DNA of 64,000 nt, from NCBI GenBank assembly GCA_016841245.1, contig JAENZN010000018.1:1-64000 (forward strand), given 5' to 3'. Positions 1 to 64,000 of the stretch are shown here, in pieces. This DNA is from Syntrophomonas sp. GTDB lineage: Bacteria; Bacillota; Syntrophomonadia; Syntrophomonadales; Syntrophomonadaceae. The notes beneath the pieces are model-generated. The model did not search any database. It was not told the DNA's origin and was given only the letters and a program-made list of their open reading frames with translations. Position 1 is the stretch's first letter, and each line of letters opens with the position of its first letter. Position numbers and translations under genes: made by a program.

Positions 1-107
1 TGAAGGTGGCCTTAAATGACCGGACTCGTGGTCGTCTTGGACCGTAATACACATTACCCGCGCCTTGAGCTTAAGATATTGAATCAGAGTGATCATAACA
101 TAAGCAC
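1..107. other. unassigned left edge
   Basis: No gene could be supported here. The minus strand is open for about 35 codons towards the left edge (possible TTG start near 105, reading MSAYVMITLIQYL...), but I do not recognise the peptide and no strong ribosome binding site precedes it. It could be the edge of another mobile-element fragment. Confidence 0.3.
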
Positions 108-752
108 TCAACTAAAATTTTTCAAGAAGAAAAAATAGATCAGCTTAACATATTCCAGGAAAACTATTTCAGCATCCCCTGATCGCTTCCACCAACCATC
201 AGCCTGAAAATGATCGTATGGAGTCGGACAGGACAAAATTCTCACTTCTCGATCTAAATCATCTAAGGCACAGGAGAAAATCATCTTGGCCCTATGGGAA
301 TGATATTTGGAAGTTACCAGCAACAATGAATCAAGATCCTCATTCTCTTTAAAATAATCAGCCACCACCCGGGCTTCATCTGCAGTGCTGCCTGCATCCC
401 CCGGCAAAATAACAATATCATCAGGCGCTGCTCCCAGCTGGACAGCAACCATAGCAGCTACATCAGTATCATGCGGAATCTCTGCCCCCAGGTTTAGAGC
501 CTCCTCATATCCGTTCATATGGTTTCTCACCATAATTATCTTATTTGCCATCCCGCGCTCATATAATTCAACCGCTCCCAGCATCCTATCCGGCCCGCTG
601 CCCATCAAAACGACTATAACATCACTTTGAACTGGCTGATCCTCTGTCTCCAGCCAGCTACCTAGATTAATAAAGCAATAAATAAACAACACGACCAGAA
701 GAAGTATTATAAAGAGAAAAACATTTCGTTTTTTAGAATTAGAAAATGACAA
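108..752 (-). CDS. YdcF/SanA-like DUF218 membrane protein
   Basis: A 214-residue protein with one N-terminal membrane helix (about residues 10-30) followed by a DUF218/YdcF-like domain. Visible family features are the hydrophobic strand with VVLMGSGPDRM near residue 47, GSTADEA near 122 and the TSKYHSHRAKMIF stretch near 146. Family members are envelope proteins of poorly defined biochemistry, linked to cell-wall or surface-polymer integrity. A GGGAGGG ribosome binding site lies about 13 bases before the ATG. It is the distal end of the minus-strand polysaccharide cluster, so a role in envelope polymer handling is an inference from context. Confidence 0.8.
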   Translation of the reverse strand: MSFSNSKKRNVFLFIILLLVVLFIYCFINLGSWLETEDQPVQSDVIVVLMGSGPDRMLGAVELYERGMANKIIMVRNHMNGYEEALNLGAEIPHDTDVAAMVAVQLGAAPDDIVILPGDAGSTADEARVVADYFKENEDLDSLLLVTSKYHSHRAKMIFSCALDDLDREVRILSCPTPYDHFQADGWWKRSGDAEIVFLEYVKLIYFFFLKNFS

Positions 753-866
753 AAATTAAACCCTCCCGCGGATAATCTGACTGGAAATACGTACTAAGTC
801 CCCCGGGCCAAGTGCATTGATAATATCCACCCTTCTTTCTTAATCATATAAGATATATATTTTGAA

Positions 867-1277
867 TTATATTTCTTGCGCAGGAATACCCACTACCGTA
901 CTATTATCTGGTACATCTTTAACAACCACAGCATTTGCACCAATTTGTGAATTATCTCCAATTTTTATATCACCAAGTATACAAGCACCAGCTCCTATAA
1001 GAACATTTTTCCCGATAACTGGATTTGCTCTTATCCCGCTTTTACCTCCTATAGTAACATTTTGAAGTATTTTAGTTTTCTCCCCAATGACAGTATCATG
1101 TCCAATAACCACTCCTAGACCCTTATGAGCAAAAACAACACTATCCTCAATTTGCGCAGTATAAGGTATCTCACATGTATACAACAACCTAGTAAGTCGA
1201 TTAAATACTCGAGGTAGTATTGGTATCCTTTTTAAATATAACCATCTTGCAATATTATGTGTTGTGATATTGGACAT
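867..1277 (-). CDS. serine acetyltransferase-like hexapeptide transferase
   Basis: A 136-residue left-handed beta-helix acyltransferase. Hexapeptide repeats of the type (I/V)GxxxxI run from about residue 58 to 120 (IGHDTVIGEKTKI, IGKNVLIGAGACI, IGDNSQIGANAVV) and it ends in the usual NSTVVGIPAQEI tail. It is shorter than true CysE (about 220 residues or more) and lacks its N-terminal helical domain, so it more likely O-acetylates a sugar than serine. It starts 4 bases after the flippase stop, with a GAGGAG ribosome binding site, so it is co-transcribed with the flippase. Confidence 0.8.
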   Translation of the reverse strand: MSNITTHNIARWLYLKRIPILPRVFNRLTRLLYTCEIPYTAQIEDSVVFAHKGLGVVIGHDTVIGEKTKILQNVTIGGKSGIRANPVIGKNVLIGAGACILGDIKIGDNSQIGANAVVVKDVPDNSTVVGIPAQEI

Positions 1278-1281
1278 TAGT

Positions 1282-2532
1282 TTATCTCCTCTTAATAATA
1301 TTTTTGAACTGCACTATTTCAGATGGTTTTAAAAAAATTACATCTAGGATGTTCAATTTCTTGTCCCTAACGAAATACACTAAAAATGAAAAGCCACAAA
1401 TTGAGTATGAAACTATAGAAGAAAATGCAGCACCATACATTCCATACAAAGGTATTGTAATAATATTTGATATGATATTCACAAGCACACTAATGAGTAA
1501 TGATAAAAAATAAAACCATCGCTTACCCTCTGATAAAAATACGACACCTATCATTTTATAAAACACCATACTAACAGCTCCCAATGCTAGTATCAGTGTT
1601 ACTCTGTATGCGTCAGTAAATTCTGATCCATACATTAGATTTATAGCAAATTTTCCAAAAAACAAAAACCCAATAATTACAATCACTACAGATATTAGAG
1701 AAATTTTGATTGCTAGTAACGTAGAATCATTTGAATAAGTCCTTGCAACTCGAGATACTAGAACTTCTTTAAATGAATCTGGTATTAGCCAAAAATAATT
1801 AACTATTCCTACTGCGGTTGCATATAAACCAAGCTCTATAGAAGTACCCATGTGTTTCAAGAAAAATATATCAACACTATAATTAAAGGTTATAAGTAAA
1901 GCAGTCAACATTGGCAGCCAACTAAATTCAAGTATTTCTTTCACAAATATAAAGTTATTATTAAGTGGCTTAGGCATAACCTTCGAATAGTATAAATATA
2001 TTATTATCGATATTGAGTTAATTCCAATAGTCAATAATATGGGAAGCAGCAAACTTTTTTCCATCATAAAGAACATTACTGCAAATGATATCATTCTAAT
2101 TGTAACATTAAACATGTGAAGCTTAATTTTAAGCCGTATATTTTCAACAGCCATAGTACTTTCCATCTGCTGATTAATCACGCTAAATGGTAATAGAATG
2201 ATGACATAAAAATATAACTTATTATTGATAATAGAACCTAAAACGATAGCTATTAACGCATGAATAATAAACTGAAATATATAAATATTAACATATTTTT
2301 CAAGTATACCACCGTTGTTTTTTCGAAAAAAATATGAATAAGATTGATGAATTCCTAAATTAAGTATAATGGTCAAAACAAGCACAATTTGAGTAATATA
2401 TGAGTAATCACCTTTATAAATAACACCTAGATAACGTGTTAAAAAAGCCGAACTTAACAACCCAATTATTACGGTATATATTTTGTTGATTAGATTTAAA
2501 GAATAATCATTTGTTAAAACTTTTGATAACAT
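1282..2532 (-). CDS. Wzx-type polysaccharide flippase
   Basis: A 416-residue, almost entirely hydrophobic protein with about 12 predicted membrane segments, of the MATE/oligosaccharide flippase (MOP) superfamily. It should move undecaprenyl-pyrophosphate-linked repeat units across the cytoplasmic membrane for Wzy-dependent assembly. The start is preceded by AGGAG lying inside the end of the upstream glycosyltransferase gene, 8 bases apart, implying coupling. The gene is strikingly AT-rich compared with the flanking core genes, typical of a serotype-specific wzx. A 41-bp stretch at 1405-1445 within its 3' part recurs at 6102-6141 next to an IS21 end. Confidence 0.85.
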   Translation of the reverse strand: MLSKVLTNDYSLNLINKIYTVIIGLLSSAFLTRYLGVIYKGDYSYITQIVLVLTIILNLGIHQSYSYFFRKNNGGILEKYVNIYIFQFIIHALIAIVLGSIINNKLYFYVIILLPFSVINQQMESTMAVENIRLKIKLHMFNVTIRMISFAVMFFMMEKSLLLPILLTIGINSISIIIYLYYSKVMPKPLNNNFIFVKEILEFSWLPMLTALLITFNYSVDIFFLKHMGTSIELGLYATAVGIVNYFWLIPDSFKEVLVSRVARTYSNDSTLLAIKISLISVVIVIIGFLFFGKFAINLMYGSEFTDAYRVTLILALGAVSMVFYKMIGVVFLSEGKRWFYFLSLLISVLVNIISNIITIPLYGMYGAAFSSIVSYSICGFSFLVYFVRDKKLNILDVIFLKPSEIVQFKNIIKRR

Positions 2533-2540
2533 ATCTAAAA

Positions 2541-3752
2541 CTAAATTCTCCTATCAGCGAGTAAATTTGAAAAAAATTCAGTAACCTCTAGTGTTCCATC
2601 TTGATGGCTCTTACAATTCTTAATTAGCATATTTCTCAGTTCACTATCTCTAATAATTTTTTCGATAGAATCTGCTATCTCTACCCCGCTCATCCTACAA
2701 ATTAATCCTGTTAAATTATTTTCTATTTGCTCACCTACAGTATCATAATTTGTAACTACTATTGGTTTACCTACATACTTAGCTTCATCAACTGCATTTG
2801 ATTTTCCCTCTGTTCTAGAAGAGTGAACAAAAATATCAGTATCCTTAATAAAGGCGAGTGTATTCAACTGAAATCCGAGTAAAATAAAAGAATCCTGTAT
2901 TCTATTTTCTATAATCAATTTTTCGATTTGTCTTCTAAATTTACCTCCACCAAGAACCAACCATTTAATCTTAAACCCTCGTTGGACTAAAATTCGACAT
3001 GCTTCTATAGCTAAATCAATACCCTTTAGTGGATCCAATCTAGTAACTGTCAATATCTTAATGAAATTATCATCAGTATCCATAAAGCTATTGTCATAAT
3101 CCAATTTTTCATAAAATGATAACGGGATATGATTATAATATACATCTATTCTCCTTTTCATAAATGGATACATTTCCTCAAAAATTTTTGCACACTCTAA
3201 TGATACTGATAGAGCTCCATTAAGCTTTTTATAATAGTCTGCGTCAATCTCAATATCTCTGTTTAGAATTCTTGTATCACTTCTTATCCAATGAAATTTT
3301 TTGGTAGCATCAACTACATCAATAACGAAATATGTAGAAAGTCCCAAAATACCAAAAGCTAGATCAAATTGTTCTTCAAGTTTAGGTAGATCATTTTTGA
3401 ATTTGTTCCAAAATTTTTGTCTTTGTTGATTCATATTCTTTTGCAAAATGATATGGTTCAATATGGAATTTAAAGCAGAAGATAACATTTTGAATTTTCT
3501 TTGTTTAAGGAACACTTTCAGATACTTAATAGTATTTTCACTCGGTAATGTAGCAGCGGTAATAATATCTACTGTATTCAAAAACCTGGCATTCTTGTTA
3601 AAATAGTCTCTTAGTTTGCCCCCCGGCTTTAATACATAAATAGAAACATCAAAAACATCATAATCGATTTTATCTAGAAGAGCCAATAAACTTTTTTGGG
3701 GACCCCCGATTGAAATATTGCTTATTACAAATAATAACTTTATTTTCTTCAT
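2541..3752 (-). CDS. glycosyltransferase family 4
   Basis: A 403-residue GT-B fold glycosyltransferase. The N-terminus has the GT4-type loop ISIGGPQKSLLALL (about 12-25). The C-terminal half shows LTVTRLDPLKGIDLAIEA (about 236-253), LVLGGGKFR, and the nucleotide-sugar binding region HSSRTEGKSNAVDEAKYVGK (about 315-334). It probably adds one sugar of the repeat unit on the cytoplasmic side; the sugar cannot be told from sequence. An AGAGAGG ribosome binding site lies before the ATG. It is coupled to wzx downstream. AT-rich like its neighbour. Confidence 0.85.
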   Translation of the reverse strand: MKKIKLLFVISNISIGGPQKSLLALLDKIDYDVFDVSIYVLKPGGKLRDYFNKNARFLNTVDIITAATLPSENTIKYLKVFLKQRKFKMLSSALNSILNHIILQKNMNQQRQKFWNKFKNDLPKLEEQFDLAFGILGLSTYFVIDVVDATKKFHWIRSDTRILNRDIEIDADYYKKLNGALSVSLECAKIFEEMYPFMKRRIDVYYNHIPLSFYEKLDYDNSFMDTDDNFIKILTVTRLDPLKGIDLAIEACRILVQRGFKIKWLVLGGGKFRRQIEKLIIENRIQDSFILLGFQLNTLAFIKDTDIFVHSSRTEGKSNAVDEAKYVGKPIVVTNYDTVGEQIENNLTGLICRMSGVEIADSIEKIIRDSELRNMLIKNCKSHQDGTLEVTEFFSNLLADRRI

Positions 3753-3914
3753 TATTTATTTTCCTCTCTATAAGGTCAGTAATAATACTGTGGTAAATCA
3801 TTGTCAATTATCATTTGAGTGTTACTGCTAATCCATATTAGCCCAATAGACGACAAACATTGTCCAAAAATTAACGAAATTACAGACAGATATTCCCCCT
3901 TCGGGGTAAGATAA

Positions 3915-4290
3915 TTAAGTCAACTCTCCCTGAACAATCAACTTTACCATATGGTCATCAATGATCCTACGATTGTTTTGTGCTCTATAAAGTAGACAAT
4001 GAGCAAAGAACTTGTTTACCACTCTTGCCCCACTGCTAGAGAATTTAAAGATTTCATCCATCGCGCTATCCGAAGAGATCTCATGATTGGCACCATCATA
4101 AGACAAATGGCTTTTTACGTATTCTTCCACCTGAGCACGATCTAAGTGAGGAAATTTGCACAGCATATCGATGTGCTGCTTAATGGCGGCGTAAGATTGT
4201 ATTTAACCCTCTTCCAGATTTCGCTCTGGCCTACCAGAATCAAGGGCATTGGACTCTGGGCATCCATCTTGAAATTTAATGAGTACTATT
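3915..4290 (-). pseudogene. ExeA/TnsC-like transposition ATPase, C-terminal remnant
   Basis: The frame ending at 3915 encodes MLCKFPHLDRAQVEEY...ARVVNKF...VKLIVQGEL, matching the C-terminus of ExeA-family AAA ATPases carried by transposons. Just upstream, in another frame (about 4200-4280), the minus strand reads NFKMDAQSPMPLILVGQSEI, the Sensor-type segment that should precede it, and YAAIKQHID bridges the two. A frameshift near 4195 therefore separates the two parts. The N-terminal Walker A half is missing and is replaced by the IS200-type element. This is a dead helper-ATPase gene, truncated by later insertion or rearrangement. Confidence 0.75.
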
Positions 4291-4294
4291 TTTG

Positions 4295-4918
4295 TAATTA
4301 AACGACACACCTGCTGAAGCAGGTGGATTTTCTTGCAAGTAAAACTTGCTTTAAGTCTAAAGCCTTCTGAAAAGTCCATTTGCTCAAGCAAAATAAATGT
4401 TTCTAACTAAAACTTAGTTGTCAATTTTAAAGTTATCGCCTTTTTCTTGTATTTCTTGATCCTCAATGTATTTCCTGACGGTTTCTTCAGTTACAGTACC
4501 TACGGTTGCACAAAAATATCCTCTTGCCCATAAGTGTTGACCCCAATATCTCTTTTTTAGTTCTGGGAACTCTTCCTGTATCAAATGTGAAGATCTTCCC
4601 TTTAAGTACTGTACAATCTTGCTTGGGGCCAACGTAGCAGGACAGGACAGCAGCAAGTGAACATGATCTTGACCTATACTTCCTTGTACTATAGTAATAC
4701 TTCGAGCTTCACAGCCTTGTCGTATCAGTTCTCTTAGTCTTAGCCCTATATCGCCTTTTAATATTTTGTATCTGTATTTTGTAACCCAGATTACATGATA
4801 TTTGATATCGTATATCGCGTGGCTGCTTTTCCTGTATTCAACCATTATCCTCACCTCTTGAGTATAATATGGCTGAAATACTACCTGCTAAACCTTTCCC
4901 GCCTTTAAGGCGGGGGAT
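4295..4918 (-). mobile_element. IS200/IS605-type insertion sequence (tnpA only)
   Basis: A compact element carrying only a Y1-type transposase and no TnpB. Its likely left end (minus-strand sense) carries the subterminal hairpin CCCGCCTTTAAGGCGGG at 4898-4914, and its likely right end carries ACCTGCTGAAGCAGGT at 4310-4325. Such imperfect hairpins at each end, with no terminal inverted repeats, are the hallmark of the single-strand IS200/IS605 group. The exact boundaries are estimates. It lies between an ExeA-like fragment and a dead acyltransferase gene, and the stop codon of the latter abuts its left end. Confidence 0.75.
4414..4845 (-). CDS. tnpA: IS200/IS605 family transposase TnpA (Y1/HUH)
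   Basis: A 143-residue HUH single-strand transposase. Visible features are the N-terminal YHVIWVTKYRYKIL strand, the metal-binding HUH motif in QDHVHLLLS (HVH), GRSSHLIQEEFP, and the conserved C-terminal helix with TEETVRKYIEDQ carrying the likely nucleophilic tyrosine. The length is typical of intact TnpA proteins (about 130-150), so it may be active. I chose the ATG at 4845 because AGAGGTGAGG lies just upstream; a GTG nine bases earlier is possible. Its function is cut-and-paste transposition of single-stranded DNA ends. Confidence 0.9.
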   Translation of the reverse strand: MVEYRKSSHAIYDIKYHVIWVTKYRYKILKGDIGLRLRELIRQGCEARSITIVQGSIGQDHVHLLLSCPATLAPSKIVQYLKGRSSHLIQEEFPELKKRYWGQHLWARGYFCATVGTVTEETVRKYIEDQEIQEKGDNFKIDN

Positions 4919-6066
4919 TTAAACCTGGCACATTGATATTAAATCGATTTTTGCGGCAATTTCCCTTCCATATTTAATGGAAGGTTTCTCCACGTACCTA
5001 TATGAAATGGATGCTACAATTACTGCAACACAAGCAGAGATACACCATATTACGGTTAGCGGTACCCTATCATACAAAATGCAAACCATAGCAATCAAAA
5101 CAATAGCATGATAAAGGTATATACTATACGATATTTTACCAACATAGACTATTGGTCTCCAGTTTAGGAACCTTGCCACTTGGGTACTAGATAACGATAG
5201 TATGATAAATAGAACAACTGCGATTGTTACAACCCAATTACTATAAACATGCTTCTGGACCATGGAATTTAAATTAAATAGCCAAAATCGAGAAATGTAC
5301 ATTAACACACCGCAAACAAATAGTAATACCTTAATAGTCCCACTAAACTTTCGAAAGGCATTTACAATCCCCTGCCGATACTTCGCAATAAGAGCCCCTG
5401 CAATAAACATTACCAGGTAGAAAAAAGTGTACAGATAATCGTAGGGAAAGCCCTGGCAAATTTTAAACTTGAACCAATAACCAATAATTGATGTAAATAA
5501 TCCCAATCCTAAGCTCAACTTCCAGTCCAAGCTTTTAATTAACAGAACAAGGAATGGAAAGATCAACGAAATTCTCATTTCATATACGAGTGACCACAAA
5601 ACGGGATCAAATTGTCCATTCTGGAAACTGCCAATTAGTATTATATGATCACGAATAAGATCTCACGAAATTGGTAGATTCCATCTACTATTAAACCAAA
5701 CGCTTAGTCCTTGTATTCCTCCTTTTGACAATTGTACGTCAAGCAATATGGCAATAATAATTGCAATATAGTAAGGTATGTATATCCTGAACCAGCGCCT
5801 AACAAACAAAGCCACCATAGCTTGATTTCTTATCTGAAAAATAGGGCATTGCCAAAACAAGTCCACTGAGAACAAAAAAGAATACTACTGCCTCGTATCC
5901 TGCCCAAAAAAAAATGAAGTGGAGAATATTTTAAAAGATTAACTATACCCAGATTGCTCTGGATATGTGTATCTATCGGAATTATAGGTAAAACAATCAT
6001 GTAATGGTTTATTAATACCGTTACAGCTGCTAAACCTCTAAGTGAATCAAGTTCTTTAATATGCAT
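4919..6066 (-). pseudogene. acyltransferase 3 family protein, broken
   Basis: Three consecutive reading frames together make one roughly 380-residue acyltransferase-3 (OafA-like) membrane protein, which normally O-acylates surface sugars. The N-terminus starts MHIKELDSLRGLAAVTVLINH, with the conserved arginine of the family. The frame is lost at the nine-A run 5906-5914; removing one base restores the family sequence WAGYEAVVFFFVLSGLVLAM. A second shift occurs near 5815-5845 before FVRRWFRIYIPYY. An in-frame TGA stop lies at 5663-5665 before DLIRDHIILIGSFQ...LWSLVYEMRIS. The C-terminus runs into the IS200-type element. Either this is a true pseudogene or some shifts are sequencing errors; the in-frame stop argues for the former. 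Confidence 0.8.
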
Positions 6067-6101
6067 CAATTTCCACCCTAACTTCACAAGCTATCTTTTA
6101 A

Positions 6102-6141
6102 GTATAAAACTATAAAGAAAATGCAACACCATACATTCCAT
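6102..6141 (-). pseudogene. flippase gene scrap at IS21 junction
   Basis: This 40-base stretch is nearly identical (one gap and two mismatches) to 1405-1445 inside the flippase gene. The minus strand reads NGMYGVAFSL, matching YGMYGAAFSSI of the intact flippase. The match stops exactly where the IS21-type end begins. It is probably a scrap of a second or former wzx copy cut by the insertion. Confidence 0.6.
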
Positions 6142-6785
6142 TGAGCATTCCGGCCCACGTTGAGCCATCAGTCCGGTCAGTGAGAGCCATCAATCCGTTG
6201 ATGGAGAACCACTATTCCCGAACAGAAAGCCATAGTGATCATCCTTTAGAATGTAACTATGTACTATAAAGTGTAAATACATTTTCAAAGGAGGTCATTT
6301 GAATGACCAGTTATCGTGAGATCAGCCAGGAAATCAGTCAGCGCAGCATCGCACTTAGTTGCAAATACTCGCGTAACACCGTTGTCAAAGTTATTAGGCG
6401 AGCTAAAGAGCTTAACAACCATTGGCCCTTAAGCTTAAAGCAAACTGACGCCAAATTGGAGAAATTATTCTAAAGGAACCGGCACAATCTGAGCGTAGGT
6501 ATCCGAATATATCCACAAGGAACTTATGCGCAATAGAGTATCGTTAAAACTGCTGTAGCAAGAATACTGCGAAGAGTGCCGCCAGCGTAGTGAGATACCC
6601 CTTATGTATTCCCAGTTTTGCTATCACTACCAAAAATTTTCGGAGAAGAAACGTGCTTCAATGCACATTCCCAGAAAACCCGCTTCCATAGTAGAGCTGG
6701 ATACCGGAGAAATAATTCCGGATTACCTATCTTACAGCCAGTACACTTACGTGGAAGTAGTTTTATCAATGAAACTGGACTATCG
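6142..6785 (+). mobile_element. IS21-family remnant with dead istA
   Basis: The left end at about 6142-6225 has the multiple GAGCCATCA(G/A)TCCG repeats typical of IS21-type termini. After AAAGGAGG, an istA-like frame begins at 6304 (MTSYREISQEISQRSIALSC, RNTVVKVIRRAKELN), then shifts frame after LEKLF near 6470. It continues as EYIHKELMRNR with a TAG at 6556-6558 where family members have tryptophan (LLWQEYC), then MYSQFCYHYQKFSEKKRASM and, after a deletion, ELDTGEIIPDYL and YSQYTYVEVVLS. The catalytic core and istB are gone. At about 6785 it is abutted by an IS3-type fragment in the opposite direction. Confidence 0.8.
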
Positions 6786-7145
6786 GGCAAGGTTCGTTTA
6801 TTCCCACGCCGCCATTCTCTTGCCCCCTTCAATAGTGCTTGAGGCCAGATTTTTTTTTGAGCCAACCAATCTAATACGATTGCTGGCCGTTGATCTGTTG
6901 ATAGCAGGCTTCTTTTTCTTCCATCTCCTTTTTGAGTTTTCCGGTTTTGTCCATGCTCCGCTCGAAGACCACGGCAGCATTCTTAATGAAGTCGCTCTTC
7001 CACTGGCTGAGCATCTGCGGATTTAATTGATATTTAGCGGCAACTTGATTCAATGTCGACTCTTCCCTAAGAAGTTCAAACACCACTTTGGCTTTAAATT
7101 CGGCTGTATAATATTTTTCGCTTTTCCATATTCTTATTTTAGCTT
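6786..7145 (-). pseudogene. IS3-family orfA transposase remnant
   Basis: The minus strand encodes KYYTAEFKAKVVFELL followed by REESTLNQVAAKYQLNPQML and SQWKSDFIKNAAVVF, a typical IS3-family OrfA helix-turn-helix protein, then a leucine-zipper-like KKEMEEKEACYQQ. The frame then breaks (stop near 6872), but the other frame continues as IGWLKKKSGLKHY, the usual OrfA end, followed by NEPCPI where OrfB would begin. The start is also out of frame (MEKRK in another frame near 7125). OrfB with its DDE residues is absent. Two short direct copies of ACTCCTTGG(G/T)AGCAT at 7168-7205 may belong to its end. Confidence 0.75.
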
Positions 7146-7186
7146 ATTTTTTCCTGATTAGTGTCTCACTCCTTGGGAGCATTATA

Positions 7187-8572
7187 TCACTCCTTGGTAG
7201 CATATCTTATTTTTCTCCTTAGTTTTATTCGCGTATCAATATATAAAAACAATAAAATTGGTATTATCATAGAATATATAAAACTTAATATAATTGAAAT
7301 GTTTTGGATGTAAGTAAAACCAAAACGAACACCAAAGTAAGAGAAAAAGTAAAGACTTGCAAAATCATTAGCTTTTCTATACATAGAGTCAGCTTTTACC
7401 ATTCCTAATATAATCAACATTTGAGGTATAAAAGAAAATACATAGCCAAAATAAAATAGTCCCTGACCCATGGATGGAATAATTGCATCTCTAGCTGGTC
7501 CTCCATGATGATAAACCAAATTATATAAAGTATTTGTCCTGTTTTCTAAATCAAAGTATTGGCTCAAGCCAGGAAAATTACCTAATATATCATTAAGTAA
7601 AGTATTTATGGTAAAGAACTCTGAATATCTCTCTTTTGCTATTATTACTATGCCCATCTGCTTTGGACCCAAAAAGTGGGATTCAAGGTAATCAATAATA
7701 CCTCCCCATGTTGAAATATTACTGACACCTATATAATTAACTTTAAGTAATGTTAATCTTAATATAACCAAAGTTATTATTAGGGGAAAAAACATAAATA
7801 TACTTTTACGTTTATTAGGAAATACATTAAGAAGAAAAAACATACTTGCCGTAGCAGGCATAACAACTGAATTACGGCTTGTTCCGCTAAATATCATTAG
7901 ATTGAAAAACAAGATTACTATCAGTGTCAGATAGTAATAGATATCATTATTTGTTTTTTTATATTTTTTTATAAACTGCAGTGAAAGTAAAAGAGGTAAA
8001 AAAAGCTTACCCCAATCGACAACCATCCCGCCTAAACCAGTGATTAGCCACCGCCCCTTACTCAAGGTCATTTCACTTGTAGACAAAAAGAAGAACTTAT
8101 ACTGTAAAAGTACAGTTGGATTTAAAACAATGATAAATATAGCACATGCTACTACCAATTTTAATGTTAAAGTATTATTTTTATTGATCTTCAAGTTATC
8201 TATAGGCTTTCTATTTCTATAGAATTTTTTTGTTACGTAAATTAATAATATACCCAAACAAAATTCCTCAAATATCATAAAATTAATACCTTGGGATAAT
8301 GAGCCATATTCATCTATATAAGTAGGATAAGTTATTATCAAGATTGGTATAACAACATAACGTATAACTGATATGCAGTTTAGAAGGAACATACCTGGAT
8401 TATATAAATATACGTATATTTTAGCTATAGAAATATATAAAATACCATATATCAATGGAACAAAAACCAATAATATGGTAGACGTGCTTTTGTTGATAAA
8501 TAGTAGAAAAATAGTGAATAATGTGAAAAAAGATGATATAAATACGGCTTGTCCTAATCCTTCCTTTTTCAA
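7187..8572 (-). CDS. Wzy-type oligosaccharide repeat-unit polymerase
   Basis: A 461-residue protein with about 12 predicted membrane helices and one larger external loop (about residues 290-370), the layout of O-antigen/capsule repeat polymerases. No sequence signature defines this family, so the call rests on topology, length and position among glycosyltransferases and flippase. It would link undecaprenyl-bound repeat units outside the membrane. The start is TTG at 8572, with AAGGAGG eight bases upstream. Strongly AT-rich. The 3' end lies next to IS debris but the frame is intact. Confidence 0.7.
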   Translation of the reverse strand: MKKEGLGQAVFISSFFTLFTIFLLFINKSTSTILLVFVPLIYGILYISIAKIYVYLYNPGMFLLNCISVIRYVVIPILIITYPTYIDEYGSLSQGINFMIFEEFCLGILLIYVTKKFYRNRKPIDNLKINKNNTLTLKLVVACAIFIIVLNPTVLLQYKFFFLSTSEMTLSKGRWLITGLGGMVVDWGKLFLPLLLSLQFIKKYKKTNNDIYYYLTLIVILFFNLMIFSGTSRNSVVMPATASMFFLLNVFPNKRKSIFMFFPLIITLVILRLTLLKVNYIGVSNISTWGGIIDYLESHFLGPKQMGIVIIAKERYSEFFTINTLLNDILGNFPGLSQYFDLENRTNTLYNLVYHHGGPARDAIIPSMGQGLFYFGYVFSFIPQMLIILGMVKADSMYRKANDFASLYFFSYFGVRFGFTYIQNISIILSFIYSMIIPILLFLYIDTRIKLRRKIRYATKE

Positions 8573-8609
8573 AAGTTTACCTCCTTAGGCAATTGATTTA
8601 AAATAACCT

Positions 8610-9503
8610 TTATTTATATTTGTTTTGCCACCATTCTCCCAATATAAATCCAGGTATTTTAGCCCAATATGGTAACCCTTTTTTATCTATACTATTTTGT
8701 TCAAGGTCCTGAACTGATATTTTTCCAATATATGCGTATGCCTGGCACATAATTGCATACTTCATTCGAACGGATAATTTAAATTTGGAATTTTGCATAA
8801 GCTGGCAATACTTAATCATACCTAATGGATTCTTAATTCGCAGTTTTTTCCCTAAGTTTGTCAACCCATTTTCTTGATACTCAGCAATACCAATTATCTC
8901 ATTCGTAAATACAATTTTATATTCCTTTGCCATCTCCATTTGCAAAACAATAGGTCCCACATATTTCTCATTTTCATATTCCGGATATTTATACTTTTCA
9001 ACTGCTCGTTTAAAATAACTAATACATCCATCATCTTTTGAGTAGGTGGAATCATGTTCAAATCTATCAATAATTAATTCTTCTTTTTGAATTTTCCCTT
9101 TTGTATGAAGTACATTGCCCTGTTTATCTCTGTAACGGAAATATATTGCACCAACAGATTCATTTTCAATATATTTTTTTCCTTTTGCTTTAATGCAACA
9201 TATAGCAGTAGGAAGAAGCAAATCATCGCTATCAATAATAGCAAATAAATCAATATCGCGGTTGTTCTCAAAAGCATAATTCAATGCACGAGCTTTTCCT
9301 CCATTTTTTTGCTTTAAATACCTTATTACAAAATTATGATTCTCTTGCATGCTATCTGAAATAAACTTTTCTGTACCATCGTTACTTCCATCATCAATAA
9401 TAATCCAAATAAAATTAGTATCATCTTGATTTTCAAGACTTTCTAATAATCTCACTAATAAATCTTTACGATTATAAGTCGCTGTAAGAACAGCTATTTG
9501 CAC
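8610..9503 (-). CDS. glycosyltransferase family 2
   Basis: A GT-A fold inverting glycosyltransferase of 297 residues. It begins VQIAVLTATYNRKDLL, with the family-typical TATYNR, then IIDDGSNDGT, KNGGKARALNYAF and the metal-binding DXD-type motif in IIDSDDLLLP. It should transfer a sugar from a nucleotide donor to the lipid-linked repeat unit. I chose GTG at 9503 because GGAGG lies eight bases before it; a TTG 15 bases upstream would put that GGAGG inside the gene. It sits between an acetyltransferase and the polymerase gene. Confidence 0.85.
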   Translation of the reverse strand: MQIAVLTATYNRKDLLVRLLESLENQDDTNFIWIIIDDGSNDGTEKFISDSMQENHNFVIRYLKQKNGGKARALNYAFENNRDIDLFAIIDSDDLLLPTAICCIKAKGKKYIENESVGAIYFRYRDKQGNVLHTKGKIQKEELIIDRFEHDSTYSKDDGCISYFKRAVEKYKYPEYENEKYVGPIVLQMEMAKEYKIVFTNEIIGIAEYQENGLTNLGKKLRIKNPLGMIKYCQLMQNSKFKLSVRMKYAIMCQAYAYIGKISVQDLEQNSIDKKGLPYWAKIPGFILGEWWQNKYK

Positions 9504-9539
9504 TTTATATACCTCCAAAATTTTATTCTATGAATATTT

Positions 9540-10121
9540 CTATAATCTTTTTTTAATTTCTTTCCCTGGTATTCCTACACAAATCATATTTTCATTAACA
9601 TCCTTGATAACAACACAATTAGCCGCAATTATTGAACCCTGGCGCAAATTTACACCATACAATATGGTAGCTTTTGCTCCTATCCAAACATCATCATGAA
9701 TAGTTGTTTTTTTTTCTTCGATTCCTTGATCTTTTATTGGAATATTCATAGCCGTATATACATGGCTTGTTGATAAAATCGTTACACCATGAGCAATCGA
9801 TACATTATTACCAATTCCAATTTCACCAGTTGCGTCGATATAACACATCGGATGTATACTTACATTATTACCAATGCTCAAGTTCTCTGGTCTAAATAAG
9901 TATACCCCAGGATGAATAGAAACGTTATCCCCACACTGCAATGCAACTGATTTTAACAATACATATCTAAGTACAAGCCCTATAATTCCTCTTGTCATAC
10001 GATAATGTTCAAAAAGTATAATTCTAAGTCTTTTAGGAAGTAGGATACAGGATTTGCTTAGCATAATTATTATAGGTTTAAATTTATTAAACTTATCTCT
10101 ACCTCTTGATTGTTTGGACAT
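9540..10121 (-). CDS. WcaF/NodL-like hexapeptide acyltransferase
   Basis: A 193-residue left-handed beta-helix acyltransferase of the maltose/galactoside acetyltransferase type. The hexapeptide repeats start near residue 70 (GNNVSIHPMCYIDATGEI, GNNVSIAHGVTILSTSHV), with the catalytic histidine probably in STSH, and end in VWIGAKATILYGVNL and CVGIPGKEIKKR. It likely O-acetylates a repeat-unit sugar from acetyl-CoA. Its ATG overlaps the epimerase stop by one base (TAATG), implying translational coupling. Confidence 0.85.
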   Translation of the reverse strand: MSKQSRGRDKFNKFKPIIIMLSKSCILLPKRLRIILFEHYRMTRGIIGLVLRYVLLKSVALQCGDNVSIHPGVYLFRPENLSIGNNVSIHPMCYIDATGEIGIGNNVSIAHGVTILSTSHVYTAMNIPIKDQGIEEKKTTIHDDVWIGAKATILYGVNLRQGSIIAANCVVIKDVNENMICVGIPGKEIKKRL

Positions 10122-11095
10122 TATAAATTATCCCTATACCATTCTATTGCTGCTACAATGCCTCGTTCAAAACTCCACTCAGGATTATATCCAAGTAACT
10201 CTTTAGCTTTACTGATATCAGCATTGCTATGCTTAATATCTCCTTTCCGATCACAACTAAAGATGGGTTTAATCTCCTTTCCTAAAGCTTTGCAAAGCTT
10301 ATTATACATATCAATCAGATATTCTCTGCCTCCGTAGGCGATATTATAGGCCTCTCCTGCTGCTTCACTAGGTGCTTTACATGCTTTCAGGTTTGCTTCT
10401 ATTACATTCTCGATATAAGTAAAGTCTCGGCTCTGCTTGCCATCACCATTGATGGTCGGTTGTTCCTCATTGAGTAACTGCTTAATAAACTTTGGAATAA
10501 CTGCTGCATATGCTCCATTAGGATCCTGCCTTTTGCCGAACACATTAAAATATCTCAACCCATAAGTATCCAATCCATAAAGCATGGTGTAAAGCTTCCC
10601 ATATTCTTCACCTGCCATCTTCGTTAAAGCGTATGGAGAGAGTAGCTTCCCTTCTCGTCCTTCCTTTTTAGGAAGGTTAGGCTCATCCCCATATACGGAC
10701 GAGCTAGATGCGTAGACAAATTTCTTCACGCCATTTTGTCTAGCAGCCTCCATCATGTTTAGGGTACCTTTGATATTAATCTCTTCATAAAAAAGCGGCA
10801 TCTCAATGCTTCTTGGAACGCTTCCCCAAGCGGCCTGATGGAGAACATAATCCACCCCCTCACAAGCCAACATGCAGGTATCTAAGTCTCTTATATCTCC
10901 TTTTAAAAAAGTATACCTTGGATTGCCGATAAACAAATCCACGTTGGCCTGCTTTCCGTTTGAAAGGTTATCCATACATCGAGCTTGGTAACCCTTATCT
11001 AGTAGAATCTCGCACAGGTTGGATCCAATGAATCCAGCGCCACCCGTAACAAGGAAAACCGCATCTTTTTCGAATATTATATTCTCATAGCCCAT
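10121..11095 (-). CDS. UDP-HexNAc 4-epimerase (WbpP/TviC-like SDR)
   Basis: A 324-residue extended short-chain dehydrogenase. The NAD-binding GGAGFIGSNL is at about 18-27. The substrate region holds HQAAWGSVPRSIEMP, the catalytic serine lies in YASSSSVYG, and the YxxxK pair in YALTK. LRYFNVFGKRQDPNGAYAAV is typical of WbpP/Gne enzymes that interconvert UDP-GlcNAc and UDP-GalNAc (or their uronic acids). The adjacent WbpO/TviB-like dehydrogenase supports this: the two together would make UDP-GalNAcA. Substrate choice is an inference. Confidence 0.88.
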   Translation of the reverse strand: MGYENIIFEKDAVFLVTGGAGFIGSNLCEILLDKGYQARCMDNLSNGKQANVDLFIGNPRYTFLKGDIRDLDTCMLACEGVDYVLHQAAWGSVPRSIEMPLFYEEINIKGTLNMMEAARQNGVKKFVYASSSSVYGDEPNLPKKEGREGKLLSPYALTKMAGEEYGKLYTMLYGLDTYGLRYFNVFGKRQDPNGAYAAVIPKFIKQLLNEEQPTINGDGKQSRDFTYIENVIEANLKACKAPSEAAGEAYNIAYGGREYLIDMYNKLCKALGKEIKPIFSCDRKGDIKHSNADISKAKELLGYNPEWSFERGIVAAIEWYRDNL

Positions 11096-11113
11096 AGCTC
11101 AAAACGTCCTTCC

Positions 11114-12433
11114 CTATAATCTCCAGTATCTGTACCCTGCTGCCACATATTCTTTCTTATCTAGTATACCTTTAATATCAAGAAGAACTTTGTTTTGGTT
11201 TGGTCCTTTTCTAAATAGCCTATTTAAATCTTCTTGCGTCAGGTTATGGTACTCATCATGACCTACTGCAATGACCACAGCATCCATGTCTTTAACATTA
11301 TCTATCAAATCAAACTCAATCCCATATTCGTGTTTTGCTTCTTTTTCATCTGCTTGAGAATCTACAATCATAGGTGACAAGCCATATTCTTTAAGCTCAT
11401 TAATAATATCAATTACCCTGGTATTGCGAGTATCCGGACAATTTTCTTTGAATGTGAAGCCTAGAATAGTAACCTTAGCATATTTAATTGGCACATCTGC
11501 TTTAATCAAATTCTTGATCAAATTCTCGGCTACATATTTACCCATATCATCATTAATTCTTCTTCCAGAAAGAATAATTTGAGAATGATAGCCTAGTTGC
11601 TCTGCTTTATATGTTAAGTAATACGGATCTACTCCTATACAGTGTCCACCAACAAGTCCCGGAAAGAAGTTTAAGAAGTTCCACTTGGTTCCTGCCGCTT
11701 TAAGCACTGCTTTCGTGTCAATTCCCATCTTGTTGAAAATAATGGATAGCTCGTTCATAAAGGCTATATTGATGTCACGCTGTGAGTTTTCAATAACCTT
11801 AGCAGCCTCAGCCACTTTTATGGACTCTGCTCTATGCACACCAGCATCTACGACAAGTTCATAAACCTTGGCAATAATATCTAGAGACTCCTCATCCACA
11901 CCAGAAACTACTTTTACAATGGTCTCTAATCTATGTATCTTATCCCCCGGGTTAATTCTTTCCGGCGAGTAACCCACCTTAAATTCAACTCCACATTTTA
12001 ATCCGGACTCTTTTTCTATAATCGGGATGCAAATATCCTCGGTAACACCTGGATAAACCGTAGACTCAAAAACAACGATTGAGTCTTTTGTTAGATTTCT
12101 TCCAACAGTCCGGCTTGCTGATTTTACCAGTCTAAGGTCAGGAGTATGATCAGTATTTACCGGTGTTGGCACCGCAACGATGTGAAATTTAGCTTCTCTC
12201 AATTTTGACTCATCAGCAGTGAACTCAACAGTCGTATTTTTCACAGCTTCATCGCCAACTTCCTTAGTCAGGTCTATACCTTTTTTATAAAGTTCAATTT
12301 TCTCTTTACTGATATCAAAGCCGATAACATCTGCTATCTTTGCAAAGGCAATAGCAATAGGCATACCCACATAGCCTAGTCCTACAAGTGAAATCTTTGC
12401 TTCTTTGTTAGTAATCTTATCGTATAAGGTCAT
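11114..12433 (-). CDS. UDP-N-acetylhexosamine 6-dehydrogenase (WbpO/TviB-like)
   Basis: A 439-residue nucleotide-sugar dehydrogenase. It has the N-terminal NAD-binding GLGYVGMPIAIAFA, the central FESTVYPGVTEDICIP, GYSPERINPGDK, and the catalytic cysteine in VGGHCIGVDPYYLTYKA, which oxidises the 6-hydroxymethyl group to a carboxylate in two NAD-dependent steps. The third domain has ILGFTFKENCPDTRNTR. Length and these motifs fit WbpO/TviB/WecC-like enzymes better than UDP-glucose dehydrogenase. GGAGG precedes the ATG; 18 bases separate it from the epimerase. Confidence 0.9.
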   Translation of the reverse strand: MTLYDKITNKEAKISLVGLGYVGMPIAIAFAKIADVIGFDISKEKIELYKKGIDLTKEVGDEAVKNTTVEFTADESKLREAKFHIVAVPTPVNTDHTPDLRLVKSASRTVGRNLTKDSIVVFESTVYPGVTEDICIPIIEKESGLKCGVEFKVGYSPERINPGDKIHRLETIVKVVSGVDEESLDIIAKVYELVVDAGVHRAESIKVAEAAKVIENSQRDINIAFMNELSIIFNKMGIDTKAVLKAAGTKWNFLNFFPGLVGGHCIGVDPYYLTYKAEQLGYHSQIILSGRRINDDMGKYVAENLIKNLIKADVPIKYAKVTILGFTFKENCPDTRNTRVIDIINELKEYGLSPMIVDSQADEKEAKHEYGIEFDLIDNVKDMDAVVIAVGHDEYHNLTQEDLNRLFRKGPNQNKVLLDIKGILDKKEYVAAGYRYWRL

Positions 12434-12450
12434 CTTCTATACGCCTCCGT

Positions 12451-13560
12451 TTATAATAGTCCCATTATAGTCATAATGGATTGATTAATAATATTTACAT
12501 CATACTTTTCTCTAGCCAGTAATAAACTTCGCTCACCCATGGTTTTATTTATATCAGGGTTCAAAATTAAATATTCCATTTTATCTACTAAACCTTCAAT
12601 ATCTTTCACAGCAACCAAGTAGCCATTTTCACCATCTGTTACAGTTTCTCTGCAACCAGGAGCCTCACTAGTAATAATTGAACGCCCCATAGCCATAGCT
12701 TCTAGAACTGTTTTAGGTGTTCCTTCATGATACGATGGAAGTACATAAGTGCTGCAATCAGTAATAAATGGTCTCACATCACTTTGCTCACCATAGTACT
12801 TAATAATTTCATTATCGATAAAGGGTTGCAATTCTTCCGGTCGCAATGAAGATGGATTGCTATCAAAAGGCCCAACAAGCAAGCAATTTGTATTTGGGTA
12901 TTTCTCCTTAATTATTTTGCAGGCTTCCAAATACTCTTTAATACCTTTATCTTTAATAAGTCTACCTATAAATAGAAATGCTGGTTCTTCTGGTAATGGT
13001 TGAGGCTTGAATTTCTCAAGATTAACCCCTGAGCCATTAATAATAACAATCTGATCTTCTTTTATAAGACCATTATTGATAAACTCATTTTTATCATCAT
13101 TATTTTGAAAAAACACTTTTTTGCTCGCCTTGCAAGTCACCCAATATTGTGTTTTCATGATTTTTTTTATTATCTTGTTCTTAAACCCTGTGCCTCTAAA
13201 TATGGAACCTAATCCGGCTATCAATGGATAAACTTCCCCTATACCATTATATTTAGCAGCTAAGCAACCATAAACAACCGTCTTAGCTTGGTACGCAAAT
13301 ATCTTATCTGGTTTTTCTTTTTTTATAAACTGATTAATCTCTTTATATGTTCTCAGATCTTTAAGAGGGTTTATGCCATTTCGATCAACGTACAGCTGTC
13401 TGTATTTTATATTGTTCTCTTCGAATTTTGTCTTCCAATCTTCTTCATTTCCCGGCCCCAATGCGATTACTGAATGTCCATGTTTTATGAATTCTTTCAT
13501 CATATCCATACGGAACCAAAACAATGATGGCGTATGACTTGAAAGTACGGCTATTTTCAT
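12451..13560 (-). CDS. glycosyltransferase family 4 (PglA-like)
   Basis: A 369-residue GT-B glycosyltransferase. N-terminal SSHTPSLFWFRMDMMKEF and IFAYQAKTVVYGCLAA resemble PglA/WbaZ-type enzymes that add HexNAc to an undecaprenyl-linked first sugar. The C-terminal domain has FLFIGRLIKDKGIKEYLEAC, and the donor-binding PSYHEGTPKTVLEAMAMGR with its EX7E-type glutamates. It may add the second sugar to the residue primed by the PglC-like enzyme upstream. It is separated by 17 bases from the UDP-sugar dehydrogenase. Confidence 0.85.
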   Translation of the reverse strand: MKIAVLSSHTPSLFWFRMDMMKEFIKHGHSVIALGPGNEEDWKTKFEENNIKYRQLYVDRNGINPLKDLRTYKEINQFIKKEKPDKIFAYQAKTVVYGCLAAKYNGIGEVYPLIAGLGSIFRGTGFKNKIIKKIMKTQYWVTCKASKKVFFQNNDDKNEFINNGLIKEDQIVIINGSGVNLEKFKPQPLPEEPAFLFIGRLIKDKGIKEYLEACKIIKEKYPNTNCLLVGPFDSNPSSLRPEELQPFIDNEIIKYYGEQSDVRPFITDCSTYVLPSYHEGTPKTVLEAMAMGRSIITSEAPGCRETVTDGENGYLVAVKDIEGLVDKMEYLILNPDINKTMGERSLLLAREKYDVNIINQSIMTIMGLL

Positions 13561-13583
13561 ATGATACTCTCTCTCATCTTAAA

Positions 13584-14255
13584 TTAGGCATTTTGCTTTC
13601 TTTTCTTATATTGTTCAACCTCTATTCGAATACCTTTACCGAAACTCATAGGTTTGTAGTCAAAAAATTTTTTTCGCATCGTTAAGGACAACATAAGCAC
13701 TGTAAAAAATTCTTTCCCAGATTTCTGGCGTTAACTGGTTGGATTAAGCTTTGACCACCATTGATTACCGGAATAAATCTGTACTTGTCTACTATTTTGA
13801 TAAACTTACTAATATTTCCATCACATAAGTCGCCATATATCATCGTAGGTCTTAAGATTATAATTTGTGTTGGGCAGGTAGGATCTTCCGTTAAGTTAGC
13901 TATATTTTTTTCTACGTTCCTGTATCCTTCTGAAACATATTTGAATTTTAAATAAATGCCTGTTGTGTGTACCAATATCACCCTTTCAACATTATTCTTA
14001 ATTGCAGAAGCAATGATCATAGGTGAATAACGTATATTGTAAATATGCATTACTGTTTTTATACCAATCATAGCTTTATTAATAAACTCTGCATTATCTA
14101 AACTCCCAACTACCTTCTCGATATTTAACCCGCTGTTATCCAGTAATGAGGTGTTTGTTGTTGCTCTAATAATACAACGGATAGAACCTTTGTATTGATT
14201 GTCTATCAGTTCCTGTAAAAAGTATCTACCTGTATGCCCTGTAACTAATTACATA
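13584..14255 (-). pseudogene. NAD-dependent epimerase/SDR family protein, dead
   Basis: A degraded SDR gene. Behind GAGGAAAAG the start reads ATG TAA (14255-14250), i.e. a stop at codon 2, then LVTGHTGRYFLQELIDNQY, a Rossmann NAD-binding start. The frame continues through VIHIYN-type, VILVHTTGIY, GYRNVEKNIANL (YxxxK-like) and IILRPTMIYGDLC to NARNLGKNF near 13715. It then shifts frame and joins, after what looks like an internal deletion, to FDYKPMSFGKGIRIEVEQYK, a typical SDR tail ending at 13584. Three independent lesions mean it is non-functional. An intact copy would have supplied a modified nucleotide sugar to this pathway. Confidence 0.82.
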
Positions 14256-14364
14256 CCTTTTCCTCTATTGTTTTACCTATTCCATCTTTGGTAACCTCAT
14301 TACTCCCTATTAGTTGGTTAATATCTAGTTGGTTGTTTTATATAATATTTATCATGCCGAAAAT

Positions 14365-14973
14365 TCATTCTTTTTTATCCAGGTATCCCGTTCCGCCTTC
14401 TACTACTCCATCTTTTGTAATAACACTGAGAATTGTTTGTAAGAAGCACTTCATATCCATCTTTAATCCTATTCTTTCAACATACTCCCCATCCAGCTTT
14501 GCCTTCACCGCAATAGGAAGTTCATCTCTACCATTAATTTGTGCCCAACCAGTTAATCCAGGCAATACATCGTTTGCACCATATTTATCTCTCTCTTCAA
14601 TCAGATCATACTGATTCCACAAAGCAGGTCTTGGCCCGACAATGCTCATTTGGCCCATAAAGATATTCCATATCTGCGGCAGCTCATCAAGAGAAGTTTT
14701 GCGCAAGAATTTACCAACCTTCGTAATCCATTGATCCGGATCCTCTAAAAGATGAGTAGGCGTATCTTTCGGTGTATCAATCCGCATAGTACGGAATTTT
14801 AATATATAAAAATTCTCCTTATGAAAACCAACCCTTTTCTGTTTAAAGAGCACCGGGCCTTGGGAGTCCAGCTTAATTACAGTAATAAGCATTAGAAATA
14901 TGGGAGATAATATAATTAGACCTAATAAGGAAAGGACGATATCAATAAGTCTCTTTAAAGCCAAATATCCCAT
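14365..14973 (-). CDS. PglC-like undecaprenyl-phosphate sugar-1-phosphotransferase
   Basis: A 202-residue monotopic phosphoglycosyl transferase that transfers a sugar-1-phosphate to undecaprenyl phosphate and starts repeat-unit synthesis. It has a single hydrophobic re-entrant helix (about 8-32), FKQKRVGFHKENFYILKFRT, the catalytic Asp-Glu pair in KTSLDELPQIWNIF, SIVGPRPALWNQYD, and LPGLTGWAQINGRDELP. The size corresponds to the minimal PglC/WcaJ catalytic domain. AAGGAGG precedes the ATG. Together with the 4,6-dehydratase upstream, the first sugar may be a UDP-GlcNAc-derived deoxy-amino sugar. Confidence 0.9.
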   Translation of the reverse strand: MGYLALKRLIDIVLSLLGLIILSPIFLMLITVIKLDSQGPVLFKQKRVGFHKENFYILKFRTMRIDTPKDTPTHLLEDPDQWITKVGKFLRKTSLDELPQIWNIFMGQMSIVGPRPALWNQYDLIEERDKYGANDVLPGLTGWAQINGRDELPIAVKAKLDGEYVERIGLKMDMKCFLQTILSVITKDGVVEGGTGYLDKKE

Positions 14974-15016
14974 GATCTCTGACTCCTCCTTAATAGTTGG
15001 TTAGTTGGTTGGCATT

Positions 15017-15040
15017 TATTTTGGTAGGAAAACCAAAATA
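15017..15040. repeat. small inverted repeat between dehydratase and PglC-like genes
   Basis: Nine-base perfect arms TATTTTGGT and ACCAAAATA around a six-base loop, in the 226-base gap between two cluster genes. Nearby are several TTAGTTGGTTA copies (about 14311 and 14990-15010). There is no T run, so a terminator role is uncertain. Confidence 0.4.
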
Positions 15041-15199
15041 GCATACTAGCTTTATGTCATCCCCAAGCATGAGCAGCAAACTACTCTTGCAGTACCATCT
15101 ATATGTCCAAAAATATATTAATTTACTACCGAAGTTAAGATAACTATAATGGAATGTTTCAATAAGGATATAAACAATTTTTGTATCAATTAAAACACA

Positions 15200-17059
15200 T
15201 TATTTATTTACGTCATTTTTCATAATATCTAGGTCTTTATGCTGGTTATATTCAGGTAATACCATACTTATTAGTTTTAATACATCTCCCCTGTTTAGAA
15301 AAGTGTTATGAATAAAAAGTTTTTCTATTTTCTCAATGATATTAGCCGATAAAGAGTCCTCATTTTCTTCTCTAATATATATCCTCTCATGCCTGGTAGC
15401 TGCCATTTGTTCACGGGCAGTGAAAAGCTCTTCGTAGAGCTTTTCCCCAGGCCTAATCCCCATAATTCGTATCTCAATGTCTTTGTCTGGTTCATATCCG
15501 TAAAGCTGAATCATATCTCTAGCTAGATCCATTATTTTAACCGGTTCACCCATATCCAATATGAAAGTTTCCCCGCCAGATGTAATAGCTCCGGCCTGTA
15601 TTACTAACTGTACTGCTTCTGGTATAGTCATAAAATAGCGGGTCATATCAGGATGGGTTACAGTAACTGGGCCTCCTTTTTGTATCTGCTGTTTAAATGT
15701 TGGAACCACGCTCCCCCTGCTTCCCAGAACATTTCCAAATCTAACCGATGCAAATTTAGTTTTGCTAATTCGATTAAAATCCCGAACCACCATTTCAGCA
15801 ATACGTTTGCTGGCTCCCATAACACTGGTAGGATTAACTGCCTTATCAGTTGAGATCAGAATAAAGGTGTCTACTCCTACCTTGTCTGATATTTCAACTA
15901 TATTTTTTGTACCCAGGATGTTGTTCTTTATGGCCTCTCCAGGATGTTTTTCCATCAGCGGAACATGTTTGTAGGCTGCTGCATGAAATACTACCTGCGG
16001 ACGGCTGCTCTTAAATACTTCCTGTAATTTATTACGGTCTTTTACATCACACAGTTCGGCCTCAATATGTAAGTTAGAAAACATTTCCTTCAATTCATTG
16101 TCAATATCAAAGAGGTTATTTTCGCTGTACTCCACAAGGATTATTTTTGCTGGATTATATCGGCAAATCTGACGGCACAATTCAGAACCGATAGAACCAC
16201 CTGCTCCGCTAACCAGAATATTTCTGTCTTTTATGTACCCGGCTATTTCATCAATATTTAAGTTTACTGGTTTGCGCCGCAGCAGGTCTTCTAATTGGAT
16301 CTCTCTAATCTCAGGTCTGCCATTAAGCAGTTCATCAGTACCATAAAATATCCTGGTTTTGATTCGAGTTTGGCGACATACATTATATATATCTCTGATT
16401 ACTGTACCATCAGCTGAAGGCATAGCGATGATAATCTCCTCAATGTCGTAATTGTCAACCAGCCGGGGTATATCCTGCCGGGGTCCCAACACAGGAATGC
16501 CGTATATACTCAGCTTTTGCTTAAGCGCATTATCATCCACAAAACCTACTGCCTGCAGACCCAGAGCATGATTATGGTCCAATTCACGAGCTACCATAGC
16601 TCCCGCATCACCAGCTCCCACTATCAGGGTTCTTTTAACAGCCTGTTTTTCTCCTTTAATAATAGCATTTCTTGTAATTCTCCAGAGCAGGCGGGAACCG
16701 ATAATCAATATTACCGCAAACAGCCAGGTAAGTATGTAGACACTGCGGGGCAGATACGGTAATGGGATTAAATAAATTAAAATCACCAGGGCTGCCATAC
16801 TGGAGGTGATCGCTTTTATTACACCACTTAATTCACCCAGACTAGCATACTGCCACATCCGGTTGTACAGCTTGAAGAAAACCATGCTGGCCAGTGCGAT
16901 AAGCGTCCACCAAGGAACCAGATATAAGGCGGCATCCATAAATTGCTCCGGGATATTGATATTGCCATCAAATCGCAGGAGCAGCGAGGTATAGAGTGCT
17001 ACGTTGACTAAAACAGAATCTATTATTATTAAGCCAATTAATCTAATCCAGTAAAACAT
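15200..17059 (-). CDS. membrane nucleotide-sugar 4,6-dehydratase (CapD/PglF/WbpM-like)
   Basis: About 619 residues: four N-terminal membrane helices (to about 110), a first Rossmann-like domain (RTLIVGAGDAGAMVARELD) and a catalytic SDR domain (LVSGAGGSIGSELCRQI, then VFHAAAYKHVPLMEKHP and STDKAVNPTSVMGASKR). As in PglF/WbpM, the usual catalytic tyrosine position is a methionine (SVMGASK). These enzymes dehydrate UDP-GlcNAc to a 4-keto-6-deoxy sugar, the first step to bacillosamine, QuiNAc or FucNAc. I chose ATG 17059 after CGGGGG. The gene overlaps the end of the ligase gene by 17 bases. Confidence 0.9.
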   Translation of the reverse strand: MFYWIRLIGLIIIDSVLVNVALYTSLLLRFDGNINIPEQFMDAALYLVPWWTLIALASMVFFKLYNRMWQYASLGELSGVIKAITSSMAALVILIYLIPLPYLPRSVYILTWLFAVILIIGSRLLWRITRNAIIKGEKQAVKRTLIVGAGDAGAMVARELDHNHALGLQAVGFVDDNALKQKLSIYGIPVLGPRQDIPRLVDNYDIEEIIIAMPSADGTVIRDIYNVCRQTRIKTRIFYGTDELLNGRPEIREIQLEDLLRRKPVNLNIDEIAGYIKDRNILVSGAGGSIGSELCRQICRYNPAKIILVEYSENNLFDIDNELKEMFSNLHIEAELCDVKDRNKLQEVFKSSRPQVVFHAAAYKHVPLMEKHPGEAIKNNILGTKNIVEISDKVGVDTFILISTDKAVNPTSVMGASKRIAEMVVRDFNRISKTKFASVRFGNVLGSRGSVVPTFKQQIQKGGPVTVTHPDMTRYFMTIPEAVQLVIQAGAITSGGETFILDMGEPVKIMDLARDMIQLYGYEPDKDIEIRIMGIRPGEKLYEELFTAREQMAATRHERIYIREENEDSLSANIIEKIEKLFIHNTFLNRGDVLKLISMVLPEYNQHKDLDIMKNDVNK

Positions 17060-19940
17060 AGAAACCCCCGACAATCATAATTAGTAATTGATCATACAGT
17101 TCCATTAATGCGGTATCATCAGCAAATTGATCTTTAATTTCATTTGCTTCTTCTTTTTCTCCTGACTGATAAAGGGATGCAGCATACCATATGCTGGCTT
17201 TTTGTATATTATCTGGCAAATTTTTCAGGTCACTGGGATAAAACTTTACATAATCAATTCTGAATGTTGTTCCTTCTGCCACACTGCCTGTTCCTAATCT
17301 AAAACTACGTTGATTAAGACCTTCACCATGCTTAAGCACCTGCTGAGCCACCTGCCAGATAGTACCGTCCTGTATATCCTCATTTCCGTTATAAAAAGTA
17401 AAGCTGGTATTTTCCGACTGCTCCCCTGAATAAACCTTTCCCCATATTCCCAGCTTAGGTCCCTTCTCTCCTTCCGGGCTGTTGCTGCATATGATTACTT
17501 TATAACGTACTTCTGTGATATACTCTTGACCAGCAATCACCGGTATACTGCTGCCAAGTGATAATATTGTTGGCCAATCATACATGTCATGCTTGGCAGT
17601 CATCTCCATACATTTGTCATTGCTGGCTTCTTCATCCTCAACCACTGCTGCTTTCCAGTTTTCATTTTCAAATTTGGTGTTTTCAAAAAATGGGTCGGCA
17701 AATTCCAGAGTCAGCATGTTATCTGTCATTGGTTCTAGAGTATAAGCTGCTGCCTGGTAATTACCTGAAACATAGTGGGCTTTGCCTGCAGCAACTTGCG
17801 AATCATAGGATAAATTAAACTCATTCTTTTCTTTGCTTTCAAGTCTTTCTCGCTGTTTACCTGCTTTCTCAGTAAGTGAAAGGATTTCCTGGGCATATTG
17901 CTGTGTTTTCGCTATATCTTTATCACAATAAGCTTCTATCCCTACCTGCAGAGCATTAATAGCGGCATTATATGAATTGATGTCCCAGGGATTTGCTGTA
18001 ACAGCAGCCTGCGCCTGTTTTATCCCCTGATCTACATCTCCCATCTGTGCACTGATGCTGTATAGTATCCCGCGGGCTCTAATGTTGAAGGGTGCTGTTT
18101 GGTCCACTTTATTCATTTCATCGTAAGCTTTGTTTAAATATTCCCGAGACACATCGGTATTGTCTGCCTGCACCTGTCTATAAATTATGGCATATATTTG
18201 CGCCAGGTTGGCATGGTACATACAGTTATATGAATCCCATATTACTGCCTGCTTATAATATTTTTCAGCCCCACTTAGTTCCTCCAGCTGTTTGCTTTGG
18301 TTTTCAGCCTCCTGCATTCTTTCTAAGGCGCCCTGTCCTTTACTTGCATAACTATCTGCCAGGGCAAAGGAGCTTCCACAGGCTAATAATAACAGGGCTA
18401 TTAATGAAGCAGCGGTAATATTTATAAAAGGTATATTAGGGACCAGCTTGTTTTGGGTAATGTTTTCCACTTGACCAGCTGAATTGATCAGTGCCAATAA
18501 TGTCCATAATAAAATACTTATAGCCGGTAGGGACAAATCAAAGTCTATAAAGGAATGCAAACCTATACATACCGCTGCGACAGCCGTGCCCCATATTTTA
18601 ACCATTTCGTTCTGTTCATTTCTTACTCTGCCCTTATTAACTTGATAAATTTTATATAGGCTGAAAAGAAACAATACCCATATACTCATAAAGGCAATTA
18701 TCCCCAGAGTACCAGCTTCTACCCATATCTGCAGGAATCCATTGTGAAGCTCGGCCGACCAGGCTATTTGGTCTGCATACTGATGATAAAGGGCATCCCA
18801 TCCTCCTGCTCCAGTACCGATCACAGGATGATCTTTAATTATATCCATTCCCCAGCTGGCAAAATTAAGCCGGCTGGTGAAACTGGTACTGTCTGTAGCA
18901 CTTACTCCCGATATTTCATTAAGGATTTGATTAGAAATCTGATTCTGATTGTTTAGGAACAGGCTGGTACTGCCTATTACAACTACAAGAATTATTGTTC
19001 CTATCAGAATAGGTAATTGTTTTTTCTTCCCGCTGCTTAACTTGGCCATTACTTCCCATAAGATTGGTGCCAGAAGACTGAGTACCAGACCAATCAGGAA
19101 AAATACTATCGCTGTTCCGGTATTTCCATTTAAAATAGCGGGAATAAACCCGGCTGCGGCAATCAGTACTGCTACCGCACTTAATGCCAGACTATATGCG
19201 GCTCTAATCCGGTACTGTCCCGGCATGACTACCAGCAATAGTATGGCCCCGATGATTATTATCAGCCAGGCTCCCTTGGAAAAGGTGGCCAGAGTTACCA
19301 GTAATAATAGGTAGGTGATGCCTGCATAAAGCAGCCTCCATTTTAATTCCTGACTGCTTATCCACTGGCTGATTGCTATTAAGGCCATGACCCCTAAATA
19401 TAGTCCGGCAGCATTGGAATATTGCATAGTGGTGTTGATCGCTCTGCCATTAAAAGCATCCGGATAATTATAATAACCCCAGGCAGCCAGAATTCCTATA
19501 AGTGCTACCCCTGTCGCACTGGCCAGCAATATTTTTAATATATTGTCATAATCGCGGTAAGTCTTTACTATTTCGCTGATTATCCAGAAAATCATGGAAT
19601 AATTAAGGACCTTGAGAAAACCATATAGTGCTTCTCCCTTATCTACCGCTCCCAGCAGTGACAGGAGATAAGCCCCGGTATAGGCCAGCACGGCCAGGTC
19701 CAGGGGAGTTTTCAAGAATGTATAATCCCGATTGATTATCTTCTGACTCCATACACCTATAAAGACCAGAGCTGTAATGATATGGGTTATAAACATCTCT
19801 TTGGCAAAGAAAAGACCCCGGAAATAAGGGGGATAAAATAGTAATAGGCCGGCAGCAATAAACATGGCTGTCGGCAGCCAGGGAACACTTCTGGTTGCGG
19901 TTTTTGAGGCTTTTTGGTTTTTGGATTTCTTTTTTGACAT
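17043..19940 (-). CDS. O-antigen ligase-like membrane protein with TPR and C-terminal beta-sandwich-like domain
   Basis: About 965 residues. The first ~530 hold 12 or more membrane helices with the Wzy_C/O-antigen ligase core, including GTGAGGWDALYHQYADQI and ELHNGFLQIWVEAGTLG. Next come tetratricopeptide-like helices (about 560-760: AEKYYKQAVIWDSYNCMYHA, ANLAQIYAIIYR). Finally there is a beta-rich region (about 770-930: DPFFENTKFENENW, VIAGQEYITEVRYKV, RIDYVKFYPSD) that resembles carbohydrate-binding modules of the CBM4/9 kind. It likely joins or polymerises surface glycan outside the membrane. I chose ATG 19940, with AAGGAG upstream; the 35 residues open before it come from the neighbouring repeat array. 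Confidence 0.82.
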   Translation of the reverse strand: MSKKKSKNQKASKTATRSVPWLPTAMFIAAGLLLFYPPYFRGLFFAKEMFITHIITALVFIGVWSQKIINRDYTFLKTPLDLAVLAYTGAYLLSLLGAVDKGEALYGFLKVLNYSMIFWIISEIVKTYRDYDNILKILLASATGVALIGILAAWGYYNYPDAFNGRAINTTMQYSNAAGLYLGVMALIAISQWISSQELKWRLLYAGITYLLLLVTLATFSKGAWLIIIIGAILLLVVMPGQYRIRAAYSLALSAVAVLIAAAGFIPAILNGNTGTAIVFFLIGLVLSLLAPILWEVMAKLSSGKKKQLPILIGTIILVVVIGSTSLFLNNQNQISNQILNEISGVSATDSTSFTSRLNFASWGMDIIKDHPVIGTGAGGWDALYHQYADQIAWSAELHNGFLQIWVEAGTLGIIAFMSIWVLFLFSLYKIYQVNKGRVRNEQNEMVKIWGTAVAAVCIGLHSFIDFDLSLPAISILLWTLLALINSAGQVENITQNKLVPNIPFINITAASLIALLLLACGSSFALADSYASKGQGALERMQEAENQSKQLEELSGAEKYYKQAVIWDSYNCMYHANLAQIYAIIYRQVQADNTDVSREYLNKAYDEMNKVDQTAPFNIRARGILYSISAQMGDVDQGIKQAQAAVTANPWDINSYNAAINALQVGIEAYCDKDIAKTQQYAQEILSLTEKAGKQRERLESKEKNEFNLSYDSQVAAGKAHYVSGNYQAAAYTLEPMTDNMLTLEFADPFFENTKFENENWKAAVVEDEEASNDKCMEMTAKHDMYDWPTILSLGSSIPVIAGQEYITEVRYKVIICSNSPEGEKGPKLGIWGKVYSGEQSENTSFTFYNGNEDIQDGTIWQVAQQVLKHGEGLNQRSFRLGTGSVAEGTTFRIDYVKFYPSDLKNLPDNIQKASIWYAASLYQSGEKEEANEIKDQFADDTALMELYDQLLIMIVGGFYVLLD

Positions 19941-19974
19941 TATGTACTCCTTAGTGTTAGGTGTTAGGGAAGAA

Positions 19975-21130
19975 CCTATAGGCCGCTGACTTCGCTGACT
20001 CATATGACTTACGCAGACCTTTTTATTCTGTTTTGCTTTTTGCATTATTTTCTTTTAATTTTTGTGTCATTACCAAAGTTTATCAATATAACTGTTAGGC
20101 ATTTGGGACGAGGCGTTAGGCCGCTGACTTCACTGACTTTTATGACCTACGCAGACTTATTTATTTTATTTTACTTTTTTGCATTATTTTTTCTTTTGAT
20201 TTTTATACCATCATCAAAGTTTATTAATATATCTGTTAGGCTTTTGGGACGAGGCGCTAGGCCGCTGACTTCACTGACTTTTATGACTTACGCAGACTTT
20301 TTCATTTTATTCTACTTTTTTGCATTATTTTTCTTTTAATTTTTATATCATCGCCAAAGTTAATCAACAAACCTATTTCTATATCAGTGGCTTTCAAATA
20401 ATTTATTAACTGAGCTTCATGTGCTTTTGATATATCGCTAGCAACTTTCAGTTCAACTATCACTTTATCTTCTATGAACAAATCTGCAACATATTCACCT
20501 ATAACAATTTTTTCATAAAGTACCTTTATTGGATACTGTTGTATTACTTTTATTTCTTGCATTCTCAACTCTATTGCCAGAGCATTTTCATAGACTTTTT
20601 CTAAAAAACCAGCACCTAGCTTGTGCCAAACTGTATATGCACAACCGATGATTTTTTCAGTTAGATCGCTGTATAGATAGTTTTGGTTCATGTCTGACTC
20701 CAGAGGAATAGGCCGCTGACTTCACTGACTTTTATGACTTACGCAGACCTTTTTATTTTATTTTGCTTTTTTCCATTATTTTTCTTTTAATTTTTATATC
20801 ATCATCAAAGTTTGTTAATATATCTGTTAGGCTTTTGGGACGAGGCGTTAGGCCGCTGACCTCGCTGACTTTTGTGACTTTCGCAGACCTCTTTTATTTG
20901 GTTTTATTATTATGCATTATTTTTTCTTTTGATTTTTATACAATCATCAAAGTTTATTAATATATCTGTTAGGCATTTGGGGAGAGGCGTTAGGCCGCTG
21001 ACTTCGCTGACTTTTATGACCTACGCAGACTTTTTTATTTTGTTTTATTTTTTTTCATATTTTTTCCCAATTTTTATATCATCACCGAAGTTTATTAATA
21101 ACCCTACTTTTATAACTGTTAGGCGGGAGG
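19975..21130. repeat. array of ~140-bp repeats around a GxxExxY gene
   Basis: A conserved motif starting GGCCGCTGAC(T/C)TC(A/G)CTGAC occurs at 19981, 20119, 20260, 20711, 20851 and 20993, with spacings 138, 141, 451, 140 and 142; the 451 gap contains the GxxExxY gene. Each unit also carries, on the minus strand, a copy of that gene's 3' end. The real gene has LLINFGDDIKIKRK. The unit ending near 21125 reads TVIKVGLLINFGDDIKIGKK, the first reads LINFGNDTKIKRK, and the second LINFDDGIKIKRK. The units are thus decayed 3' ends of GxxExxY genes plus their downstream flank, amplified in tandem. Confidence 0.85.
20302..20691 (-). CDS. GxxExxY protein
   Basis: A 129-residue member of the GxxExxY family. 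The naming motif lies in KLGAGFLEKVYENALAIEL (about 23-41: G-F-L-E-K-V-Y). The following core (EYVADLFIEDKVIVELKVAS, about 68-87) has the D...E-x-K pattern of PDDEXK-type nuclease folds. The biological role of the family is not established. GGAG lies seven bases before the ATG. The gene stands alone between wzz and the ligase and is flanked on both sides by repeats derived from its own 3' end, so it behaves like a small selfish or mobile unit (inference). Confidence 0.88.
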   Translation of the reverse strand: MNQNYLYSDLTEKIIGCAYTVWHKLGAGFLEKVYENALAIELRMQEIKVIQQYPIKVLYEKIVIGEYVADLFIEDKVIVELKVASDISKAHEAQLINYLKATDIEIGLLINFGDDIKIKRKIMQKSRIK

Positions 21131-21142
21131 CGGATAAACTCC

Positions 21143-22438
21143 TTACTCTTTACCCCTAACCCCTGTCTCCTCACTTTCGTCCCCTTCTCGCATGTATTCG
21201 ATGAAGAATACTGCTAGGGTGGACATCATTAGGCCGAGGATGCCGGCGATGGCTACGTTTAACATTTTGTTGGGTTTTACTGGTTTTTCCGGCACTAATG
21301 CTGCGGAGGTGGTGGTTATGCTGTTTTCGGCCAGGTTAATATTACCGGATATCTTCAACTCCGCTATTTTGGCGGTCAATAGATCTACATTGGTTTCTCT
21401 CCGGGTTACTTCGTTTTGCAGTTTAGTTTCTTCAATTTGATTTTCGGTCAGTTGGGCTTCCAGGTCAGGTATTTCTTGTTCCAACCGGGCAATGTTGGTT
21501 TTGGTTGTTTTTATACCGGCTTCTGTTTCCGCCAGCTGCGATGATTTATCATTTAATAGATTATACAGGTTGATGTAGGCTTCATTGATATTTTCTCTGA
21601 CTACCTTACCGTCTTTTATATCTATGCCATCCATATCTACCGGTAATACCCCGTCGGCAGTTTCATTAGTTAATAGAGTAACTGGGGTTTCGGCCAGACT
21701 TTTCTGCAGCTGCTCAACACCTTTTTCCAGGCCGGCATACTGTATTTCCAGGAGTGCAAGACTAGACTGAAAAGTCCCCAGATCTGAATTCTTCTGGGCA
21801 AGTTGAGTGCTGAGGAATTCGATAGACCTGGAACTGAGCTTATATTCTTTTAATTTGTCGTTTGCAGCCTCTAGCTCATCCTCTTCACCTTGCAGCAGTT
21901 TGTTTTCCATTGTTTCCACAGAATTCTTCAATTTTTGGTTATTTATCTGGGTTATATAAAGGACAAATTCTTCTCTCAGGGTATTGGATATCTGGGCAGC
22001 TAATTTCGGGTCACTGTTGCTTATAGTTATTTTCATAAGGTTGGTATCTTCTAATTGTTCAGCTGTTATCATAGCCCCCAGCTGCCTGCGGCTATAGGGA
22101 AGTTTCATTTTATCAATAACCGTCTGCAGGACTGAGGCCGTTTTCAGCTGCTGTACACAGCTTTCCACACTCATATAGGGCAGTTCTCCCAGTTCATCGA
22201 CTATATCTTCCATATTGCTTGACTCTGCGTTTTTGCTATTTTCGGTTTGGGCTACAGCTACTATGGTGCTTGCTTCATATACCGGGTCTAAAAAGTAAAT
22301 ACTTATTATTCCACTCAGCAGCATCGCCACCATAGTTACGCTGACAATGGTATATTTCCATTTACTCAGTGTTTTCAAAATATCCCGCAGGTCTATTTCT
22401 TCCTCAATGTATTCGTATCCGTTATTTTCTCTGCTCAT
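21143..22438 (-). CDS. Wzz/GumC-like chain-length determinant protein
   Basis: A 431-residue polysaccharide co-polymerase. A cytoplasmic start (YEYIEEEIDLRDILKTLSKW) is followed by a first membrane helix (about 31-52), a long extracytoplasmic domain (about 53-395) with extensive coiled coil (about 170-370), and a second helix (about 392-412) preceded by the proline-rich PEKPVKPNKML typical of Wzz. It sets polymer length with Wzy. No fused tyrosine kinase is present and none lies nearby in the window. AGGAGAG precedes the ATG. Confidence 0.9.
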   Translation of the reverse strand: MSRENNGYEYIEEEIDLRDILKTLSKWKYTIVSVTMVAMLLSGIISIYFLDPVYEASTIVAVAQTENSKNAESSNMEDIVDELGELPYMSVESCVQQLKTASVLQTVIDKMKLPYSRRQLGAMITAEQLEDTNLMKITISNSDPKLAAQISNTLREEFVLYITQINNQKLKNSVETMENKLLQGEEDELEAANDKLKEYKLSSRSIEFLSTQLAQKNSDLGTFQSSLALLEIQYAGLEKGVEQLQKSLAETPVTLLTNETADGVLPVDMDGIDIKDGKVVRENINEAYINLYNLLNDKSSQLAETEAGIKTTKTNIARLEQEIPDLEAQLTENQIEETKLQNEVTRRETNVDLLTAKIAELKISGNINLAENSITTTSAALVPEKPVKPNKMLNVAIAGILGLMMSTLAVFFIEYMREGDESEETGVRGKE

Positions 22439-22634
22439 AATCTCTCCTACAATATCTGTTGTTTAGCTGCCATTGATTTCTCAAGCATTATTTATGTATT
22501 AAATAAATGCCATGTCTTATTTGAATTCAACATAATTTCCTTTTTTCCTCTATAAATTGGTTTCTTTCCTCTTATATCTTTAAAAAAGCACCAAAATATG
22601 GCTAAAAGCATAGCACTTTCCCCGAACAACTTAA

Positions 22635-22710
22635 GGTGTCAGGCACTGACTTATTAACCTATTCTCTCAGCACTCCAAAGGAATAAGCTAATAAGTCAGT
22701 ACCTGACACC
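22635..22710. repeat. long inverted repeat, GGTGTCAGGC family
   Basis: Arms 22635-22656 and 22689-22710 (22 bases, one mismatch) begin with GGTGTCAGGCACTGAC and enclose a 32-base loop. It lies just past the amidase stop codon and could act as its transcription terminator. It shares its GTCAGGC start with the palindromes at 37651 and 42419, so it belongs to a dispersed repeat family. Confidence 0.8.
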
Positions 22711-22717
22711 CTGCTCG

Positions 22718-25117
22718 TTATTTTCCTAAATATTCAAGAATTCCATCAGCAATCGCCTGGGCTGCTCGTTTCTGGTAGCTGCTGGTTACCAGTAAGGCGT
22801 TCTCTTCCGGGTTGCTGAGAAAAGATATTTCAGTAAGGGCTGATGGCATTTGGGTTTTAACCAGAACGGTAAACGCTTGATTTTGTTTTACGCCCCGATC
22901 CGTCCTGCCCAGGGTATTGACCAGCTGGTCCTGAATACAGTTAGCCAGTCTGGAGCGCTCAGCTTTCTGCCAGAACAAATCGTAATCATCAATAGGAGCC
23001 CAATAGTAAGTTTCGGTTCCATGAGCGTCGGAATTGGTGGTCGAATTACTATGAATGCTTACAAATATGGCGGCATTTAGCTCATTGGCAAGCTCTGCTC
23101 GCTCGCTGAGGGTTAAATAGGTATCATCGGTACGAGTATATTCAACATTAACTCCCTGCTTTTCCAGGATCTGCCCTACCCGCAGGGCAACGGCCAAATT
23201 AATTCCTTTCTCCTGGGTCCCGAAGCCAATAGCACCGGAGTCCTTTCCGCCATGTCCGGGATCTAATACTACAACATTTGATCTTTGAGCCTGACTTTTC
23301 TTCCCGGAAGTGAGGACAATATTCAGGGCATTATCATCCGGGGTTTGAAACACCTGGTAATCTCCAATGCCTTTAGTATCTACCGTTATGGTAGTCAGTG
23401 GATTATTAGTTCCTCTCTGACTGATAGTCATTTCCTTCAGAACCGGGCTGATGCTGTATTTATATTCAGTACGTTCCAGGCCCATAGCAGTATCTTCCAG
23501 TTGCACTTCCAGGGTATCTCCATCTATGCTGCTGCTGAACTCACAGGGCGCCAGGGTGTATATAATAACGTTATCCCCGGTAGTCCCTGCTACTTCCCGG
23601 CTGATCTTAACAATCTGGTTGGGAATAAGCAGCACTTCTTTTTTTCCCCTGTTTTCACTGGCAGTACTATATTGGGTGCCGGCGGGAAGGGTGATTTTAA
23701 CGGTGGAATTATAATTTTCATTCTCCGCTGTAAGGGTAAGTTTGCCTGCCCCGATGTCTTCAGTTAATCCAGTATCGTTAATCACGGTCTTGCTGTTTAT
23801 TTCGTAAGTTATCTGATTGGCAGATTCTTTGATATCAGCCTTTATCACTGAGCCAGATTCCATAACTACCCTGATGCCATCCTGATCTCTGGATGAAGAT
23901 ATCCAGATTTTATCAGATGGTATGACCACCGGCATTACCACTGCGGAATCAGTGGCGGAGGTTCCCGTATCTACCTCCGGCGGTTCTGATTGCTCAGCTT
24001 CCCAGGCTACATCCACTACCCAGCCGGCTACCCAGGCTGTCGTTCCTCCCCGGCTGACTTGATACCAGCCATCCTGTTCTGCCAGTACCCCTAGTTTTTC
24101 TCCCTCTAGAGCACTGGCTACCGCACTGTATTGGGTAGATGGACCGCTGCGCAAGTTTATCTTATCCTCATTTACTACTACGGTATTCACCTGTGCCGAG
24201 GCAGTACCATTGGAAGACGAACTGCCACTGGCAATACTTATAGTCCGGGTAGTTCCATTCCAGTCCACCGTGCCTCCAAAGGCTTCCCCTACGAATCGGA
24301 GTGGAGCCAGGGTCCTGCTCTGGGATATTTTAGCCGGAACATCCAGGGGCCATTCTAAGCCATTAACTGTAGGCTGGGTAGATCCAATAGGAAGGACTAC
24401 CGTGGTGCTGCCCTTTACGGCAGTTACAGTACGGGTGGCCTCGTTCCACTGCACTGATGCTCCCATGGCCTCAAATATTGCCCGCAGGGGTACTAGAGTT
24501 CTGCTATTTTCTATAATCGGCTCCACATCAAAACTTAATTTTTTATTATCCAAATAGACTACCGGCGTCTGACTGCTGGACGCTGCTGATGGTTCAACGG
24601 CAGCTGCCGCCGGACTGCTTGAACTGCCGCCGGAACTCTGGGTAATTTTCTCAACCAGAAAGGATGCCACGTAACAGCTTAACCCGTCCGCATTTTTCAC
24701 CTGGTACCATTCACCTGACGAACCCAGCAAAGTCAATATATCACCTTTGTTGGCCTGCCCAACTTTATCATAGCTGGTATCCGGCCCTGACCTCAGATTG
24801 ACCGGGTCCCCGATAACCTTTACCTGTTCTTCCTGGGTTATCTTGATTAAAGAACTGCTGACCCATCCGGTCAGGCTGCCTTTGCTTATCTTATACCAGT
24901 CATTCTGACTGTCAATTATCTTAACTTCCGTATCCTGTAATAAGTTTCCATCAATAGTATAACTGCTGCCCGGTCCTGACCTGACATTAACTACGCTGCC
25001 GGTTATTATTCCACTGGATGCATAGGCATAGGCCGGCAGAAAAATCGTGAGAAATACTGCTATGATTAAGAGCATTACCGGGTTTTTTATGTAATAGCCG
25101 CCTGGTTTATCTAACAT
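22718..25117 (-). CDS. N-acetylmuramoyl-L-alanine amidase with SH3 and copper-amine-oxidase-like domains
   Basis: A secreted 799-residue peptidoglycan hydrolase. It has a signal peptide ending at AYAYASS; two bacterial SH3 domains (VVNVRSGPGSSY near 42, VNLRSGPDTSY near 105); a pair of copper-amine-oxidase N-terminal-like segments (SRTLVPLRAIFEAMGASVQW near 205, SRTLAPLRFVGEAFGGTVDW near 270); a third SH3 domain (INLRSGPSTQY near 322); and an AMIN-like beta region. The C-terminal Amidase_3 domain has Zn ligands in LDPGHGGKDSGA, QEKGINL and VSIHSNS, and the catalytic glutamate in ALTEISFLSN. It cleaves the peptide from muramic acid. I chose ATG 25117, seven bases after AGGAG. Confidence 0.9.
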   Translation of the reverse strand: MLDKPGGYYIKNPVMLLIIAVFLTIFLPAYAYASSGIITGSVVNVRSGPGSSYTIDGNLLQDTEVKIIDSQNDWYKISKGSLTGWVSSSLIKITQEEQVKVIGDPVNLRSGPDTSYDKVGQANKGDILTLLGSSGEWYQVKNADGLSCYVASFLVEKITQSSGGSSSSPAAAAVEPSAASSSQTPVVYLDNKKLSFDVEPIIENSRTLVPLRAIFEAMGASVQWNEATRTVTAVKGSTTVVLPIGSTQPTVNGLEWPLDVPAKISQSRTLAPLRFVGEAFGGTVDWNGTTRTISIASGSSSSNGTASAQVNTVVVNEDKINLRSGPSTQYSAVASALEGEKLGVLAEQDGWYQVSRGGTTAWVAGWVVDVAWEAEQSEPPEVDTGTSATDSAVVMPVVIPSDKIWISSSRDQDGIRVVMESGSVIKADIKESANQITYEINSKTVINDTGLTEDIGAGKLTLTAENENYNSTVKITLPAGTQYSTASENRGKKEVLLIPNQIVKISREVAGTTGDNVIIYTLAPCEFSSSIDGDTLEVQLEDTAMGLERTEYKYSISPVLKEMTISQRGTNNPLTTITVDTKGIGDYQVFQTPDDNALNIVLTSGKKSQAQRSNVVVLDPGHGGKDSGAIGFGTQEKGINLAVALRVGQILEKQGVNVEYTRTDDTYLTLSERAELANELNAAIFVSIHSNSTTNSDAHGTETYYWAPIDDYDLFWQKAERSRLANCIQDQLVNTLGRTDRGVKQNQAFTVLVKTQMPSALTEISFLSNPEENALLVTSSYQKRAAQAIADGILEYLGK

Positions 25118-25595
25118 TCTCATTCTCCTTTAGTTTTTTCTGGGTGATCATAATCAGTCCGGGTTTGCTTTTATCGGTCTGTATGCCGGAGTACCCGTCG
25201 TGGGTCTCACTGCATCCGTCACTATTGAGGGATAGGCTGATAGACCCTCTATTATTATAATCGACAGGTATTCAATTGCCTTTTACGCCGGGTTTTCAGC
25301 ATTTGAGCTGTTTTTATGTCCTGAAAATGGATTGTCACAGATTACCACCTGTTTAATACTGCATTACAAGTTTTTCTCTTTCTTACCCCAAACTGCTAAT
25401 TCGACAACTTATCCGGCCTATCCTGCCCTTTCGTCTTGGAAAAACAATCCAATCTGTTTTTTTACAAATATCTAGTATTAATACTATTATCTTAACTTAA
25501 ATCTTGCACTTTAATAGTAAATTTTTGCAAAAAAATTCGCAAAAAAAGACAATAAATAGTTATTGCCCTTTCTCTAAATTTTGCTATTACTTAAT
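25118..25595. other. 478-base leader region of the amidase gene
   Basis: No gene seen. The part near the amidase (25130-25330) can fold into several short GC-rich hairpins on the minus strand (for example ACCCACGACGGGT) and has a TATAAT near 25253-25258, but I could not match it to a known riboswitch. The part near the LCP gene is very AT-rich. A promoter for the amidase probably lies here. Confidence 0.4.
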
Positions 25596-26702
25596 TTATA
25601 TATATCCTTCCGGGCCAGTAATTTCTGCAATATCACTGCTTTGATCTGCTGAATCTATTTCTGTAGAATCTGACTCGGTACCGTTATCAACCAAATGCCC
25701 GGGACTGGGCAGATTAGATCTCTCAATATCCGCCTCACTTTCGTCCTTTTGAGGTGGTACATAAACCGGATAGGGAGAGGTCTGTATAACCGCGACGGTT
25801 TTCCCCTCAAACAGATTATCCAGTAAGCAAGCGGCCTCTTCCTGGTCAGCCACCCAGTAACTCTGTTCCATGTCTCCTTCATCATTATAGACGTCATAGA
25901 AGTATCCCGGCAGGGTTTGAGTAATTATTGAGGAGGACGTAAAGCCCCGAGTCCAGTTGGCTATTTTCAGCATATCGCTTAAACCGATGTCCGTTTTCAC
26001 GTAGCTCCTTGTCTCTTTGAGCAAATCCGGGAGCTTGGTTATGGTTTTAGCCTGCAGCAGTTCATCAGCCAGAGCTACTAAAAATTCCTGCTGGTAACTG
26101 GTGCGTTCGATATCCCCATATTCGTAGCCCCGATAACGAACGAAAGCCAGGGCCTGGCAGCCATCCAGCTTCTGGGTTCCCGGATATAGGTTAATGCCTT
26201 CACTGGGCTTATACATCCGCTGGGGTACGTTGATAGTAACACCGCCGATAGTATCAATAATTTCCTTAAAACCATTGAAATCTGCTTCCACATAATAGTC
26301 AATATTGATGCTCATAAAATCTTCTACTATTTCTACCGCATATTCCGGGCCTCCAGCGTAATTGGCAGTACATATTTTATCCAGCGGACTGCCAGGTACG
26401 TCGACCTTGGTATCCCGTGGGATGGATATTACCGCTGCTTTGTCCAACTGGGGGTCAATAGAAACGAGCAGCATGGTATCCGACCGCGAGTTTTCATCTC
26501 CTGGCCGGGCATCGACACCGAGAACGAGAATATTAGTTCTTTCCCCATCTTGTTCAACAAGCTCAGTCTCTTCACCGGGATCTTCTTCTCCAGTACGATT
26601 GGTTAATACATAAGCACTGATGGCAGATCCCATGGCAAAAAACAGCAAAAATACCAGTACCGCTCCCCCAATATACTTGGCGTAAAATAAAGTTTTTTTC
26701 AT
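25596..26702 (-). CDS. LytR-CpsA-Psr (LCP) family glycopolymer transferase
   Basis: A 368-residue single-pass membrane protein. The N-terminal helix (about 8-32) is followed by the LCP domain: TNILVLGVDARPGDENSRSD (about 56-75) and TMLLVSIDPQLDKAAVISIP, with RDTKVDVP, then GGVTINVP and AFVRYRGYEYGDIERTSYQQ carrying the conserved arginines that bind the lipid pyrophosphate. LCP enzymes attach undecaprenyl-linked wall polymers to peptidoglycan. The last ~40 residues are Ser/Asp/Glu-rich. It lies 37 bases after TagO, as expected for an assembly line from initiation to attachment. Confidence 0.92.
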   Translation of the reverse strand: MKKTLFYAKYIGGAVLVFLLFFAMGSAISAYVLTNRTGEEDPGEETELVEQDGERTNILVLGVDARPGDENSRSDTMLLVSIDPQLDKAAVISIPRDTKVDVPGSPLDKICTANYAGGPEYAVEIVEDFMSINIDYYVEADFNGFKEIIDTIGGVTINVPQRMYKPSEGINLYPGTQKLDGCQALAFVRYRGYEYGDIERTSYQQEFLVALADELLQAKTITKLPDLLKETRSYVKTDIGLSDMLKIANWTRGFTSSSIITQTLPGYFYDVYNDEGDMEQSYWVADQEEAACLLDNLFEGKTVAVIQTSPYPVYVPPQKDESEADIERSNLPSPGHLVDNGTESDSTEIDSADQSSDIAEITGPEGYI

Positions 26703-26739
26703 TAATAAACCCCCTGGCTATAAAAGCTTGTCAAGCAAC

Positions 26740-27813
26740 CTACAACTCTACCTTCCGAGGTTTTCCTTTACCTAAAACGGCGGCTTCCATTTCTTCTCTC
26801 TCCCCGGTTAATAAGCCCACTTTATCCGCTCCCAAAACAATTGCCAGCAACAGCAAACCCAATGCCAGCATAGCCTTGGGATCAGTAATAAAAGTGAGGG
26901 TTATGGCTACCGTACTAAAAAATGCACTTATTAGATATATGGTAAAAACACTGCGGCGATGACTCATACCCAGAGCCATTAGGCGGTGATGCAAATGGTC
27001 TTTATCCGGTTTAAAAATCGGAGCCTGCTTATGAATCCTCCTTAAGATAGCAAAAAAGGTATCAAATATAGGTATCCCCAGAATTACGATAGGGATAAAG
27101 AGCGATATCAACGCTGCACTCTTGGCCGTACCCAGGATAGCAATACAGGCCAGAACGAAACCCAGGAAATTAGAGCCGCCATCACCCATGAAGGTTTTGG
27201 CCGGGTAAAAATTATAAGGCAGAAATCCTGCTGTACCTGCTGCTAATATAAAGGCCGCAACAGCCACCGGGACTTGTCCCTGGAATAAGGCTACAATTCC
27301 CATGGTTATAGCTGCTATAGCTGATACTCCTCCGGCCAGACCATCTAATCCATCAATCAAGTTAATCGCATTGCTGACTCCTACTATCCATATAAAGGTT
27401 AATGGTATACTAAAATAACCCAGATTCAATAAACCATCGAAGGGGTTAGTAAGAAATTCCACTACAACTCCAAAATAAATTGCTGCTGCTGCTGCTGCAC
27501 ACTGCCCCAGCAATTTTACCCACGGGGAAAGTTGATATATGTCATCCAGCATCCCTACTGTAAATACTATGCTGGCCCCGATAATTAATCCCATAAATGG
27601 ACCGTTAACATCAATATAGAAAAGCATACAGATTAAGAAAGATAGATATATTGCCATACCACCCAACCTGGGCATGGTATGCTGATGAACTTTTCTATGG
27701 TCCGGCTGATCTATCGCTCCTATTTTATATGCAATTTTAATTACCAGTGGCATAGATAAAAAAGACACGACAAACGCTGACAATATTATAAAAAATGCTG
27801 GAAGGTCCAACAT
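26740..27813 (-). CDS. tagO: TagO/WecA-type undecaprenyl-phosphate GlcNAc-1-phosphate transferase
   Basis: A 357-residue MraY-family membrane enzyme with about 11 helices. The signature motifs are visible: QPDHRKVHQHTMPRLGG (about 36-52), GMLDDIYQLSPWVKLLGQ with the DD pair, NLIDGLDGLAGG, FMGDGGSNFLGF, and DKDHLHHRLMALGMSHRR, the HIHH-type loop of the TagO/WecA branch. It transfers GlcNAc-1-P to undecaprenyl phosphate to begin wall polymer synthesis. This gives the locus two possible initiators, this one and the PglC-like enzyme. GGGGAGG precedes the ATG. Divergent from the DUF4330 gene. Confidence 0.9.
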   Translation of the reverse strand: MLDLPAFFIILSAFVVSFLSMPLVIKIAYKIGAIDQPDHRKVHQHTMPRLGGMAIYLSFLICMLFYIDVNGPFMGLIIGASIVFTVGMLDDIYQLSPWVKLLGQCAAAAAAIYFGVVVEFLTNPFDGLLNLGYFSIPLTFIWIVGVSNAINLIDGLDGLAGGVSAIAAITMGIVALFQGQVPVAVAAFILAAGTAGFLPYNFYPAKTFMGDGGSNFLGFVLACIAILGTAKSAALISLFIPIVILGIPIFDTFFAILRRIHKQAPIFKPDKDHLHHRLMALGMSHRRSVFTIYLISAFFSTVAITLTFITDPKAMLALGLLLLAIVLGADKVGLLTGEREEMEAAVLGKGKPRKVEL

Positions 27814-28224
27814 AAAAAAACATCCTCCCCCGGATCCTACGTTAGAAACATTCTAACACCGCCGATAAAGCTTGTCTATATACCAAGTTAAGGTTGATCT
27901 TGTAGAAATTTATATAAAATACTTGGTTCCACTACAATACCACTATCCATTCTCCCCTTTGCCGAAAGACGTTCGCTGACACGGAGATTGAAAGTTCCGC
28001 TGCGGTAAAAAGGACAGGTTAAGGCTTTCGGCCGGAAAATCAATACTTATATTATTTATCGTTTATTTCCTATTCTTATTTTACACTAATTATATACAAA
28101 AACTTTCACCTTATCTCCAGGATAAAAATGTATTGATTCTGTACCAAGCTCGTGGTATTTGCAAGTTATCTTTGCTATACTGTGGAAAGTATAAAATTCT
28201 ATTCTAAAAGGGGGAGTGGCCCGA
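27814..28224. promoter_or_regulatory. divergent intergenic region with a structured element
   Basis: No gene. It must hold promoters for both divergent operons; TATACT at 28176-28181 is a plausible -10 for the plus strand, without a good -35. At 27961-28032 a perfect eight-base stem GCCGAAAG / CTTTCGGC closes a 56-base loop with smaller internal hairpins. It would lie in the leader of tagO if transcribed from the minus strand. I do not recognise it as a known RNA family. Confidence 0.4.
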
Positions 28225-28707
28225 ATGATAGACGAAAAAGGCCGTATTTTTGGTAAAGTAAGTATTGTTGATCTGGCCATCCTGCTGATCATAGTAGCTC
28301 TGGTATTCGCTTACTTATACCATGACCGGGCTGCCGATGTCAGCTCTGAAGCCAAGACCATTCAGGTTAAAGTTGTTTGCCCTAATGTGTACCCGGGGGT
28401 AGAAGATAACCTGCAGGTAGGAGATACACTGGTGGCCAGCGGTGCTCTAACAGCGGTCAAAATTACAGAGATGAAGGTAGAGCAGGCCAACTGGGTAGCT
28501 CCTGATGATGCCGGGGAAATGGTCTTGTCAAAAAACCCATTTCGCAAAGATATTTTTCTTACTCTGGAAACCACCACCTCACAGGTTTCACCCGCGGAGA
28601 TAACCTTTGCCGGACAGAAAGTCCGGGCGGGAAAAGAAGATTTCTTTGTCAATACTCAGAAGGTCACACTGGAATCAACGGTTATTTCAATTGTGGTTGA
28701 GCCCTAG
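28225..28707 (+). CDS. DUF4330 domain membrane-anchored protein
   Basis: A 160-residue protein starting MIDEKGRIFGKVSIVDLA, with one membrane helix (about 14-33) and an extracytoplasmic beta-rich domain (VKVVCPNVYPGVEDNLQVGD onward). This matches the DUF4330 family, whose function is unknown but which often sits beside Wzy_C ligase genes. ATG 28225 was chosen because AGGGGGAG lies about eight bases before it; a GTG nine bases upstream is too close. It heads the plus-strand envelope operon and nearly abuts the next gene. Confidence 0.85.
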   Translation: MIDEKGRIFGKVSIVDLAILLIIVALVFAYLYHDRAADVSSEAKTIQVKVVCPNVYPGVEDNLQVGDTLVASGALTAVKITEMKVEQANWVAPDDAGEMVLSKNPFRKDIFLTLETTTSQVSPAEITFAGQKVRAGKEDFFVNTQKVTLESTVISIVVEP

Positions 28708-28725
28708 TTGGGAGGCGAATATGAT

Positions 28726-30000
28726 TTGGATCAAGCAAAGGGCATAGGGTGGGGACTAGAACTCTACCTGGTGGTGCTGTATGTAATTCTGGACTGGTTT
28801 TTCCGACAGGTAGCCTTTACCTCCTTACAGGGTATATGGGATGAGTTACTCTTTATAGCGATAGTAAGCATTTGGTTATACCGGATTGCTGTAGATCGTT
28901 TGCGCCCCAGGGGCAGTAGTATGCTGCTGCCCATAATTATTTATGCGGCGGTTATGATATTCCTCTTTTTTATCAATTCTCCCAATAACGTAATAGCTAT
29001 GGAGGGTGCCCGGGTCATGCTGCAGTATATTTTCTGGTTTTTCCTGGGCTATAATTTGTTATTTACCAGAGTTCAGGCCAAAGGATTAGCAGATGTTTTT
29101 TTACTGGTCTGTTCCCTGGTAGCTTTATATGGCATTTATCAATATTTAACCGGAGTAGAAATACCTGTCGGATGGGTTGATAGTAAGGAAACTTCAATCA
29201 CTACCAGGGTTTTTTCGATTATTGGCAGTCCCAATATATTGGGAAGCCTTATGGTACTGGCTTTGCCCCTGGCTTTTACTATGTATTTCAACAGCAGCAG
29301 TGCTTTTAAAAAACTGGTTTATGCCGGCCTGGTCTTAATTCTGGCCGCCTGTCTGGTCGTTACCTTCTCCCGGGGAGCCTGGTTGGCATTTATATTGGAA
29401 GTTGTTCTGCTGGGTTTGTGGATAGACCGCCGTATCATCTTCGCTATGATCATCCTGGCCATCTTAACCCCGGCTCTGATGCCTACGGTTTATGACCGAA
29501 TAAGTTATATGGCCAGTCCTGAATATCTGGTTTCCTCAGAAAGAGGGGGGCGATTAGGCCGTTGGGATAAAGCGCTGGATTACTGGCAGACATCACCGGC
29601 TGTGGGAGTGGGTTTGGGGGAATTCGGGGGAGCAGTTGCCGCCCGTTATTATCCCCAGGACAGTTTTTATGCTGATAACTGGTATTTAAAAGTGGGAACT
29701 GAAACCGGTTGGGTAGGTTTGATGGCTACTCTGCTCCTATTTGTAAATGCTTTGAGAAAAGCACGCCGTTCTCTGGATATCACCGGAGATGATTTTATGC
29801 GCTGCATGGGATTAGGTATTTTAGTTGGCTTGATAGGGGTTCTGGCCCATAACTGTGTAGAGAATGTTTTTGAAGTTCCCATGATGGCTGCCTATTTCTG
29901 GTTTTTCCTGGGTGTGGTACTGGCTCTGCCGCATTTGTCCAGCGCACCTGAAGGCTTGATAGCTAGTGCTGGCGGGGACCTGAGCACGGATGTGAATTGA
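28726..30000 (+). CDS. O-antigen ligase/polymerase family (Wzy_C) membrane protein
   Basis: A 424-residue protein with about 11-12 membrane helices and the Wzy_C core: TFSRGAWLAFILEVVLLGLW (about 220), the WQTSPAVGVGLGEFGGAVA loop (about 290) and the later AHNCVENVFEVPMMAAYFW. It would join or polymerise lipid-linked glycans on the outer face. The start is TTG at 28726, ten bases after GGAGG. It is shorter than the 17-20 kb ligase and lacks TPR and beta domains, so the two are not simple duplicates. Confidence 0.82.
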   Translation: MDQAKGIGWGLELYLVVLYVILDWFFRQVAFTSLQGIWDELLFIAIVSIWLYRIAVDRLRPRGSSMLLPIIIYAAVMIFLFFINSPNNVIAMEGARVMLQYIFWFFLGYNLLFTRVQAKGLADVFLLVCSLVALYGIYQYLTGVEIPVGWVDSKETSITTRVFSIIGSPNILGSLMVLALPLAFTMYFNSSSAFKKLVYAGLVLILAACLVVTFSRGAWLAFILEVVLLGLWIDRRIIFAMIILAILTPALMPTVYDRISYMASPEYLVSSERGGRLGRWDKALDYWQTSPAVGVGLGEFGGAVAARYYPQDSFYADNWYLKVGTETGWVGLMATLLLFVNALRKARRSLDITGDDFMRCMGLGILVGLIGVLAHNCVENVFEVPMMAAYFWFFLGVVLALPHLSSAPEGLIASAGGDLSTDVN

Positions 30001-30118
30001 ACTCGAACCTTTTACCAGCAAATGGTGCTGCCCCATGTGGAGTCTGGGTGTTATTTTATATATTGATATAAGCGCAGGCAATTTTAAGCTGATAATATAG
30101 AAGGCCGGAGGGACACTT

Positions 30119-31273
30119 TTGGATATTGTATGTATTTCTTCGGTGGACTGGGAACCGTTGTGGACCCGGAAGCAGCAAATTATGTCCCGTCTGCCCCAAT
30201 CAAATAGAATACTGTATATAGAACCGCCTATCTCTTTTTTGTCTCCCTACAAGGATCCCGGGGTGGCTTTTAAAAGGGATTTAGCCCAAGAAGGTCTGCG
30301 GCGTCTAAATGAAAATATATGGCTTTTAACACCTCCCGTGGTGTTGCCTTTCGGCAGCCGTTTACCGGGAGTTAACATCATTAATCAGCGAAAAATCGCC
30401 CGGTCGATCAAAGCTGCTATGGGCGAGCTGGGTTTTAGCCGCAGCATATTATGGACTTACTTGCATACCAGCTGCCATCTGATAGGCCGGTTGGACGAGG
30501 CTTTCCTTATCTATGACTGTGTTGATGAGCACTCGGCCTATGATGGGTTTAACCCCCGTCTGGTCAAGGCTATGGAAAGGAAACTCATGCATCACTGTGA
30601 TCTGGTTTTCTGTACTGCCCGGGGCTTGTACGATAGCAAGCAAGCTTATTGTAAAGAAATATTCCTTTCGCCTAACGCTGCGGACATTGGTCACTTCCGG
30701 CAAGCTGACAGTGCCGAAACTCCTCTGGCCGACGAACTTAAGGGCCTGCCCCATCCTATTCTGGGGTTTGTTGGCGCTATCAAGGAGTGGATAGACCTGG
30801 ATCTGATAGGTGCGATTGCGCAGAGCTTTCCGCAGGGTTCGGTGGTTATGGTAGGACCGGTAGGTGCCAATATCGATATATCCAGTTTACAAAACCAAAA
30901 AAATGTCTATTTTCTGGGACACCGGGATCGGCAGCTGCTGCCCCAATATCTCAAGGGCTTTGACGTCTGCCTGAATCCTTTTCGTGAAAATGAACTCACT
31001 TCCACGGTAAGTCCTCTAAAATTTTACGAATACCTGGCTTCGGGACGCCCGATTGCCTCGGTTCCCATGCCGGAAATTATGGACTTTAATGATCTGGTAG
31101 AATTCGGAGGCGGCCCAGAAGGTTTTACTGCAGCTGTTAAGAGGGCTCTTAAAGATACTTCCCTGAAGAAAAAGGCCCGCCTGGAGAAGGCACTGGAGAA
31201 TTCCTGGGAAAGCCGGGCTGAGTTTATGATGGAGAAGATCGAAAGTTATTATACGCAAAAGCATAACTGCTAG
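30119..31273 (+). CDS. TuaH-like glycosyltransferase
   Basis: A 384-residue GT-B type glycosyltransferase. MDIVCISSVDWEPLWTRKQQ, then RILYIEPP near 30 and YDCVDEHSAYDGF near 135, are characteristic of TuaH/WecG-like teichuronic acid and exopolysaccharide transferases. The C-terminal half has ILGFVGAIKEWIDLDLI, NVYFLGHRDRQLLPQYLKGF and the donor-binding STVSPLKFYEYLASGRPI. The start is TTG at 30119 behind GGAGGG. It is followed 27 bases later by a UDP-sugar dehydrogenase, consistent with a uronic-acid-containing polymer (inference). Confidence 0.85.
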   Translation: MDIVCISSVDWEPLWTRKQQIMSRLPQSNRILYIEPPISFLSPYKDPGVAFKRDLAQEGLRRLNENIWLLTPPVVLPFGSRLPGVNIINQRKIARSIKAAMGELGFSRSILWTYLHTSCHLIGRLDEAFLIYDCVDEHSAYDGFNPRLVKAMERKLMHHCDLVFCTARGLYDSKQAYCKEIFLSPNAADIGHFRQADSAETPLADELKGLPHPILGFVGAIKEWIDLDLIGAIAQSFPQGSVVMVGPVGANIDISSLQNQKNVYFLGHRDRQLLPQYLKGFDVCLNPFRENELTSTVSPLKFYEYLASGRPIASVPMPEIMDFNDLVEFGGGPEGFTAAVKRALKDTSLKKKARLEKALENSWESRAEFMMEKIESYYTQKHNC

Positions 31274-31300
31274 TTTAAGATTATTGGAGGAAGTTGCATA

Positions 31301-32596
31301 ATGAAAAAGGTATGTATGTTCGGATTAGGCTTCGTTGGTTTGCCGCTGGCTTTGAGTTTTGCTATGCGGGGCTGCCAGGTCACCGGAGTTGATATTGATG
31401 AAAAACTGGTAGCTGATCTGAACCAGGGATTGACCCATCATCTGGAAGCTTATGAAGGTAAAGGTATCCAGGAGATACTCCGCCATCAAATCGACCAGGG
31501 CCGTTTCCAAGCCGTTACAGACGGTCAGGCGGCTATGAAGGCTTGTGACCATATTATAGTAACCATAGGCATTCCAGTAGAGAGTCATAAACACGATATG
31601 AGGCCGTTGATAGAAGTATGCCATACGGTAGGTGCTGGTCTTAAAGCAGGCGATCTGGTCCTGATTAGAAGTACTGTTATTCCAGGTACTACCCGAGATC
31701 TGATTCTGCCGATCCTGGAAAAGGAAAGCGGACTCCAGGCCGGCATAGATTTTGACCTGGCTTATTCCTCAGAACGAATTGCAGAGGGTCGTGCATTTCA
31801 TGAGTTTGAACATATGCCCGCGGCCCTGGCCGGTATCAATCCTGCCAGCACCCAAAAAGCATTTGATCTGATGTCCATCGTCACCCGAGCACCCATCGCC
31901 CAGGCCAGCTGTATGGAAGTAGTTGAAGCTTCCAAAGTGATGGAAAACATTTCCCGGGATGTGGATATCGCCATGGTTAATGAGTTTGCCCGTTTTTGCA
32001 AGGCTATGGGCATTGACATATTTGAGGTGGTAGCAGTGGCCAACACCCATCAGAGAGTCAATCTTTTGAATCCTGGACCAGGGGTGGGAGGTTACTGCCT
32101 TCCTAATGCTCTTTTTTATCTGCTGCCTAAAGCTGATGAAATTGGGGTTAGTCTCAATTTGTTGAGTGCGGCTCGCCAGGTTAACGAAGAAATGCCGCGC
32201 TACGTAGCAGACCTGGTTTTACGCAACTTGAAGGTTGCTCCCAGCCAGGCTCAAATAGCGGTATTAGGTCTGGCTATGAAGGATTATTCCAATGACGACC
32301 GGATGAGTCCGGCATTGTTCGTTATCGAAGCTCTGCAGAACTCCGGTTGTACGGTTAAGTCGTTTGACCCGGCAGTTCCTTCCCGCTATGATTTTAAAGT
32401 AGATAGTCTGGAAGAAGCAGTAAAAGACGCTCATGGAATTGTTCTTTTAACCCTTCAGCATGGAATTGATTTTATGAATCTGGACCGCCTGATGGAACTC
32501 ATGTCCAAAGATGGTCAGCCTTTCATAGTAGATACTAAAAATTTCTATGATCCTCAGCTGGTGTGGGAAAAAGGGTTCCGGCTGGAAAGGTTATAA
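31301..32596 (+). CDS. nucleotide-sugar dehydrogenase (WecC/UDP-ManNAc type)
   Basis: A 431-residue UDP-sugar 6-dehydrogenase. It shows the NAD-binding FGLGFVGLPLALSFAMRGC, IRSTVIPGTTRDLILPILEK, the SSERIAEGRAFHEFEHMP segment typical of UDP-HexNAc dehydrogenases, and the catalytic cysteine in GPGVGGYCLPN. The C-terminal domain has VLGLAMKDYSNDDRMSPAL. It is clearly different from the dehydrogenase at 11-12 kb, so the locus can make two uronic acids or the same one in two pathways. GGAGG precedes the ATG. Confidence 0.85.
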   Translation: MKKVCMFGLGFVGLPLALSFAMRGCQVTGVDIDEKLVADLNQGLTHHLEAYEGKGIQEILRHQIDQGRFQAVTDGQAAMKACDHIIVTIGIPVESHKHDMRPLIEVCHTVGAGLKAGDLVLIRSTVIPGTTRDLILPILEKESGLQAGIDFDLAYSSERIAEGRAFHEFEHMPAALAGINPASTQKAFDLMSIVTRAPIAQASCMEVVEASKVMENISRDVDIAMVNEFARFCKAMGIDIFEVVAVANTHQRVNLLNPGPGVGGYCLPNALFYLLPKADEIGVSLNLLSAARQVNEEMPRYVADLVLRNLKVAPSQAQIAVLGLAMKDYSNDDRMSPALFVIEALQNSGCTVKSFDPAVPSRYDFKVDSLEEAVKDAHGIVLLTLQHGIDFMNLDRLMELMSKDGQPFIVDTKNFYDPQLVWEKGFRLERL

Positions 32597-32651
32597 CGAT
32601 ATACAATGCCTCTTCAGCTCATCAGGCTGAAGATTAAAAGCCAAAAATATA

Positions 32652-32669
32652 CTGCTCCAATTGGAGCAG
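32652..32669. repeat. 18-base perfect palindrome before murJ
   Basis: CTGCTCCAATTGGAGCAG, just upstream of murJ, following another hairpin (CTTCAG...CTGAAG near 32614). It could be a weak terminator or an operator; there is no T run. Confidence 0.45.
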
Positions 32670-32679
32670 CTTAGTTAGG

Positions 32680-34248
32680 GTGAGTGTGATTTCCAATAAA
32701 ACTGTTGCCAGGGCGGCAGGGGTTATTCTGTCCATTAGTATCATTGGCAGGCTGCTCGGATTTATTCGAGAACAGGTTATCGCTGCTCGTTTTGGAACCA
32801 GCATGCTTACTGATTCTTATCTTATGGCCTTTACCCTGCCCAATTTAATATATGTAATAATTGGCGGAGCTCTGGCTACAGCTCTTATTCCTGTTTTTAC
32901 TGAACTGGCGGTGAAATCAGGTAGACAAGCAGCTGCCCGCATGGCCAGCACCATTATTAATGTCAGCGTTTTGGGATTGCTGCTGCTCTGTGCGCTGGGT
33001 ATCTGGGCCGCTCCTATCCTGGTAGCTGGAATTGCTCCGGGCTTTTCCGGGGAAACCAGACTGCTTACTATCGAACTCAGCAGGATTATGTTTCCCTGTA
33101 TTCTATTTATGGCTTTATCTCTGCTGCTGGGTGGTATTTTAAATTCCCTGAAAAATTTCGCTGTGCCAGCCTTTACCTCGGTTGCGTTCTCGGCAGTCAT
33201 CATAGCTGCTGTTTACCTCCTGGCACCTTTCTGGGGCATCTATGGGCTGGCCGCGGGTACCCTGGCTGGCTGTATGGCTCAGGTTATTATTCAGATCCCG
33301 GCGTTGAAAAAGCTGGGAATCCGTTATCACCTGGAAATTGATTTTTATCATCCCGGAGTACGAAAGGTCTGGGAACTAATGGCTCCGGCCATGGTAGGTA
33401 TATCCATTAACCAGCTCTACACTACTATAGATCGGATACTGGCTTCAGGGCTGGTAGAGGGCAGTATCTCAGCCCTGAATTTTGCCAATCGCTTGATGTT
33501 TTTGCCTTATAATCTTTTTGTGGCGGCCATTAATACCGCAGTATTTCCTACTCTCTCCGAACAGGCAGCTGAAAAAGACTATGCTGATATGGGGCGGACT
33601 ACCGTATTTGGCTTGAATCTGATTGCATTTTTTACCATACCTGCTGCGGTAGGCCTCTTTGTGCTGGCCGACCCTCTAGTCAGGCTTCTCTTTGAGCACG
33701 GGGCCTTTGACAGCCAGTCAACTCAAATGACGGTTTTTGCCCTTAATTTCTATGTAATCGGACTCTACTCCCAGGGGGCCTATGGCATTATGAACCGTAC
33801 CTTTTTTGCTCTGCAGGATACCATAACCCCGGTAAAAATTAGCCTTTTTACCGTTTTTCTCAATTTAGTTTTCAGCCTTATTCTAATCAAACCCCTGGCT
33901 CATGGTGGGCTGGCCCTGGCCACATCCATTGCCGCCACCTGCAACATGGTAATTGTTTATTACTTCCTGCGCCGAAGGCTCAATAATCTGCCGGAAAAAC
34001 GGCTTTTTGCCACCCTGGGCAAGATTCTGTTGGCCTCTATGGTGATGGGAGCAGTAGTTTATATAGCTAATATATATCTGGGAGGAATCTTGGATCCTGC
34101 TCTTATTAAAAATCAGATCCTCCACGCCGGTATCTGTATTCTGCTGGGTATTTTTGCTTACGGTATGGTAGTTTTGCAATTGCGTATTGAAGAAGTTGAT
34201 TACATTAAGAATAAGATTATGAAGTTCCGCCGGTCTAAAGCTGGCTAG
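32680..34248 (+). CDS. murJ: MurJ-type lipid II flippase
   Basis: A 522-residue protein with 14 predicted membrane helices of the MviN/MurJ (MOP) family. Start-proximal GRLLGFIREQVIAARFGTSML is strongly conserved in MurJ, as are DSYLMAFTLPNLIYVIIGGA and FEHGAFDSQSTQMT. It moves lipid II, and possibly other lipid-linked precursors, across the membrane. The start is GTG at 32680 (or GTG 32686, a little further from the AGGG ribosome binding site). Its place in a glycan operon rather than a cell-division cluster suggests a polymer-specific role. Confidence 0.9.
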   Translation: MSVISNKTVARAAGVILSISIIGRLLGFIREQVIAARFGTSMLTDSYLMAFTLPNLIYVIIGGALATALIPVFTELAVKSGRQAAARMASTIINVSVLGLLLLCALGIWAAPILVAGIAPGFSGETRLLTIELSRIMFPCILFMALSLLLGGILNSLKNFAVPAFTSVAFSAVIIAAVYLLAPFWGIYGLAAGTLAGCMAQVIIQIPALKKLGIRYHLEIDFYHPGVRKVWELMAPAMVGISINQLYTTIDRILASGLVEGSISALNFANRLMFLPYNLFVAAINTAVFPTLSEQAAEKDYADMGRTTVFGLNLIAFFTIPAAVGLFVLADPLVRLLFEHGAFDSQSTQMTVFALNFYVIGLYSQGAYGIMNRTFFALQDTITPVKISLFTVFLNLVFSLILIKPLAHGGLALATSIAATCNMVIVYYFLRRRLNNLPEKRLFATLGKILLASMVMGAVVYIANIYLGGILDPALIKNQILHAGICILLGIFAYGMVVLQLRIEEVDYIKNKIMKFRRSKAG

Positions 34249-34600
34249 ATTAGTTGTCTATGAATTGGGCTTAATACTTTAAATAACTTCATGGGATGAG
34301 GCTTAAGGTCAACGCAGGGGGTAAAGGCGATTCGAGCAGCGAGAAAATGACTCTTTCTAATCAATCCGTCTAAAGCATTGCTCAGCTGCCTTACTTTTTA
34401 AAGTTAAGAACGGCCCCAAGCGTTCTTAAGCCTTCATCCCCACCTTCAGCCAGTTTTCATAGCTGGTTGTGACCTCGATACATGAGGTGTTAATATAGAA
34501 AGTAACTTACCGCGGTTGGTCTTGATTTGAGCAAACAAGTCGGCTGCTATCGGGTCAACTAACAAGTCAAATTAACACAGATAAAAAAAGGAGCTTGTTT
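34249..34600. other. 352-base gap between murJ and csaB
   Basis: No gene seen. The first half holds the rod-shaped inverted repeat described at 34293-34440. The second half has two smaller hairpins (CCAG...CTGG near 34451-34466 and ACCTC...GAGGT near 34472-34487) and GGAG before csaB at 34590-34593. Confidence 0.5.
34293..34440 (+). ncRNA. candidate structured RNA, long interrupted rod
   Basis: Paired segments in order: GGGATGAGGCTTAAG (34293-34307) with CTTAAGCCTTCATCCC (34425-34440, one bulge); AACGC (34311) with GCGTT (34420); GGGG (34317) with CCCC (34414); GTAAAGGC (34321) with GCCTTAC (34388, one bulge); GAGCA (34334) with TGCTC (34379). That is about 37 base pairs along one axis, with a 19-base one-sided bulge at 34395-34413 and a ~40-base apical loop. 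The bulge also overlaps an alternative hairpin TTAAGAACG/CGTTCTTAA (34404-34429). The shape recalls 6S RNA or a switchable leader, but family and strand are unproven. Confidence 0.4.
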
Positions 34601-35671
34601 ATGAAAATCGCACTCTCAGGTTATTATGGGTTCGACAATGCTGGAGATGAAGCATTGCTGGCGGCTATATGCCATACCATTAGAAACATTGAACCCCGGG
34701 CTGATTTTGTGGTTTTCTCCGGCTCTCCTGAAAAGACCGCCCAGCTCCACCGCCTGCGGGCAGTCAACCGGATGAATCCCTGGCTTATCATCCGCGAGTT
34801 ATTGAGCTCCGACCTGTTGATAAGCGGCGGGGGCAGCCTCTTACAGGATGTTACCGGGCCCCGTTCGCTGCCTTATTACATCAGCATCGTTGCTCTGGCC
34901 AAAGCACTGCATAAACGAGTAATATTCTATGCTCAGGGTATCGGGCCCATAAACCGCAATTTCAGCAGGGTTCTGATGCATGTCATAGCTAATAAGGTAG
35001 ATTTTATTACCCTGCGAGATGAAGACTCCCTGGCCCTGCTCCAAGAGCTGGGAGTAAATCGTCCTCCGATAAAGGTTACGGCTGACCCGGTTTTTGCACT
35101 GGAGCCGTCTTCACTTGATTTTAAACAGGCGGAAACGCTGCTGCAAGAACATGGTATTAAAAAGGATAAAATGGTGGGGGTTTCAGTTAGATACTGGAAA
35201 GCATTGGAAGGACATCAGGGTGATTTAGCCCGGGTTCTGGATTCCCTGGCGGAAAAGAACTACCGGATAGTATTTATACCTATGGATTATCCCATTGATC
35301 TGGCTGAATCCCAGCGAGTAGCTGATTTAATGGAGAACGACTGTATTATTATTGACAAAAGCCTTAGCAGTATGGAACATATCGCTTTAATTTCCCATTT
35401 TGATCTGCTTATCGGCATGAGGCTGCATTCCTTGATATTTGCAGCCAATCGCGGCATTCCCTTTGCCGGGATTTCCTATGACCCTAAAATTGACGCTTTT
35501 CTAAAATCTTTTGATCTGCAGCCATTACCAGAAGGTTTTGATGCCATAGCCGCACAGATTGAAAACCTGCTGCAAAACCATCAGCTCAAAGAAAAGATAG
35601 CCGCCCGAGCTGGTGAAATGCGCTGCCGGGCAGAAGAAAATGCTTACTTGGCCCTGTCATTAATTCCCTAG
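34601..35671 (+). CDS. csaB: CsaB polysaccharide pyruvyl transferase
   Basis: A 356-residue GT-B-like pyruvyltransferase. It starts MKIALSGYYGFDNAGDEALL, the CsaB signature, followed by LLISGGGSLLQDVTGPRSLP, VIFYAQGIGPINRNFSR and LIGMRLHSLIFAANRGIPF. It transfers pyruvate from PEP to a ManNAc residue of the secondary wall polymer, creating the ligand for SLH domains of S-layer and surface proteins. The presence of csaB implies an SLH-anchored envelope. ATG 34601 lies seven bases after GGAG. It ends the plus-strand operon and converges on a GT4 gene. Confidence 0.92.
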   Translation: MKIALSGYYGFDNAGDEALLAAICHTIRNIEPRADFVVFSGSPEKTAQLHRLRAVNRMNPWLIIRELLSSDLLISGGGSLLQDVTGPRSLPYYISIVALAKALHKRVIFYAQGIGPINRNFSRVLMHVIANKVDFITLRDEDSLALLQELGVNRPPIKVTADPVFALEPSSLDFKQAETLLQEHGIKKDKMVGVSVRYWKALEGHQGDLARVLDSLAEKNYRIVFIPMDYPIDLAESQRVADLMENDCIIIDKSLSSMEHIALISHFDLLIGMRLHSLIFAANRGIPFAGISYDPKIDAFLKSFDLQPLPEGFDAIAAQIENLLQNHQLKEKIAARAGEMRCRAEENAYLALSLIP

Positions 35672-35741
35672 CGTGTCACGAGAACGGTTCGAGACCACAG
35701 AAAAACTTCCGCGAAAAGCATCAATAATAATTTAGCAAATC

Positions 35742-35788
35742 GTGTGCCCCGAGAACACTTATGGGCAATATTCGTTCCTCGGACACAC
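35742..35788. terminator. hairpin between convergent csaB and GT4 genes
   Basis: GTGTG-CC-CCGAG-AAC pairs with GTT-C-CTCGG-A-CACAC around a 17-base loop. Lying between convergent genes, it fits a bidirectional terminator, although T runs are short. Confidence 0.5.
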
Positions 35789-35862
35789 AAAAACATAATC
35801 CTTCATAAAATTAAAGGAGAGCATTTTAAAAAATGAAGCAGGCCCCCCGTAGATGGGGCGAA

Positions 35863-36993
35863 TTATTCTGGTAGTAATGAGCGATAGGTTTCCTCTATGT
35901 GGTGAGCCATTTTTTCCAGGGAAAATTCTTTAAGGGTTTCCTGGCTTCGTTCTTTGAATTTTTCGGCCAGATCTTTATTTTCCCATATGCTTATAACAGC
36001 ATCAGCCAGGCCCCGGGCATCACGGGGTTCAACCAGCAGGCCATTTATCCGATTCTCGATTATTTCTTGTATCCCGCCAACATTGCTGGCCACCACCGGA
36101 ACATTGAAGTACATAGCTTCCAGTACCACCATACCCAGCCCCTCCATCAGGGAAGGAACACAGAGAACATCGCACACCCCGTAGATATTTTCAATAGGGC
36201 TGTAATAACCGGGCATTATTACCGCTTCATCCAGACTCAATTCCTCAATCCAGTGCTTTATGTTTTCTCTATATATCCCCTCGCCAATAATTAAAAACTG
36301 GGCATCGATCCCCTGGTTTAAAATTTCCCGGGCGGCCTGTAAAAAATACTGGTGTCCTTTGACCGGGTGCAATCTGGCAATCATCGCCACCGTATATTTA
36401 TCCGGATCCAAACCCAGTTCTCTTTTGGTCTCCTGTGGATCACGGATCTCAGTATATTTACTTGTATCCAAACCGTTGTGGATGACAGTGATTCTATCAT
36501 CCGGTACTCCCATTTCCAAAATTTCTTTTTTAATGGCCCTGGATATAGCAATAAATTTATCAGTATGTCGATTTGTGGCGGTGGTAATATATTTGGCCAA
36601 CAGGGCTTTGAAAATGGAATCATAATCATAACGGAGTACACTGTGAAAGGTAGTAACTACCGGCAGGCCTTCTTTTTTAGCAGCTGTACGTGCTACCAGA
36701 TTGGCCCTGACTCCATGGGTATGAACCAGGTCGATTTTGTTTTCCAGCAAGTACTGCCTTATAGGTTTAATAGTAGATAGATCAAATTTATGCTTCATGG
36801 GGATTACAGCAGTCTGAAACCCATACTCAGCCGCCAGCTCAGCGAAAGGTCCCTGACACAAGCATATTAAATAGGCTTCGTAGTAATCTTGGTCAAGAAG
36901 TTTCATAAGGGTTAAAAGTAATTCTTCAGCTCCCCCCACTTCTCCCCCGCCAATAAAATGAAGTATTCGCTTCTTATCCCCCACTTGCTTCAT
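35863..36993 (-). CDS. glycosyltransferase family 4
   Basis: A 376-residue GT-B enzyme. It starts MKQVGDKKRILHFIGGGEVGG, with LVHTHGVRANLVARTAAKK in the acceptor domain. The donor domain has VAMIARLHPVKGHQYFLQAA and VPSLMEGLGMVVLEAMYFNV with the EX7E glutamates. It likely adds a sugar to a cell-envelope polymer. I chose ATG 36993, preceded by GGAAAGG; the 30 residues open further upstream are not family-like. It is transcribed towards csaB and follows the small membrane protein gene. Confidence 0.85.
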   Translation of the reverse strand: MKQVGDKKRILHFIGGGEVGGAEELLLTLMKLLDQDYYEAYLICLCQGPFAELAAEYGFQTAVIPMKHKFDLSTIKPIRQYLLENKIDLVHTHGVRANLVARTAAKKEGLPVVTTFHSVLRYDYDSIFKALLAKYITTATNRHTDKFIAISRAIKKEILEMGVPDDRITVIHNGLDTSKYTEIRDPQETKRELGLDPDKYTVAMIARLHPVKGHQYFLQAAREILNQGIDAQFLIIGEGIYRENIKHWIEELSLDEAVIMPGYYSPIENIYGVCDVLCVPSLMEGLGMVVLEAMYFNVPVVASNVGGIQEIIENRINGLLVEPRDARGLADAVISIWENKDLAEKFKERSQETLKEFSLEKMAHHIEETYRSLLPE

Positions 36994-37116
36994 ACAGGCT
37001 CTTTTCCTTTCCAAGTACTTCTGCCAATTCTGTTTAAAAACGCTAGCACAGTAAGATGGACCTCCAGTTCTGCTTGCCAACATTTATCCAAATTCAGGGC
37101 ACATATATAGGCATTT

Positions 37117-37530
37117 TCAATCAGTTCTTCCCCACCAGCGAAAAAAAGATAATATCAGGCTCCCCTGTCCAAGACCAGGCACTTTCCTGCGCAAAGGCAT
37201 GGCAAATCCGCCCAGAGCCAGTACTGCCTCCATGATCGTTCGGCGCAGGCTGTAGTCGTTTAATGCCAAATCAAAGGTGAAGTAGAAGAAAAGTAAAATA
37301 CCCAAGAATCCCAGGAAATCCTGGCCAGCTATGCTGCCCTCTCCCAGCTTGCGCAGGGCAGTTCCAATTTTGTATAAAATATCTAAAAGAGCTTCCATCA
37401 GTCTGCTGCTAAAGCGATAACTATAAGAGGGGGATATATAATCTATCTGCTCTTCTTCCGGGGATGAAACCAACCATCCCAATATAAAACTGCTGCTGAG
37501 CAATCTATAAAAGAGACTATATTTAAACAA
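37117..37530 (-). CDS. small predicted membrane protein of unknown function
   Basis: A 137-residue protein with hydrophobic segments near 5-22 and 72-92 and a basic tail ending SFFRWWGRTD. The start is TTG at 37530, nine bases after GGGAGG, so translation signals look real. I do not recognise a family. The opening (MFKYSLFYRLL) loosely resembles N-termini seen in some Firmicute O-antigen-ligase-like proteins, so it could be a truncated relative. It precedes the GT4 gene on the same strand. Confidence 0.5.
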   Translation of the reverse strand: MFKYSLFYRLLSSSFILGWLVSSPEEEQIDYISPSYSYRFSSRLMEALLDILYKIGTALRKLGEGSIAGQDFLGFLGILLFFYFTFDLALNDYSLRRTIMEAVLALGGFAMPLRRKVPGLGQGSLILSFFRWWGRTD

Positions 37531-37650
37531 TCGTATTTCCTCCCTGCTGATAAAATCACGGCTTGACCTCTGCTGGCTTTTATGGGTGAGACTTAAGATC
37601 AGGTGCTCTGCTCTAATATACTATAGCAAATCTTGTCCCCCGATACCAGT

Positions 37651-37722
37651 AAAAGGGGTCAGGCCTGACAGTTGACATTACTTCTGCAGAAGTAATGTCA
37701 ATTGTCAGGCCTGACCCCTTTT
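37651..37722. repeat. 72-base near-perfect palindrome, GGGGTCAGGC family
   Basis: The sequence is its own reverse complement around CTGCAG at 37684-37689 with a single mismatched pair; it opens AAAAGGGGTCAGGCCTGACA. It ends five bases before the lysS stop codon and is flanked by A and T runs, so it can serve as a strong terminator for lysS. It is one of three related palindromes in the window. Confidence 0.9.
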
Positions 37723-37726
37723 TTCT

Positions 37727-39199
37727 TTATTCACGGGGACGAAGTGTGGGGAACATAATAACATCACGGATAGATGGCGTGCCGGTCATAATCATTACCA
37801 GACGGTCAATGCCTATTCCCAGTCCTCCAGCCGGAGGCATGCCATATTCAAGAGCATTTATATAGTCTTCATCCATCATATGAGCTTCAGTATCCCCTCC
37901 CGCCCTCTTTTCAACCTGTTTGAGAAAACGGCCCTTCTGGTCGATGGGATCATTTAATTCCGAGAAGGCATTGGCAATTTCCCGCTGCATTATAAAAACT
38001 TCAAAGCGGTCGGTCAACTCCGGATGATCAGCATTTCTCTTGGCCAAGGGGGATATTTCTACCGGGTGCCCGTAAATAAAAGTTGGTTGAATCAGTTTGC
38101 TTTCTACATACTCTTCAAAAACCTCGTTGATAATCTCTCCCCGGGAGCTTGTACCATCAATCTCCAAGCCCAGCTGCCGGGCAGCGGCAACAGCTGCATC
38201 ATCAGTATTTATTTCATTAAAGTCCAGACCGGTATACTCTTGTATAGCCTCCAGCATGGTCATACGCTTCCAGGGAGGCATAAAATTGATAGTATGCCCT
38301 TCGCAATTAACTGTCATACTGCTATTGACTTTAAGCATTACTGAGGATATCAAGTCTTCGGTAAGCTGCATCATTACATCATAATCGGCATAGGCCTGAT
38401 AAATTTCCAGCATGGTAAATTCCGGATTATGTTTAGTAGATATGCCTTCATTTCTAAAATTGCGGTTTATCTCGTATACTTTTTCCAGCCCGCCAACAAT
38501 CAATCGTTTTAAATAAAGCTCGGGCGCAATACGCAGGTACAGATCCATATCCAGGGCATTATGGTAGGTAATAAAAGGACGGGCAGCCGCTCCTCCTGCG
38601 ATAGGCTGCATCATGGGAGTCTCTACTTCTAAGAACTCCCGATTATCCAGGTAATTTCTTATTTCTTTTATCATCCGGCTGCGTTTTACAAAAACCTCTT
38701 TTACTTCCGGATTAACGATCAAATCTACATAGCGCTGTCGGTATCGTAATTCCACATCTTTTAAGCCGTGCCATTTTTCCGGCAGTGGATTAAGAGCTTT
38801 AGCAAGATAAGTCAGGTCTCTAACATGTACACTGATCTCACCTTTTTGAGTCCGGAATACTTCTCCTTCTATACCGAGAATATCGCCCATATCCAGCTTT
38901 TTAAACAGCTCATACTTTTCTTCTCCTAAATCGTCTTTTCTAAAATAGAGCTGTACCTGTCCGGACAAATCCTGTATATTACCAAACCCAGCCTTGCCAT
39001 GACGGCGCTTGGACATGATTCGCCCGGCTATTCTTACGGTTTTTCCTTCCATAGCAGCGAAATTATCTATGATTTCTTGAGCCATGGCATTACGCTCATA
39101 TTTTCTTCCAAAAGGATCTATTCCCATTTCCCGCAGCTCTTTAAGTTTCTCCAATCTAACCCTTTTTAGTTCATTAATATTTTCTTCCTGCCCGGACAT
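37727..39199 (-). CDS. lysS: lysyl-tRNA synthetase, class II
   Basis: A 490-residue cytoplasmic enzyme charging tRNA-Lys. The N-terminal OB-fold anticodon-binding domain ([20 protein letters not shown], about 55-74) is followed by class II motifs: motif 2 [20 protein letters not shown] (about 248-267) and motif 3 [16 protein letters not shown] (about 461-476). Length is normal for LysS. It lies directly downstream of greA, as in many Firmicutes. GGAAG precedes the ATG; a 72-base palindrome lies at its 3' end. Confidence 0.97.
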
Positions 39200-39327
39200 C
39201 CTAACACTTCCTTAATATTATGTTCAAACTACTATCCACAACCTGCATTAAACCTGGTCGGTTCAACACTACAGCCCATTAATTATGCTGCATCATTAAA
39301 CCGACTCCAGCTATGAATGCTGTTTTA

Positions 39328-39807
39328 CTATCTATCTACCTTCATTATCTTATAATTAATAGTACCGGCCGGCGCTTCTACACTAACCTGGGAATCAACT
39401 GTTTTACCCAGAATAGCTGCACCAACCGGGGACTCATCGGATATCTTGCCGTCTTTTAATTTTGATTCTACAGATGATACCAGGGTTACTATGACCTCTC
39501 GGCCTGATTTCATTTCCTGCAGAGTAACTTTAGAGCCCAACGTAACAATATCGGTCCTAATATCCCTTTCTTCCATCAGCCGGGCATATCTAAGAGTATT
39601 CTCCAGGCTGATTATTTTACCTTCGATAAAAGCCTGCTCTGTTTTGGCATCTTCGTATTCAGCATTTTCTGATATATCCCCAAAAGCGATAGCCTGCTTA
39701 ATACGTTCTGCTACCTGTTCCCTTCTTACTGATTTCAGATGTTCTAATTCTGATTCCAGCTTTTGCAACCCCTCTTTGGTTAATAAAATATCTTTTCCTT
39801 CCGCCAT
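39328..39807 (-). CDS. greA: transcription elongation factor GreA
   Basis: A 159-residue protein with the N-terminal coiled-coil hairpin inserted in the RNA polymerase secondary channel (LTKEGLQKLESELEHLKSVR, then GDISENAEYEDAKTEQAFIE with the acidic tip) and the C-terminal FKBP-like domain (VTLGSKVTLQEM, SPVGAAILGKTV). It stimulates transcript cleavage in arrested complexes. Length is typical. GGAG precedes the ATG. The greA-lysS gap contains an imperfect stem (GTCGGTT/AACCGAC, 39255-39303). Confidence 0.96.
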   Translation of the reverse strand: MAEGKDILLTKEGLQKLESELEHLKSVRREQVAERIKQAIAFGDISENAEYEDAKTEQAFIEGKIISLENTLRYARLMEERDIRTDIVTLGSKVTLQEMKSGREVIVTLVSSVESKLKDGKISDESPVGAAILGKTVDSQVSVEAPAGTINYKIMKVDR

Positions 39808-39912
39808 CTAATCGCTCCTAACCTATAAAGTTAATAAGCGAGTTCCCCCTCGCTTGGAAATCCGTCTTATTAAGAATACCCCTATTTAACCTATTAAGGT
39901 ATTTTAAAAAAC

Positions 39913-40824
39913 TCATGCCCCCTTGTCAAGGAAGAGATGCCATATGCCTGCTTTATTTCCTAATTCCTCAAGTTGTTGAAAGCTTAAGCTTTCTTCCTTT
40001 ATAAGGATATTCTGTTCTCTGCCTCTTAATGAAAATCCTTCCTGGGCCAGCAAACATGTTTCCATAATGGGGGCCAGATTGCATAATAATGGATTTACTT
40101 CATTGCTTCTTAGTCCCCACTCCAAGGGCGATGCTAACCCCTGGCTTTCATTGGTCAGCTTTAAGAGCATTACATCAGGAATCCCGATAGACAAGTTGTT
40201 ATACTGACTATCAAATATTATTACCAGGTTACCTTTTTCCCATTTATAAGGATTTATCTGGCTGTTGCTTATGGCATTTCCCTTTTCATACATCAGCCGG
40301 TAAGTCATAATCTCATATCTGGAGGGGTAGGGGTTTTGAATTGATACCGGTACATTCAAGTTGCTGACTGCCTCTACAAATTCTGCTAGTCCTGAAATAT
40401 CTCCCACCAAGATAAATTTATTAATGTCTCGGTTGGACAAGGACTGTTTTATGATGGCATAAGCCAGAGCCTTTATGAAATTATCTCCAAAAACCAGGGA
40501 AAATCCTTCTTCCGGCTCAAGAAAAAACTCTTTTAAGCGGCGGTCTACAGCCATAGCCTGAAGCTGAAAATCACGAGCTACTGAACAGGATCGTTGAAAC
40601 ATCAGCTGCTGTTTGGCTGGTTCCAGTACCTGCATATTCCCCTGCCCCAGGGGTAATACGATGTTGCATCCCTGACAATTTATATCCGGCAGCTCAATTA
40701 AATTTTTTACCCGGGGAGAAAAAAATATCGGGGTTAGTCTGTCCAAAATACCCTTTTGGTAGAATAACCCCTGTTTATCCTTATTTATTAAATTGAAAAA
40801 AGCAAAGTCCAGGTCAAGCATCAT
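39913..40824 (-). CDS. unknown protein, partner of quinate-dehydrogenase-like gene
   Basis: A 303-residue protein I do not recognise. It begins MMLDLDFAFFNLINKDKQG, has a CxxC pair in INCQGCNIVLPLGQ (about 50), a possible nucleotide-binding-like strand KFILVGDISGLAEFVEAVSN (about 140-160), and no membrane helices. Its ATG lies inside the last codons of the preceding gene (TATGATGCTTGA), an 11-base overlap that signals tight coupling. The coupling suggests that the two proteins act together. No further function can be stated. Confidence 0.7.
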   Translation of the reverse strand: MMLDLDFAFFNLINKDKQGLFYQKGILDRLTPIFFSPRVKNLIELPDINCQGCNIVLPLGQGNMQVLEPAKQQLMFQRSCSVARDFQLQAMAVDRRLKEFFLEPEEGFSLVFGDNFIKALAYAIIKQSLSNRDINKFILVGDISGLAEFVEAVSNLNVPVSIQNPYPSRYEIMTYRLMYEKGNAISNSQINPYKWEKGNLVIIFDSQYNNLSIGIPDVMLLKLTNESQGLASPLEWGLRSNEVNPLLCNLAPIMETCLLAQEGFSLRGREQNILIKEESLSFQQLEELGNKAGIWHLFLDKGA

Positions 40825-41725
40825 AGGTCTCCAAGTCAACCACACCCGGTTTCATATTTAGTGCACTCAGCATCCGGTAATAATCCTCCGAGGATATTTC
40901 TTCCAGAGGCCTGCCTATCAACGCTACCATCAACGCTTCGATAACGTTGGTACCAAAAGAACGTCCGCCCATGTTGGGAGTAGTAGTAATAACCTTGCTG
41001 ATACCTCGTTCTTTAAGCATTTTTATGTCTTCGGCGGTGGTAGTATTGGTTATTATTACCTGTCCATTCAGCTTTTCGGGAAGATAGCGTTTTATATACA
41101 GAAAATCTCCGGCAATAACCTCTGCATCATAATAATATTTTGAATGTTTGGGAATTATGACTTCCTGTTTATCCCCGGTAGGATATAATTTGTCAAAAGG
41201 CATCCGGACCACAAAAGGAGCTAATGTTCTGCCCACTATCTTCAAGGCTTTTAAAGAATGCAGGGGGAGGGGTATATCCAGGGTATAAATCAAGTCGCCG
41301 AGAGTAAGCCTGGCTCCCACTTCTTCAAAAGCTTCCGCCATGCCAAAGCGGTCTACTCCACAAACCATCAATACCTTCTTACCCCGCAGGTCCATTATCC
41401 CATCTTCTTGCACATCCAAAATACATTTTCTCTCCAGGGTGTTTTTCAATCCACTCCCGTCAACCATGGGAGATTTTTTAGCCACCATCAGTTTTTTGGC
41501 GTCATTAATAACATACTTCTTACCGGCTACATAAATGTATAGATCTATTCCACCCATGCCAAAAGCATCCACTTTACCATCCAATTCTTTTATAAGCTCT
41601 ATAGCCTTATCCCAATCCCCATCGGTACCTATTCTCTCTATGTTAAACTTTTCACCCATAAAGTCAGTTTCGAAAGCATGATTGCGTTTGGAAGACCCCA
41701 GACTAACACTAACAATTCGTCTCAA
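40814..41725 (-). CDS. 'quinate 5-dehydrogenase' family protein
   Basis: A 303-residue protein of a family usually labelled quinate 5-dehydrogenase in Clostridia. It begins LRRIVSVSLGSSKRNHAFET and has DAFGMGGIDLYIYVAGKKYV (about 50-70), VDGSGLKNTLERK, and GKKVLMVCGVDRFGMAEAFE (about 112-132), which looks like a Rossmann-type nucleotide loop. I saw no clear shikimate/quinate dehydrogenase catalytic motif, so the family name should be treated as provisional. The start is TTG at 41725 with GGGAGG upstream. It is coupled to the unknown gene downstream and follows an HTH gene. Confidence 0.7.
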   Translation of the reverse strand: MRRIVSVSLGSSKRNHAFETDFMGEKFNIERIGTDGDWDKAIELIKELDGKVDAFGMGGIDLYIYVAGKKYVINDAKKLMVAKKSPMVDGSGLKNTLERKCILDVQEDGIMDLRGKKVLMVCGVDRFGMAEAFEEVGARLTLGDLIYTLDIPLPLHSLKALKIVGRTLAPFVVRMPFDKLYPTGDKQEVIIPKHSKYYYDAEVIAGDFLYIKRYLPEKLNGQVIITNTTTAEDIKMLKERGISKVITTTPNMGGRSFGTNVIEALMVALIGRPLEEISSEDYYRMLSALNMKPGVVDLETYDA

Positions 41726-41816
41726 AAAAAAACCTCCCAGCATTATTTCTTGGTATTTTGTATTCAGTAAACGACTTTATAAGCACGGTCGCACTATTTC
41801 TTATCTCTGTTAGACT

Positions 41817-42347
41817 TTATCGAGCATCCTTGATGACACGCAATATTTTTTGCATTTCCTCCGGGTTTACCCATTTATCTTCGGTTATAGGTGATGTTCC
41901 AATGACTATGGATATAACCTGACTGTCGATCATTCCTTCTAAGAGACTTAATCTTTTGTCTGAGCCAATTAAAATAACTACTTCATAATTACGAATCTGA
42001 CCAATTATAGCCATCAATTCGTTCAACATCTGGGTCCCATTGCGACTGTTTGCATATTCCCGGCGTTCAATTTCTGTCATTAATAAAATAAAGTCTACCC
42101 CTTGTTTTTCTAGTATTTTGCTTATTTCTTCTTTATTTAAAACCGGAAAACCAATACAGGCAATAGATTGTCCCTTGCGCAGTTCGCCGATGCTTTCCAG
42201 GCGGGAAATAAAAGTTCTGTCCATCTTCAAGCGATCGGCAACTTCCTGTTGCGAAAATCCCCGTGACCTGAGTTGGAGTGCTTTCTGCAGGTTTTTTTCA
42301 ACTTTTTCCCAGCTAATAATTTTATCTTGAATGCGATAAAAATCCAT
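41817..42347 (-). CDS. HTH domain protein, possible regulator
   Basis: A 176-residue protein. An XRE-like helix-turn-helix lies at about residues 27-55 (LRSRGFSQQEVADRLKMDRT, then FISRLESIGELRKG). It is followed by a C-terminal domain with alternating strands (IACIGFPVLNKEEISKIL, VDFILLMTEIERREYANSR, VVILIGSDKRLSLLEGM) that may sense a ligand. The start ATG 42347 is preceded by AGAGGT. It heads the small module with the quinate-dehydrogenase-like and unknown genes, and may control them; the family is not known to me in more detail. Confidence 0.7.
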   Translation of the reverse strand: MDFYRIQDKIISWEKVEKNLQKALQLRSRGFSQQEVADRLKMDRTFISRLESIGELRKGQSIACIGFPVLNKEEISKILEKQGVDFILLMTEIERREYANSRNGTQMLNELMAIIGQIRNYEVVILIGSDKRLSLLEGMIDSQVISIVIGTSPITEDKWVNPEEMQKILRVIKDAR

Positions 42348-42418
42348 ATCATACCTCTTGAGCACAAATTTGTACACAGCCAATGTTATTCTAGCACCAT
42401 CCCGCTGCCAAATCAATA

Positions 42419-42491
42419 GGGGTCAGGCACTAACTTACTAACTTACGCTTTATAGATTTGGGCGTAAGTTAGTAAGTTAGTGCCTGACCCC
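42419..42491. repeat. 30-bp perfect inverted repeat overlapping the dusB 3' end
   Basis: Arms 42419-42448 and 42462-42491 are perfect reverse complements beginning GGGGTCAGGCACTAACTTAC, with a 13-base loop. It covers the last 16 codons and the stop of dusB and can act as its terminator. Related to the palindromes at 22635 and 37651. Confidence 0.92.
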
Positions 42492-43432
42492 AAAGCCTGG
42501 ATGAGTTCTTCTCGACTCTGGGCGGTGTTTATTTGCAATCGGATTTTGGCTGCTCCCGACCTGCCTTTTATATACCAGGAAAAGTGCTTGCGCATCTCTC
42601 TAACCGCTACCGTTTCGCCCTTGAATCTGCAGGCCAGATCCAGGTGTCTTAACGCAGTCTGGATGCGTTCCTCCATACTCGGAGGCGGTATCCTTTTTCC
42701 GTTTTCCACGAGTTCTGCTGCTTCCCGAAAAATGAACGGGTTGCCCATGGCTGCTCTGCCTATCATTACTGCGTCACAAGCTGTTTCTTCCAGCATTCTT
42801 ACTGCATCATCGGCGGTCCAAATATCTCCATTGCCGATTACTGGGATGGTGATGTGCTGTTTAAGTTCTTTAATCAGTGCCCAGTCGGCCTGACCGGAAT
42901 AAAACTGCATACGGCTTCTGGCATGCAGGGTAACTGCCTTAGCGCCTTCCTGTTCGGCAATGCCGGCTAGCTCCAGACAGGTCGTACTGCCATCTTCCCA
43001 ACCGCGGCGCATTTTTACGGTTACCGGTATTTTTACCGCTTGAACTATGGATTTGACTACATCCCGGCTGCGATGCAGATCCAACATCAGAGCACAGCCT
43101 TCGCCATTTTTTACTATTTTGGGGGTGGGACATCCCATATTAATATCTATAATATCGGCACCCATTTTTTCTATGATAATAGCTCCCTCAGCCATCTTCT
43201 CTGGATCCGATCCAAAAATTTGAACTGCTACGGGTCTGTTTTCTCCACTAATATCTGCTATATGCTGGGTTTTCTTCTGACCATAAATAAGTCCCATATC
43301 GCTGATCATTTCACTGCAGGTCATGCCGCAGCCAAAAGAACTGGCGATAATGCGATTAGCTTTGTCAGTTATTCCGGCCATAGGCGCAGCTATAACTCGA
43401 TTACTTATTGCTACTGTACCTATATTAATCAT
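42443..43432 (-). CDS. dusB: tRNA-dihydrouridine synthase DusB
   Basis: A 329-residue FMN-dependent enzyme that reduces uridines in the tRNA D-loop. TIM-barrel motifs are visible: VIAAPMAGITDKANRIIA (about 12-29), ADIIDINMGCPTPKIVKNGE with the catalytic cysteine region (about 92-111), VTVKMRRGWEDGS, VTLHARSRMQFYSGQADW and PVIGNGDIWTADDAVRML. Its last 16 residues (GSGTNLLTYAQIYKA end) are encoded by a dispersed palindrome, so the native C-terminus has been replaced. The start follows coaX by one base, with CGGAG upstream. Confidence 0.95.
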   Translation of the reverse strand: MINIGTVAISNRVIAAPMAGITDKANRIIASSFGCGMTCSEMISDMGLIYGQKKTQHIADISGENRPVAVQIFGSDPEKMAEGAIIIEKMGADIIDINMGCPTPKIVKNGEGCALMLDLHRSRDVVKSIVQAVKIPVTVKMRRGWEDGSTTCLELAGIAEQEGAKAVTLHARSRMQFYSGQADWALIKELKQHITIPVIGNGDIWTADDAVRMLEETACDAVMIGRAAMGNPFIFREAAELVENGKRIPPPSMEERIQTALRHLDLACRFKGETVAVREMRKHFSWYIKGRSGAAKIRLQINTAQSREELIQALGSGTNLLTYAQIYKA

Positions 43433-43433
43433 T

Positions 43434-44201
43434 CTAACTCCGATTTAGTTCGTAAATAATTCTTAAGCCATCCAGGGTCAGCAGATCATCAATGATGTGT
43501 ATGGCCTCAGTTTCCCTGGCAATAGTAGGAGCCAATCCCCCGGTAGCTATTACCCTGGCATTTCCGCCAATTTCTTTTTGAATGCGATTAATTATGCCTT
43601 CCACCTGACCAACAAATCCATAGATAATACCCGCTTGCATACTGCTGACAGTGTTTTTCCCGATAATATTCCGAGGTTTTATTAACTCCACCCGGGGCAG
43701 CTTAGCTGCTTTATCCACTAGTGCCTCGGTAGATATATTAATTCCTGGAGCAATAGCCCCTCCCAGATACTCACCCTTGTCATTCACCAGACAAAAGGTG
43801 GTAGCAGTGCCAAAATCAACGATAATCGACGGCCCGGAATATTTGTGATAAGCTGCTACTGCGTTTACTACCCGGTCAGCACCTACTTCCCTGGGATTAT
43901 CGTATTTAATAGCCAGTCCCGTCTTAACCCCCGGCCCGACCACCAGCGGCTTGCAGGAGAAATATTGATGACTCATCCATTCCAGTTCCATCATCAAACC
44001 TGGCACCACCGACGAAATAACTATCGCCTGTATCTGGCCCATTTCCAAACCATTAAAGGTAAATAAATCCCTTAATAGCATACCGTATTCGTCACTGGTT
44101 CGGCCTTCATCCGTTTTAATTCTCCAATGGGTAAGCATCTCTTTTCCCTTATAGACTCCAATAACCATATTAGTGTTACCTATGTCAAACACTAAAATCA
44201 T
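43434..44201 (-). CDS. coaX: type III pantothenate kinase
   Basis: A 255-residue ASKHA-fold kinase that phosphorylates pantothenate in the first step of CoA synthesis. It has MILVFDIGNTNMVIGVYKGK (phosphate-binding, Asp6), VGPGVKTGLAIKYDNPREVG, ADRVVNAVAAYHKYSGPSII, VDFGTATTFCLVNDKGEYLG and GGAIAPGINIS, all diagnostic of CoaX. Together with panB, panC and panD nearby, pantothenate and CoA synthesis are largely covered. GGAGGG precedes the ATG. No birA gene is present between it and bioY, where one is often found. Confidence 0.95.
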   Translation of the reverse strand: MILVFDIGNTNMVIGVYKGKEMLTHWRIKTDEGRTSDEYGMLLRDLFTFNGLEMGQIQAIVISSVVPGLMMELEWMSHQYFSCKPLVVGPGVKTGLAIKYDNPREVGADRVVNAVAAYHKYSGPSIIVDFGTATTFCLVNDKGEYLGGAIAPGINISTEALVDKAAKLPRVELIKPRNIIGKNTVSSMQAGIIYGFVGQVEGIINRIQKEIGGNARVIATGGLAPTIARETEAIHIIDDLLTLDGLRIIYELNRS

Positions 44202-44453
44202 GCCAATCCCTCCGATACCATGCAGGAAACAAAAAGAAGGTCCCCTGGCTTTTTTCTTTATCTAGGCAGCACTTAAATCCCGGTACTACCTCAGCTGTAT
44301 AGACTGCTGGAGTACCGCTTGCGCTATTACTTTTAACTAAATTCCCCACTACGTTTATATCTGTTTTCATTTCAGTGCCAAAACCTTATCTCTCATAGCT
44401 TGTATGAACCGGGTCAATGTTTTAGTAATAGCCAATAACATCCAACTACCCTT

Positions 44454-45014
44454 CTAAGTTGTGTAGGTCCTTTCGATGTCGAGCCGGCTGCTCAGGTCCA
44501 CTGCCAAAAGGGATGCTATAAATATCTTAATCAGGTCAAATATAATAAAAGGCAGTACCGCGATTTTAATAAGCTGTATTACATCAACCACCTTTTCCAG
44601 GTAGAAATTCAGTATTATATACATATAAGGCATTCCTATAGCATAAAGCACAATTATACCGGCTATGCCGGCCGCGATGAAATTCCATAAATTACTGGCC
44701 CTTATCATCCGGGAGGCAGCCCAGGCAGCCAGCGGCATCCCTATTAGAAAGCCAAAAGTGGGCACCAAAATATAAGCCGGTCCTCCGTAAGGTGGTACTG
44801 AAAAAACCGGAATTCCTATTAGTCCCAGCATTATATACGCTGACATACTTAAAAATGCGGCTCTGGGAGACAATAGATAGCCTGCCATGAGCATTATAAA
44901 AGGCTGCAGACTAAAAGGAATAACCACCACCGGCTGAAACATCCTTATCAATATGGTAACCACACAGATCATAGCCGTAAATAAGGCTGCTCTGACAAGT
45001 TCTTTAGTAGACAT
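44454..45014 (-). CDS. bioY: BioY biotin transporter S component
   Basis: A 186-residue membrane protein with six predicted helices and the BioY features VIPFSLQPFIMLMAGYLLSP (about 31-50), AYIMLGLIGIPVFS and PTFGFLIGMPLAAW. It captures biotin for an ECF-type importer; the energising EcfA/T proteins are not in this window. Its ATG is only two bases after the nadC stop, so it is co-transcribed with the NAD genes. Absence of bio biosynthesis genes here is consistent with uptake. Confidence 0.93.
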   Translation of the reverse strand: MSTKELVRAALFTAMICVVTILIRMFQPVVVIPFSLQPFIMLMAGYLLSPRAAFLSMSAYIMLGLIGIPVFSVPPYGGPAYILVPTFGFLIGMPLAAWAASRMIRASNLWNFIAAGIAGIIVLYAIGMPYMYIILNFYLEKVVDVIQLIKIAVLPFIIFDLIKIFIASLLAVDLSSRLDIERTYTT

Positions 45015-45016
45015 GG

Positions 45017-45865
45017 TTATTTATGCTCCTCAATTCGAATAATATCAAAACTAATATCCAGGCTGGATACCGAATGGGTTATAGCACCGGTAGAAATGAA
45101 GTCAACTCCGGCTCTGGCTGCTTCCACAATATTGGTCTCATTTATACCTCCTGAAGCTTCCAGCAATGCTTTGCCGGCAGTTATATCTACTGCGGTTTTC
45201 ATGTCTTCTATACTCATGTTATCCAGCATAATTATATCTACCCCGGCATCCAAAGCTTCCTGTAATTGTCCCAAATTCTCTACTTCAACTTCTATCTTCA
45301 GGGTGTGCGGTACTTTTTGCCTCAGGGTAATCACTGCTTGGGTAATTCCCCCGGCTGATTTAATATGATTATCTTTGATCATAATACCATCATAAAGTCC
45401 AAAACGATGGTTTCTGCCTCCCCCAACCCGAACCGCATACTTCTCCAGCACCCGCAGTCCAGGAGTAGTTTTCCGGGTGTCAACTATTTCTGCTTTATAA
45501 TATTTAATCGCTTCTACCAGCCCGCTGGTTTTGGTAGCTATACCGGAAAGCCTTTGCAAGAAATTCAAAGCCACTCTCTCTCCGGTCAACAAAGAGACGG
45601 TTTTTCCCTTTACCCGGGCAATAGTGTCACCCGCCTCAACTCGTTCCCCATCATTTTTTATTATTTCAAAACTCACCTCTGGATCAAGAGCGGCCAATAC
45701 CGCCTGACTTATTTTAATACCTGCCACTACTCCAGCTGTTTTTGCCAGGAATCGTCCCTCAGATTGCTGGTCCTCCGGTATTAAAAAATCCGTAGTCATA
45801 TCCTGGTGCCCTATATCTTCCTTTAAAGCCTTTAAGATCAGTTCTTGAATTTCCCTCTCGTACAT
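45017..45865 (-). CDS. nadC: quinolinate phosphoribosyltransferase (nicotinate-nucleotide pyrophosphorylase, carboxylating)
   Basis: A 282-residue enzyme converting quinolinate and PRPP to nicotinate mononucleotide. Motifs include EDIGHQDMTTDFLIP near 15, ALNFLQRLSGIATKTSG near 98, VDTRKTTPGLRVLEKYAVRV near 129, GGGRNHRFGLYDGIMIKDNH near 148 and IEVEVENLGQLQEALDAGVD near 192. It completes the nadA-nadB-nadC de novo NAD pathway clustered here. Confidence 0.96.
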   Translation of the reverse strand: MYEREIQELILKALKEDIGHQDMTTDFLIPEDQQSEGRFLAKTAGVVAGIKISQAVLAALDPEVSFEIIKNDGERVEAGDTIARVKGKTVSLLTGERVALNFLQRLSGIATKTSGLVEAIKYYKAEIVDTRKTTPGLRVLEKYAVRVGGGRNHRFGLYDGIMIKDNHIKSAGGITQAVITLRQKVPHTLKIEVEVENLGQLQEALDAGVDIIMLDNMSIEDMKTAVDITAGKALLEASGGINETNIVEAARAGVDFISTGAITHSVSSLDISFDIIRIEEHK

Positions 45866-45909
45866 CTTACCCTCCAGTATTTATTTTTGGCAGCTAAACA
45901 TAAGCAGTA

Positions 45910-47511
45910 TTAACAATTAACGAAATTCAGGTGCTTAATCCAGCGCCGGTCGTCCCGGTGCGGGTAATCCGAACGCCAGTGAGCACCTCGGCTCTCTTTA
46001 CGCCAGAGACCAGCTTGAATGATTATTCTGGCTGTGGTTAGCATATTCACAGCTTCATAATATTCCAGCACGGAAATGCCTGGAGCCAGCTGATTGTAAA
46101 TCTCCTCCACCATTAGGTTAGCCTGTTTTAAACTTTTTTCATTTCTAATTATTCCCACCTGGTCCCACATTATATTCTTCAACCTCTGGCATGCATCGGC
46201 CGGCTCAATTTTCTCACTCAAAGGTTGGTATATCCAGGCTGGATCATAATTATCAAAAATTTCTTCCGTTTTAATTCTCCGGCGGTATAATATTTCTTCC
46301 ACTTTATCAACTATCCGTTGTCCAAATACAATCCCTTCTAACAAAGAATTGCTGGCCAGGCGGTTAGCTCCATGAACCCCAGTGCAGGCTGCCTCTCCAC
46401 AGGCATATAAGCCATATAATGCGGTCTCTCCATAGCTGTTGGTAAGAATACCCCCCATAGTATAGTGGGCGGCAGGGGATACCGGCACCCGATCTCTGTT
46501 TATGTCTATGGACTTCTGCAAACAGGTCTGATAAATATTAGGAAATCTTTTGGTAACCCGGGGAATATTTCGCATATCCAAATAAACACACGGACTGTTA
46601 TCTCTGGCTAACTCACTCAGAATAGCCCTGGCCACTATGTCCCGGGGTGCCAGCTCCTCTAAGGGATGATAGGCGGCCATAAATCTTTCTCCATTACTGT
46701 TGTAAAGCAGTCCGCCTTCACCCCGCACCGCTTCTGATATCAAGAAGCGCTGGGCATCGGTGCTGAATAGAACCGTAGGATGAAATTGTATAAATTCCAT
46801 ATCACTGAGCTGACATCCAGCTCGAAAACATGCGGCCATGCCATCTGCGGTAGCTACCTCCGGATTAGTGGTATGCTTGTACAGCTGTCCGGCTCCGCCG
46901 GTAGCAATGATGGTGGCTCGCGCCTGGTAGATGACATTACCCTGGTTTTTGGTATCGTAAACCAGAACCCCATAACATTCTTTCGATCTCTCGTTACCCA
47001 GTATATCGATTAAAAACTGTCCTTCGATGATTTCTATATCCGGGCATTCCTTACATTTCTTGACCAGGGCCTCACGAATTGTTGCTCCGGTAGTATCCGC
47101 AGCATGAAGTATACGGGCTTTACTATGTGCACCTTCTCGAGCCAGAGAAATATTACCGTCTTTCATATCAAAAATAGCTCCGGCTGCTATCAGCTCCCTA
47201 ACGCGATCTGGTCCTTCCCTTACCAGCACATCAACTGCTTCAATATTGCACAGACCAGCCCCGGCCTCCAGAGTATCCTCCAAATGCAAAAAAGGAGAAT
47301 CTTCTTCATGAACAGCAGCAGCAATTCCCCCCTGGGCCAATCCAGTATTGGAGTCTTCTATGCTTTTCTTGGTCAAGATGACTACCTTGCCAAATTCTGA
47401 CGCTTTAATTGCCGTAAAAAGCCCGGCAATTCCAGTGCCAATGATTACAAAATCGCTGGTCCGCACCGGCGTATTACGGCATAAATTGCCTATATACCTA
47501 GAAATAATCAT
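45910..47511 (-). CDS. nadB: L-aspartate oxidase
   Basis: A 533-residue FAD enzyme oxidising L-aspartate to iminoaspartate. It shows the FAD-binding FVIIGTGIAGLFTAIKAS (about 21-38), SNTGLAQGGIAAAVHEEDS, the REGAHSKARILHAADTTGA active-site region, ATIIATGGAGQLYKHTTNP, FIQFHPTVL, and YTMGGILTN with CTGVHGANRLASNSLLEG. The C-terminal helical domain of the succinate dehydrogenase family follows. Length matches NadB. The ribosome binding site is weak (TTGAGAA), about eight bases from the ATG. Confidence 0.96.
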   Translation of the reverse strand: MIISRYIGNLCRNTPVRTSDFVIIGTGIAGLFTAIKASEFGKVVILTKKSIEDSNTGLAQGGIAAAVHEEDSPFLHLEDTLEAGAGLCNIEAVDVLVREGPDRVRELIAAGAIFDMKDGNISLAREGAHSKARILHAADTTGATIREALVKKCKECPDIEIIEGQFLIDILGNERSKECYGVLVYDTKNQGNVIYQARATIIATGGAGQLYKHTTNPEVATADGMAACFRAGCQLSDMEFIQFHPTVLFSTDAQRFLISEAVRGEGGLLYNSNGERFMAAYHPLEELAPRDIVARAILSELARDNSPCVYLDMRNIPRVTKRFPNIYQTCLQKSIDINRDRVPVSPAAHYTMGGILTNSYGETALYGLYACGEAACTGVHGANRLASNSLLEGIVFGQRIVDKVEEILYRRRIKTEEIFDNYDPAWIYQPLSEKIEPADACQRLKNIMWDQVGIIRNEKSLKQANLMVEEIYNQLAPGISVLEYYEAVNMLTTARIIIQAGLWRKESRGAHWRSDYPHRDDRRWIKHLNFVNC

Positions 47512-47575
47512 GTCATCATTCTCAATCTTTTCTATTTTCCCCTTAATATAACCTGTTATCTACAGCTGACTATGC

Positions 47576-48487
47576 TCAGGAAATATTAAGCATTCTCTCC
47601 AGTGCTTCCCGAGCTTTTATACTCACTTGAGAATCTACCTCGATCTGAGTCTCCATATTTTGCATAGATAAGGCCAAGTTTTCCAGGGTTATGAACTTCA
47701 TATCCGGACAGATAAAATCATTATAGGCCAGATAAACTTTCTTATCTGGGCAATGTTTATTAAGAGTATATACAAAACCTGTTTCAGTGCCTAATATGAA
47801 TTCTTGGGCCGGGCTTCCCTTGATATATTCCAATAATCCTGCAGTAGACCTCACTGCATCTGCCCTTGCAGTTATCTCAGGCTGGCATTCGGGATGAACG
47901 GTGGTTAAAGCCTGTGGATGCAGCTTTCTTTGTTTATTTAAATCATCTGCAGTTAGCCGGTCATGAACCGGGCAGTACCCATCCCATAATATCATTTTTC
48001 TTCCGGTCTGGGTTTGTATGTACCGGCCCAGATTTTTATCTGGCACAAATATTATTTCTTTATCTTCCGGTATAGAACGAACTACCTTAAGCGCATTAGA
48101 TGAAGTACAGCAAATGTCGCTTTCAGCTTTCACTTCGGCTGAAGTATTAACATAAGTAACTACTATCGCATCTGGATACTGTTCCTTCTTTTTTCTCAAT
48201 TCCGATGCAGTAGCCATATCCGCCATCGGACAGCCGGCATCCGGGCAAGGTAAAATTACTATTTTATCCGGGCTTAATATCTTGGCACTTTCTGCCATAA
48301 ATTTTACTCCACAGCAAATAATCACCTCAGCGCTGCTCTCTGCAGCTTGCCTGGCAAGCTGCAGAGAGTCACCCACAAAATCAGCTATGTCCTGTATTTC
48401 GGGCGGCTGGTAATAATGTGCCATGATTACAGCGTTTAATTCCTTTTTCCTGGCTGCAATATATTCCCCTGTATTTCCTTTGAGCAA
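47576..48487 (-). CDS. nadA: quinolinate synthase
   Basis: A 303-residue [4Fe-4S] enzyme condensing iminoaspartate with dihydroxyacetone phosphate. It has AVIMAHYYQPPEIQDIADFV (about 19-38), GDSLQLARQAAE, VIICCGVKFMAESAKIL with a cluster cysteine, CPDAGCPMADMATASEL, TVHPECQPEITARADAV with the second cysteine region, and ILGTETGFVYTLNKHCPDKK with the third. The start is TTG at 48487, with GGGGGA eight bases upstream. It lies first in the nadA-nadB-nadC-bioY order. Confidence 0.95.
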   Translation of the reverse strand: MLKGNTGEYIAARKKELNAVIMAHYYQPPEIQDIADFVGDSLQLARQAAESSAEVIICCGVKFMAESAKILSPDKIVILPCPDAGCPMADMATASELRKKKEQYPDAIVVTYVNTSAEVKAESDICCTSSNALKVVRSIPEDKEIIFVPDKNLGRYIQTQTGRKMILWDGYCPVHDRLTADDLNKQRKLHPQALTTVHPECQPEITARADAVRSTAGLLEYIKGSPAQEFILGTETGFVYTLNKHCPDKKVYLAYNDFICPDMKFITLENLALSMQNMETQIEVDSQVSIKAREALERMLNIS

Positions 48488-48512
48488 AGTAATATCCCCC
48501 TGGTTTAAAATA

Positions 48513-48872
48513 TTAATCGCTGATCTGTTCTATCTGGTTCTTTTCGTTTACAAAAACCAGTCTGGGTTTGTAATTTTCACATTCTTTGGTTTCTAACAGA
48601 GTATAAGTTAACAGTATTATTAAGTCTCCAACTGTCACCAGCCGAGCTGCAGCCCCATTTAAACACATCAACCCGGAACCAGGTTCTCCCTCTATCACAT
48701 AGGTATCGAACCTCTGCCCATTATTGATATTAACTATGGTTACTTTTTCGTTTTCCAGAATATCGGCTGCATCCATTAAATCTTTATCAATGGTAATACT
48801 GCCGACATAATTTAAATTTGCTTCTGTAACTACAGCCCTGTGTATTTTGGATTTTAACATGTAACGCAACAT
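48513..48872 (-). CDS. panD: aspartate 1-decarboxylase
   Basis: A 119-residue pyruvoyl-dependent enzyme making beta-alanine. The self-cleavage site Gly-Ser lies in [18 protein letters not shown] (cleaved between G24 and S25). Further conserved segments are [19 protein letters not shown] and [19 protein letters not shown]. Length is normal. Its ATG is three bases after the panC stop with GGTGGAGG upstream, so panC and panD are coupled. Confidence 0.97.
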
Positions 48873-48875
48873 AGC

Positions 48876-49724
48876 TTACACCTCCACCAACCGATTGTCG
48901 ATTAATCTAGTTCTTCCAAATTTAACCGCTAATGCCACAATAACCTGTTTGTCGACTTCGCTAACATCGGCAAGATCATAGGCATCATATATTTCTGCAT
49001 AGTCTATTTCGGCCCGAGGACTGGATTCAATTATTTCTCTTAATCTGCTTTTTAACCTGGCCGTATCTCTCTCCCCACTTTGGATGGCCTCTGCCGTCTC
49101 ACCCAGCGCCTTATTCAAAACTATGGCCTGCTTTCTAGCTTCGGGATCCAGATAGACATTTCTGGAACTCATAGCCAGACCGTCTGCCTCTCTTACGATA
49201 GGTACCCGGATAATTTCCAGAGGAAAGTTTAATTCCCTGACCATTTTCTCCAGGACCATAACCTGCTGGGCATCCTTCTGGCCAAAAACGGCTAGGTCCG
49301 GCAGACAGATATTAAACAGCTTGCTGCAAACCGTAGTGACTCCTCGAAAATGACCGGGACGGGAAGCACCACACAGCTTTTCTGCAATTTCACCGGTGAC
49401 CTCTACCCGGGTACTGCTATCCCGGCAATACATTTCCTCATTGGATGGTGCAAATACAGCGTCCACCTTTTCCTGTTCCAACAATTCGGTATCCCTGGCA
49501 AAATCACGGGGATAAACTTCAAAATCTTCACCAACTCCGAATTGGATGGGATTCACAAAAATGCTGACTACTACTATATCACAATGCTTTCTGGCTTCGC
49601 GCACCAGTGCCAGGTGCCCTTCATGCAAATACCCCATGGTAGGAACAAGCCCTATCTTTTTACCCAACATTTTTTGCTCTTTACACCAGTCTTGTATTTT
49701 TTTTATCTCCTCAAATATCCTCAT
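48876..49724 (-). CDS. panC: pantothenate synthetase
   Basis: A 282-residue ligase joining pantoate and beta-alanine with ATP. It shows KIGLVPTMGYLHEGHLALVR (HxGH nucleotide motif, about 23-42), VVVSIFVNPIQFGVGEDFEV, YPRDFARDTELLE, GASRPGHFRGVTTVCSKLFN, FGQKDAQQVMVLEKMVRELN and the ATP loop GLAMSSRNVYLDPEAR. It is preceded by panB by 22 bases. Together panB-panC-panD make pantothenate from ketoisovalerate and aspartate. Confidence 0.97.
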   Translation of the reverse strand: MRIFEEIKKIQDWCKEQKMLGKKIGLVPTMGYLHEGHLALVREARKHCDIVVVSIFVNPIQFGVGEDFEVYPRDFARDTELLEQEKVDAVFAPSNEEMYCRDSSTRVEVTGEIAEKLCGASRPGHFRGVTTVCSKLFNICLPDLAVFGQKDAQQVMVLEKMVRELNFPLEIIRVPIVREADGLAMSSRNVYLDPEARKQAIVLNKALGETAEAIQSGERDTARLKSRLREIIESSPRAEIDYAEIYDAYDLADVSEVDKQVIVALAVKFGRTRLIDNRLVEV

Positions 49725-49746
49725 AACATCTTCCTTTTTTCTTTAC

Positions 49747-50577
49747 CTAATACAAGCGGTCTAATACCTCATCCTGTATGGTAAATCCATGTTCTTCAGC
49801 AGGGAAAGTACCTGCCTCAACTTCTTCTTTATATTGTTTCAAGGCCTCCATAATCAGAGGTTGTAAATTAGCAAATTTCTTTACAAACTTGGGAATATGT
49901 CCGGTAAACATCCCCAGCATATCATTGATCACCAGGACCTGCCCATCACAGTATTGTCCGGCTCCTATTCCAATAGTGGGCACGGTTATCTCTTCGGTAA
50001 TCCTTTTAGCCAGTTTGGTAGGCACGCCTTCCAGGACTATTGAAAATACTCCTGCGGTTTCCAGGGCTTTGGCATCCTGGATAATCTTTTGCGCAGTTTC
50101 CAGGTCTTTGCCCTGCACTTTGAAGCCTCCAAATTGGTTGACTGACTGTGGCGTTAATCCGATATGCCCGACAACAGGTATCTGAGCATCCAGGATAGCT
50201 TTAATGGTATCTACCCGTTCTACTCCACCCTCCAGCTTAACGCTCTGAGCGCCGGCCTCTTGAATAAACCGGCCTGCATTGCGCACTGCTTCCTTAATAG
50301 AAACATGATAGGAAAGAAAGGGCATATCTCCGACAACCATAGCATTTTTTGTCCCTCTCACTACCGCCTTAGTATGATGGATCATATCGTCCATAGTAAC
50401 TGATAAAGTATTTTCATAACCTAAAACTACATTACCCAGTGAGTCACCAACCAGTATCATATCAATACCTGCAGCATCTACCATGCTGGCCAGGGAATAA
50501 TCGTATGCAGTAAGCATTGAAATTTTTTCTTTTTTTAGCTTTTTATCTTTCAAACTAGTAGTTGTAATTCTTGCCAT
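49747..50577 (-). CDS. panB: 3-methyl-2-oxobutanoate hydroxymethyltransferase
   Basis: A 276-residue TIM-barrel enzyme adding a hydroxymethyl group from 5,10-methylene-THF to ketoisovalerate. Conserved segments include [40 protein letters not shown] (metal-binding), [40 protein letters not shown] and [20 protein letters not shown]. It uses folate made by the neighbouring fol genes. I chose ATG 50577 ([10 protein letters not shown]), the family-like start. Confidence 0.96.
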
Positions 50578-50642
50578 TATTATCACGCTCCTTTACCTAA
50601 GTACCTTTACAGCTCTTATCCAGAGCTGAGTGGAAAACAAAC

Positions 50643-51539
50643 TTAACTTTCCAAATCCAATTTTGCCATCACCTGGGCAAATGTATCTTGGAATTGTGTC
50701 ATCTGTTCCATATCGATAGTACCCTTTTCCAGAGCAACCTGCACAGTATAATAACCCAGGCAGCTGTACAAATTAATCAGATCTGCTCCGGTTTCCTCCA
50801 TGCAGGCTAAATGCTTCATAACTGTACTGATATCTCCTCGAGATATAGGACCAGTCAAAGCATCCGGAATTCCTGCGGTCTCAATGTTTCTGATGGTCCC
50901 TTTTATCAATGGCAGTAAAGCTTTTCTAGCCATTTCCCGGGATACCCCGGTAATTTCCAGAAGTTTAATGCCCAAATTGATAACGGTTACCAGATAATTG
51001 GATACCACACAAGCCCCTGCATGATACAGGGGTTTAGCGTCCTGGTCAATAAAGAAATATTCACCCTTCAGTTTTTCTACCATATCGATTCCAACTGCAT
51101 AGGTATCCTGGTCTCCCTCTATGCTGAAAATGGAACCGGGTATATTTTCTATTGCCATCTCCAGATTGGCAAACGACTGAAGGGGATGCAAAGATAAAGC
51201 TCCGGCACCAAACTGCCTGGCTTTATCAAGTATTTCAGATGATTGAGCACCGCTCATATGAATAACAACCTGTCCATAAGTAAACGCCCTGCTGTTTGCA
51301 AGTTCATCTACTACGCTCTGTATAGCGCTGTCGTTAGTTGTTATAAATAATATGTCCGTTGAGCGAGAAACCTCTTGAGGCGATGCATAAGTGGCACATC
51401 CTATCCGGTCCACAAGTGTTTTTGTAGATTCGGATTTTTTATCATGTACACCCGTAATCTCATACCCCTTGTCATGGAGTACCACCCCAATAGCTGTTCC
51501 TACAACTCCCGCCCCAATGATGCCTACTTTTTTACTCAC
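50643..51539 (-). CDS. Rossmann-like and DUF2520 domain oxidoreductase
   Basis: A 298-residue two-domain NAD(P)-binding protein. The N-terminal Rossmann loop VGIIGAGVVGTAIGVVLHDK (about 4-23) is followed by LFITTNDSAIQSVVDELA and SLHPLQSFANLE. The C-terminal DUF2520 helical domain has YHAGACVVSNYLVTVINLG and ALTGPISRGDISTVMKHLA. The fold resembles ketopantoate and 6-phosphogluconate dehydrogenases. Its place directly before panB suggests it could supply ketopantoate reductase activity, since no panE is seen; this is an inference. The start is GTG, eight bases after AAAGGAGG. Confidence 0.85.
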   Translation of the reverse strand: MSKKVGIIGAGVVGTAIGVVLHDKGYEITGVHDKKSESTKTLVDRIGCATYASPQEVSRSTDILFITTNDSAIQSVVDELANSRAFTYGQVVIHMSGAQSSEILDKARQFGAGALSLHPLQSFANLEMAIENIPGSIFSIEGDQDTYAVGIDMVEKLKGEYFFIDQDAKPLYHAGACVVSNYLVTVINLGIKLLEITGVSREMARKALLPLIKGTIRNIETAGIPDALTGPISRGDISTVMKHLACMEETGADLINLYSCLGYYTVQVALEKGTIDMEQMTQFQDTFAQVMAKLDLES

Positions 51540-51650
51540 AATCCAAAACCTCCTTTGGGCTGAGGCAAAAACCTGGGCCTTGCTAACGTCTCGTCTTGTC
51601 CCTTATGGATACAAGCGAATTTAATGCAGGAGTACCGGCGGGAGACTCCT

Positions 51651-52151
51651 TTAGTAAACTTTATTTATTGTTTTTTCATCTTCTCGCTCTAAAGCTCTAA
51701 TCAACACCTCCCTGATTCCCATTCCACTATCAGGAAAAACAATCTCGGAATTTATTTCCTCCAATGGAATTAGTACAAACAACCTTTGCTGCGCGTACGG
51801 ATGTGGAATTTTCACTTCCGGATAATCCACGATTTCATCTCCGTACAATAAAATATCCAAATCTATAATCCGAGGGCCCCAATTCTCGGTGTGCTGGCGG
51901 CCCATTTTTATTTCTATTTTTTGTAATTCTATTAATAGTTCTCTGGCATTTAAATGTGTTTCTATCATAATTACCTGGTTATAAAAATCGTCCTGGTTCT
52001 TATTCCCCCAGGGTTCAGTTAAATATACGGATGATACAGCTTGTACCTGGATACCAATGATGCTTTTAATTAAATTAACCGCCTCCTGTAAATTTGAGGC
52101 CCGATCTCCTATATTGGACCCAAGTCCAATATATACTTCTGTTTGTTTCAC
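51651..52151 (-). CDS. folK: 2-amino-4-hydroxy-6-hydroxymethyldihydropteridine pyrophosphokinase
   Basis: A 166-residue HPPK. It starts MKQTEVYIGLGSNIGDRASN, followed by VSSVYLTEPWGNKNQDDFYN and the metal-binding GPRIIDLDILLYGDEIVDY and IPHPYAQQRLFVLIPLEEI. It transfers pyrophosphate to the pterin before FolP. The start is GTG. It is separated from folB by about 108 bases. Confidence 0.95.
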   Translation of the reverse strand: MKQTEVYIGLGSNIGDRASNLQEAVNLIKSIIGIQVQAVSSVYLTEPWGNKNQDDFYNQVIMIETHLNARELLIELQKIEIKMGRQHTENWGPRIIDLDILLYGDEIVDYPEVKIPHPYAQQRLFVLIPLEEINSEIVFPDSGMGIREVLIRALEREDEKTINKVY

Positions 52152-52259
52152 ATTATCATCCTTAGGCCTATTATAGCAATAAAAATCCTTATAGGAATTC
52201 CAAAAAAACTTATGATTATAGCTTGTATCTTAATATCATCTATTAAACTTGTAAAGATT

Positions 52260-52619
52260 TTATTTTCGACTGCGTTCTATTTTTACTGCAAAATATTTGA
52301 ATTCTCCATCAACGGGTGCACAAGGTTTGTATACCGTAACCTCAGCTGTTTCCACCGGGTACTTGGCCAGTATCATTTGGCATATTTCCCCGGCCAGGGT
52401 TTCTATCAAATTAAAAGATTGCTTTTCGACAATTTCCCGTACATCATAAAAAATATCTGCATAATTAACCGTATAATCAAGTTCGTCCTTTTCTGCCGCA
52501 TCTCTTAGATCTTTATATAAAATAAGATCTATTTCAAATCTCTGTAAAGTATTCTTTTCCGCTTCCAATACTCCATGTCTTCCATAGAAAACTAATCCCC
52601 GCGCAATTATTTGATCCAC
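52260..52619 (-). CDS. folB: dihydroneopterin aldolase
   Basis: A 119-residue enzyme of the DHNA/tunnelling fold. It begins DQIIARGLVFYGRHGVLEAE (substrate-binding GRHGVLEAE) and has LDYTVNYADIFYDVREIV and FNLIETLAGEICQMILAKYP with the conserved glutamate and lysine. It cleaves dihydroneopterin to the hydroxymethylpterin. The start is probably GTG at 52619, one base after the folP stop codon, so folP-folB translation is coupled. Confidence 0.93.
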   Translation of the reverse strand: MDQIIARGLVFYGRHGVLEAEKNTLQRFEIDLILYKDLRDAAEKDELDYTVNYADIFYDVREIVEKQSFNLIETLAGEICQMILAKYPVETAEVTVYKPCAPVDGEFKYFAVKIERSRK

Positions 52620-52620
52620 T

Positions 52621-53805
52621 TTAGCGCACCACCGCATCTACTATTTGTGCAACCCTTTGACTTTCTTTTACATCATGGACCCGGACGATATCTGCTCCAT
52701 TCATAATGCTTACCGCCATAAGCCCCAGGCTGCTTTCCAGCCGTTCATCTACATCTAAATTAAGTATTCTGCCCATAAAAGATTTCCGTGATATTCCTAC
52801 TAAAACTGGAAAGCCCATACTCTTAAAGGCTGATATTTGTTTTATGATATACAAATTTTCATCGGGACTTTTGCCAAACCCAATTCCAGGATCGATAATG
52901 ATCTTGTTACGGGCTAATCCAGAATTTTCTAAAAGTTCTACCGACTCTTGTATTTCACAGACTATATCCGAAATAATATCTTCATAAGCCTGTCCTTGAT
53001 TAATCTGCAGTCTATTATGCATCAGTATTACCGTTGCTTGTTTTTCAGTTACTACCGGCTGCATATTAGTATCTATTTTCAAATTGCCAATATCGTTAAT
53101 GATATGAGCCCCATTATCCAGAGCCGCTTTTGCTACTGCGGCTCGGCAGGTATCAACCGATATAATGGTGCCTTGGGATGCCAGACTTTTCACTACCGGC
53201 AGTATTCTTTTCAGTTCCTCTTCCTCATCTATCATAACTGAATCAGGGCGGGAAGATGCTCCTCCGATATCTATTATATCAGCTCCCTGTTCTAACATTT
53301 CACCGGCACGGGCAACAGCTCGTGCCGGCTCAAGATACTTTCCGCCATCTGAGAATGAATCAGGGGTGATATTTAGAATTCCCATTATTATTGTTTTTTT
53401 TCCAATCTCCAGCTCTTTACCGTTAGCTAATTCTATAATTTTTGATTGGGATTCCAGGTTGTCTAAAAGATTTTTAATTTCTATGGCCAGTTTGCCAAGT
53501 CCCAGGGACTGTTTATGTAATTTATCAATTAATAATTCATATTGTCTCAGGGTACCCATTAACAAAACGTCTGTTTTACTTCTATCAACGATTGCCTCCC
53601 TGGATATAGCAGCTTCTCCTCCCCGGGACAACATTTCCTGCTTGATGATATTAGCAGCCGGGCCACTTATATTTTTCAACTTAATACATCTATGCACAGC
53701 TTTGGGTATCATATACGGATAACTGCCCAGGTCTGAGCCTATTTCTCCCAGAATTGATCTGGCTTCACTTTGCTTATTAATATATACTACATGATGCCCG
53801 TGCAT
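52621..53805 (-). CDS. folP: dihydropteroate synthase with N-terminal extension
   Basis: A 394-residue protein, longer than the usual ~270-residue DHPS. The catalytic TIM barrel starts near residue 133 (IIMGILNITPDSFSDGGKYL, ADIIDIGGASSRPDSV, GTIISVDTCRAAVAKAALDN, NDIGN, IIIDPGIGFGKSPDENL, FPVLVGISRKSFMGRIL, ADIVRVHDVKE). The first ~125 residues form an extra helical domain of the kind found in several Clostridial FolP proteins, of unknown role. It joins pABA to the pterin pyrophosphate. ATG 53805 follows AAAGGGGGG. Confidence 0.95.
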   Translation of the reverse strand: MHGHHVVYINKQSEARSILGEIGSDLGSYPYMIPKAVHRCIKLKNISGPAANIIKQEMLSRGGEAAISREAIVDRSKTDVLLMGTLRQYELLIDKLHKQSLGLGKLAIEIKNLLDNLESQSKIIELANGKELEIGKKTIIMGILNITPDSFSDGGKYLEPARAVARAGEMLEQGADIIDIGGASSRPDSVMIDEEEELKRILPVVKSLASQGTIISVDTCRAAVAKAALDNGAHIINDIGNLKIDTNMQPVVTEKQATVILMHNRLQINQGQAYEDIISDIVCEIQESVELLENSGLARNKIIIDPGIGFGKSPDENLYIIKQISAFKSMGFPVLVGISRKSFMGRILNLDVDERLESSLGLMAVSIMNGADIVRVHDVKESQRVAQIVDAVVR

Positions 53806-53839
53806 TGTTATCCCCCCTTTAACTGATACAATTAATTTT

Positions 53840-53959
53840 TTAATATTCAAAATTAGCAGTAGTTGTCTCCTGGTTTCTTTTCTTCGGACACGGGGCACAT
53901 TGCTGACAGTGACCGCATTTAAAAACTAGCCGCCCGGGTGCAGTCTCTATCCTAAAAAG
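53840..53959 (-). pseudogene. short Cys-cluster reading frame without a start
   Basis: Between an in-frame TGA (53960-53962) and a TAA the minus strand reads LFRIETAPGRLVFKCGHCQQ followed by CAPCPKKRNQ, a CxxCxxCxxC cluster. No ATG, GTG or TTG with a ribosome binding site precedes it. It may be the end of a lost metal-binding protein or of a transposase zinc ribbon. Confidence 0.35.
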
Positions 53960-54158
53960 TCATGTCCCGGCTGATGTTACGATGTTCATAGATAATCTCT
54001 TTGACCGCAGTTCACCACTAAGTCCACTATCTTTAATAAAATAGTTAAGATCATAATTATATTATATTAAATAAGCGGACTAAAAATCCTCCAAAAGCCT
54101 TGTAAATAAGTTTATTATTGGTAAGGATATTATAGTCGACATTTTTTTCATATACAAC

Positions 54159-54203
54159 AGTAATATACTATATACAGCTTTAAACTGCCTTTAGTATATT
54201 ACT
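54159..54203. repeat. perfect 12-bp inverted repeat
   Basis: Arms AGTAATATACTA (54159-54170) and TAGTATATTACT (54192-54203), with a 21-base loop. It lies between ndk and folP; possible roles are an operator or a small mobile-element end. Confidence 0.6.
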
Positions 54204-54368
54204 TGTTATTTGGTGTTGACTTGGCAATAGTCCCCGGTCACTTTTCTTTTCAAATATATCATAATAAACACCATTTTTTCATTGCCGGTGAGATTTATCT
54301 TTGTAATCATATAAATAATACCTCGGGCATCATCTTATGATACTAATTTCCGTTGGTTTTATTCCCAT

Positions 54369-54396
54369 AACAAAAGCCGTCCCTTTTGGGGACAGC
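54369..54396 (-). terminator. rho-independent terminator of ndk
   Basis: On the minus strand GCTGTCCCC-AAAA-GGGACGGC forms a GC-rich hairpin followed by TTTTGTTA, about 45 bases after the ndk stop codon. This is a classical intrinsic terminator. Confidence 0.85.
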
Positions 54397-54438
54397 CTCG
54401 GTACTGCTGTTATCAATCTGATATCGTTCCAGATATGC

Positions 54439-54885
54439 TTAACTAATCCATCTATCAATAGCCCGGTTGTAATCAATTATTTCCCGTTCCTGGAAAAACA
54501 GGCTAATCTCCCTTTGGGCTGCTTCTGGCGAATCAGAACCATGAATTATATTTTGATCCACCTTCACGGCCAGGTCTCCTCTTATAGTTCCTGGCTCAGC
54601 CTCGGTGGGATTAGTCTTTCCCATTAACAAACGCATACTGGCAATTACTCCTTCACCTTCCCAAACCATGGCTACCACTGGTCCGGAAGTGATAAATGAA
54701 AGCAGGTCTTTAAAAAATGCTTTATCTACATGCTCCACATAATGCTCTCGGGCCAGTTCTTGGCTAATGATCATAAATTTTATGGCCTTTAATTTATATC
54801 CTTTGCTTTCTATTCTGCGGATTATTTCTCCCACCAGAGATCTTTGTACTCCATCCGGTTTAACCATTACAAAAGTCTGTTCCAA
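54439..54885 (-). CDS. ndk: nucleoside diphosphate kinase
   Basis: A 148-residue kinase equilibrating NTP pools. It has [20 protein letters not shown] (about 4-23), [20 protein letters not shown], the Kpn loop region [18 protein letters not shown], and the phosphorylated histidine in [16 protein letters not shown] (His near 117). Length is normal. The start is TTG at 54885 behind AGGAGG. An intrinsic terminator follows. Confidence 0.97.
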
Positions 54886-54928
54886 GTCAATATTCCTCCT
54901 GCTGCTCTATTTGTTGCGGTAATCATAA

Positions 54929-56800
54929 CTAAGCTTGTATATCGCTTCCTGTATTGTGATCCGATTCTGATTCTAACTCTGACTTTGATTCAGTCTCGGG
55001 TTCATGGCCTTCCATAATTTTTATAAAATCCTGGGCTTCCATGATTTCATGTTCTAATAAAAATCCGGCCACCTGGTGCAGTTTCTCCATCTGGTCATTT
55101 AATATTTTTTCAGCTTTGTTGTAACTCTCGTGTATGTACTTACTGGCTTCTTTATCTATAGCATAGGCTATGGCATCCGAATAATCCCGGTCCCTGGAGA
55201 AATCCCGGCCTAAAAATACTTCTTCACTTTTGTGCCCGAAGGTAATCGGTCCCAGTTCATCTGACATGCCAAATTCAGTAATCATTTTACGGACAATACC
55301 GCTGGCCCGTTCCAGGTCGTTTTGAGCACCGGTACTTATATCATTTAGCACCAGGGCCTCCGCTACTCTGCCTCCTAAGAGGGTAGTTATTTCATCCAGC
55401 AAATGAGACTTGGTAATATAATTCCGGTCTTCTTCCGGTAGGAGGAGTGTATATCCTCCAGCCCGTCCCCGGGGGATGATAGATATCTTATGGAGTTTAT
55501 CAGTATTAGGAAGCATGTAGCTTACTACTGCATGTCCGGCTTCATGAAAAGCTACCAGCCGTTTTTCTTGGTCAGATATTATACGGGTTTTCTTTTCCGG
55601 TCCAGCTATTACCCGTTCAATGGACTCTTCCATTTCTTCCATGTATATTTTGTTTTTACCTCGGCGCGCAGCCAGCAAGGCTGCTTCGTTAACCATGTTG
55701 GCCAGATCTGCTCCCGTGAATCCAGGTGTACGCTTGGCCAGTATTTCGAGGTTAACTTCTTCATCAATGGGCTTATCCTTGATATGTACCTTTAGTATGG
55801 CTTCTCGGCCTTTTACATCAGGTTTGTCAATCAATATATGCCGATCAAAACGGCCCGGTCTTAATAAAGCGGGATCCAATATGTCTGGTCGATTAGTCGA
55901 GGCCATGACAATAATACCTTCATTGGTGCTGAATCCATCCATCTCCACCAGCAGCTGGTTGAGCGTCTGTTCTCTTTCATCATGTCCACCACCCAGTCCA
56001 GCACCTCGCTGGCGCCCGACGGCATCAATTTCATCAATAAATACTATACATGGTGAACTCTTTTTGGCCTGCTCAAACAAATCCCTTACCCGGGCAGCAC
56101 CAACGCCTACAAACATCTCTACGAAATCTGAACCACTGATAGAAAAGAAAGGAACTGCAGCTTCCCCGGCAACCGCTTTGGCCATCAGCGTTTTTCCTGT
56201 CCCCGGGGCTCCAAACAACAATACCCCTTTGGGTATTTTGGCCCCAATCTGTATAAATTTACCAGGGTTTTTCAGGAATTCGACTACTTCTTGCATTTCT
56301 TCCTTAGCTTCTTCTGCACCGGCTACATCATCAAAAGTTATCTTTACTTCTTCCCCGGTCATCAATCGAGCTCGGCTTTTGCCAAACTGCATCACTTTAT
56401 TTCCCCCACCTTGAGTTTGGTTCATAATAAACATAAGGAAGGCTATGAGCAGCACAATAGGTAATAAAGTGCCCAAAAGCGTCATCCATACCGACGGCGG
56501 CGGAACTGGCTGGGTTGTATAGTCAACCTTTTTTTCGCGCAGAAGAGTAATGATATCTGTTTCCTTGGAGACAGTTGCTACATAACTGGTCCCATCGGCA
56601 AGTGTCCCGCTAATATTGTAAACTAGATCATCTACTTCTACTACTGCCTCGGCTACCTGTCCCTGCGATACTTTATTGTAAAATTCAGGCTCAGTTAAAG
56701 TCTTGGCCTGATCGACGGGAGCCGACGTTAATTTGAGCGCAAATACGGCTATCATTACAATCAGCACATAAATGGCTATATTTTTCAGGGCCCTATCCAA
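54929..56800 (-). CDS. ftsH: ATP-dependent zinc metalloprotease FtsH
   Basis: A 623-residue membrane AAA protease. It has two membrane helices (about 7-25 and 105-127) around an external domain; Walker A in [20 protein letters not shown] (about 192-211); Walker [17 protein letters not shown]; the SRH segment [20 protein letters not shown]; and the zinc site HEAGHAVV (about 417-424) with a distal acidic ligand. It degrades misfolded membrane and regulatory proteins and is needed for sporulation in Bacillus. The C-terminus is rich in Glu/Ser repeats ([13 protein letters not shown]). The start is TTG behind GGGGAGG. The tilS-ftsH order matches other Firmicutes. Confidence 0.97.
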
Positions 56801-56903
56801 AATTTTTCCTCCCCTTGAGAATATTGAAAATATCCGTCATATTGTAGCATAAACGCGGCTCCTTTTCAATTAAGCACTATAATATGTAATTTTTTATTCT
56901 CGT

Positions 56904-58289
56904 TTACTTAGTATTTTCATCAGTCTCCCTTCTTATTACCAGAACAGTGGAGGTATTTTTATCTACCCCAGCATTTCTGGAAATGCTGTGCCCGACTACC
57001 GCGTATACCTCATCTTGAGAAGCTAGCAAGGGAATACGGCTTCTTTCTAGCAGCGGGATTTTTTTATCAATAAAATAGTCTTTTATTTTTTTTCGCCCCT
57101 CCATCCCGGGCAAACTGATTCTGTCTCCAGCTTTTCTGGAACGCAGGAAAATTTCTTTAGCCAGCTTGTCATAATCCAGGTACATTTCGTCATCACTGCG
57201 CTTTGCACATTCTTCCATAGCCATATAGTCGAAGCAGAATTTATCTCCGGTCTCTTTTACACTTATAAATCCTGGAGTTATTACAGGATAGCAATAGTCA
57301 ATTTCTTTTTCTAACCGATCCCCAATAATCAAGTGGTCATAGGTTTTTCTTACCCAGATGCTTTTTCTAAGTTTAATTTTTTTAGCCGATCCGGGTTTCT
57401 GGTGTAAATCCATAATGAGCTGTACATCCAGCGCACTCCATCCATAATCGCCTTTTAACCTGCCTAAAGCACTTAATATAATCCTTCGTTGAAAAGCCGG
57501 ATGCAGGGTTACGAAAACCCGACTATCAATAACCACCTGCTCTTCATTATAACTGAGCACAGCAGCTGCCATCAATTTATTCGTTTCTATTTCCATCGCT
57601 TCGTATTCTTCCCGGGCAATTAACCCCAGCATATCCAGATTGTCCATAATCCGTGGATTAAACTCTTTCTGCAAATAAGGGATTAACTCATGCCGTACCC
57701 GATTACGCAGGAAGCTCAGGTCGTAATTACTCCTGTCAATGCAATAAGACAGCGAGTTTTCCTCTACATATTTTTCAATAGCCGCTCTATTTACTCCCAG
57801 CAGCGGCCTCACCAGATAGCCGTTTACGGGCAAAATGCCTCTTAAGCCCTTGATGCCGCTTCCTCGCAGCAAATGCAGCAAAATTGTTTCAGCCTGGTCA
57901 TCCCGATGATGAGCCGTGGCAACACAATGAGCCTGAATTTCCTGCTTTAATTCATTAAAATACTGATACCGGCAGTCCCGGGCCGCTTCTTCAATACCCT
58001 TTTTCTGATCTGCAGCCGCCTTTTTTACGTCCAGCGTTTTACAATAAAACGGAATTTGCCATTCCTGGCACAGAGCACGAACAAATTCTTCTTCTTCTCC
58101 CGCTTCATCTCTTAATTGATGATTCAGATGGGCCGCAACCAGGTTAATGTTGTGGGCCGGAGCAAGCTTTTTTAATATATGCAAGAGGACAACCGAATCT
58201 GGTCCCCCTGACACAGCTGCAATCACTACTGCCCCCATACTGAAAAGTTGATTTTTTATAATATAATCATTTATTTTTTGCAGCATCAT
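56904..58289 (-). CDS. tilS: tRNA(Ile)-lysidine synthetase
   Basis: A 461-residue enzyme forming lysidine at C34 of tRNA-Ile(CAU). The PP-loop AAVSGGPDSVVLLHIL lies near residue 22. Further features are AHLNHQLRDEAGEEEEFVRA, VATAHHRDDQAETILLHLLR, GSGIKGLRGI, YCIDRSNYDLSFLRNRVRHE and the C-terminal KKIKDYFIDKKIPLLERSRI-type domain. I chose ATG 58289, preceded by GGGAG; the 23 residues open upstream are not conserved. hpt, often found between tilS and ftsH, is absent. Confidence 0.95.
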   Translation of the reverse strand: MMLQKINDYIIKNQLFSMGAVVIAAVSGGPDSVVLLHILKKLAPAHNINLVAAHLNHQLRDEAGEEEEFVRALCQEWQIPFYCKTLDVKKAAADQKKGIEEAARDCRYQYFNELKQEIQAHCVATAHHRDDQAETILLHLLRGSGIKGLRGILPVNGYLVRPLLGVNRAAIEKYVEENSLSYCIDRSNYDLSFLRNRVRHELIPYLQKEFNPRIMDNLDMLGLIAREEYEAMEIETNKLMAAAVLSYNEEQVVIDSRVFVTLHPAFQRRIILSALGRLKGDYGWSALDVQLIMDLHQKPGSAKKIKLRKSIWVRKTYDHLIIGDRLEKEIDYCYPVITPGFISVKETGDKFCFDYMAMEECAKRSDDEMYLDYDKLAKEIFLRSRKAGDRISLPGMEGRKKIKDYFIDKKIPLLERSRIPLLASQDEVYAVVGHSISRNAGVDKNTSTVLVIRRETDENTK

Positions 58290-58421
58290 GTTATTCTCCC
58301 GTTGTTCGGTATTTGCTTTGCCAACCTTTATATAAATATTCTTTTCCTTTTTTGTCAATATTCCCTGTCCTGAATAACAAATACTAGCTGTTCTCTTTTT
58401 CGCACCTGGCTCCGCAAGTAT

Positions 58422-60902
58422 TCAGTCCGGCAGGTTCAAGTCCAAATAGCTGCAAATTACAGTCATATCATCATGAGGTTGACCTTTACACATACTTAGG
58501 GCCCGGTTAATAATCATCTCGGCGATCAGCTGGGGATTCTTGCTTTCCACCATTTTAAGTAATTCCTGTATCCATCTGGTACTATCTTCATCTGGATTGC
58601 TGGTGGAAAAGTCCAGCACTCCATCACTTATCATTACCAGCAGATCCCGGGCTATCATGCGCCGATTGTCGGTGAAGATATCCATATTTTCCACTATTCC
58701 TACTGGTAAGGAACTGGCACTAATTACCTCGACCTGTTGTCCACGTTTTACAAACGAAGGTACGCTGCCGGTTTTTATAAAATCTACCTCGGCTGTGTAT
58801 AAGTCTATCATAGCTATATCCAGGGTAGCGAAATTTTCTCGGCTGGATCTTAACAGCAAGGTAGAATTAATGGTATTCAGAGCAACTGACTTGTCGAAAC
58901 CTGCTTCCAACAGCGTTTCCAGCATCCGTACTGCAGACCGGCTTTGGGCGCAAGCCTCTTCGCCCACACCCATACCATCGCTTAAAGCGATTAGTTCCTT
59001 ACTTTCCTGGAGATTGGCTATGGTATAATTATCACCACATACGGCCTCTTTCCCCACTTGGGCCACCCCGGTAGTAACTCTATAAGTGCAGGCTCTGCTC
59101 AATAAAAATTCACAATTTCCTTTTCCCATAAAACAGGGGCAGCTTTTATCTAAAACCTCCACTTTTTCTCCCAGAGCAGCAGAAACCGCCGGCACCACCT
59201 GGTTTTCACAATACTGGCCATCTGAACAGGAATTCATGATAATTTTTACATATAATTGGTCTCCTGTTGTTTTCATCGGGGTAACATCAATGAGTTTTAT
59301 ATTCATTTTTTTGAGGTCTTTTTTTATTTTTTCTTTTAATGCATAGTCAATCACCGTCTTATTATCATAATCATCCGCCAGATTTTCAATTACCCTGCTT
59401 ATCCCCTGTATTTGCCTGGAAATCATACTACAGGATTCGTCTAATCGGCTCTTCCAGTATTCATTTAAACGCAGACTGGCAAACAAGTAGTTGATAAGAT
59501 TTACTATGTCTCTGCTGTAAAGACAGCTGCGCCTGAATTCCGGTGAGCAGTCTTCATACGCTATACTGCCTGCCTTCTCAGCAATAGTAAATAAGTCCAG
59601 TATTTCTTTGGATGTTTTATAGCAGTATTTCTCCCAGCACTTTTCATAATGCAGACACTGATGACAAAAACCACTGGATATTTCATCATAAAGATAGTTA
59701 AGATAGGAAGCCTCCTGTCCTAAGCTGCCTGTTTTTCCTGGGCTTTCCAGGGTTCCGGCAATTTCATCAAATACCCGGGCAAAACCCCTTATGCGCTCTA
59801 GGGCTTCTGTTTTCAGGCATTCTGCCGCCATCGGCAAGCTGCTTTCCCGGTTAGCAAGGAGATTCAAAGCTGGCACACTCTTAACTGTAGTATTAAACGA
59901 TTCCGGCAGCATGAAAAAGATTAGACAGGCGATGGCCGTTTCCCAAATACCCAGCACAGTTTGGTGAGTTTCCGGTATAAATAAAGAAAATGCCATGGTT
60001 CCAAGCATGAACCCGATAATTATGCCTAGTTTGCCCAGATTTCGAAACAAACCAGCCAAGAGACCGGATATGCTATATAAACCAAGGCTGAAGGTAAATA
60101 TACTGGAAGTAATGGACGGCATCAAGCCAACCATGGCTCCAACCATAGTCGCCTGTCCCGGCCCCCATAGGAAAGCTGCGACGAGAATTCCCAGCCGGCA
60201 CAATATGGAACTTAAACTTAAGCCAGCCAGCTCAATGCCATTCACTCCCATAATAAGACCTATCCCAAGGATGAGAAAAGCGGCTATATCTTCAAAGGCA
60301 AATAGGGACAGCGCTTTCCGTTTTTTAATAGTATCACTGGCTACCATAAATACAAAGGCTAATATCCCCGCCAGTAAAGACTCAAATATAACTACCATTT
60401 CCCCATAAAATGAAATCCCACTGCTTAATTGAAAAATGCTTTTGACCAGAAATATGGTTGCCACACAGACAAAAGGGATTGCCCACCAATATTTATCGGT
60501 AGGCAACTTAATATGGTTAATAATACCGATAAGAACCATAAGGGTTATTACATTAGCATATATATTTATATCTGCGCCGCTGCCGATCAGGCCCGCAACT
60601 GCCCAAACACCCATAGCAATCCCGGTAATCGGCCTTTTTCTGCTAAATGCTGCGGTAAATGCAAACATAAATGGCAATAATTCCCCCAGTATAGCTGCCC
60701 GGGCCATAATAAATGACATTAAGGATAATATTAATACTTCAGCAGTCAACAGCACCTTCCAGATTTGGGCCAGCTTAATTTGGTATGGGACCCATTGACC
60801 CGCTTTCTTGATAGATTTAATCTGTTGGCGTTTCTTCTCTAACCATCTCTTTCCCGGAGTCTCCTTAATTCTCTGGTAAGGATAAACTTCGATTCTTTCC
60901 AT
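58422..60902 (-). CDS. spoIIE: stage II sporulation protein E (PP2C phosphatase)
   Basis: An 826-residue protein with about ten N-terminal membrane helices (about 45-345), a central cysteine-containing region (CHQCLHYEKCWEKYC near 425) and a C-terminal PP2C-type phosphatase (KELIALSDGMGVGEEACAQS near 640, LLVMISDGVLDFSTSN near 765, PHDDMTVICSYLDL at the end). SpoIIE dephosphorylates SpoIIAA to activate sigma-F in the forespore and acts at the asymmetric septum. Length fits the family. The gene has its own promoter-like region (60943-60976). Confidence 0.97.
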   Translation of the reverse strand: MERIEVYPYQRIKETPGKRWLEKKRQQIKSIKKAGQWVPYQIKLAQIWKVLLTAEVLILSLMSFIMARAAILGELLPFMFAFTAAFSRKRPITGIAMGVWAVAGLIGSGADINIYANVITLMVLIGIINHIKLPTDKYWWAIPFVCVATIFLVKSIFQLSSGISFYGEMVVIFESLLAGILAFVFMVASDTIKKRKALSLFAFEDIAAFLILGIGLIMGVNGIELAGLSLSSILCRLGILVAAFLWGPGQATMVGAMVGLMPSITSSIFTFSLGLYSISGLLAGLFRNLGKLGIIIGFMLGTMAFSLFIPETHQTVLGIWETAIACLIFFMLPESFNTTVKSVPALNLLANRESSLPMAAECLKTEALERIRGFARVFDEIAGTLESPGKTGSLGQEASYLNYLYDEISSGFCHQCLHYEKCWEKYCYKTSKEILDLFTIAEKAGSIAYEDCSPEFRRSCLYSRDIVNLINYLFASLRLNEYWKSRLDESCSMISRQIQGISRVIENLADDYDNKTVIDYALKEKIKKDLKKMNIKLIDVTPMKTTGDQLYVKIIMNSCSDGQYCENQVVPAVSAALGEKVEVLDKSCPCFMGKGNCEFLLSRACTYRVTTGVAQVGKEAVCGDNYTIANLQESKELIALSDGMGVGEEACAQSRSAVRMLETLLEAGFDKSVALNTINSTLLLRSSRENFATLDIAMIDLYTAEVDFIKTGSVPSFVKRGQQVEVISASSLPVGIVENMDIFTDNRRMIARDLLVMISDGVLDFSTSNPDEDSTRWIQELLKMVESKNPQLIAEMIINRALSMCKGQPHDDMTVICSYLDLNLPD

Positions 60903-60942
60903 GCTCTTGTACCCCCCATCTCCAATTGCTTGTTGTCCATAA

Positions 60943-60976
60943 ATTATATCAGTATTGTCTGGTAAAATTTGTCATT
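60943..60976 (-). promoter_or_regulatory. spoIIE promoter with long spacer and Spo0A-box-like site
   Basis: On the minus strand a perfect -10 TATAAT (60948-60943) is preceded by a -35-like ATGACA (60975-60970) at an unusual 21-base spacing. The opposite strand carries TTTGTCATT (60968-60976) overlapping the -35, close to the Spo0A box TTTGTCRAA. Bacillus spoIIE and spoIIG promoters are known for such overlong spacers and Spo0A activation, so the same control is likely here. Confidence 0.6.
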
Positions 60977-61379
60977 AATGGTGGGGGGCCGTTATTTGTT
61001 TTATACAAAATTCAATAAAAATGCAAGCCAGCAAACACTATCTTCATTCATTCAACAAAGTATATCCCCTGCTAAACGGTATCTGGTGTCGATAACTAAT
61101 ATTTTGCGGATCAGAGAACTGGTCTTTCGTACTGGCCACAACCCAGAAAGGCATAAAGCCCTTACAGGATAACCCCGTGCCGGGGTTATCCTGTAAGGGC
61201 TTCTGTAATTATAGTGAACTATGAGTAAACTTTAATTGCTCCCTTAAGGGTGCCACAATAAAATGAAGGCGCATCAGTTGTCCCGGTACGGGGTGATTCC
61301 TGAAGGGGGCTTTTCCCATCGGCTTGAGCGGCTCTTAATTTCAATATTAAATAAGGAACCAGCGTGCTTAATAATATAT
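60977..61379. other. gap between spoIIE promoter and ppx gene
   Basis: No gene supported. It holds the 21-base-arm inverted repeat at 61156-61202 and a degenerate copy of its right arm at about 61281-61313. A 67-codon plus-strand frame at 60969-61172 has no family likeness and ends inside the repeat. Confidence 0.5.
61156..61202. terminator. perfect 21-bp-arm hairpin downstream of ppx
   Basis: Arms 61156-61176 and 61182-61202 are exact reverse complements (starting AAGCCCTTACAGGATAACC) around a five-base loop. It could end ppx transcription, but a half copy at 61281-61313 suggests a dispersed repeat as well. Confidence 0.65.
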
Positions 61380-62318
61380 TCAATTCTCGATTATCTTTCC
61401 TATGGATCTTTGTGACCAGGCCGCTTCACTCCGCCCGGGCCTTTCAAAAAGATTCCAGATTACCCCTTCCAGTAAATCACTTTCGCTTACTATCATTTCT
61501 TCCGCTTCCAAGCAGGACATGATTAACGAAATAATCCGAACTCCCTGCGGCAAAATATCAGCTCTTTCCGGCTGCAGTCCGGGAATCCTTTTTCGTTGTT
61601 CCAGGCTCGTTTGAAATAAGCTATCACATAGTCGATTAACTTCTCCTATACTCATAACCTGCCCGTGTATTAATTCTGGCCTATAGGTTCTCATTTCCAT
61701 TTTAATGGCGGCCAGGCTGGTAGCAGTACCTCCTACAAAAACCAGCGGATGCTCTATCAGTTTGCTTATATCACCCATACCTTCTTTAAGTATCTTTTTC
61801 ATATCCCTTATGCTCATATGGCTTTCCGTTGCCCTAACTGCACCCAGAGGAAGGGATTTGATGTAAGCTGCTTTATTGTCCAGTATAATTTCCGTACTCC
61901 CTCCACCCAGATCAATAACTACTGGATGCTGTGCTATGTTCAATCCACGTTTTACTCCCTGATAGGTTAATAATGCTTCCTGCTCCCCATCTATGATATC
62001 TATGGGACTGGGAAAATACTGAAGCATAGTCTGTAAAAATATCTCCCGGTTATTGGCTTCCCTGACCGCACTGGTAGCCACTGCCCTTAATGCAGTAACC
62101 TTATGCTGGTTAATAATATCTGTGAACCGAGATAAACATGCTATGGTCCTTTTTACCGCTTCATCATTTATGCTGCCGTTCGCACTCAGTCCCTGTCCCA
62201 ATCGAGTTTGCATTAAGTCTCTTTGTAACGGAATCAACTGCTGGTTTTTATTTATATCTGCAATGAGCAGCCGGCAGGAATTAGTTCCAATATCTATTGC
62301 AGCGATTTTCAAATTCAA
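61380..62318 (-). CDS. Ppx/GppA phosphatase family protein
   Basis: A 312-residue ASKHA-fold phosphatase. It has IAAIDIGTNSCRLLIADI (phosphate 1 loop), ALRAVATSAVREANNREIFL, VVIDLGGGSTEIILDNKAAY (phosphate 2 loop) and FVGGTATSLAAIKMEM. Length corresponds to the short, single-module form common in Clostridia, lacking the HD-like C-terminal domains of E. coli Ppx. It hydrolyses polyphosphate and/or pppGpp; which one is not decided by sequence. TTG 62318 is the best start because AGGAGG overlaps the more upstream GTG. Confidence 0.9.
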   Translation of the reverse strand: MNLKIAAIDIGTNSCRLLIADINKNQQLIPLQRDLMQTRLGQGLSANGSINDEAVKRTIACLSRFTDIINQHKVTALRAVATSAVREANNREIFLQTMLQYFPSPIDIIDGEQEALLTYQGVKRGLNIAQHPVVIDLGGGSTEIILDNKAAYIKSLPLGAVRATESHMSIRDMKKILKEGMGDISKLIEHPLVFVGGTATSLAAIKMEMRTYRPELIHGQVMSIGEVNRLCDSLFQTSLEQRKRIPGLQPERADILPQGVRIISLIMSCLEAEEMIVSESDLLEGVIWNLFERPGRSEAAWSQRSIGKIIEN

Positions 62319-62375
62319 TCTCACCCTCCTAATATAATCAGGGTTTTAAGCAATTAGCCTTATCTGGTCAATAAA

Positions 62376-62396
62376 AAAGCACTTCTGCGAAGTGCT
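62376..62396 (-). terminator. intrinsic terminator after the S1-domain gene
   Basis: On the minus strand GAGCACTTC-GCA-GAAGTGCTTTTTTATT gives a perfect hairpin followed by six Ts, starting about 18 bases after the stop codon of the YabR-like gene. Confidence 0.9.
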
Positions 62397-62413
62397 CTTT
62401 ATTCTTCAGTTAA

Positions 62414-62866
62414 TTATGGATTATTTCTTCTTTTCTTTTGCTCCATCCGGTTTTTGATGGGCTGCATTCTTTCGTCACTTTCTTTTAAAAATTTAGTAAT
62501 TTTATCATCCAGACTTACAGGTTCACTTTTGCCCCGATGATCCTGTCCATAAGCATTTCTCCTACCGGGATTAGGATTGGGTCTCCTGATTCGCTCCGGT
62601 TTAACTTCTGCTGGTTTGGAGGACACTGCTTGCTTCATGGATAAACCAATTTTATTTCCAGATACATTCAGTACTTTTACCTTGACCTGATCTCCTACCT
62701 GAATAAAGTCCCTGACGTCTTTAACATAAGTATCTGCAATTTCCGAGATATGAACGAGTCCCACAGCCCCTCCGGATAACTCAATAAATGCTCCAAAATT
62801 CGTTATGCCCTGTACTTTCCCGTCTACAATCTCTCCCGGCACCATATTCGCTTGTTCTGTAGGCAT
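62414..62866 (-). CDS. YabR-like S1 RNA-binding domain protein
   Basis: A 150-residue protein with one S1 domain near the N-terminus (PGEIVDGKVQGITNFGAFIE, LVHISEIADTYVKDVRDFIQ, VGDQVKVKVLNVSGNKIGLS), then a basic, proline- and arginine-rich low-complexity tail (RIRRPNPNPGRRNAYGQDHR). S1 domain proteins in this position (next to divIC) are YabR-like and bind RNA or ribosomes; the exact role is not known. ATG 62866 was chosen, with GGAGG about 12 bases upstream. A terminator follows. Confidence 0.88.
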   Translation of the reverse strand: MPTEQANMVPGEIVDGKVQGITNFGAFIELSGGAVGLVHISEIADTYVKDVRDFIQVGDQVKVKVLNVSGNKIGLSMKQAVSSKPAEVKPERIRRPNPNPGRRNAYGQDHRGKSEPVSLDDKITKFLKESDERMQPIKNRMEQKKRRNNP

Positions 62867-62945
62867 AGAAATAAATGTCCTCCTCATTGTCTGATAGGTT
62901 AATTCTATTAGATGGAGCTGCACTAGTCAATATTTATCGCTAACA

Positions 62946-63260
62946 TTATTCAGTGCCGGTTGGAGATTGGTCAGGTAACATTGGGATAACTATGGTCTCT
63001 CCTTTTTTCACCAATCCCAGCTGTTCCCGGGCAATCTTCTCAATGTTTTCCGGGCTGTTAACCTTGGTCATAGTTTTCTGCAAATTCCCATTTTGTTGGA
63101 CTAGTTTATCCTTTTCTTGTTCTAAAATAACTTTTCGTTTATTCAAATCGTATACTGTTTGGACCCTGGGTACTATAGTGATCAGCAAAGACATAGCAAC
63201 AAAACCTACCAACAATAATCTTATTACCGGTTTTTTTTCATTTTTTTTACTCATCCGCAT
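62946..63260 (-). CDS. divIC: septum formation protein DivIC/FtsB-like
   Basis: A 104-residue single-pass protein: a short basic N-terminus, one membrane helix (about 13-30) and an external coiled coil (LNKRKVILEQEKDKLVQQNG, then LQKTMTKVNSPENIEKIARE), ending in the QLGLVKKGETIV signature of the FtsB/DivIC family. It forms the FtsQLB-like division complex. A second ATG (63254) two codons in is possible. It lies between the small HTH gene and the S1-domain gene, matching the yabQ-divIC-yabR order of Bacillus. Confidence 0.9.
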   Translation of the reverse strand: MRMSKKNEKKPVIRLLLVGFVAMSLLITIVPRVQTVYDLNKRKVILEQEKDKLVQQNGNLQKTMTKVNSPENIEKIAREQLGLVKKGETIVIPMLPDQSPTGTE

Positions 63261-63316
63261 CGTCCTCGCCTAATAAAATACCTAGTATACTTCCGGGAAT
63301 AACAATAACTACTTCG

Positions 63317-63478
63317 TTACCCTTTGGAACGTGCCCTATTAAGCAGAGTGGAAACCGTTCCCGGACTCACATTTAAAATGGAAGCAATTTCCCTGGTGTT
63401 TTTTCCGGATTCCCTGAGTACTACGGCCTGCTTTTCTCTATAACTTAATTTTTCTGCTCCACGAATTTCTATTCTCAT
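63317..63478 (-). CDS. 53-residue helix-turn-helix protein, sigma-70 region 4-like
   Basis: A short gene encoding MRIEIRGAEKLSYREKQAVV, then LRESGKNTREIASILNVSPG and TVSTLLNRARSKG. The last ~35 residues form a clear helix-turn-helix of the sigma-70 region 4/LuxR type (REIASILNVSPGTVSTLLNRA). It has no other domain, so it resembles tiny 'sigma factor-like' DNA-binding proteins. GGGAG lies just before the ATG. It sits between yabQ and divIC, where Bacillus has no gene, which hints at a regulatory role in sporulation or division (inference). Confidence 0.75.
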   Translation of the reverse strand: MRIEIRGAEKLSYREKQAVVLRESGKNTREIASILNVSPGTVSTLLNRARSKG

Positions 63479-63591
63479 AACTCCCACGATACTATCTACA
63501 AATCTTATACATTTTATGGATAAATTGAGTACTTATTTGTTCTATAAGTATAATTTAAAACCTTTTAAAAAGCTCTAATTATTTTTCACTT

Positions 63592-64000
63592 TTATTCGTC
63601 ATGATCATCATCTTTGGGTCTGTGAATTATCGCCATTTTTTTTATCCGATATATAATATCTCGTGGAAAGCAGTAAATCACCTTAACCAGCATTTTAACC
63701 GCAGCTATAGTACCACCAGCGAGTTTTAGAAGAAATCCCGCACACATCCCAGATAGAACATGATAATAAATTATCCCCCCCATAAGCAGAGCTATTAGTA
63801 CATAGGACCGCATCTCACCCTGATTTATATACAACATGCCCATAAAAACTACCATGACCATAAGGACCCAGAATATTAGATCTAATATATACAGGTAAAA
63901 TTTGCTTACTCTTGCGTTTCTGATCAACAGTTGATAATAATGCAAAATTACTGCACTGCATAATCCCAGAATCATGGTGAACAAGAATGCTTTTAGCTGA
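63592..64000 (-). CDS. yabQ: spore cortex protein YabQ (5' end outside window)
   Basis: At least 136 residues; the frame is open to the right edge and reads QLKAFLFTMILGLCSAVILH, matching the conserved early part of YabQ, so the true start lies beyond the window. Four hydrophobic segments follow (about 6-24, 34-55, 62-80, 84-98 of the visible part), with a basic and acidic tail ending KDDDHDE. YabQ is a mother-cell membrane protein needed for spore cortex formation. Its partner yabP would be expected just outside the window. Confidence 0.88.
   Translation of the reverse strand, partial: QLKAFLFTMILGLCSAVILHYYQLLIRNARVSKFYLYILDLIFWVLMVMVVFMGMLYINQGEMRSYVLIALLMGGIIYYHVLSGMCAGFLLKLAGGTIAAVKMLVKVIYCFPRDIIYRIKKMAIIHRPKDDDHDE

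Follow-up and report, generated by a model that had tools for sequence, protein, structure and literature searches.

In REPIN/RAYT systems, short gene-less extragenic units with inverted arms lie beside one gene, sometimes in tandem clusters, and singlets look like relics (PMC3116915). The intervening sequences (IVS) of 23S rRNA carry one small gene, S23p, between complementary ends; their distribution is patchy, and their mobility has long been suspected and proposed (PMC4990558). IS/MITE elements are recognized by inverted ends, a single gene, non-autonomous derivatives with internal deletions, and sites that occur both empty and filled. PD-(D/E)XK homing endonucleases, such as I-Ssp6803I, are also known. 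Each of these systems shares features with the GxxExxY genes analyzed here, one of which lies within a tandem array in a 64-kb stretch of DNA (hereafter, the window).

The likeness to each system is accompanied by differences. GxxExxY proteins are predicted PD-(D/E)XK nucleases, whereas RAYT is an HUH/Y1 transposase, and their genes are bounded by tandem 9–10-nt words at low copy number, in contrast to REP palindromes. GxxExxY elements resemble REPINs, including gene-less inverted doublets in extragenic space (G053, G022, and Methylotenera), without being members. Unlike the 23S rRNA IVS, which lie in helices 9/25/45, they encode an unrelated protein (PF13366, not the four-helix-bundle PF05635) and use 9–10-nt rather than 7-nt words; the GxxExxY loci examined showed no rRNA similarity and were not in 23S rRNA genes. 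Relatives of the window's element have terminal inverted repeats and occur as multiple copies in unrelated flanks, as IS elements do, although the window copy is without a recognizable 5' arm, the ends are word arrays, and the element encodes no transposase of the DDE, HUH, serine, or tyrosine type. Homing endonucleases likewise have a small nuclease gene of the same superfamily as sole cargo, but they occupy introns or inteins, whereas GxxExxY genes sit at gene junctions between inverted arms. The predicted fold and the D-ExK-QxxxY residues are shared with Cas4, RecB, and lambda exonuclease; however, GxxExxY proteins are much smaller, and no CRISPR or recombination operon context was seen. 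Since the defining features of IS/MITE, REPIN/RAYT, and IVS (a known transposase, an rRNA location, S23p) were not found, the elements would represent a new variant of mobile DNA, and there is a real chance that they form a distinct class. In the open-access literature, preprints excluded, GxxExxY is mentioned only in passing, in two papers, and we found no open-access PMC papers on the arm sequences or on PDDEXK_3.

A tandem array around an intact GxxExxY gene

The initial annotation of the window described six motif copies at near-constant steps of 138–142 bp around an intact GxxExxY gene, each retaining a decayed version of the gene's 3' end and the same downstream flank. Recomputing the positions bears this out: the TAGGCCGCTGAC... 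motif starts at 19979, 20117, 20258, 20709, 20849, and 20991, with start-to-start steps of 138, 141, 451, 140, and 142 bp, the 451-bp step being the site of the gene itself (20302–20691, minus strand). Array and gene together span ~1.2 kb between a wzz-like gene, so named from its sequence and position rather than a family search, and an O-antigen-ligase-type gene (Table 1). The six units are 138–142 bp long and 77–94% identical to one another. Those adjoining the gene (U2, U3, and U4) are the closest, and no copy of the unit occurs elsewhere in the 3.9-Mb genome.

Table 1. Features of the array and its surroundings (window coordinates)
Feature	Position	Strand	Description
O-antigen-ligase-type (Wzy_C) gene	17043–19940	-	Downstream neighbor; true start 19940, not 20045
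Left outer 7-nt-word arm	19947–19971		CTCCTTAGTGTTAGGTGTTAGGGAA; resembles S23p/IVP element arms
Unit U1	19979–20116	-	Gene-less derivative: gene tail + 3' arm, tail frameshifted
Unit U2	20117–20257	-	Gene-less derivative; indel in tail
3' arm of full element	20258–20298	-	Minus strand TCTGCGTAAG TCATAAAAG TCAGTGAAG TCAGCGGCCTA
Intact GxxExxY gene, 129 aa	20302–20691	-	Predicted Cas4/lambda-exo-type PD-(D/E)XK fold; E31, Q52, D70, E80, K82, Q94, Y98
Leader of intact gene	20692–20708	-	CCTCTGGAGTCAGAC preceding ATG; no 5' arm recognizable
Unit U4	20709–20848	-	Gene-less derivative; tail ILINFDDDIKIKRKIMEKSKIK*
Unit U5	20849–20990	-	Gene-less derivative; indel in tail
Unit U6	20991–21117	-	Most diverged derivative; longest tail (VIKVGLLINFGDDIKIG)
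Right outer 7-nt-word arm	21139–21175		Encodes Wzz last residues (EETGVRGKE) + stop
Wzz-like chain-length determinant gene	21143–22438	-	Upstream neighbor of insertion site

Read on the gene strand, a gene-less unit consists of the last ~65–75 nt of the gene (~22 codons), a 3' arm (TCTGCGTAAG TCATAAAAG TCAGYGAAG TCAGCGGCC), and a ~25-nt, heptamer-like spacer (ACGCCTCGTCCCAAAAGCCTAACAG) that the gene unit lacks. Units U4 and U6 were recovered by a protein search; U6 matched the gene-tail profile at 21042–21119 with 14.9 bits, and a second unit matched weakly. The likeness between units and gene is one of DNA and does not end with the stop codon but extends over the 3' flank, which rules out chance coding similarity. 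Several tails carry frameshifting indels and are therefore relics. The units comprise only the 3' half of the element, with no matching 5' arm recognizable, and the 5' arm of the window element itself has probably been lost. A CRISPR-like array was considered and rejected, since the spacers are not unique and the gene's own tail lies inside the units.

The apparent 35-aa N-terminal extension of the ligase, which had been attributed to the array, is an open-reading-frame artifact: homologues in related genomes match from MSKKK at 19940, a start with its own AAGGAG ribosome-binding site. Outside the array, the two 7-nt-word stretches stand in inverted orientation and may be the arms of an S23p-type element. 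Two further repeats were observed in the window. A near-perfect 30-nt inverted repeat with a 16-nt loop (GGTGTCAGGCACTGACTTATTAACCTATTC) lies between two genes at 22635–22710, perhaps as a terminator or a further small mobile element, and a 22-bp tandem repeat is present in 2.3 copies at 6162–6211.

The protein, its arms, and gene-less copies

The window protein matches TIGR04256 (E 2e-41, 140.9 bits; curated cut-off 35) and PF13366 (PDDEXK_3; E 7e-41, 139.7 bits; cut-off 22). It has no known transposase motif, its family matches being PDDEXK_3 only, and searches found neither phage homologues nor PDB sequence homologues. An AlphaFold2 model built from a 48-row alignment of the window and locus proteins (pLDDT 93, pTM 0.86) was compared with solved structures using Foldseek. 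The top match was Cas4 SSO0001 (4ic1, with a modest E of 2e-4), followed by LHK-Exo and lambda exonuclease and then by Holliday-junction resolvases, and the protein is predicted to adopt a PD-(D/E)XK nuclease fold of the Cas4/lambda-exonuclease type. Across 31–87 sequences, residues E31, D70, E80-x-K82, and Q94-x3-Y98 are fully or almost fully conserved. For the closer pairs, which can be measured well, dN/dS is 0.08–0.21 both within and between genomes, indicating purifying selection.

Drawing on one-genome-per-species data, we inspected the flanking sequence of 80 GxxExxY genes from numerous bacterial phyla and one ANME-1 archaeon, and for 79 loci scored the 5' arm against the reverse complement of the 3' arm. 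Inverted arms of tandem 9–10-nt words were found at about three quarters of these loci, compared with ~1% of shuffles; TAGGACGCAGATGAACGCAGATT upstream and AATCTGCGTAAATCTGCGTCCTA downstream exemplify the arms seen in most loci. Mean scores were 18.2 for a locus's own pair, 9.9 for mispaired loci, 9.1 for flanks 1.2 kb away, and 8.2 for shuffles. A score of 12 was exceeded by 57/79 loci and by 17/1580 shuffles, with about a quarter of the loci falling under the threshold; with slightly wider flanks, 59/79 loci lay above the 99th percentile of the shuffles. Arm words recur at a lag of 9–10 (0.38–0.40 versus 0.27). They vary among loci (CGCAGAT, CGCTGAT, CACGGAT, ACAGGATT, CACAAAG, CACGAATT, and others) and are the same inside one locus. 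Arm similarity tracks protein similarity (Mantel r 0.36, exceeding all 2000 permutations). Distant members have arms too, for example at radA|GxxExxY in Bacteroides and fabD|GxxExxY|fabG in Sphingomonas; the Persicobacter, Gemmatirosa, and Prevotella members showed no clear arms.

Gene-less copies, or minis, adjoin the gene in many loci, often in tandem (L062, L064, L067, L068, L070, L087, L118, and others), so that the array in the window exemplifies a pattern seen repeatedly. As in the window, a deletion derivative in G050 and an extra unit in G037 consist of gene tail plus 3' arm. A universal tail breakpoint was considered for the minis and rejected, since a mini in G047 retains the head of the gene. 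Solo minis distant from every GxxExxY gene also occur in G022 and in G053, the latter with three related ~110-bp units, and some genomes with minis have no GxxExxY match at all, for example G007 and G053 (G053 being only 75% complete). Units lying far from any such gene in most genomes had been named as grounds against a mobile module. In part this is what is seen, since gene-less minis do lie at a distance from genes, and it fits non-autonomous derivatives. Sequence comparison shows minis and solo-arm scars to be products of deleting most of the gene; these products also persist or spread, and we infer that the minis have transposed.

Empty, scarred, and filled junctions

The initial annotation proposed repeated insertion, deletion, or copy-out of one unit at the same site, and suggested that empty sites be sought. 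Such sites were found. Between wzz and the ligase gene, G003, of the same genus, has a 54-nt gap and no array; the gap is likewise short in G034 and measures ~175 nt, without the gene, in G001. The same junction holds a lone 3' arm (ATCAGTGCAATCCGTGTGATCTGTGGCC) in G022, of another genus, and a complete element, with a confirmed gene and an extra gene-less stretch, in G015, of a third genus. The junction is therefore seen in four states: empty (G003), scarred (G022), full (G015), and amplified (the window).

A second junction, dapE|prmB (names assigned by reading the sequence), was found in 49/52 genomes of the genus Methylotenera. Of these, 48 were read: no fewer than 17 are empty (5–33 nt), about a dozen contain a 73–84 bp gene-less mini or a decayed form of it (GCCACAGAG...CTCTGTGGC), two have larger nested minis, and four have a full element with other arm words. 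The full element supplies a new dapE C-terminus and stop at L106/L237, and at L238 the prmB start codon is now provided by the first arm word. The third junction, map|methyltransferase, was located in nearly all of 300 Flavobacterium-genus genomes. Reading 45 of these in detail revealed directly abutting genes in 20, a 176-bp insert with arm-like words in one, a complete GxxExxY gene flanked by arms, whose words are of several types, in 12, and a partial gene in one. Empty junctions in both genera are without arm words.

Two junctions of a flagellar operon in a related genus vary similarly: at FlgK|FlgN, two genomes have the full element and two others a scar, and at FlgL|DUF6470, two have the full element, one a decayed form, and another a mini. 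GxxExxY insertions recur at several junctions of this operon (G012, G030, G041, G047, and G050).

Copies within one genome were also compared. In a Candidatus Scalindua genome with 15 GxxExxY matches, three copies on different contigs are 88–90% identical over 450–480 bp, and a further pair 889 bp apart is 90% identical; the likeness ends at the arms, beyond which the flanking sequences are unrelated. Altogether, comparison across genomes shows GxxExxY genes to be, as far as sequence can tell, the single gene of a short mobile DNA element, ~450–550 bp long, with inverted arms at its ends. The element was described initially as a mobile module, and this part is upheld by the empty, mini, scar, and full states and by multicopy elements that end at their arms. 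Repeated copy-out as the origin of the array fares less well, since tandem amplification of one 5'-truncated derivative would explain it more simply. The flagellar insertions suggest a preference for operon gene junctions. At some junctions, vertical inheritance of an old insertion may account for what is seen, in place of repeated events. A target-site duplication could not be fixed because the flanks of empty and filled sites are too diverged (~75–92% identical at best).

Proposed mechanism and its alternatives

We propose that the GxxExxY nuclease recognizes the word arms, perhaps when folded into a hairpin or cruciform, and that cutting there would liberate, move, or copy the element, with arm-bearing minis served in trans. 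After insertion at the wzz|ligase junction, one element would have lost the 5' arm and given rise to a tail-plus-3'-arm derivative. Tandem amplification of this derivative to either side of the surviving gene would have followed, probably via recombination between units or spacer words. We put the probability of this model as a whole (nuclease-driven movement, derived minis, and an amplified array in the window) at roughly two in three. That the protein acts on the arms and moves the element is suggested by its being the constant sole gene, by its catalytic residues, and by its co-divergence with the arms.

The same observations bear on whether the gene might be a passenger or accessory in an element that is moved by another enzyme in trans, or by replication or repair acting on the inverted arms. 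The lack of a known transposase motif would fit such a role, as would the minis in genomes without a GxxExxY match, although G053 is incomplete. However, a single gene with invariant catalytic residues, under purifying selection between closer copies, co-diverging with its arms and associated with them from Firmicutes to ANME-1, Flavobacterium, and Sphingomonas, makes a passenger unlikely. A nuclease could instead cut empty sites or minis carrying arm words, with repair copying the gene in, so that spread would occur by gene conversion and not by transposition. There are known PD-(D/E)XK homing endonucleases, the same junctions are occupied by elements that differ in their arm words, and the window gene lies inside an array of homologous minis; yet the Scalindua copies have unrelated flanks and the empty junctions are without arm words, and we consider homing distinctly improbable.

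Processing at the RNA level, in which the arm stem of an IVS-like insert is cut from the transcript by RNase III or the encoded protein, draws on the fact that S23p/IVP genes share the layout and in some cases lie inside 23S rRNA, where RNase III cuts the IVS stems (PMC4990558). Against this, 12 orthologous minis give no covariation support (term +0.98, from few sequences) and the 5' arm decays alone, the words are conserved while the linkers between them are unpaired (L081), and no 23S sequence adjoins the GxxExxY genes examined; we regard it as very unlikely. Finally, the units are tandem, adjacent, and restricted to one locus in the window's genome, as would be expected if slippage and 3'-end decay had acted on a resident gene with no mobile element. 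This is barely tenable given that the junction is empty in same-genus G003 and full in G015, and that the same arms, minis, and polymorphism are seen again across many phyla.

S23p genes have a comparable layout. In relatives of the window's genome, PF05635 (S23p/IVP) genes (L139–L158) lie between inverted arms built of 7-nt words (lag-7 identity 0.71 versus 0.29; e.g., TTAGGAG). The arms are clear in 16 of 20 loci and occur both at intergenic sites and within 23S rRNA genes. These arms may explain the CCTAACGCCTAAC-type heptamer repeats in these genomes. The window's own genome contains one S23p/IVP gene (G000:C37:311409-311711, L173), with an in-frame TAG and AATTTTC-type flanking words. GxxExxY elements look like a second type beside S23p, with another protein and another word length. 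More tentatively, and with somewhat less than even confidence, we suggest that the two are branches of an unrecognized class of very small autonomous mobile DNA, for whose movement, via tandem-word arms, a stand-alone Cas4-like nuclease (or else a four-helix-bundle protein) would be responsible. Its minis would be spread over many bacterial phyla and some archaea, and operon junctions would be recurrent insertion sites.

The annotation "GxxExxY protein" is common but has had no explanation. If the gene is indeed the engine of a mobile element without a known transposase, the family would gain a function, many noncoding repeats at gene junctions (CGCAGAT-, CACGAAT-, and CACAGAG-type words) would be accounted for, and there would be a handle on the long-open question of the mobility of S23p rRNA intervening sequences. 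The arms are also a source of change in gene boundaries, providing stop codons (dapE and probably wzz) and start codons (prmB).
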